Origin: a virus
Virus record (IMG/VR): IMGVR_UViG_3300030389_001862
Location: 1-23,083 of that record
Strand: one strand, 5' to 3'
Length of the DNA: 23,083 nt
A program made the translations under genes and the position numbers. A model generated the notes under the pieces. It was not told the origin of the DNA. It saw nothing but the letters and a program-made list of their open reading frames with translations, and did not search any database. This document shows, piece by piece, positions 1 to 23,083 of the stretch (position 1 is the first letter of the stretch; the number at the start of each line of letters is the position of its first letter).

Positions 1-82
1 TATATGCTTCATGGTTGTGAGTATATTCTCTTCTTACCCAACATTTAAAATGTGGGATATTACTTTGTAAATAGGGCATAAG
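1..82. other. short intergenic stretch after the last basic-protein gene
   Basis: No gene is visible. An imperfect hairpin at 37-56 (CCC-A-ACAT pairing with ATGT-GGG) lacks a following run of T on the minus strand, so it is not a convincing terminator. The TGTGGGATAT stretch at 51-60 resembles one half of the 18-bp palindrome found upstream in the window, but the other half is poor. Confidence 0.3.
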
Positions 83-310
83 TTAGGCTCTACCGCCTCT
101 TTTCATTTTCTTAACCGCACCGCCTTTGGCATAACCTTTTTTCTTCATGCCAGCTGCGCCGCCTTTAGCAAAACCCTTCTTTTTCATACCAGCAGCACCG
201 CCGCCCATCATTTTTCTGACAGCCCCGCCTTTTTTCATTTTAGTGGCGTTTCTTACAACTGAACCACCTTTATTCATTTTTTTTGCAAAACCTTTTTTCT
301 TCATAGCCAT
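83..310 (-). CDS. Lys/Gly-rich repeat protein (75 aa)
   Basis: Unknown function. The protein is made of lysine clusters (KKKGFAK, KKKGYAK) alternating with glycine pairs (GGSVV, GGAV, GGAAG) and is strongly basic, with almost no acidic residue. A 13-residue unit GGAAGMKKKGFAK occurs twice in tandem. A strong Shine-Dalgarno (AAGGAG) lies before the ATG at 310. It is the last of a run of small basic proteins and sits 14 bases after its neighbour. Composition suggests binding to nucleic acid or to an acidic partner, for instance packaged with the genome, but this is inference. The ORF is probably real because of the ribosome site and synonymous divergence between its repeats. Confidence 0.7.
   Translation of the reverse strand: MAMKKKGFAKKMNKGGSVVRNATKMKKGGAVRKMMGGGAAGMKKKGFAKGGAAGMKKKGYAKGGAVKKMKRGGRA
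125..202 (-). repeat. two tandem 39-bp units inside the Lys/Gly-rich gene
   Basis: Units at 125-163 and 164-202 each encode GGAAGMKKKG(F/Y)AK. Several differences between the two copies are synonymous (AAA/AAG, GGC/GGT, GCA/GCT) and only one changes the residue (F to Y), which suggests an old duplication kept at the protein level. Confidence 0.7.
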
Positions 311-324
311 TTTATTTCTCCTTT

Positions 325-705
325 TTAAGTGCTAACAGATCCTTTAGTTTTTTTTCTTCTATTTGCCATGACAACGCCACAACCTCTTGCTACAACCGTC
401 CCCGGACTTGTTTTGCCGTTATATGGACGTTTTGCTTTTGTTCTTGTTACTGCACCACCGTTTTCCATTTTTCTAACCTTTGCCGCCGGTGTGTTACTTA
501 CGACTGTTTTACCTTTTGAACCCGCCTTTTTCTTTTTTCTTGCGGTAGACGCTCTTTGAGCCTGCGTTAAACTGTTAGCTTTTGATCTTGGTAAACAACG
601 GTCTGGGTTCTTCTTATCTTTTGATGTCCCACATTTTCCCTTGATTTTCCCATCAGTTCCTATGCGAACCCAGTCTTGTTTAACCCAATCTTTAAGTGCG
701 CCCAT
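325..705 (-). CDS. small basic phage protein with CGTSKDKKNPDRC region (126 aa)
   Basis: Function unknown. The N-terminal 60 residues (DWVRIGTDGKIKGKCGTSK..NPDRCLPRSKANSLT) look like a compact conserved domain with two cysteines that I associate with small proteins of marine phages. The rest is a lysine-rich linker carrying KMENGGAV and a C-terminal segment with GRK-type clusters. Its ATG at 705 overlaps the previous stop by one base (TAATG), so translation is probably coupled. The GGAV element recurs in several proteins of this genome. A role as a virion or DNA-associated protein is inferred from composition and from its place after the head genes. Confidence 0.75.
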   Translation of the reverse strand: MGALKDWVKQDWVRIGTDGKIKGKCGTSKDKKNPDRCLPRSKANSLTQAQRASTARKKKKAGSKGKTVVSNTPAAKVRKMENGGAVTRTKAKRPYNGKTSPGTVVARGCGVVMANRRKKTKGSVST

Positions 706-926
706 TATTTTTTACCTTTTGCCCCTTTAGCATAATTAGGGTCCTTACAATATTTTGAAGCCGCCATATTTGCATAAGCACTTGGATATGTATCAAAAGT
801 TCTTTTAGCCCAAGCTTTGCCTGCTGGGCAAATCTTACTACCTTTGCTTTTAGCCGCCCCACCTTTTTTAAAGTATGTGACTTTAGGCTTAGATGGTTTG
901 GGTCCAGTTCTAACTGCTGATCTCAT
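705..926 (-). CDS. small basic protein with YPSAYAN motif (73 aa)
   Basis: Function unknown. The protein opens with a Pro/Lys-rich tail, then YFKKGGAAKSKG, then a conserved-looking core (KICPAGKAWAKRTFDTYPSA, followed by YANMAASKYCKD) with two cysteines, and ends in KGAKGKK. Similar WPSAYAS/YPSAYAN cores are known to me from small phage proteins, but no activity is established. ATG at 926 overlaps the upstream stop by four bases (ATGA), typical of coupled translation. It belongs to the basic-protein island. Confidence 0.75.
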   Translation of the reverse strand: MRSAVRTGPKPSKPKVTYFKKGGAAKSKGSKICPAGKAWAKRTFDTYPSAYANMAASKYCKDPNYAKGAKGKK

Positions 927-1213
927 GCTTGCCTCGCTTTCCTAATTTGTTCTTTGCCTTTTTTGAATATGCTTGCTACCTCTGTTTTACCCATAACTTT
1001 CGCCCTTTGTTCCCCAACTGTCAAGATTTGTATTTTTCTTGCAAAAGGTTTTTTAATTTTTTTAACTTTAGCGACTGTCGCTCTAGCATCTGCTGGAGTA
1101 GCGAATTTAATTCTAACTGTATCTTTAGGGTTCTCGTCAGTGTACAAACGTCTATCAGAACCTTTTGGTTTTTTTCCTGTTCCAACTTTAGGATCTTTTT
1201 TTCTTTTTACCAT
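923..1213 (-). CDS. conserved basic protein (96 aa)
   Basis: Function unknown. A lysine-rich N-terminus (MVKRKKDPKVGTGKKPKG) precedes a well-ordered region (RRLYTDENPKDTVRIKFATP and VGEQRAKVMGK) that reads like a genuine folded domain rather than low complexity. The start at 1213 overlaps the end of the preceding gene by 26 bases and no good Shine-Dalgarno precedes it, so it may rely on coupling. It shares the basic composition of its neighbours but is less repetitive. Confidence 0.75.
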   Translation of the reverse strand: MVKRKKDPKVGTGKKPKGSDRRLYTDENPKDTVRIKFATPADARATVAKVKKIKKPFARKIQILTVGEQRAKVMGKTEVASIFKKGKEQIRKARQA

Positions 1214-1337
1214 TTTTATATCTTTTGCTTTGATCTTTTTTAATTTTTGTCAAAACTTTTGCCTGTTTTGCATGTAACTTAGACGCTTTTTTCAAACCGC
1301 CTATGACTTTTTTTAATGGTTTTGTATAATGAGGCAC
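1188..1337 (-). CDS. short Lys-rich protein, GTG start (49 aa)
   Basis: The best start is the GTG at 1337: it follows TAGGAGTAAA at good spacing and overlaps the upstream TAG by one base. Longer versions of the frame run into the preceding gene and lack a ribosome site. The product (PHYTKPLKKVIGGLKKASKL then HAKQAKVLTKIKK, ending KKKKRS) is predicted helical and almost wholly basic, with one acidic residue. Function unknown; an amphipathic, DNA- or membrane-binding peptide is possible. Confidence 0.65.
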   Translation of the reverse strand: MPHYTKPLKKVIGGLKKASKLHAKQAKVLTKIKKDQSKRYKNGKKKKRS

Positions 1338-1543
1338 TACTTTACTCCTATGAAAATAAACACTATTGAAATAAGTTGAAGGACAACGCCTGCTATCAAA
1401 GCCCAAACCCTTCTATCTATTTTATCTACTTGAGCTTGTAAATGTGATATGTGATTGCTCTCAAGTCTTTGAATAATTTCTTCAAGAACAGCCATTCTTT
1501 TATCTAAGTTATGCAGTATGTCTTTTTCTCTTTTAGTAGCCAT
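1337..1543 (-). CDS. coiled-coil protein with C-terminal membrane helix, XhlA-like (68 aa)
   Basis: Residues 1-45 form a heptad-like charged helix (KREKDILHNLDKRMAVLEEI then IQRLESNHISHLQAQVDKI), followed by one hydrophobic segment (WALIAGVVLQLISIVFIFIG) that ends the protein. This layout matches XhlA-type hemolysin/lysis accessory proteins, which sit in the inner membrane. The ATG at 1543 overlaps the previous TGA (TGATG); a frame start four codons earlier is less likely. It could be a lysis accessory placed apart from the holin cassette, or a membrane anchor of unknown role. Confidence 0.65.
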   Translation of the reverse strand: MATKREKDILHNLDKRMAVLEEIIQRLESNHISHLQAQVDKIDRRVWALIAGVVLQLISIVFIFIGVK

Positions 1544-1827
1544 CAACACTTCCACCTTCTTCTCGCTTGTCTTAATCTACTATTTGGATTAGCGGCCGCC
1601 TTTGGAAACTTTTTCATCTGTCCCGCGCTTCTAGCACAATATGACTTTCTTCTTTTTGCAGCAGCTGATCCTTTTTTTACTTTGCCAGTAACAGCGGTTT
1701 TAAGCTTGCTGCCGGGATTAGCACGACGATATGCTTTCACCCCAGCTTCGGTCATCCCCGCCCCAGACTTTGTGGGGCGGAAGTTTTTTTTGTTGCGCGG
1801 CGGCATTTTTGATTTACGCCTAGACAC
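1543..1827 (-). CDS. small basic Cys-containing phage protein (94 aa)
   Basis: Function unknown. The core SGAGMTEAGVKAYRRANPGS, KLKTAVTGKVKKGSAAAKRR and SYCARSAGQMKKFPKAA, ending RRRWKC, belongs to a recognisable type of short basic protein found in marine phages; cysteines lie near residue 63 and at the C-terminus. The GTG at 1827 has AGGTGAT upstream; an ATG at 1806 is an alternative that would remove seven residues. It begins the seven-gene basic island, directly after two probable virion surface proteins. A virion or DNA-packing role is only inferred. Confidence 0.7.
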   Translation of the reverse strand: MSRRKSKMPPRNKKNFRPTKSGAGMTEAGVKAYRRANPGSKLKTAVTGKVKKGSAAAKRRKSYCARSAGQMKKFPKAAANPNSRLRQARRRWKC

Positions 1828-1834
1828 AGATCAC

Positions 1835-2107
1835 CTAGTTAAAGAAAAAAGTTACTGCTGTGATATTTGTTAATGTACCAACAAATATATCGCTAACTCT
1901 TATACCCTCAGCAGGGATGTTAACAGAGTGTGTGTCAGAAGCGTTAAAATCTAAATCTAAGACCGTAGCACCTCCACTTCCATCTGTAACGGTAAGTCGT
2001 GGAGTGCCCGATGCCGTTTTAAGCTGTATCTGTCTAATACGAGCTGGACCAACAGCGAGAGAACCCGTGCCAGTAATCCGTTTCGTCCTTACGTCAGAAC
2101 CTGCCAT
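1835..2107 (-). CDS. small beta-rich protein, probable virion component (90 aa)
   Basis: No family recognised. The sequence is rich in T, V, G and alternating hydrophobics (RIRQIQLKTASGTPRLTVTD, then GATVLDLDF, ending NITAVTFFFN), typical of a small all-beta fold. It has a good Shine-Dalgarno (AGGAGG) before ATG 2107 and follows another beta-rich protein by 12 bases. Placement after the capsid gene and terminator suggests a head decoration or tail-associated protein made from its own transcript. Confidence in the gene is high and in the role low. Confidence 0.75.
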   Translation of the reverse strand: MAGSDVRTKRITGTGSLAVGPARIRQIQLKTASGTPRLTVTDGSGGATVLDLDFNASDTHSVNIPAEGIRVSDIFVGTLTNITAVTFFFN

Positions 2108-2119
2108 TAAAGCCTCCTA

Positions 2120-2626
2120 TTATTGGTCAGCAAAAGCTGGAGCGTCTTCAGAGACTACGTTACCCCAAATGTAGTAGTTTGTGCTGTCTTTACCTACTAT
2201 ATTTATTTCCATGCTACCAAAATCAGTTAATGTTAACTTGGAATTACTACTTCCGTTTGCATAAACACTTACATTGTCAGCGTTTGTATCTAAATGCTGT
2301 ACATTACCTAAGAAAAAATTAGAGTTACCCGGAGTAACAATAATTAAATTTTCTGCTTCCTCTGCGGCTCCTGCATATATAAATTTAAAAGTAGCCCCTG
2401 CGACTGGTGCTGGTAGCGTTATTGTTCTATTAGACGCAAGTGCTGGAACTGCAAGAACTCTTCCACTATGTGTTGCATTATCAAGAGTTTTGTCTTCGTC
2501 CCCTAACGCAACCGGTGCATCACCCATAGTAATAACTTCTGTAATTGTTCCAGTGGATGCGTTTTTACTTATAGTTTTAATTGTGCTCTCAGACCTGATT
2601 GGACCTGAAAAGGTTGTATTGGCCAT
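2120..2626 (-). CDS. probable virion surface protein (168 aa)
   Basis: The protein begins MANTTFSGPIRSESTIKTI and is a Ser/Thr/Asn/Ala-rich beta protein with repeated short strands (TITLPAPVAGATFKFIYAGA; NLIIVTPGNSNFFLGN; SKLTLTDFGSMEINIVG). I recognise the 'FSGP.RSE' opening from structural proteins near the capsid genes of marine phages, but no biochemical role is known to me. Translation starts at ATG 2626 after AAGGAG. It is the first gene after the capsid terminator, so it probably has its own promoter; a TATAAT lies at 2682-2687 on the minus strand without a clear -35. Confidence 0.75.
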   Translation of the reverse strand: MANTTFSGPIRSESTIKTISKNASTGTITEVITMGDAPVALGDEDKTLDNATHSGRVLAVPALASNRTITLPAPVAGATFKFIYAGAAEEAENLIIVTPGNSNFFLGNVQHLDTNADNVSVYANGSSNSKLTLTDFGSMEINIVGKDSTNYYIWGNVVSEDAPAFADQ

Positions 2627-2690
2627 GTCAATCTCCTTGTCTTGGCAAATGTCGAAGTTAATTCTTCGTCAAGGTAATTCTATTATACAT

Positions 2691-2717
2691 AAAAAAAAGG
2701 GGCTGAAAAGCCCCTTT
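2691..2717 (-). terminator. rho-independent terminator after the capsid gene
   Basis: A perfect 9-bp stem (AAAGGGGCT / AGCCCCTTT) with a four-base loop is followed on the minus strand by a run of T (the A run at 2691-2698). It lies 19 bases after the stop of the capsid gene and separates the head operon from the downstream genes. Confidence 0.9.
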
Positions 2718-2735
2718 AATTATATGTGGTTGTTT

Positions 2736-3641
2736 TTATGCACCCGGAGTTGCAAATACACATCTCCAGTCAGATACACCAAAACTATAACGCTCTCTAG
2801 CTTTGAACCTCATGTTACCTGTGTCAAAGTCGCCTTCCATAGCAGTCTTGATAGGTGAACGGTTGAAGTATTTAAAACCATTAGGAGCATCTGTCTTAAT
2901 GAAGAACGCATCTGTATCTGTTAAGAAATGGTTTACAACGGCACCTTCCGGTAACATTCCCATGTTCTTAATAGCGTTTGCGTCGTTATCTGAAGTTCCT
3001 ACCCTTAAATTACTGTTGAGAACTCTTTCTGCAATAAACTGTAACTCTTTTGGAATTATTAGTTTCATGCCTCTCACAGCAATCTTTAAGCCCCTCTCAT
3101 CCTTAAAACCTGCAATGTCAATCAACATCTGCTCTAATGATGTCTCATTTAAGTCAGAAGCCACTGATAATATGTTGCTCTGGTTGCCGTTGATGGTTGG
3201 GTGGGATGCAGACGCTAACGCAGCTCCGTCACCGATAGCACTAGATGTACTAAAAGCATTGTTCAAAATGGCAGCAGCTTTGATCTGCTTAGTTTGTGCC
3301 ATAGATCTAGCTAATGCTTTTGTGTATCTACTTGCAAGTCTGTCATAAAGATTATCTTCAATAGCTTCTTCTGTTATTGAGAAAGCTAATGCAATAGTCT
3401 CATGTGTGTACCTTGCAGTAAATGTCTCTTGTGCATCGTCAAAACTAACAGCTCCACCTTCTGATTTAGTCGGTGCAGTTGAGAAGCCTGCTAACATCAC
3501 TTCTTCTTCAAACGCTCTATCTGATGATTCTTCTTCGAAGAACTCAGCATGCTCGTTTTCATACCTGTCGTATTCAAGCCCAAATAAGGCGTTTAGACCG
3601 GGCTCTAGCTCTTTCGCTAGTTGTGCTCTTGATATAGCCAT
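2736..3641 (-). CDS. major capsid protein (301 aa)
   Basis: Builds the phage head. The length, abundance-type context (scaffold and GroES-like gene just upstream, terminator just downstream) and features such as TFTARYTHETIALAFSITEE, GMKLIIPKELQFIAERVL and the C-terminal GNMRFKARERYSFGVSDW fit HK97-fold capsid proteins of the Mu-gpT-like type. No protease domain is fused and none is visible nearby, so an N-terminal cleaved delta region is not evident. A strong ribosome site (AAGGAG) precedes ATG 3641. A KSEGGAVSF element near residue 60 resembles the GGAV motifs of other proteins here, perhaps by chance. Confidence 0.88.
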   Translation of the reverse strand: MAISRAQLAKELEPGLNALFGLEYDRYENEHAEFFEEESSDRAFEEEVMLAGFSTAPTKSEGGAVSFDDAQETFTARYTHETIALAFSITEEAIEDNLYDRLASRYTKALARSMAQTKQIKAAAILNNAFSTSSAIGDGAALASASHPTINGNQSNILSVASDLNETSLEQMLIDIAGFKDERGLKIAVRGMKLIIPKELQFIAERVLNSNLRVGTSDNDANAIKNMGMLPEGAVVNHFLTDTDAFFIKTDAPNGFKYFNRSPIKTAMEGDFDTGNMRFKARERYSFGVSDWRCVFATPGA

Positions 3642-3653
3642 ACTCTACTCTCC

Positions 3654-4286
3654 TTATATACCAGCATTGTCTGCTGTATTAACAGCAGCTGCAAAGCCTG
3701 AGTTAAAGTGTCCTAGAAGACGCACAATATACTGATGACCCACTGCTGAGTAATCTGTGTTTCCTTCGTCTTCATACAACCCTACGATTCTGACATCCAA
3801 AGTACCTGTTGTTGCAGCTGTTGAAATGTCAAGCATATCAGTGGATTGACCTGTGTTGGTGCTACCATTGTTTACGCTTGCCATCGTAGCGTTTGCAAAA
3901 ACGTCTGCTAAGGCTGTCGCTCTATTTGTGTTCGTTCCATCTGCAACCACAGTAAATAATTGCATTGGATTGTCATATACAAACGCCTTAATAGGGAAGT
4001 TTGTATCAACACTGACATTGTTTGATCCCGGCCAAAAGTTTTTAAATGTTGTCTTTTTTGTGCCTGAGTCGACATATTCAACACCATAAAAAACCCCTAA
4101 CGGGCTGACCGCTTGGTCGGTTATGTCTATGACACCCGCCGCAGTAGGAATAACAATACCACCTTGGAAAATAGCATTTGTGTTGTTTGACGCAATTTCG
4201 TACTGTGTTGTACCAGTAGTGTTAGCGGCAGAACCTGTTAAACCTATTGGACGTAAACCATAGCCACCTGATAAATTATTAGCCAT
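3654..4286 (-). CDS. probable head decoration/structural protein (210 aa)
   Basis: Family not firmly known. It begins MANNLSGGYGLRPIG and is rich in Asn, Thr, Gly and Ala, with a conserved-looking FYGVEYVDS...NFWPG segment and a C-terminal VGHQYIVRLLGHFNSGF. I associate this 'GYG.RP.' type with structural proteins located directly before the capsid gene in marine podoviruses. It has a Shine-Dalgarno (CGGAG) before ATG 4286 and ends 12 bases before the capsid start, so both are probably made from one message. It may cap or stabilise capsomers. Confidence 0.78.
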   Translation of the reverse strand: MANNLSGGYGLRPIGLTGSAANTTGTTQYEIASNNTNAIFQGGIVIPTAAGVIDITDQAVSPLGVFYGVEYVDSGTKKTTFKNFWPGSNNVSVDTNFPIKAFVYDNPMQLFTVVADGTNTNRATALADVFANATMASVNNGSTNTGQSTDMLDISTAATTGTLDVRIVGLYEDEGNTDYSAVGHQYIVRLLGHFNSGFAAAVNTADNAGI

Positions 4287-4310
4287 TTAAGTCTCCGTTT
4301 AAGATTAAAA

Positions 4311-4796
4311 TTAAGATTTTTTCCCTCCAAAAGTTACGCGAGACTGACGATCTGGTCTACTGATTGTCATAGTAGAGTGTGCATTTTCCCTCATCATATC
4401 CTGATCCACCGCTTCCATTTGATCCCGGCTTCTATCACTAAAGTATGCCGTTCTCTCTGCGACTGTCTCAAGAGGTATGCGAGCTAAAACTAATCCACCG
4501 ACTCCAAAAACTCCTTCATATTTACCTGAGTCCACTACGGGTGCTTCAAAATCTGGAAATTCATCTTTTCTTACGAGTTCCCAACCTTCTCGTAATTTAG
4601 CTGAAATATTCTTAGTATCGTCAAAGCCTCTTGTCTCAGCTCTGATCCAACGATGTTTAAAGCCATCAGGTGCAGGGGGAGCGTCTAACATAGACGGCGG
4701 AGCCCACGGTTTCCTTGCAGCTGTCTTTTCTCTTGTCTTTGATGTGCGTGAAGCTCTTTCAATAGATCCCTCAAACATTTCGTTTTGCTTTTCCAT
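4311..4796 (-). CDS. hypothetical head-module protein (161 aa)
   Basis: No family recognised. The N-terminal 35 residues are basic and Pro-rich; the central part (DGFKHRWIRAETRGFDDTKN, ISAKLREGWELVRKDEFPDF) reads like a folded alpha/beta domain, and the C-terminal tail is charged and ends TFGGKKS. It starts at ATG 4796, four bases after the scaffold stop, with the ribosome site inside the end of the scaffold gene. Its fixed place between scaffold and head proteins suggests a minor capsid or assembly role. Confidence 0.72.
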   Translation of the reverse strand: MEKQNEMFEGSIERASRTSKTREKTAARKPWAPPSMLDAPPAPDGFKHRWIRAETRGFDDTKNISAKLREGWELVRKDEFPDFEAPVVDSGKYEGVFGVGGLVLARIPLETVAERTAYFSDRSRDQMEAVDQDMMRENAHSTMTISRPDRQSRVTFGGKKS

Positions 4797-4800
4797 TTAA

Positions 4801-5709
4801 TTACTCCTTCACATATTTAGCGTATTCTTCTAAAGGAACGCCAAGTTTTTTTGCCAGTGCGACTTGCCTGTTGGTAAGCCTCACCTGTCTCTTCCCACTA
4901 CTGCGCCCAGTTGTTCTTGACGCTGAAGCAACATTCTGGACGACTTTTTTGCTTTGTGCGCCGTTAGCAAACTTATGAGGAAACTCTTCCCCCATACGCT
5001 TGTCTAATTCAGTATAGTAGTCATCACTCTTGGGGTCAATACCTTCTTGTTCTACCAAGTCCTTATGTATCCCAAAAGCTGCATAGGTCATGGCACTATC
5101 GTTGCCAAACCACTCATTCTTCTGTGCCCATGCCTGTGCCTTCGCATCAGGCTCTGGTGGCGGCGGTGCCGGCTGACGGGCAGGTTGTGGTGCCGGAGCA
5201 GCTGTTTGCGCCTCAGCGGCTTTATTTCGCTGTTCATTGGCCGCTTTTGCCTGTGCAGCTCTGTCAGCTTCTACCGCAAGCCTTGTCATTTCTTTTTGTG
5301 CAGCTACTGCGGCCTCTGTATCGCCTACTTCCATAGCAGCTCTAAGGTTTTGCTCTGTCTGCGCCAACTGTGACTCTACGCGACCTGAATACTGGTCAAC
5401 GTAGTTTGTGTCCATTTGATTAAGTTTTTGAGCTAACTCTTGGTTTTCTTGCTCTTTTTGTTTCGCGAAACGGAGCGCTTCTTCTGCGTTTTTTTCGGCT
5501 TCACGCATTTTTTTGGTAAGACGGTTGATTCTTTTTGTGGTTTGGTTTTCGGCTTTTTTAAACTCGTCTTCAGTTTGCTGATCTTCTGCAACAGGCTCAA
5601 CTTGAACATCTTCAGTTTCAGCTTTATCTTCGACAGTAACTTCAACATCTTGTCCCTCGTCTTCTATTTGTAAATCTAGTTCTTCTTGTTTTTCTTTAGT
5701 GTTTGCCAT
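4801..5709 (-). CDS. scaffolding protein (302 aa)
   Basis: Directs capsid assembly and leaves the mature head. The sequence has the typical makeup: an acidic N-terminus (residues 8-55, D/E/Q/V-rich), a long heptad coiled coil (about 56-170, with KRINRLTKKMREAEKNAEEA), an Ala/Pro/Gln hinge (about 170-195), and a basic helical C-terminal region (RSSGKRQVRLTNRQVALAKK), where scaffolds usually bind capsid protein. It is placed upstream of the capsid gene and downstream of the co-chaperonin. No sequence family was matched, so the call rests on composition and context. Confidence 0.82.
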   Translation of the reverse strand: MANTKEKQEELDLQIEDEGQDVEVTVEDKAETEDVQVEPVAEDQQTEDEFKKAENQTTKRINRLTKKMREAEKNAEEALRFAKQKEQENQELAQKLNQMDTNYVDQYSGRVESQLAQTEQNLRAAMEVGDTEAAVAAQKEMTRLAVEADRAAQAKAANEQRNKAAEAQTAAPAPQPARQPAPPPPEPDAKAQAWAQKNEWFGNDSAMTYAAFGIHKDLVEQEGIDPKSDDYYTELDKRMGEEFPHKFANGAQSKKVVQNVASASRTTGRSSGKRQVRLTNRQVALAKKLGVPLEEYAKYVKE

Positions 5710-5718
5710 TTTTATCCT

Positions 5719-6132
5719 CTAGTAGTGTAAAACGTCTTCCGGGTCCAATATCTTGGCTAAAATCTCATCATCGTTCAAAATTCTTACTTCTCCGCCATCT
5801 ATTTTAAATCGTGATCCGGAATATCTTGCAAACATAACCCAGTCTTTTTCTGCGCACCACGGTCCTGACGGAAACTTTGTTTCATCTTTGTAAGCCAAAG
5901 GCCCAGCTTTCAGCACATAACCAACTTGTGTAGACACCTGACCTTCTTCTATTAGCTTATCCGGCAATAAAATACCGCCCTCTGTTTTACCTTTTCCCCT
6001 GTATGGCAGTATAAGAAGCCTCCAGCCTGTTGGAGAAGGCATACGGTCTAATAGTGTACTGCTGATTAAAGAGGGGTCTAGGACGCGATCTTTCGGATCT
6101 ACATAGGTTTCTTCCAAACCATTCTCAGTCAT
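5719..6132 (-). CDS. GroES-like co-chaperonin (137 aa)
   Basis: Predicted to cap the host GroEL ring and help fold phage proteins, as gp31 does for the T4 capsid protein. After a 32-residue extension, PTGWRLLILPYRG (34-46) matches the first strand of Cpn10, GKTEGGILLP (48-57) matches the mobile loop that contacts GroEL, and QVGYVLKAGP (69-78), DWVMFARYSG and VRILNDDEILAKI follow the family order. It is longer than bacterial GroES (about 95 aa) through the N-terminal extension and an insertion near 80-95. ATG 6132 overlaps the previous gene by eight bases. Its place beside the scaffold suggests the capsid protein as client. Confidence 0.85.
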   Translation of the reverse strand: MTENGLEETYVDPKDRVLDPSLISSTLLDRMPSPTGWRLLILPYRGKGKTEGGILLPDKLIEEGQVSTQVGYVLKAGPLAYKDETKFPSGPWCAEKDWVMFARYSGSRFKIDGGEVRILNDDEILAKILDPEDVLHY

Positions 6133-6328
6133 CGTCTACCTCTTGTCTGTTTAATAAATCTTTTATTTCGTTCTCAACGTATTCTAATGCTTCCATCTCG
6201 CCCATCATCTGTTTGTAATGCTCCATACTCTTAATCGAGTTATGTCTCAAAACATTTTCGACGATGTTTCTTCTTTCATTTATAACGCGAAAAACAGCTT
6301 CTGCAAGATAAATCTCACTTTTTGCCAT
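6125..6328 (-). CDS. small helical hypothetical protein (67 aa)
   Basis: No function known. The protein is helical and charged (KSEIYLAEAVFRVINERRNI, SMEHYKQMMGEMEALEYVEN) with a C-terminal acidic tail; it could be a short coiled-coil dimer. GAGG lies before ATG 6328, and the gene overlaps the GroES-like gene by eight bases, so the two are translated together. Such small proteins next to the portal/scaffold genes may be assembly factors, but nothing in the sequence proves it. Confidence 0.72.
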   Translation of the reverse strand: MAKSEIYLAEAVFRVINERRNIVENVLRHNSIKSMEHYKQMMGEMEALEYVENEIKDLLNRQEVDDD

Positions 6329-6345
6329 AAAAACCTCATATCTTC

Positions 6346-6495
6346 TTATTCTGTCTTATATTCTCTCATACTTTCGCACATAGGACAGACATAATCAACA
6401 AATTTCATCATACCTCCAAAAGGTATGGGCTCTTCTACCTCTCTTGGTACAAAAGCCATTTTATGTATGTAACAGATTTCATCTTCTTGCGGCAT
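6346..6495 (-). CDS. tiny CxxC zinc-ribbon-like protein (49 aa)
   Basis: Begins MPQEDEICYIHKMAFVPREV and ends near FVDYVCPMCESMREYKTE. A C-x2-H pair (residues 8 and 11) and a C-x2-C pair (37 and 40), separated by about 25 residues, would suit a single zinc site, as in small zinc ribbons. AAGGA lies seven bases before the ATG. The start lies within the end of the preceding 33-residue frame (17-base overlap). Role unknown; nucleic-acid or protein binding is possible. Confidence 0.62.
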   Translation of the reverse strand: MPQEDEICYIHKMAFVPREVEEPIPFGGMMKFVDYVCPMCESMREYKTE

Positions 6496-6580
6496 TTTTT
6501 ATTCCTTCAACATGCTTCCTGTAAAAATAATTACCTATTTTATTAAAAAACTTAAAAAGTTCCAAGTTCACTCTTGTCAT
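6479..6580 (-). CDS. 33-residue peptide (possible gene)
   Basis: The frame starts at an ATG that overlaps the stop of the preceding small gene by four bases (ATGA) and encodes MTRVNLELFKFFNKIGNYFY followed by RKHVEGIKNAARR. It is amphipathic: a hydrophobic/aromatic first half and a basic tail. Coupled start and lack of any other use for the stretch favour a real gene, but the short length leaves it uncertain. Confidence 0.45.
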   Translation of the reverse strand: MTRVNLELFKFFNKIGNYFYRKHVEGIKNAARR

Positions 6581-6717
6581 ACTTTCCTCACAGTTTGCTT
6601 TGCTCTTCTAAAGTTTTTCTTCGTAGGGGCTCCTTTTGACCCTGCTTTGCGCATCCTCTCGCCACTACCGGCTGCAATCCTTTTTCTCTTTGCGTGTATG
6701 TTTTTATATAAACTCAT
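6577..6717 (-). CDS. short basic GSGERMRKAG protein (46 aa)
   Basis: Begins MSLYKNIHAKRKRIAAGSGE and continues RMRKAGSKGAPTKKNFRRAK. The segment KRxRIxxGSGERMRKxGxKGAPT is a pattern I recognise from very short conserved proteins of marine phages; no function is established. ATG 6717 overlaps the holin stop (ATGA), and the next small frame overlaps this stop in the same way, so the genes form a chain of coupled starts. The composition would suit nucleic-acid binding. Confidence 0.7.
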   Translation of the reverse strand: MSLYKNIHAKRKRIAAGSGERMRKAGSKGAPTKKNFRRAKQTVRKV

Positions 6718-7109
6718 TTAGTTAGTCCTTTCTGCTTTTCATATGTCCTGAGTCCCCCGATGCCAAGCATGCCGCCGAGAACAGTTAAAAGTGTACCCAT
6801 ATCAAACTCAGGCAGCTCTGGTAATTCTGCACCAGCAAAACTTGCACCGAATATAATTAGATCTTTTACGATAAAGTGATAGGCGAAAGCAATCGCGCAG
6901 ACCCACCCAACAGCCGGGCGCCAGCCGCCCTTGAATATAGATCCACTAGCCGCCTCTGCTTTGTTAATCTCCAGCTGGGCGAGCAGAGCCTCCTGCGCAT
7001 GTTTTTCAGACATGGTGGCTATCTCGTGTGCGAGCTTCGCTTTCTGATCTGCATCAGGTATAAATTTATCTAGCAGTCCTGTCACTGGACCTATCAGTGC
7101 TTGTAACAT
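6714..7109 (-). CDS. three-helix holin, GTA_holin_3TM-like (131 aa)
   Basis: Holins open the inner membrane at lysis. A soluble N-terminal helix (GLLDKFIPDADQKAKLAHEI ... LAQLEINKAEAAS) is followed by FKGGWRPAVGWVCAIAFAYH, the hallmark WRP..GW of this family, and then by hydrophobic segments around residues 65-85, 85-100 and 107-125. It ends with a short charged tail (RTYEKQKGLTK). ATG 7109 has a strong AAGGAG site; a longer frame starting at 7148 lacks one. The gene overlaps the preceding two-helix protein by 44 bases. The family is common in alphaproteobacterial gene transfer agents and phages. Confidence 0.8.
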   Translation of the reverse strand: MLQALIGPVTGLLDKFIPDADQKAKLAHEIATMSEKHAQEALLAQLEINKAEAASGSIFKGGWRPAVGWVCAIAFAYHFIVKDLIIFGASFAGAELPELPEFDMGTLLTVLGGMLGIGGLRTYEKQKGLTK

Positions 7110-7314
7110 TGTTATCTCCTTTATGTTCGTGACCCATCCAAATACCAAACACGCCAGTCATTACACCCATAACTACCGATACGAAGGCTGATTGCGATGC
7201 TGTTGGTTCATCCAAAGCCATAAACCATTCGGCACATCTCCACGACATAATCGTACTCACAAGCATCATCAGCCTTGGTAGGATCTTCCATTTCAAAAAC
7301 GTCTCTACGTTCAT
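7066..7314 (-). CDS. two-helix membrane protein, holin-like (82 aa)
   Basis: Two hydrophobic segments are visible: about 13-35 (PRLMMLVSTIMSWRCAEWFM) and 43-61 (AFVSVVMGVMTGVFGIWMG), joined by a short acidic turn (LDEPTAS) and followed by a soluble charged tail. This is a class II holin layout, and the DEPT..Q between helices is a pattern I have seen in marine phage holin candidates. ATG 7314 overlaps the upstream stop (ATGA). Together with the adjacent 3-TM protein it may form a holin/antiholin pair. Confidence 0.7.
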   Translation of the reverse strand: MNVETFLKWKILPRLMMLVSTIMSWRCAEWFMALDEPTASQSAFVSVVMGVMTGVFGIWMGHEHKGDNNVTSTDRSSDRTAR

Positions 7315-7520
7315 TTCATTAACAACTCATTCAAACCAAAACCCTCTAACAAAATTAGAGTAAAGAATAATAACAAAATCCCACCTGCTATTAGTTTACC
7401 AGAGAAATTTGTAGAACCTATTTTTATAGCAACAAATTCATTGCTTAGTATTCTTAAAGATAACTCAAAGCTGTTTTCGTCGATTGTTACCTTCACTGGT
7501 TTTTTCTTATCTTCTATCAT
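7311..7520 (-). CDS. single-helix membrane protein (69 aa)
   Basis: Residues 1-43 form a soluble charged region (KVTIDENSFELSLRILSNEF) followed by one transmembrane segment (GKLIAGGILLLFFTLILLEG) and a short tail. No family recognised. TGAGGG precedes ATG 7520, which overlaps the upstream TGA by one base. The position inside a run of membrane proteins suggests a lysis accessory or immunity/exclusion function; neither is proven. Confidence 0.68.
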   Translation of the reverse strand: MIEDKKKPVKVTIDENSFELSLRILSNEFVAIKIGSTNFSGKLIAGGILLLFFTLILLEGFGLNELLMK

Positions 7521-7720
7521 CAGTATACCCTCACCTTATCAGGGTTGATTTGTGGGACCAGTTTACATATACACTTATAGACCTGTTTCTGTCCTGTCTC
7601 TGTGTTGTATTCCTGTTCACTCAAAAACTTGGTATAGTAAGTGCAGTCGTTGACAGATTGAAAGTATATCGCGCCCTGCGCTACTCCATTCATGTAACAA
7701 GCAAGCATAAAGGCTGTCAC
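7520..7720 (-). CDS. small secreted Cys-containing protein (66 aa)
   Basis: The N-terminus (TAFMLACYMNGVAQGAIYFQ) resembles a short signal peptide, possibly with cleavage after AQG-A. The mature part has cysteines in VNDCTYY and VYKCICKLVPQ and may carry a disulfide in the periplasm. The start is a GTG at 7720 that overlaps the previous TAG by one base; an ATG four codons later is the alternative. No strong ribosome site is seen, so it depends on coupling. It could be a spanin-like or periplasmic lysis factor, but no spanin motif is clear. Confidence 0.6.
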   Translation of the reverse strand: MTAFMLACYMNGVAQGAIYFQSVNDCTYYTKFLSEQEYNTETGQKQVYKCICKLVPQINPDKVRVY

Positions 7721-7920
7721 TACACCAAATCTTTGTAGTAGTTAGGGTCGCCGCTAACGAGCTCTACCGCGCCGCCATCAGCCATCTTGATAGGTTTAAC
7801 TAAATCACCCCTACCCTGTTGTAAAAGGAACTGCTCAAAACTCATGGTATCAGAAGCCGGACCGTCAAAAAACTCTTCTCTTAGCTCCTTCTCTGTTCTT
7901 GTATCACCTTTTTTAGCCAT
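7720..7920 (-). CDS. small protein with KMADGGAV element (66 aa)
   Basis: Function unknown. An acidic/basic helical N-terminal part (KKGDTRTEKELREEFFDGPA) is followed by TMSFEQFLLQQGRG, KPIKMADGGAVELVSG and a C-terminal DPNYYKDLV. ATG 7920 has AGGAGG at six bases; a GTG one codon earlier would be too close to it. The start overlaps the portal stop. The MADGGAV tail element recurs in other proteins of this genome and may be a shared short interaction or processing signal. Confidence 0.7.
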   Translation of the reverse strand: MAKKGDTRTEKELREEFFDGPASDTMSFEQFLLQQGRGDLVKPIKMADGGAVELVSGDPNYYKDLV

Positions 7921-10325
7921 CACTGACCTCCTTTTTGTTGTTTCATTACCTCACGCCTTTCAGCTGCGTTGATCCTTGCAGCAGTCTGCTTCTCCTGACT
8001 TGCAAGTCTCTTATCAAACTGTGCGTCTCTTTGTTGTACTTTCTGTTGCTCCAGACCCAGTTTAGCCCTGTCAATCTGCGCGTCGTTCTGTTCACCCTGT
8101 GCTCTGACCTGTAGCTCCTTCTCCTTGAGCTGTACCAACGGATCTGGTCCGGGAGCCGTGAGCTGTCCGCTTAGTTGCTTGAGCTGGGTCATACCCTCAG
8201 CTACCAACTGAGCAATCCTAGCCTCTAACTCTAAACTCTGCATTTCCTGCATAGGCTGACCACCCGTAGCTGCCATCATCTCCTGCATAGCACGCTCCTT
8301 GGCACCAATCCTTACATGCTCCATAATATGCTTCTGTAAAGCCACCGCTATCTGCGGTGTACCCGCAACCAGAGGTGTTGATCCAAAAACCATGTGAGAC
8401 ATGATATGCGCCTCATGGTCCTGTCCCTCAAAAGCTACCAAGCTAATCTGATCCAGAGCGTCTATGTTCTCCTGAGCAGGGTCTTTTGGGGTTGGCTCTG
8501 GCTCAGGAGTTCTTTTTAATATCCTGTCAATATCTCTTACACCTAAAGCTTCGTACATATCCCTGAATACTTCGTACATGTTGTGCATATCAGGCGCGGC
8601 TGTTGCAAGCTGCATCTTGGTCTGAGCCAAAGATATTCTTTGCGCCTGACTAAATATGTTAGGATTAGATACAGGAACTACATCAACCATCTCGTCGAAG
8701 TCCTGTCTCTTGATCGTCCCATCTACACCCGTAATACTGTATGGATATTCGTCAGGTAAAAAGTCAGCCATCACCTTAGATAGCAACTTAAACTCTAACT
8801 TCATCGCATAATGCAATCTCTTATGTACAGCTGACATGACCCGTGAGCCCTGTTCCAACATAGCAATAGTTGTACCTACCGCTGCCTGCTGATTGCCATC
8901 GCCTACCTTCATATCAGTGATGGTCGCGAATCGCCGTCCTGCATCAACTACAAAGCCTAACAATGCCATCAAAGTCTGGTCTGGACCCTTAAACGGCAGC
9001 GACATCAAGCTCGATCTTATGTCCCCGCCCGGTGCATCAACGTCCCTGAACTCACCCGGCTGTAGCGGCTCATCGTCATCCCTGATCCGTAGTCCGCGGG
9101 CCTTGAAGCCAGCTGGTAGATTAGATAACGTACCTGCATCGATCAGTTGTCTTAGTGCGGCAGTCGCGGTTCGTGATAAACCACCAATCGTATGTATTAG
9201 TCCCAGTCCATAAAACCCGAAACCCGGTAAAAACTTGTAGTGTACAAAATACTGTATCTTCTTCTTGTCTTTGTCGTCTTCGTTATAGTTTCTACGAATA
9301 GATAGTATCTGCCCATTATCCTGTGATATTGTCACAATATACGGTACCTTGATACCTGTTGGCTCACCGTCGTCGCCCATCTCCTCAAAACCCTCTAGGT
9401 CAAGATCAACATGGCACTCCAGTAAAGTGCAGTCATAGTCTATGTTTGATGGGTACATACCATCAATACGCTCCAGTTCTTCCTGCACAGAGTTACTGTC
9501 GCCCTGCGCTGGTATTACAGGTATGTCCCTGTAAAATCCTGATAATTGTCTCTTACGCAGGTCATTCAAGCTCATTTTAACTACATGGGTTATGTTAGGA
9601 CATGTTTCCAAATCAGATGTGCTATATGGCACAATTAAGTTCTCAGCTGGTACAAACTTACTCACAGCCCGTCCTAAGTTCTCATCATAGTAAACTTTCT
9701 TAAATGTTGACCCTGCAAGTGGCAAATAAAACAACATCTGGTCAAATTCTGGTGTGTATTCCTCCATAACAGAAGAAATGTAGTAATTCATAAATTCTTT
9801 TACACGCTGCGCCTGATCTTCTTTCTCAGGTGTGCTGGATCCTAAAACCTGTGTCCTGACTGGACCACCCGGTGGCAGCAGCTCGTTGAAGGCTTGTGCT
9901 TGAAACTGCGTGGCTGATTCAGCAAGTAAAGGGTGCGTAACACCGCTTGCTCCTCTGAAAGGCTGTGCCCGCTCTTCGTAATTAAATCCCAACAACTCCA
10001 AACCGTTAGCGAAAGCATCTTCCCACTCCTGTCTACTGGATTTGTTTTCTTCAAACTCACCTGTTAATTCCCCAGAGATCCTACCGAGTTCTGTATCAGA
10101 TAACTCTTCTGCCAAGTTGTCTCCAAACTCACTGTCGTCATCCCCTAGATTAGGATCAAAGTCTACAACTACGCCGCCATCGTCCTCTAACATAACTTCT
10201 ACTTCAGGAGAGGATAAATCTTCAAGGCTATCTGTAATCTCTACATCAACCTCATCTTTCATGTCTTGAATACTTATCTGCGATGGTATCTTGTCCATCA
10301 AACTTGCTATTGGTTCTCTCGCCAT
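7920..10325 (-). CDS. portal protein, P22 gp1-like (801 aa)
   Basis: Forms the dodecameric ring at the capsid vertex through which DNA is packaged and ejected. After an acidic extension (about 20-90) come the recognisable parts: QEWEDAFANGLELLGFNYEE, THPLLAESATQFQAQAFNEL, the FLPGFGFYGLGLIHTIGGLS wing/stem approach, ALRQLIDAGTLSNLPAGF, and the long Gln/Glu-rich C-terminal helices (about 690-800), which match the barrel of P22-like portals. Length is close to P22 gp1 (725 aa) plus the extension. A DDGGVVVDFDP segment lies near residue 50. It starts at ATG 10325 after AAGGAG, downstream of the 551-aa protein. Confidence 0.93.
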   Translation of the reverse strand: MAREPIASLMDKIPSQISIQDMKDEVDVEITDSLEDLSSPEVEVMLEDDGGVVVDFDPNLGDDDSEFGDNLAEELSDTELGRISGELTGEFEENKSSRQEWEDAFANGLELLGFNYEERAQPFRGASGVTHPLLAESATQFQAQAFNELLPPGGPVRTQVLGSSTPEKEDQAQRVKEFMNYYISSVMEEYTPEFDQMLFYLPLAGSTFKKVYYDENLGRAVSKFVPAENLIVPYSTSDLETCPNITHVVKMSLNDLRKRQLSGFYRDIPVIPAQGDSNSVQEELERIDGMYPSNIDYDCTLLECHVDLDLEGFEEMGDDGEPTGIKVPYIVTISQDNGQILSIRRNYNEDDKDKKKIQYFVHYKFLPGFGFYGLGLIHTIGGLSRTATAALRQLIDAGTLSNLPAGFKARGLRIRDDDEPLQPGEFRDVDAPGGDIRSSLMSLPFKGPDQTLMALLGFVVDAGRRFATITDMKVGDGNQQAAVGTTIAMLEQGSRVMSAVHKRLHYAMKLEFKLLSKVMADFLPDEYPYSITGVDGTIKRQDFDEMVDVVPVSNPNIFSQAQRISLAQTKMQLATAAPDMHNMYEVFRDMYEALGVRDIDRILKRTPEPEPTPKDPAQENIDALDQISLVAFEGQDHEAHIMSHMVFGSTPLVAGTPQIAVALQKHIMEHVRIGAKERAMQEMMAATGGQPMQEMQSLELEARIAQLVAEGMTQLKQLSGQLTAPGPDPLVQLKEKELQVRAQGEQNDAQIDRAKLGLEQQKVQQRDAQFDKRLASQEKQTAARINAAERREVMKQQKGGQ

Positions 10326-10344
10326 TTAGATCTCCTTTCAGGAA

Positions 10345-12000
10345 CTATACCACGAATTTAATAAAAGGTTCAATACCTTGTGGTTTTCTGGTCATATTGA
10401 CTGCTCTGTCTTTCATACTAACGACGCCACCTTCTGCTTTCATTATGTCTGGATCATCCGCAGCTGCGGGATCCTTCTTTGCAAAAGGGCTTTGCAAAAC
10501 CTTAGTGCTGCCTTTTGGTCTGTCTACAAGCATAACATAGCTCAAATCACCTACGCCCTCTACAGCATTTTCATATGGTATGTGTGTAAAGCCAAGTTCA
10601 GCTAAACCTCTGGAGTGCGCTCTCATAAATTGTTTTACATCCTGTATGTTCACTCTTGGATCTTCATCCAATATGTCACTAGCAGAAAAATATTCACCCT
10701 TGTGTATGCTGTATTGTTCGGCTTGATAGTCCATGAGTTGGCTTTCTGAAAAAGGTTTGCCTGTATCTGGGTTCAAAAAAGGTTTACTTAAATCAGCTTT
10801 TAAAGGTATGGATCCGCCTTTAGTTCTGCGAGGTATGGGCACACGAAACTGTTTATAACCGACATTACCACTAACCTCCGGTATCTTCAACTCCCCAGAC
10901 TTTATCATTTCTTCAAAAGCCTCTTGTCTGCTTTTACCTAAAGCGGCAGCTTTTTTTCTAATCTGTAACCGAGTGCCCACGCCAAAGGTCTCGTCTATAA
11001 ACCTATCCTGAGCTGCTTTTGGTGTAGAACCAACATGAGGCCCTAAGTCAAAGAAAGATAATTTACTTTGGTCAAATTTAGTGAAACCGGGATCCGTGTT
11101 GCGTGAAAAATGATAAACAGGTGTATCAATCTTGCTAAAAGCCAAAGCTGACTTAACAGATTTTCTTTGATCGCCAATGCCTCTGCCGCCCGGTATCTCT
11201 GTTACATTCGCATCACCTGACGCAGCTCGTATTACATCTTTATAGTTCTTGCCGCCCTGAACTACAACCTTATCGTAACCATCTAAGGTGTTCTTTATCC
11301 TGTCCATTTGACTTGCATCTTGTTTAAATTCATTTGCTCTATTGGTATCCATCAACTGATCGTAATCTTTTATTTTAGTATCGGCTCTTATCAAACCATG
11401 CTTGGCTGACAAAATAGCTACGTCTACATTATCCGGCACACCCTGTTTCTTTAAACTTTGGAATACGGGCCCCAAGTAACGGTCAACTGCTTTCATGTCC
11501 CCAACGTCTGGACATTTGGTTGAGCTACAAGATAAAACAAGAAGCTGTCTGCCCTTTTTGGACTGAGGTGCAAACAAACTGCCTGATCCAAGATCTATAT
11601 CATCAGCTGCCTTGGTTCCTACTTTGGGAGGCTCAAAGTCTGTCATAGCCATGATAGAAGTGTCGGGGCCCCCAGCCATGGCTGGTTTTGGTCCCATGTA
11701 CGGAATAAAACCTTCAAGACCTTTTCTTACTTTTCTTGCAATGGGTCCTATGCCGGGCGCAACACTTGCTGTGCCTAAAGTTACTAAACCCATGCCTTGA
11801 AGAGCCTCAAGTACATCATCGCTCTGCATCATCTGACCGCCCTGCGATAAGATGCCGGGCAGCTCGTATGCAGCTATCGCTTCTCCTGTGCCGGGCAGAA
11901 ATGACGCTGCGTCATACAAATCCTGTGCAGAAGTGCCCTCTTTATCTTTAGCCTCTAGTCTTGATAATACGTTTCTGTAATTTTGCTGAGGATCAGCCAT
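10345..12000 (-). CDS. multidomain protein: DUF6884-like plus ADP-ribosyltransferase-like regions (551 aa)
   Basis: Three parts are visible. Residues 1-145 are Gly/Ala-rich with a mildly hydrophobic stretch (GMGLVTLGTASVAPGIGPIA), as in phage ejection proteins. Residues 150-285 carry LLVLSCSSTK, RYLGPVF, VAILSAKHGLI and KDYD, the order of motifs in DUF6884-type proteins. Residues 294-510 carry PVYHFSR, LGPHVGSTPKAA and, after a long insert, LGFTHIPYEN-AVEGVGDLSYVML, resembling ART-PolyVal ADP-ribosyltransferase domains. The tail has KAEGGVVSM and GIEPFIKF. It sits between TerL and portal, so it may be a virion effector delivered with DNA. Family calls are by eye; catalytic competence is untested. 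Confidence 0.65.
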   Translation of the reverse strand: MADPQQNYRNVLSRLEAKDKEGTSAQDLYDAASFLPGTGEAIAAYELPGILSQGGQMMQSDDVLEALQGMGLVTLGTASVAPGIGPIARKVRKGLEGFIPYMGPKPAMAGGPDTSIMAMTDFEPPKVGTKAADDIDLGSGSLFAPQSKKGRQLLVLSCSSTKCPDVGDMKAVDRYLGPVFQSLKKQGVPDNVDVAILSAKHGLIRADTKIKDYDQLMDTNRANEFKQDASQMDRIKNTLDGYDKVVVQGGKNYKDVIRAASGDANVTEIPGGRGIGDQRKSVKSALAFSKIDTPVYHFSRNTDPGFTKFDQSKLSFFDLGPHVGSTPKAAQDRFIDETFGVGTRLQIRKKAAALGKSRQEAFEEMIKSGELKIPEVSGNVGYKQFRVPIPRRTKGGSIPLKADLSKPFLNPDTGKPFSESQLMDYQAEQYSIHKGEYFSASDILDEDPRVNIQDVKQFMRAHSRGLAELGFTHIPYENAVEGVGDLSYVMLVDRPKGSTKVLQSPFAKKDPAAADDPDIMKAEGGVVSMKDRAVNMTRKPQGIEPFIKFVV

Positions 12001-12007
12001 TTACACC

Positions 12008-13462
12008 TCAATAATAAGCCCTTACCTGTGCCGACCCATCACTCTCATCCCAATCGTCGCTCGGTAGCTGTACAAAATTACCCTGACGATACCGCATGAG
12101 AGCCTGTGTCATGCTATCAACAAGGTCATCATACTCTCCATTTGGAAAAGCTGCAACCTCTTCTATCATCTCATCTGCAAAAGCCTCATCGGGGGCCCAG
12201 ACCATACCCGCTTCAAACAAAGGCGATACCGCATGTACTCTTGATACCTTATCGTTGCCTTTACTCGGTGTAAAGTTAACCACTGGTATGCCCATGTTTC
12301 GTAATTCGTGGGTCAAAGGCATACCGGAAGCCTTCGCTTCTATGATAACTGTCTCTGGGTCCCAATAATTATACTGATCCAGCGCCAACTCCTTCAGCTC
12401 TGGGAAGTCCCAGCGCCCTTTTTTGCTATCAAGAAGTATTAAAGCTGGTGGCCCGCCCTGTTCTTCTGGATAAAACACGCCCCATGTCGTTATCGCACTA
12501 TAGTCAGCCGTTTCTCGTTTCGAGAAAGCCGTATCGTAGCTCTGAATGACATATTGTAGGTTAGGAACTGCTGTTTTTTCCCATTTTTGCCACCATTCAC
12601 GCTTAATTATTGCATTTTCTTCACCCGTGGGCCGTTGTTGGTACTGCGCGTTCCATTTACTGGGTGGTATCGACGCTTTCACCGCTGTTAAATCGTCCAA
12701 ACTCCAATATTCTGGCCAACACGGCTGCCCGCTATCAAAAATAGCAGGCAGCTCTACTACTTCCCACTGGTCCGCAAGCTTATCTTTAGCCATAGAACGC
12801 ATCAACTGACCCGTTAAATCCTTCTCAGACCACCTAGTCTGGACCAAAACGATACTGCCACCCGGCTGGAGCCTCTGTCGGGGGCCCCCAGTGTACCAAT
12901 CCCACGCATCTTCAAAGCCGTTGTTACTCATCGCGGTCTGTTCCGAGTGCGGATCATCAATAATAACAAGATCACCACCTCTACCAGCTAAGTTTGATCC
13001 AACACCGACAGCATAATACATACCGCCCTTGTTCGTGTCCCATCTTCCAGACGCTTTACTGTCCGCTGCTAACTTTACATCTGGGAAAACTTCACGGAAC
13101 TCTTCCGTGTCCAAAAGGTTTTTGACCTTACGACCAAAATTTACTGCCAGTTCCGTTGTGTGTGTCGCCTGAATGATCTTCATGTTTGGATTTTTGCCCA
13201 TCATCCACGCCGGAAACAAAAATGATGCAAACTCTGACTTAGTATGACGGGGTGCCATATTAATGATTAGACGTTTTAGTTTTCCACTGGCTACTCGTTC
13301 TAACTTCTCGGCTATGATCTCGTGATGCCTGCCCTGTATGAAGCTCGGCCAGATGGTTTTTACAAAAGATAAAAACTGTTTTTGACAAGTTTCATTCTTC
13401 TGTAGTTGCGCTAATCTTAGTTCTAGTTTTAAGCGTCTCTCGTCGTGTGATGTAACTTCCAT
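12008..13462 (-). CDS. terL: terminase large subunit (484 aa)
   Basis: ATP-driven motor and nuclease that packages the genome. The ATPase domain has a Walker A-like loop MAPRHTKS (69-76), Walker B DLVIIDD (164-170) and coupling motif VLVQTRWS (205-212). The RNase H-like nuclease domain has SYDTAFSK (D310), VIIEAKAS (E375) and GEYDDLVDS (D445/D446). Length is typical. The ATG at 13462 follows AGGGG, which lies inside a 14-bp perfect palindrome. A good sigma70-like promoter is 45-70 bases upstream. The small subunit is not adjacent but about 6.4 kb upstream, which is unusual. Confidence 0.95.
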   Translation of the reverse strand: MEVTSHDERRLKLELRLAQLQKNETCQKQFLSFVKTIWPSFIQGRHHEIIAEKLERVASGKLKRLIINMAPRHTKSEFASFLFPAWMMGKNPNMKIIQATHTTELAVNFGRKVKNLLDTEEFREVFPDVKLAADSKASGRWDTNKGGMYYAVGVGSNLAGRGGDLVIIDDPHSEQTAMSNNGFEDAWDWYTGGPRQRLQPGGSIVLVQTRWSEKDLTGQLMRSMAKDKLADQWEVVELPAIFDSGQPCWPEYWSLDDLTAVKASIPPSKWNAQYQQRPTGEENAIIKREWWQKWEKTAVPNLQYVIQSYDTAFSKRETADYSAITTWGVFYPEEQGGPPALILLDSKKGRWDFPELKELALDQYNYWDPETVIIEAKASGMPLTHELRNMGIPVVNFTPSKGNDKVSRVHAVSPLFEAGMVWAPDEAFADEMIEEVAAFPNGEYDDLVDSMTQALMRYRQGNFVQLPSDDWDESDGSAQVRAYY

Positions 13463-13476
13463 TTAGGGGCCCCTAA
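13463..13476. promoter_or_regulatory. 14-bp palindrome covering the terL ribosome site
   Basis: TTAGGGGCCCCTAA is a perfect palindrome touching the terL start codon. The AGGGG half is the only Shine-Dalgarno candidate. In RNA it could fold as a five-pair hairpin with a GGCC loop, hiding the ribosome site, or serve as a protein site. Function is inferred. Confidence 0.45.
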
Positions 13477-13489
13477 CAGTATCTTATTA

Positions 13490-13507
13490 TATGCGATTTA
13501 TGGCTTA
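13490..13507. promoter_or_regulatory. degenerate copy of the 18-bp palindrome at the terL promoter
   Basis: TATGCGATTTATGGCTTA matches one half of the repeated palindrome well (TATGCGAT against TATGTGAT) and the other half weakly (5 of 8). It lies just after the terL -10 box, where a repressor could block transcription. Confidence 0.4.
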
Positions 13508-13534
13508 TTATACTATAGTTAATCTTTATTTCAA
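13507..13534 (-). promoter_or_regulatory. sigma70-like promoter for terL
   Basis: On the minus strand TTGAAA is followed after 16 bases by a perfect TATAAT. The 5/6 and 6/6 matches make this the best promoter in the window. Transcription would begin about 35-40 bases before the terL ribosome site and could continue through the 551-aa gene and portal, since no terminator separates them. Confidence 0.65.
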
Positions 13535-14130
13535 ATTTTATGTAATTGTTTGTGAAAAACTTGGCACATGCCTGCGTGCACAACGGCCGTGGCACTCGAT
13601 TCGTTTTTCTTGTCAACTGCTTTTTTTTCTAATTTTTTAGCCTCAATTTTGGAAGGATCCTAAACAATTTTTATTGATTTTTTTTAATTCCTTCTGGAAT
13701 AAATTTATTAATTTACGCGCTTTGATTCGTGGATCGGGTACCAGCTGGGCGGGGTGGCGGGTCAAGAATCACGGTTCACGGTTCACGGTTAAATTAAAAT
13801 TAGTCACGGCTAAAAAAGTTTAAGCAGCATCTAATAAAGTTAGATTCATTAATACTTTAACGCGGATCCTCGGCGGGCTGGTGCTGGATCCGTGGGTTTC
13901 GGATCCGTCCGGACGTCCAGCGGTGCCTTATTTAACTGTTTTAAACCGTGATAATTTAAACAAGATAAATTGAAGTTATCCAGTAAACAGCCCGGCGGTT
14001 TTTTGTCAGCTGTATTGACTGACTCACCGGGTCAATTAATGGATAAGTTCACGGTTAAAAATTTAAATTGTGAAGGTTTCCGCGGGTTCTAGCTATTTAA
14101 ATTTAATCAGCTTGTAACGGAAGGTAAAAA
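13535..14130. other. gene-free region with short repeats and GC-rich patches
   Basis: No coding frame with a ribosome site is visible on either strand. The stretch mixes AT-rich DNA with GC-rich patches at about 13575-13600, 13735-13765 and 13862-13925. TCACGGT is repeated three times in tandem at 13769-13790, and related CACGGTTAA or AACCGTGA copies lie near 13945 and 14050. GGATCC hexamers occur four times. Many six-base palindromes (GTGCAC, CGGCCG, GGTACC, CAGCTG) cluster here. Position before terL suits a packaging (cos/pac) site or replication origin, but neither is shown. Confidence 0.5.
13769..13790 (+). repeat. TCACGGT x3 tandem repeat
   Basis: Three consecutive 7-bp units followed by TAAATTAAAAT; diverged single copies lie nearby. 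It is too short for CRISPR and could be a protein-binding iteron. Confidence 0.7.
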
Positions 14131-14158
14131 AGAAAAAAGCCCCATAAATGGGGCTTAA
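14131..14158 (-). terminator. rho-independent terminator of the 14.9-14.2 kb operon
   Basis: The hairpin AAGCCCCAT / ATGGGGCTT is followed on the minus strand by a run of T (A run at 14133-14138). It ends the operon containing the 215-aa protein and the 38-aa membrane peptide. Confidence 0.88.
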
Positions 14159-14176
14159 ATCGAGCTGAATAATTTA

Positions 14177-14293
14177 TTAATGCGGGTAAGCAATTAATAA
14201 AATTAAAATAGCAAATAATATAATTACTGGAAAAAAAAGCAGTTCAGTAATTAAAATAAAAATCTTCCTAAGTTTTAAATATTGTTTCATCAT
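14177..14293 (-). CDS. 38-residue single-helix membrane peptide
   Basis: Begins MMKQYLKLRKIFILITELLF and continues FPVIILFAILILLIAYPH, giving a basic N-terminus and one or two tightly packed hydrophobic segments up to the C-terminus. Its ATG overlaps the upstream stop by four bases (ATGATGA), so it is probably translated by coupling, and a terminator follows 20 bases after its stop. This resembles small phage membrane peptides that act as holin-like, superinfection-exclusion or host-modulating factors. Function is not known. Confidence 0.6.
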   Translation of the reverse strand: MMKQYLKLRKIFILITELLFFPVIILFAILILLIAYPH

Positions 14294-14937
14294 TTTATTT
14301 TAGATTCTTCCCATGTATTGCCATTAAAAATGCTGGGGGAGTCACTCCCGCCGATCAATAAATATTCCTGATCGGGTTGCGGTTTGTCCTCGTACTCTTC
14401 CCGTATGTGTTCCCAGCGTTCAGGGTGCCAGCCTAAAAGCCCCTCAATATCTGCCCCGAATATTTTAAAATCGGTATAACCTCCGCGGACGTCGGCGCCG
14501 TTATGAATAGATAAAGCAATTAAATCATGGTCGAATAAATCCCCGCTATAAAGTATTTGGACGGTTTGAGATAATAAACAGTCATCATTATAACTGTTGA
14601 TATGTCCTACCTCATAACCGACGTATAAACATTTATTGAAATAAGCTTGTACTGAATCGGTGTCGTTATACCAGCCCTTTTGATTTAAATATTTATGTAA
14701 TCTTAAATTTTCTAAATCATCATATTCTAAAAACTCATTTAAATAAGGGAATATATTTAAAGTTATTTCATCATACTTAGAATCATAAACTACTAATTCA
14801 TCTTTTTTAAAATCCTCTAAAGTACGTTTTTGATTCTGTTGCCAGTGTCTATTAGTTGCACCGCCTGAATCTAAAAAGTGAGTCCCCGTGGATTCTGTTA
14901 GCATTTCATATATTGCTTGTTCTGTTGTTTTATCCAT
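14290..14937 (-). CDS. hypothetical acidic protein (215 aa)
   Basis: No family recognised. It has an alpha/beta look, with many Asp, Tyr and Asn (TLEDFKKDELVVYDSKYDEI, GWYNDTDSVQAYFNKCLYVG, HNGADVRGGYTDFKIFGADI) and a C-terminal ...LLIGGSDSPSIFNGNTWEE. The ATG at 14937 follows TATAGGAG; a longer frame from 15006 would run through the terminator and palindrome, so it is rejected. It is the first gene of an operon that starts with a palindrome copy. DVRGGYTD...FGAD resembles proteins reporting on host or phage state, but nothing firmer can be said. Confidence 0.75.
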   Translation of the reverse strand: MDKTTEQAIYEMLTESTGTHFLDSGGATNRHWQQNQKRTLEDFKKDELVVYDSKYDEITLNIFPYLNEFLEYDDLENLRLHKYLNQKGWYNDTDSVQAYFNKCLYVGYEVGHINSYNDDCLLSQTVQILYSGDLFDHDLIALSIHNGADVRGGYTDFKIFGADIEGLLGWHPERWEHIREEYEDKPQPDQEYLLIGGSDSPSIFNGNTWEESKIK

Positions 14938-14961
14938 TTTTTTTACTCCTATAAAATTAAA

Positions 14962-14979
14962 AATGTGATTTATCCCATA
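14962..14979. promoter_or_regulatory. 18-bp palindrome, copy B
   Basis: AATGTGATTTATCCCATA lies between a terminator and the TATAGGAG ribosome site of the 215-aa gene. Its two halves match at 6-7 of 8 positions. On the transcribed direction it reads GGGATAAATCACATT. Confidence 0.65.
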
Positions 14980-14984
14980 TATTA

Positions 14985-15018
14985 ATAAAAAACCCGTTAA
15001 AGTCAATTAACGGGTTTT
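14985..15018 (-). terminator. rho-independent terminator after the 91-aa gene
   Basis: A perfect 12-bp stem (AAAACCCGTTAA / TTAACGGGTTTT) with a six-base loop is followed by TTTTTTATT on the minus strand. The loop contains TTGACT on that strand, a possible -35 element for the next operon. Confidence 0.9.
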
Positions 15019-15039
15019 AAGCAGCTCTTTTTGAATTTA

Positions 15040-15315
15040 TTAAATATGTGAATATTTTTTAAATTTTTTCCTGATTTTTTTACTATCCAATAAATAATAA
15101 TAAAGCTTGTCAATTAAATCATCTGGAATAAATCCATCATTAGAAAGTTGTAAACAATCGGCAATAGTTAATTTTTCAACTTTTACCGTGTGCCTTCTAT
15201 TTACTTCCCTTTCATCTAAGTCATTTACATTTATGTCATCAAAATTTATGACGTTTAAACCTACTTGATTTAAATTGTTCATGAGCTGGTCTAAATTTAA
15301 TTTATCTTTTGACAT
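15040..15315 (-). CDS. hypothetical protein (91 aa)
   Basis: No family recognised. It is Asn/Asp/Leu-rich with a helical N-terminus (DKLNLDQLMNNLNQVGLNVI), a short basic patch (REVNRRHTVKVEKL), and a Lys/Tyr-rich C-terminus (LYYYLLDSKKIRKKFKKYSH). The TAATG start overlaps the upstream stop by one base. It is the last gene of a three-gene operon closed by the terminator immediately downstream. Confidence 0.7.
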   Translation of the reverse strand: MSKDKLNLDQLMNNLNQVGLNVINFDDINVNDLDEREVNRRHTVKVEKLTIADCLQLSNDGFIPDDLIDKLYYYLLDSKKIRKKFKKYSHI

Positions 15316-15482
15316 TAGTTATTCTCCAATATTTGAATGTTAGTAATTTCTTTATCGTCTAATATTAAACCAAATTCATCAAAAAATTGTGATTTAACTT
15401 TTTCTATATATTCTTTTTTATTATCTGCGGGGTGATTATTACCGCTGAAAATAAGCTTAATTTCTGATGTAAATTCTTTCAT
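15315..15482 (-). CDS. hypothetical small protein (55 aa)
   Basis: Begins MKEFTSEIKLIFSGNNHPAD and continues NKKEYIEKVKSQFFDEFGLI. Alternating strands and a helix suggest a small alpha/beta fold. It fills exactly the space between two coupled neighbours: its ATG directly follows the upstream TAA and its stop overlaps the next start by one base. This packing is the main evidence that it is a real gene. Function unknown. Confidence 0.65.
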   Translation of the reverse strand: MKEFTSEIKLIFSGNNHPADNKKEYIEKVKSQFFDEFGLILDDKEITNIQILENN

Positions 15483-15881
15483 TTAATCATCCTCTTCATT
15501 TTCGTTGTCGTGGGTTTGGAATATAAAAGTTTCAATGTCAGGCATTTCCTCAGCTCGTTCTTCCTGATAGTGGATAGCCTCCTCTTCAGTTGTATAAAAG
15601 CCGTCCTGAATAAATCCTTTATCACATTTTAAATATAACCCATAACCCATTGGATTTTGATCCAAGTAATAATTTAAATGTTCGTCAATGTCGGGATTAT
15701 ATATTTCAGTAATTTCAATCTCATCTCGGTCTACTAATTCATGTAGCCAATTTTTAAGTTGTTTACGATTGTAATTAAATACTTTTTTAGCATCTTCAAG
15801 ATCTATATATATTGACCCAAGGGTTATTTCCCATTCAGTAGGGTTTTTTTCATGCAATCTGTATTGTCGTTTTTTAGTCAT
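15483..15881 (-). CDS. hypothetical protein (132 aa)
   Basis: No family recognised. The N-terminal part (RQYRLHEKNPTEWEITLGSI) and middle (FNYNRKQLKNWLHELVDRDE) look folded; the segment LYLKCDKGFIQDGFYTTEEE is a strand-turn-helix as found in small modulatory domains, and the C-terminus is acidic. It begins the operon following palindrome copy C, with TATAGGAC as ribosome site. No signal or membrane segment is present, so it is cytoplasmic. Confidence 0.72.
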   Translation of the reverse strand: MTKKRQYRLHEKNPTEWEITLGSIYIDLEDAKKVFNYNRKQLKNWLHELVDRDEIEITEIYNPDIDEHLNYYLDQNPMGYGLYLKCDKGFIQDGFYTTEEEAIHYQEERAEEMPDIETFIFQTHDNENEEDD

Positions 15882-15907
15882 TTTATTTTGTCCTATATAG
15901 TTTGTGA

Positions 15908-15925
15908 TATGGGATATTATACATA
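15908..15925. promoter_or_regulatory. 18-bp palindrome, copy C (inverted orientation)
   Basis: The plus strand reads TATGGGATATTATACATA, the opposite orientation to the other copies. On the minus strand it contains a perfect TATAAT, so the -10 box of the downstream operon is probably inside the palindrome. It lies between a terminator and a TATAGGAC ribosome site. Confidence 0.55.
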
Positions 15926-15935
15926 TATGTACAAA

Positions 15936-15963
15936 AAATAAAAGCCCCGCATTTGCGGGGCTT
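15936..15963 (-). terminator. rho-independent terminator after the DUF932 gene
   Basis: A 10-bp stem (AAGCCCCGCA / TGCGGGGCTT) with a very short loop is followed by TTTTATTTTTT on the minus strand. Confidence 0.9.
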
Positions 15964-15990
15964 AAATCGGCGTTAATATATGGGTAGTTT

Positions 15991-17157
15991 TTAACTTGCC
16001 ATTGCTACCCTGTTCCAATCGGTTTTACCTAGGTTTAAAACTTTACCGCCTAACCGTTGCCAAAAATCAACATTGTCAGGATCTGCGGTATTACCTACAG
16101 CTGTACAAGCGTTAACAAGTGTTGCCCTGTTAATTTTTTGTGACTGTTCATAACCTGATTGTCCTATGGTCTGAAGTAAACCCTCTAGTACATTGCTAGT
16201 TTCTTTTTTAGATAAAGTTAAAACTTTTCCTAAATTTTCTACTGACTCATTCATAGGGACGTCTACAACGTCTTCCTTAGCTCTTTTCATTTTTTCAATG
16301 TTTTCGTCAAAAGCATCTCTACTAGCATAAGAGCTAACAATATCCCTAAGCTGAAGTTTTAAACTATGGTTATCAGCTCGCTTAGTTTCATCTGTTAATA
16401 CATTCCAAGTATCGCCGTCCCTCGCACTGGTAATATGTGCCTTTCGGGTTACATTCTCGGTTTGCATACCATTTGTACAAGCTAACGTCCAATTTATACC
16501 AAATACGGCTACTGATCCTGACCCCGTTTCTGAATTGCTAATTCCAATTCCATGAGCCATAAGATCGCCAACTCCTGCATCCGATTGTATAACTTCAGAT
16601 TTCAAACGTATATAAAGTTTTTTATCGGTATTAGCAAAATTTACTATTTTCCAGCAAGCGTCCGACTCTCCAAGTGTTGGTAAAGCTGATTCCAATAAAT
16701 CAGAATTATCAAAAGTCTTAAATTTATCAGATAAAAAAGCTCTAGCGGTACCATTGTGTCGGTCTAACGTAAATCTAGGATTTGTTACGCTAGTCTTATC
16801 AAAAGTTCTTATCATACGTTTGGAGTTTTCTTTTTGCCAGATGGCGTTAATTAAATTATCCATTTCTTTTGGATAGTTCTGTTGTAAACGTCTAGCCGTT
16901 GGAGTTGCAATTTCAGCCTTTTGAGCTATTTGATCAAAGCAATGTTGATTAACATTAAGTATTTTAGTCGGCTCGCCGTGATCGGCCTCCATAACAATTT
17001 GACTATGGTTAGTCCCATGTACTGGATCGTCACTCTCTACAGTTCTAAATTGCAGCTCTTTTGTAGGTGCAATATAATCTTGTTTCATACTGTTTTGAGC
17101 TTGTATGTCTTTTAACATACTTTCTAAAGTTCTATTTTCGTTTTCTAAATGTCGCAT
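15991..17157 (-). CDS. DUF932 family phage protein (388 aa)
   Basis: DUF932 proteins occur widely in phages and plasmids and are often linked to late or replication modules; their biochemical role is not settled. Visible hallmarks are GTARAFLSDKFKTFDNSDLL (136-155), HGIGISNSETGSGSVAVFGI (202-221), the WTLACTNGM signature (223-231) and the C-terminal ...DNVDFWQRLGGKVL. The first 30 residues are a short coiled coil. ATG 17157 has TATAGGAG upstream. It is a single-gene transcription unit, bounded on both sides by hairpin terminators, with palindrome copy D located before the upstream one. Confidence 0.85.
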   Translation of the reverse strand: MRHLENENRTLESMLKDIQAQNSMKQDYIAPTKELQFRTVESDDPVHGTNHSQIVMEADHGEPTKILNVNQHCFDQIAQKAEIATPTARRLQQNYPKEMDNLINAIWQKENSKRMIRTFDKTSVTNPRFTLDRHNGTARAFLSDKFKTFDNSDLLESALPTLGESDACWKIVNFANTDKKLYIRLKSEVIQSDAGVGDLMAHGIGISNSETGSGSVAVFGINWTLACTNGMQTENVTRKAHITSARDGDTWNVLTDETKRADNHSLKLQLRDIVSSYASRDAFDENIEKMKRAKEDVVDVPMNESVENLGKVLTLSKKETSNVLEGLLQTIGQSGYEQSQKINRATLVNACTAVGNTADPDNVDFWQRLGGKVLNLGKTDWNRVAMAS

Positions 17158-17182
17158 ATTTTTCTCCTATATAAAATGCAAT

Positions 17183-17212
17183 TAAAAAAAGCGGGGTGTA
17201 ATGCCCCGCTTT
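17183..17212 (-). terminator. hairpin terminator or attenuator before the DUF932 gene
   Basis: Stem AAGCGGGG / CCCCGCTT plus one T-G pair is followed by TTTTTTTAA on the minus strand. It ends the preceding operon, but because palindrome D lies upstream of it, it may also act as an attenuator inside the DUF932 leader. Confidence 0.85.
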
Positions 17213-17217
17213 AATAG

Positions 17218-17235
17218 TATACGATTTATCTTATA
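17218..17235. promoter_or_regulatory. 18-bp palindrome, copy D
   Basis: TATACGATTTATCTTATA matches its own complement at 7 of 8 half-site positions. Unlike other copies it lies before a terminator hairpin rather than after it, and about 60-75 bases before the DUF932 start. Confidence 0.65.
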
Positions 17236-17243
17236 TGTAAAGT

Positions 17244-17414
17244 TTATTCTAGTTCTTCATTTGTAGTAGTAATTTCGGTCTGATAAACTTCTTTACAATC
17301 TATTATACTTTCTAAACCGTATTCGGTTAAATTATGGTTTTCTAAATTGTAAAATACAACTCTATTATTAGGGTTATGTTTTTTTAGTATTTTAATTAAA
17401 TCCTTTACTAACAT
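17244..17414 (-). CDS. hypothetical small protein (56 aa)
   Basis: Begins MLVKDLIKILKKHNPNNRVV and ends with an acidic Glu/Thr tail. A helix followed by strands (DLIKILKKHNPNNRVVFYNL) resembles many short phage proteins of the 'DLI..L...NPNAEV' type, whose role is unknown. The ATG at 17414 overlaps the upstream TAG (ATGTTAG); a GTG at 17426 would sit on top of the ribosome site GGAGGA, so it is less likely. Confidence 0.72.
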   Translation of the reverse strand: MLVKDLIKILKKHNPNNRVVFYNLENHNLTEYGLESIIDCKEVYQTEITTTNEELE

Positions 17415-17635
17415 TGTTTTATACACTCCTCCAAAAATTCCTTAATCGAAGAGTCACTAACATGGTCGGCCAAAAAAGCCGTTATGTTATCGCCGTCTAC
17501 ATTTTGTAATAAATACTTAAACTCAGGGTTAGCGGGTTCGCAATTAAAACAATCATCTATTAAAAACCATATTAAATCACGGCCTTCAAGTTTAGCAATG
17601 TGATCTTTTAATTTATTTACTGTGCTTTTACTCAT
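17408..17635 (-). CDS. hypothetical small protein (75 aa)
   Basis: Begins MSKSTVNKLKDHIAKLEGRD and continues LIWFLIDDCFNCEPANPEFK. Three or four helices are predicted; cysteines lie in DDCFNCEP and ECIKQC. ATG 17635 is preceded by GAGGAGG; a frame start at 17665 lies inside the upstream gene and lacks one. It starts one base after the upstream stop. No family recognised. Confidence 0.7.
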   Translation of the reverse strand: MSKSTVNKLKDHIAKLEGRDLIWFLIDDCFNCEPANPEFKYLLQNVDGDNITAFLADHVSDSSIKEFLEECIKQC

Positions 17636-17636
17636 T

Positions 17637-17837
17637 CTAGTCCTCCTCTTTTTTTGAATATGCAATAACTAAAAAGTCTATATCTTCAAGTGATCTATCA
17701 TCTTTCTCAGGATCTTCAATATAGTCTGCAAGTTTATAATGTGATTTACCCCCAAACCAAGCCGTTCCGTCTTTAGTATCCATAGGTATCCACCCATTTT
17801 TATCTAGGTGTTTTAGTTGGTCTTTATTTAAAAACAT
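17637..17837 (-). CDS. hypothetical small protein (66 aa)
   Basis: Begins MFLNKDQLKHLDKNGWIPMD and ends with DFLVIAYSKKEED. The fold looks alpha/beta with a GTAWFGGKSHYKLADY centre. It is the first gene of a three-gene operon preceded by a terminator, palindrome copy A and GTAGGAG. Function unknown. Confidence 0.7.
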   Translation of the reverse strand: MFLNKDQLKHLDKNGWIPMDTKDGTAWFGGKSHYKLADYIEDPEKDDRSLEDIDFLVIAYSKKEED

Positions 17838-17851
17838 TAGTTTCTCCTACA

Positions 17852-17869
17852 TATGTGATTTATCCCATA
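17852..17869. promoter_or_regulatory. 18-bp palindrome, copy A
   Basis: TATGTGATTTATCCCATA has halves that match at 7 of 8 positions. It lies only 15 bases before the start codon of the 66-aa gene, overlapping what must be the promoter or the start of the leader. Confidence 0.7.
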
Positions 17870-17880
17870 CTTTTACTAAA

Positions 17881-17908
17881 TAAAAAAGGCCGTGTCAATC
17901 ACGGCCTT
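17881..17908 (-). terminator. rho-independent terminator before palindrome A
   Basis: A perfect 9-bp stem (AAGGCCGTG / CACGGCCTT) with a five-base loop is followed by TTTTTTATT on the minus strand. The loop and stem edge contain TTGACA on the minus strand. Confidence 0.9.
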
Positions 17909-17913
17909 AGTTG

Positions 17914-17991
17914 TTACTTTCTACGGCGTTTCATATGTTTCTCATAATCATCGCCAAAAAGACGTTTTAACAGATAGTGTATTAAAAACAT
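17914..17991 (-). CDS. 25-residue basic peptide
   Basis: The frame MFLIHYLLKRLFGDDYEKHM-KRRRK starts after a very strong Shine-Dalgarno (AAAGGAGG) and ends just before a terminator. A hydrophobic/aromatic first half and a KRRRK tail would suit a membrane-surface or host-factor-binding peptide. The strong ribosome site is the main evidence; its length makes it easy to miss. Confidence 0.55.
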   Translation of the reverse strand: MFLIHYLLKRLFGDDYEKHMKRRRK

Positions 17992-18012
17992 TTTGCCTCC
18001 TTTCTTTATTAT

Positions 18013-18384
18013 TTATCTATGCTCTTCCTCAAGCATATCAGCTCGATATTCTAATTCTTTTCGACTAACTTGTACCCAAGCCATAGCAACGCCAGCTTTA
18101 TCTCTAACTAAAAGGTCAACAAAGTCATCTCCTTCGTTTCTACAAGTGATACCTTTTGACTCATACCAAGATATAGCGTCTTCAACTATTTCAGGATTTA
18201 AAGTTTCACTCGTAATAGTTCTTGTAGGTATATCTTCTAACCTTAAACCCCATTGAGCTACTTTGTTCTCGGTTGCAACATATTCAGCCTCTGTCATGTA
18301 AGAATAATGCTTTAACCAGTCATCCTTACTTAATTGAAAGAAGTCTTTCATTTTTTCATAATCGTCTGTGAAAGGTTGTGTCAT
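18013..18384 (-). CDS. hypothetical protein (123 aa)
   Basis: No family recognised. A helical N-terminal half (DYEKMKDFFQLSKDDWLKHY) leads into an alpha/beta part (VEDAISWYESKGITCRNEGD, FVDLLVRDKAGVAMAWVQVS) that could be a small restriction-fold-like or regulator domain, though no catalytic set is visible. ATG 18384 directly follows the upstream TAA. It lies in an operon of five or six coupled genes from 19416 down to 17914. Confidence 0.7.
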   Translation of the reverse strand: MTQPFTDDYEKMKDFFQLSKDDWLKHYSYMTEAEYVATENKVAQWGLRLEDIPTRTITSETLNPEIVEDAISWYESKGITCRNEGDDFVDLLVRDKAGVAMAWVQVSRKELEYRADMLEEEHR

Positions 18385-18681
18385 TTAACCCTCCACAAAC
18401 TTTGAAAGATTATAGTCAGAATCGTCAGCAACATCTTTTGGACATTTGAAACGAGTAAACAAAAGCTTGGCATCTTGTAATATATGTCGCTCTTTTCTGT
18501 TAGTTTCAGTTATACTAAGCTCTCCGTCCTGAGTAAGATTTTCAGGAGCTAGTCCAGATACAATGTCATACCAACATTCGTAAGCCTCCCCATAGGTTTT
18601 TGGAAAAGCACCCCTAATATACTTCCATCTTGGATCATCGTTGTAAGTATATTTACCATTTATAAGTTTTGCTCTAGCCAT
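18385..18681 (-). CDS. hypothetical protein (98 aa)
   Basis: Begins MARAKLINGKYTYNDDPRWK and continues YIRGAFPKTYGEAYECWYDI. The ATG at 18681 follows GGGAGGAC and overlaps the previous stop by eight bases (ATGGCTAG), the same arrangement as the next two upstream junctions; a frame start at 18720 is rejected. No family recognised; aromatic residues and a mixed charge suggest a small soluble protein. Confidence 0.72.
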   Translation of the reverse strand: MARAKLINGKYTYNDDPRWKYIRGAFPKTYGEAYECWYDIVSGLAPENLTQDGELSITETNRKERHILQDAKLLFTRFKCPKDVADDSDYNLSKFVEG

Positions 18682-18985
18682 CTTTGTCCTCCCTTTGGTG
18701 CATATCTGTGTCTTCATCAAAGAAAGCCGTAATAGAGGTTTTTTTGTTCAGCTCTTCAAAACATTTTTTTGATATACTACTTAAATGACCAGTTTGATAA
18801 GTCATGCAATCATTCCAATAAACACCTTGATTATCAACGTCTTCATTAAGATCAATTCCATACCAATCTTTGGTAATTTCCTGATGCCTTTGATAACCAT
18901 CTTTTTCAGTAGCAATCAATATCGATGTGTGACATTCAAATTCTCCATGATGCTCTTCAATGGTTGCATAATAGTATTTAGCCAT
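18674..18985 (-). CDS. hypothetical protein (103 aa)
   Basis: Begins MAKYYYATIEEHHGEFECHT and has the look of a small alpha/beta sensor-like fold (FECHTSILIATEKDGYQRHQ, then TKDWYGIDLNEDV). Its C-terminal third (DEDTDMHQREDKDG) is acidic. Histidines near residues 12-13 and cysteines at 18 and 60 could bind metal, but no known motif is present. GGAGG lies before ATG 18985, and the gene starts just after the stop of the 55-aa gene. Confidence 0.7.
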   Translation of the reverse strand: MAKYYYATIEEHHGEFECHTSILIATEKDGYQRHQEITKDWYGIDLNEDVDNQGVYWNDCMTYQTGHLSSISKKCFEELNKKTSITAFFDEDTDMHQREDKDG

Positions 18986-18986
18986 C

Positions 18987-19154
18987 TTAAAACTCCTCCA
19001 TTAAAATTGTTTCTAATTTTTTTAACGGCTTATGTTTTTGAACAGCTGATTTAAAATTGTCGTTTTCTAAGGCAATAGAAACGTCAATCAAATGTTTACC
19101 ACATAAACTTTCAATTTCTAAAAGATAACTTTTTAAGTTAAAATATTTAGCCAT
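18987..19154 (-). CDS. hypothetical small helical protein (55 aa)
   Basis: Begins MAKYFNLKSYLLEIESLCGK and continues HLIDVSIALENDNFKSAVQK. It is all-helical with a single cysteine. Its ATG overlaps the previous stop by eight bases (ATGGCTAA), and the next gene starts one base after its stop, so it fills the gap in a coupled chain. Function unknown. Confidence 0.68.
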   Translation of the reverse strand: MAKYFNLKSYLLEIESLCGKHLIDVSIALENDNFKSAVQKHKPLKKLETILMEEF

Positions 19155-19416
19155 TCTGCACCTCCATAGATCTCCAAATCATTTGGTTTTCTTGCTCAAG
19201 GCTGACATTGATGTGCTTATTAAAGTTATCGCAAACTTTTCTGCAATGTCCCCAAGAACCTACAAACTTATCCATCTCATGTGGATCATTTGGATCGGCC
19301 TTGCCTAACGGCTGATAGCCTCCTTGGTTCCAAGTTACTTTTGCAACTCTATATATACCTCTCTGTCCTTCTTCACGGACAGGCGTGTAACAATGTTTGT
19401 CTTCAGTTTTAATCAT
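19147..19416 (-). CDS. hypothetical protein (89 aa)
   Basis: Begins MIKTEDKHCYTPVREEGQRG and has a central GVY/VTWNQGGYQPLGKADPND region with WGHCRKVCDNFNKH near the middle. Two Cys and several His might form a metal site, but spacing is not a known motif. It is the first gene of a long coupled operon, 25 bases downstream of palindrome copy F, with TATAGGAG as ribosome site. Confidence 0.72.
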   Translation of the reverse strand: MIKTEDKHCYTPVREEGQRGIYRVAKVTWNQGGYQPLGKADPNDPHEMDKFVGSWGHCRKVCDNFNKHINVSLEQENQMIWRSMEVQNG

Positions 19417-19440
19417 AACATTTCTCCTATAAATATGTGT

Positions 19441-19458
19441 TATAGGATTTATCTTATA
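19441..19458. promoter_or_regulatory. 18-bp palindrome, copy F
   Basis: TATAGGATTTATCTTATA is identical to copy G 2.9 kb away. It lies between the nuclease gene stop (19464) and the 89-aa gene start. There is no terminator between, so read-through from the terminase operon is also possible. Confidence 0.75.
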
Positions 19459-19463
19459 TATAA

Positions 19464-19898
19464 TTAATCAAAGATCAAGGAAAAAGTTTTTGGCCAGTCA
19501 AAAGGGTATTCTGTTTTGAAGATAGGTTTGAGTTTCAGGCCTTTTATTCTCAGGTCTACTGCCTGACTACCCGCATACAAATACATTGTATCTTGTGATC
19601 TAACAAGAACCCATACAGAAGCTCTGCTATGTCTAGTAAGCCAAGCGATTTGTAATGAAGATAGTCTAACTACATTGCCACTAGTAACTTTCAACTCTAC
19701 AAAATGAAATTGGTTTTTATCATCACAGATCATTAGATCAGGAATACCAAGTGTCATCCAGTTTTCTATTCTAGTTAACAAAATGTCTTTGGGTAATCGG
19801 CCGACGGCTTTTTTAATTTCTTGAAAGAACCCGCTTTCCTTCTTCGGCTGAACTGGTGGCCTCGTGGTCAATAACTTCTTCAGCGTATCTCGGTTCAT
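19464..19898 (-). CDS. VRR-NUC-like PD-(D/E)xK nuclease (144 aa)
   Basis: Small nucleases of this fold process branched or damaged DNA. The signature is GIPDLMIC (D54), a strand, then FHFVELKV (E68 and K70), the D-ExK set, followed by SSLQIAWLTRH with the conserved Gln (Q83) of VRR-NUC proteins. ATG 19898 has AAAGGA at good spacing, which supports an 86-base overlap with the small terminase gene. Pairing with TerS suggests a function in packaging or replication-intermediate resolution. Confidence 0.78.
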   Translation of the reverse strand: MNRDTLKKLLTTRPPVQPKKESGFFQEIKKAVGRLPKDILLTRIENWMTLGIPDLMICDDKNQFHFVELKVTSGNVVRLSSLQIAWLTRHSRASVWVLVRSQDTMYLYAGSQAVDLRIKGLKLKPIFKTEYPFDWPKTFSLIFD

Positions 19899-20373
19899 AT
19901 GAATCCTTTATTTCTTTGAGAGCTTTCAACACTTCATCCTTGGACATACTATCAATAGTACCATGACGGATTTCAGATTTGTTAATGTAGATATTACCAT
20001 TTGCCTGACCTCTCCTGAACTCAGCTTGTACAGCCGCTGAATATGCACCATTTTCTAATGCAACATCTCTTATTCTTTGTAAGTCTCGTAAATGTCTTTT
20101 GTATGTAACACCATACTTTTCATCCAGCTCGTCCCGATAAATCTGTATTGCCCTACAAACATGAGGACAAATATCCGGATTAGTCATTTCATATGCACGA
20201 GTGTGAGCCGAAGAAGCTGGGAAGCCAGCGTTTATTGCAGCTTCTCTCATGGTTATTGTTCCATCGTTGCTAACAAGTTCTTTTACAAACAGCTCTTGTT
20301 TTCGCGATAGCTTACTATGAATATCTACTTTAGGTCTTCCACGACCTTTTTTAATAGGCTTCAAATTATTCAT
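19813..20373 (-). CDS. terS: terminase small subunit (186 aa)
   Basis: Recognises the phage packaging site and feeds DNA to TerL. The N-terminus is basic (KPIKKGRGRPKVD); residues 21-66 hold the helix-turn-helix region (LSRKQELFVKELVSND, TMREAAINAGFPASSAHTRA); the middle is a long helix; RGQANGNIYINKSEIRHGTI (121-140) and DSMSKDEVLKALKEI follow as in Terminase_2-type subunits. It lies apart from TerL by about 6.4 kb. Only a weak GAG precedes ATG 20373, and a cluster of GTTACA repeats lies 80-180 bases upstream. Confidence 0.85.
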   Translation of the reverse strand: MNNLKPIKKGRGRPKVDIHSKLSRKQELFVKELVSNDGTITMREAAINAGFPASSAHTRAYEMTNPDICPHVCRAIQIYRDELDEKYGVTYKRHLRDLQRIRDVALENGAYSAAVQAEFRRGQANGNIYINKSEIRHGTIDSMSKDEVLKALKEIKDSYEPRYAEEVIDHEATSSAEEGKRVLSRN

Positions 20374-20451
20374 ATCTCTATATATACACCAGAAATTATT
20401 TTTTTACAAAAAACTTTTTGAGGCCCATTAAGGCCAAAATTGATTTAAGAA

Positions 20452-20552
20452 GGTTACATATTTGAAAACACAAGTGTAACCAATTATGTAACCAGTAAAA
20501 CTGTTGATACATAAGGGTTACAGAAGAAAGTTACATAAGTTACACCAGTTAC
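20452..20552. repeat. cluster of seven GTTACA/TGTAAC sites upstream of terS
   Basis: Within 101 bases the sites are GGTTACA 20452, TGTAACC 20475 and 20487, GGTTACA 20516, GTTACA 20530 and 20539, and GTTACG 20548. Both orientations occur, including inverted pairs. A binding site array for TerS (pac) or a regulator is plausible; a replication iteron is the alternative. Confidence 0.65.
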
Positions 20553-20595
20553 GCCTATATTTAATAAAAAAATATTTTTTTATTTTCAGCTCTAT

Positions 20596-20629
20596 ATATA
20601 AAGGGGAGTAACTTTTGTCACTCCCCCTT
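20596..20629 (-). terminator. probable terminator after the 155-aa gene
   Basis: A 7-bp stem (GGGGAGT / ACTCCCC), extended by two pairs after an A-C mismatch, has a four-base inner loop. It is followed on the minus strand by TTTATATATAG, which is a weak T-tract, so termination may be partial. Confidence 0.6.
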
Positions 20630-20635
20630 CTGTTT

Positions 20636-21103
20636 TTAAGCAGAAAGTTGTTTTAATACATCTTTCTTTGGATGAATATAATCTATAATAGCACTAACTA
20701 GTATTGTATGTGATTTATTTCTACCCATATATTTTCCGGCCTCTTCAAAAGCTTTTTGAAGTCCGAACTTATATATTAAATCCCAGACTATGGATTCGTT
20801 AGACACAGCTTTCAAGCTTTTGACCGCTTTGCCTTGAACATAAATAGTACTTTTATGACTACTAAAATTACTTTTATGAACTCTCACAAAATCCTGAATA
20901 TAACTCATTGGAAAATTACCTTTTCCATCAAAGTTTTTACTGGAAGTATAATAAGATGAGGAATAAAGACCATATGGATCACCCAAGGTATCGTAAATCT
21001 CATCTTTAGATAATTTACTCAAGAAAGTTTTTACTTTTCTTGCCATGATCTTATCAAACTTATTTGCTTTATTAATTAACTTTTGTTTTTCACTTTTAAG
21101 CAT
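20636..21103 (-). CDS. hypothetical protein (155 aa)
   Basis: No family recognised. A basic helical N-terminus (KQKLINKANKFDKIMARKVK) is followed by a Tyr/Ser-rich central part (DPYGLYSSSYYTSSKNFDGK) and an alpha/beta C-terminal region (VSNESIVWDLIYKFGLQKAF, then ILVSAIIDYIHPKK). No membrane or signal segment. TATAGGAG precedes ATG 21103, palindrome copy E lies 87 bases upstream of the start, and a probable terminator follows, so it is a single-gene unit. Confidence 0.72.
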   Translation of the reverse strand: MLKSEKQKLINKANKFDKIMARKVKTFLSKLSKDEIYDTLGDPYGLYSSSYYTSSKNFDGKGNFPMSYIQDFVRVHKSNFSSHKSTIYVQGKAVKSLKAVSNESIVWDLIYKFGLQKAFEEAGKYMGRNKSHTILVSAIIDYIHPKKDVLKQLSA

Positions 21104-21348
21104 TACGCTCTCCTATATTATGTGATTAAAAATAAGAAACTGCTTTGGCCTAAACCAAAAGTTTTTTGACACCAACAATTTCAAACAGATATGAGATTTC
21201 TCCCATACTTAATAGTACCATAATGAGAAATTAATACAAGTATTAATTTTATTTAATAAAATCAATGACTTATTTATTTAACAAGTTAACTAATATTTAT
21301 ATTTCAAAATTATTTTTTCTGATTCGCTTACGAATGATTCGCCGGATC
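21104..21348. other. AT-rich intergenic region with palindrome E
   Basis: No gene is seen. It is very AT-rich and holds palindrome copy E at 21190-21207 plus a half-site TATGTGAT at 21119-21126, next to the ribosome site of the 155-aa gene. It is the likely promoter region of that gene. Confidence 0.5.
21190..21207. promoter_or_regulatory. 18-bp palindrome, copy E
   Basis: TATGAGATTTCTCCCATA keeps the palindrome with 6 of 8 half-site matches and the central TT. It is farther from its gene than copies A to C. Confidence 0.55.
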
Positions 21349-22068
21349 TCAGTCAAAAAGGTTTCCTTGCGAGGCGTGACGCGTGGGTCGAGGATGTGGA
21401 GTTGCCATACTTTCTTCATAGTCTGTCCGTCGTTCCAGCTTGGCCCTTGTTGGTGGGATCCACTGAACTTCAGTTTTAAATTTTGGAAGCCGTCTTTGAG
21501 AGCTTTCCCAGATGAACCAAGCATAGCTTGTAGCTGTTGAAGCATTTGCTGACAAACGACCTTTAATGATTGGAACTCGTTCTGTAAATTGAGCAATAAT
21601 CGTCGGCGGGTTTTGTTTAAATAATCTTTCATATCTACCTACGCTTTCTATGAATTGTGTCCGAGCAAAGATAGCCGTAGATTCTTTAGCCAAGGGTAAG
21701 GCCTTGAGTACAAATTCTTCAGCTAGATTGAACGGCGGGTTAGTAATAATAAAATCGTACTGCTCGTTGACGTCCTTAGACAGAAAGTCTGCGATACGAT
21801 CTTGTCCGTAATCAGCTATGTCACATGACATAACTTCGGGGAAATATTCTTCGAGGACCTTGGCCATATGACCGGCGCCGCAAGCTGGTTCTAGGCAAGT
21901 ATACTTAACAAAGTCATCGTCGGGTTGTTGGGGGTAAATAAAATTTGGCTTTAGTATGTGTTCAAACAGAGCACGGGTAGCCCAAGGCGGGGTAGGAAAG
22001 TAATCGAGACTATCCTGATCTTCGTGCCGTTGGGACATAACCGCGTGCGTTTTGTTTTGTTCAGACAT
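21349..22068 (-). CDS. N6-adenine-type DNA methyltransferase (239 aa)
   Basis: Methylates DNA using SAM. The order X-I-IV is seen: DYFPTPPWATRALFEHIL (22-39), SAM-binding LEPACGAGHMAKVL (59-72) with D83 in CDIADYGQDRI, and the catalytic NPPF (110-113) in FIITNPPFNLAEEF. The C-terminal part has few specificity-domain features, so the enzyme is small and perhaps broadly specific. It starts at ATG 22068, overlapping the 46-aa gene by eight bases. No restriction endonuclease is adjacent, so protection against host restriction or timing of DNA processing is more likely than a restriction-modification system. Confidence 0.88.
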   Translation of the reverse strand: MSEQNKTHAVMSQRHEDQDSLDYFPTPPWATRALFEHILKPNFIYPQQPDDDFVKYTCLEPACGAGHMAKVLEEYFPEVMSCDIADYGQDRIADFLSKDVNEQYDFIITNPPFNLAEEFVLKALPLAKESTAIFARTQFIESVGRYERLFKQNPPTIIAQFTERVPIIKGRLSANASTATSYAWFIWESSQRRLPKFKTEVQWIPPTRAKLERRTDYEESMATPHPRPTRHASQGNLFD

Positions 22069-22201
22069 CAGATAAAAAACCTTTTAATCTTTCTTCAGGC
22101 TTATCTAAAAATTCAAACAGACCTTCTATGGCTGTAAAATCTTTGTTATCTGCATCTTCTTTGATCTGCTCTACAACAGCTTTTAACAATTCAATGTCCA
22201 T
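22061..22201 (-). CDS. small acidic helical protein (46 aa)
   Basis: Begins MDIELLKAVVEQIKEDADNK and continues DFTAIEGLFEFLDKPEERLK, a helix-rich acidic protein. TATATAGGAG precedes ATG 22201 and its stop overlaps the methyltransferase start by eight bases, so the two are co-translated. It resembles short proteins of the 'AIEELL..LP...L..FL' type found in many phages, whose function is unknown; a methyltransferase partner is conceivable. Confidence 0.7.
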   Translation of the reverse strand: MDIELLKAVVEQIKEDADNKDFTAIEGLFEFLDKPEERLKGFLSDV

Positions 22202-22224
22202 CTTTTTCTCCTATATAAGTTTCG

Positions 22225-22302
22225 TGTGGAGCGCCTTGAGGTTACGTCACTAAGATAAATACTGAGATCTACCACAGTCCTGAACGAGCTAAACACTCCA
22301 CA
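22225..22302 (-). promoter_or_regulatory. structured 5' leader of the methyltransferase operon
   Basis: TGTGGAG at the 5' side and CTCCACA at the 3' side of this 78-base stretch pair perfectly, and five more pairs (three G-U) can extend the stem. The helix ends about 12 bases before the ribosome site of the 46-aa gene, so it may modulate translation. It is not a tRNA: no D-, anticodon- or T-arm fits. Confidence 0.4.
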
Positions 22303-22308
22303 TATACA

Positions 22309-22338
22309 GTTATAGGATTTATCTTATACAGTTGTCAA
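22309..22338 (-). promoter_or_regulatory. sigma70-like promoter of the methyltransferase operon
   Basis: TTGACA (perfect -35) is followed after 18 bases by TATAAC. Palindrome copy G fills the spacer and overlaps the -10 box, the classic place for a repressor. Confidence 0.6.
22311..22328. promoter_or_regulatory. 18-bp palindrome, copy G
   Basis: TATAGGATTTATCTTATA, identical to copy F. The two 8-base halves are complementary at 7 of 8 positions around a central TT. It overlaps the -10 element of the promoter here. Confidence 0.75.
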
Positions 22339-22385
22339 TAAAAAAAGCTCCGAGGAAACATGGAGGACACGAAACTCGGAGCTTT
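22339..22385 (-). terminator. rho-independent terminator of the upstream membrane-protein operon
   Basis: A perfect 11-bp stem (AAAGCTCCGAG / CTCGGAGCTTT) with a 20-base loop is followed by a T run on the minus strand, then at once by the TTGACA of the next promoter. Confidence 0.88.
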
Positions 22386-22474
22386 ATCACATTTTATATA
22401 GGATAAGAGCAAATGAAAAAGGTTACTCACTCTTAGATTTGTTATCGCATATCTTTGTATATGCTGTCAAACTA
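22386..22474. other. intergenic spacer after the membrane protein
   Basis: No gene is convincing. ATCACATT (22386) and TATAGGAT (22397) are the two half-sites of the palindrome in everted order. A TTGACA with 18 bases to GATAAC lies near 22440-22470 on the minus strand and might be a weak extra promoter. Confidence 0.3.
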
Positions 22475-23083
22475 TTATTTTTTACCTATACTTCTCAAAC
22501 TCTCCATAACCTTATCTATGTTAGGTTCTGTGCCGTTTGGATCATAGACACATTTGTACTTTTTTGGGCACCAGCTTTCAATTAGCATTGTGAATGTCTT
22601 GTTGCCACCTTGATAAATACAAGCTCTTTTGTCTGTGTATTTTGATGTGATTCTCTTTTTAAGTCTACAAGTCGTGTACTTTTTCACATCGGGATTGCGC
22701 CATTCTTTCTGTTGTCTTGAATAATCTTTAGGCTTGTACTCATACGCTCGTGCTTTTTTTACCCAGATACCGGCCACCAGTACAGCAAAACCACCGATAA
22801 TAGATACGACTATCAACCAAGTTACCGCTTCTCCTATCTGGCGCCTGAGCTGTTGCTGTTTGTAGACAGTTTCTTGTCTTTGCTTTCTTATCTGCCCTTC
22901 CATTTTTAAAAGGTCATCGTAGGCTTGTGGCCCGTAGGTCATGTTTAAAAAGATTTTCAGCTCGTAACGCTGCTCTTCCAGTTTCTTTTTAGCTGCATAA
23001 GCTGCGAGAGCTGCCTCTTCGATAGATCCAGCTTTAAACAACTTTCCGAAAAGGGGAGGATTCTTTGCTTGTTTCTCGGCATT
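22475..23083 (-). CDS. single-pass membrane protein, 5' end outside the window (202 aa visible)
   Basis: The frame is open to the window edge; before the TTG at 23041 it reads NAEKQAKNPPLFGKLF, so the true start lies beyond 23083. Visible parts, counted from the edge: a charged coiled coil (IEEAALAAYAAKKKLEEQRY, about 20-84), one transmembrane segment (TWLIVVSIIGGFAVLVAGIW, about 85-108) and a basic C-terminal domain of about 90 residues with five cysteines (TTCRLKK, RACIYQG, SWCPKKYKCVYDP region). The Cys-rich part is probably outside the cytoplasm with disulfides. No family recognised; an internal virion or ejection-channel protein is one idea. It is followed by a terminator. Confidence 0.75.
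   Translation of the reverse strand, partial: NAEKQAKNPPLFGKLFKAGSIEEAALAAYAAKKKLEEQRYELKIFLNMTYGPQAYDDLLKMEGQIRKQRQETVYKQQQLRRQIGEAVTWLIVVSIIGGFAVLVAGIWVKKARAYEYKPKDYSRQQKEWRNPDVKKYTTCRLKKRITSKYTDKRACIYQGGNKTFTMLIESWCPKKYKCVYDPNGTEPNIDKVMESLRSIGKK

Follow-up and report, generated by a model that had tools for sequence, protein, structure and literature searches.

The pac site of phage P1 consists of hexanucleotide elements that form two groups inside the pac gene, are of the TGATCA type and are adenine-methylated. Lambda-type cosB contains several sites for the small terminase subunit (TerS) upstream of terS. Iteron origins near primase-helicases of the D5, VapE, or Cch type are composed of direct repeats next to A/T-rich DNA. 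In the pac sites of SPP1 and SF6, repeats extend across the terS promoters and start, and bent DNA with little sequence specificity has been proposed as the selected target, according to the available text of two papers (PMC4737164, PMC6316719). The boxA of SPP1 is missing from SF6, yet SPP1 TerS is replaceable by SF6 TerS. In SF6, the isolated domain bound DNA much the same with or without the box repeats; hence, such repeats need not be TerS sites (both points from the available sections of PMC4737164). In the accessible part of a 2022 review, the TerS of pac phages is described as making weak, sequence-independent contacts and that of cos phages as sequence-specific, and the recognition of packaging sites by the TerS ring is termed unclear and controversial (PMC9611059). 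For pelagiphages, the accessible parts of two papers from the open-access literature do not name a packaging site (PMC9599517, PMC12753301).

The window, meaning the whole stretch of DNA that was analyzed, comprises positions 1–23,083 of the 23,083-bp virus record IMGVR_UViG_3300030389_001862. It derives from a marine phage of the HTVC023P/HTVC027P-like type. Its nearest relatives by TerL and TerS are phage 023Pt_psg01, the pelagiphages HTVC027P and HTVC023P, and phage DSL-LC04. A 262-bp gap (20374–20635) separates terS from the open reading frame at 20636–21103, both being encoded on the minus strand, and this gap contains a repeat array. The terS product has no match in Pfam at E 0.001. The features of the region are the following:

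19464–19898, minus strand: VRR-NUC-like nuclease gene immediately downstream of terS (Pfam VRR_NUC, E 0.00072, 20 bits, which is under the cut-off of 23.8; PHROGs 2165 and 93)
19813–20373, minus strand: terS, small terminase subunit, 186 aa (PHROG 51, E 2.1e-8)
20376–20386, minus strand: copy of TATATATAGAG immediately before the terS start (by motif)
20393–20411, no strand: second A/T tract, in the interval between array and terS (by sequence)
20421–20435, no strand: G+C-rich element in the same interval, partly conserved (GGCC constant, rest variable)
20453–20552, minus strand: seven-core GTAAC/GTTAC array (by core positions, clustering, and conservation)
20552–20548, 20543–20539, 20534–20530, 20521–20517, and 20457–20453, minus strand: direct sites, GTAAC on the terS strand
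20492–20488 and 20480–20476, minus strand: inverted sites, GTTAC on the terS strand
20556–20587, no strand: A/T tract that precedes the three direct sites and is kept beside them in relatives
20590–20600, minus strand: copy of TATATATAGAG at the array border away from terS (by motif)

A first-pass annotation had claimed seven GTTAC cores within 101 bp of noncoding DNA, in both orientations and upstream of terS, and the count bears this out. The cores are located at 20453 (+), 20476 (−), 20488 (−), 20517 (+), 20530 (+), 20539 (+), and 20548 (+), spanning 20453–20552. Six of the seven read GTTACA, the remaining one (20548) GTTACG. An eighth GTTAC (20608, −) lies beyond this span within a terminator-like stem. 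On the terS strand, three GTAAC sites follow each other in 9-bp steps, a fourth is placed 13 bp further on, and after a gap come two inverted sites and one direct site. The whole array is situated 80–179 bp upstream of terS. The total of GTTAC across the window is unremarkable (47 versus 40.4 expected). Seven cores are observed here within 101 bp. No shuffle gave more than four, a number attained by six of 5,000 dinucleotide-shuffled versions of the gap and by three of 300 shuffled versions of the entire window. When 5-mers of only A/T are set aside, the core of the array is the densest 5-mer class of the window. In the relative G001, a contig of 58,648 bp that is probably circular because of a 77-bp terminal overlap, the array is the sole cluster with more than two cores.

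With the P1 pac site, the locus shares two clusters of short sites over about 100–160 bp beside a packaging gene; it differs from the methylated, TGATCA-type elements that P1 carries within the pac gene itself. With an SPP1-type pac, it has position and composition in common. The array is located at the putative terS promoter/start region, and its 9-bp direct repeats are flanked by A/T tracts, from which a bend is predicted. Unlike in SPP1 and SF6, the window array is made of seven direct and inverted sites in fixed steps and lies entirely upstream of terS.

Read along the terS strand, the elements are arranged in the order TATATATAGAG, A/T tract, array, G+C-rich element, second A/T tract, second TATATATAGAG, and terS start. 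The A/T arm 20560–20578 is 84% complementary to 20393–20411. It may be speculated that TerL cuts at the G+C-rich element (20421–20435). The idea that TATATATAGAG is a general promoter was rejected: it has only three occurrences in G001, one at each border of the array and one elsewhere. Simple promoter matches are no commoner than in shuffles. This counts against an operator of an early/late switch, in which the sites would bind a putative phage-encoded regulator whose specificity diverges together with the array. The position of the array argues for such an operator: it fills part of the gap that precedes terS, and in the sister TerS group described below, it has early genes running leftward on one side and terS running rightward on the other.

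Querying IMG/VR with TerS yielded 80 loci of the window's type, 67 of which were scorable; in all groups, the unscored loci are those without a complete TerS or without 250 bp upstream. In 66 of the 67, four or more GTAAC/GTTAC lie within 130 bp of one another and begin 179–233 bp before terS. A comparison of this gap among related phages had been proposed in advance, and the array is indeed kept beside terS. Relatives have different genes on the upstream side of the gap, yet array and terS stay together, which argues for a pac-like element. In 20 hand-picked upstream regions, the GTAAC columns are 97.0% conserved and the spacer columns 71.4%, and one of 99 circular shifts equals the GTAAC columns.

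Two other TerS groups carry arrays with other cores at a comparable place, which is again consistent with a pac-like element. Loci of the HTVC023P type have CTAGGAAA-type sites, chiefly as direct repeats, with at least four in 58 of 69 scored loci (out of 80) and a median start at −189. In several loci of the DSL-LC04 group, CGTAAT sites are followed by inverted ATTACG at about −490, and two small genes separate the array of DSL-LC04 from terS. At least four CGTAAT occur in only 4 of 58 scored DSL-type loci (out of 70), the median being three. The 76 scored loci of the HTVC027P group (out of 80) lack an array of this kind beside terS. The scarcity of four-site loci in the DSL group, the intervening small genes of DSL-LC04, and the missing array in the HTVC027P group all weigh against the pac-like reading. 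A further 38 loci were selected by the array pattern itself and are excluded from the evidence. Among the HTVC027P-type loci (L357–L436), 63 of the 76 scored contain CAAGC repeats instead, which lie a median of 770 bp upstream of terS, and 023Pt_psg01 has seven CAAGC in 130 bp at −565.

The sister group was collected with the TerS of L139, which is 27% identical to that of the window, and comprises 80 loci. Herein, at least four GTAAC/GTTAC are present in 27 of 75 scorable loci. The layout is retained, with an A-tract, a triple of direct sites in 9-bp steps, and inverted sites whose spacing is mostly 11 and 8 bp; 96 of 104 pairs of neighboring direct sites keep the 9-bp distance. The core itself is rewritten and falls into 11 classes, assigned by eye in 73 of the 80 loci, including 11 classified loci without an automatic anchor. 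These are GTAAC (21 loci), GATAC/GGTAC (16), GTCTC (10), GTTAC (8), GGAAC (5), GTCAC (4), GTGGC (3), GGGATG (3), GTAGC (1), GTTAG (1), and GTGAC (1). One core is common to all three direct sites, the left ones, in 16 of 23 distinct site sets. This is expected for a single DNA-binding protein, i.e., for an operator, and is unexplained by a pac-like element if layout alone matters. Among the inverted sites, the right ones, a single core is seen in 5 of the 23 sets, and they frequently lag the direct sites. Pairing between inverted and direct sites extends over 13.6 of 15 positions, compared with 9.8 for mismatched sets. Beside the sister-group array, a family of proteins of about 70 aa (HQDVFLLMPQN...DGWxV) is present or absent and is enriched with some core classes; relative to terS, it is located at −530 to −315 in G033 (the contig of L471), near −536 in L476, and near −505 in L491.

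The cores of the sister group differ beside an unchanged TerS. In 16 locus pairs, which we grouped into six sets, none of the 135 TerS residues compared, the helix-turn-helix included, differs, and the cores do. L471, L473, and L474 have three different cores and a TerS that is identical over 180 residues. Since an identical TerS faces different cores, it does not read the core letters in this group, and base-specific reading of the core by TerS is rejected here. A core that changes together with the TerS DNA-binding domain, as in a cosB-type site, is likewise not seen in the sister group; in this independence from TerS identity, the array differs from lambda-type cosB, and cos ends were not seen either. 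In the window's own clade, the core is constant apart from a partial shift in L052, where several sites became GTAAT, and the comparison of core and TerS covers the sister group; the result may carry over to the window's clade. The first-pass annotation had named three options, namely a pac site bound by TerS, an operator, and a set of iterons. Of this, the association with terS is upheld by conservation, whereas recognition of the core bases by TerS fails in the sister group.

A further comparison is that of L498 and L499, in which 97 of 3,330 positions differ and 24 of these fall in the 120-bp array. TerS (179 aa) and VRR-NUC (144 aa) show no residue change. The differences focus on the array, with 36 of the 97 in 2 of 28 bins, which would suit an operator. 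Against the latter, the 3.3 kb surrounding the array are collinear at 97.1%, and no gene is swapped. VRR-NUC was dropped as a reader, given 0–3 residue differences in the nine comparable pairs, out of ten, with different cores. Among 43 ortholog clusters from 24 contigs, none clearly tracks the core, as judged without a permutation test, and this too speaks against a diverging regulator. One gene is linked to GTCTC arrays (10 of 10 loci versus 10 of 63 other loci). It was dropped as a reader because G030, which has a GTTAC array, carries it at 97% identity to the copy of G033, whose array is GTCTC. In these two contigs, TerL, portal, and capsid are identical or nearly so, and some tail genes differ. 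Taking both sides together, we regard an early/late-switch operator as unlikely.

An unchanged TerS, rewritten repeats, and a fixed spacing fit the picture known from SPP1 and SF6, where the repeat sequence varies between phages with interchangeable TerS near the terS promoter and start. A pac-like element is therefore rated highest among the individual readings. Specifically, the array may be the core of a cis element before terS that serves as a packaging start and in terS control and is read by its layout or bend; we favor this tentatively and would put it somewhat short of an even chance. The predicted fold of TerS may be similar to that of SF6/SPP1 TerS: the model has a mean pLDDT of 73.8, with higher values in the helix-turn-helix, and its best Foldseek matches are 3zqq, 2cmp, and 4zc3, which are weak (probabilities of 0.93, 1.00, and 1.00; E 0.056–0.16, none at or below 0.001). 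A TerS ring of the SF6/SPP1 type would engage the fixed layout of A-tract bend, 9-bp-step triple, and inverted sites. It would recognize this layout and disregard the core letters, after which a cut by TerL would follow close by. We infer TerS as the ligand, the array as the packaging start, and the location of the cut. The small effect of the SF6 repeats on isolated-domain binding, as given in the part of PMC4737164 that was available, counts against a pac-like element, and the bent DNA and differing repeats of the SPP1/SF6 pac described there provide its precedent.

A pattern scan that was blind to terS gave at least 117 loci, which are partly redundant. Among the matches listed, 57 of 117 have a terS-like gene on the same strand at most 400 bp downstream, and these loci, at least 57 in number, support the pac-like element. 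In L100, L110, L118, L205, and others, the matches proved to be collagen-like Gly-Val-Thr coding repeats, whose codon use mimics the 9-bp GTGTAAC pattern. Noncoding GTGTAAC triples adjoin genes of the primase or primase-helicase type in unrelated phages (L199, L202, L168, L192, L121, L177, and L181), with Prim-Pol, VapE-like, DUF927, and Cch helix-turn-helix domains. In L181, the array is placed between primase and terS. These triples are candidate origins. They weigh against a pac-like element and keep alive the option of an iteron-type replication origin, at which a phage initiator would bind the direct sites and the A/T tract would open.

The A/T tract that adjoins the short direct repeats is shared with iteron origins near primase-helicases; unlike there, terS and no initiator gene adjoins the array in the window's family. 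In G001, primase and PolA are kilobases away. A replication gene that adjoins the repeat and tracks it was not found, as terS takes this place and no domain is swapped in the primase, helicase, and PolA of G030 and G034, whose predicted starts differ and whose cores (GTTAC and GATAC) are similar. G033 is without the primase/helicase/PolA region. Despite their different cores, G030 and G033 share a 484-aa helicase at 100% identity; in the helicase comparison with G035, one stretch is only 37% identical. GC skew is uninformative as to an origin. On balance, an iteron origin appears rather unlikely.

The rewriting of whole arrays could also follow from their folding. The direct and inverted arms would then form a long imperfect hairpin, as a cruciform or in RNA, with conserved pairing. 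Standard pairs make up 92.6% of the 555 cells examined across 37 arrays of the sister group, compared with 69.5% in shuffles and 18.7–51.7% for slid partners; this alignment (A2) takes in 37 of 51 distinct anchored arrays and leaves out 14 diverged ones. Pairs change on both sides in 11 of 15 cases, and 109 cells are doubly changed versus 39.8 in shuffles. Inverted protein sites would covary as well, and further pair types show no excess (18 versus 18.8 in shuffles). The mean fold z is −3.56 for 17 sister-group arrays (every third) and −2.65 for 15 window-type arrays, compared with −0.36 for 10 coding controls. It amounts to −2.54 for the HTVC023P type (n = 15), although these arrays are mainly direct, and to −1.31 for the DSL group (n = 7); the window's own array has a z of −2.2. 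In L497 and L500, the outermost arms are altered jointly and separately from the other arms, as a hairpin would predict. A test for nested partners was in favor of nesting in four of seven informative site sets, with two ties and one against. Hairpins reportedly arise and persist through template switching, according to the accessible text of PMC8794818. Slippage and template switching might rewrite the arms together, so that a sequence reader would be needless. We consider such a structured element improbable.

In a broader form, the array would be an element in which layout and not letters counts. It would be either a packaging start read by geometry or fold and homogenized by slippage and template switching, or the target of a hidden, fast-evolving reader that diverges with it; the chance of this comes close to even, on the lower side. 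Phages with identical TerS and differently spelled arrays are natural material for the question of layout versus sequence. Should the ligand be something other than TerS, the concerted change of entire arrays would point to a further DNA-binding factor or a hairpin-driven process in these relatives of pelagiphages.

Contig ends were considered as physical genome ends and are not relied on, as the counts are weak and post hoc. The HTVC023P group has 16 usable left ends within 1.5 kb, and 8 of these lie at most 260 bp from terS (hand count, post hoc). In the window's group, 7 ends are near terS and about 20 further out, and the HTVC027P group has one. Three of the eight HTVC023P-type ends (contigs of L219, L233, and L253) fall inside one conserved element between array and terS and are possible physical ends noted post hoc.

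Elsewhere in the window, a long stretch without an assigned gene (13463–14289) lies upstream of terL. It contains three GGATCC in 44 bp (13864–13907) and a repeated CACGGTT and is possibly a second cis-acting element.
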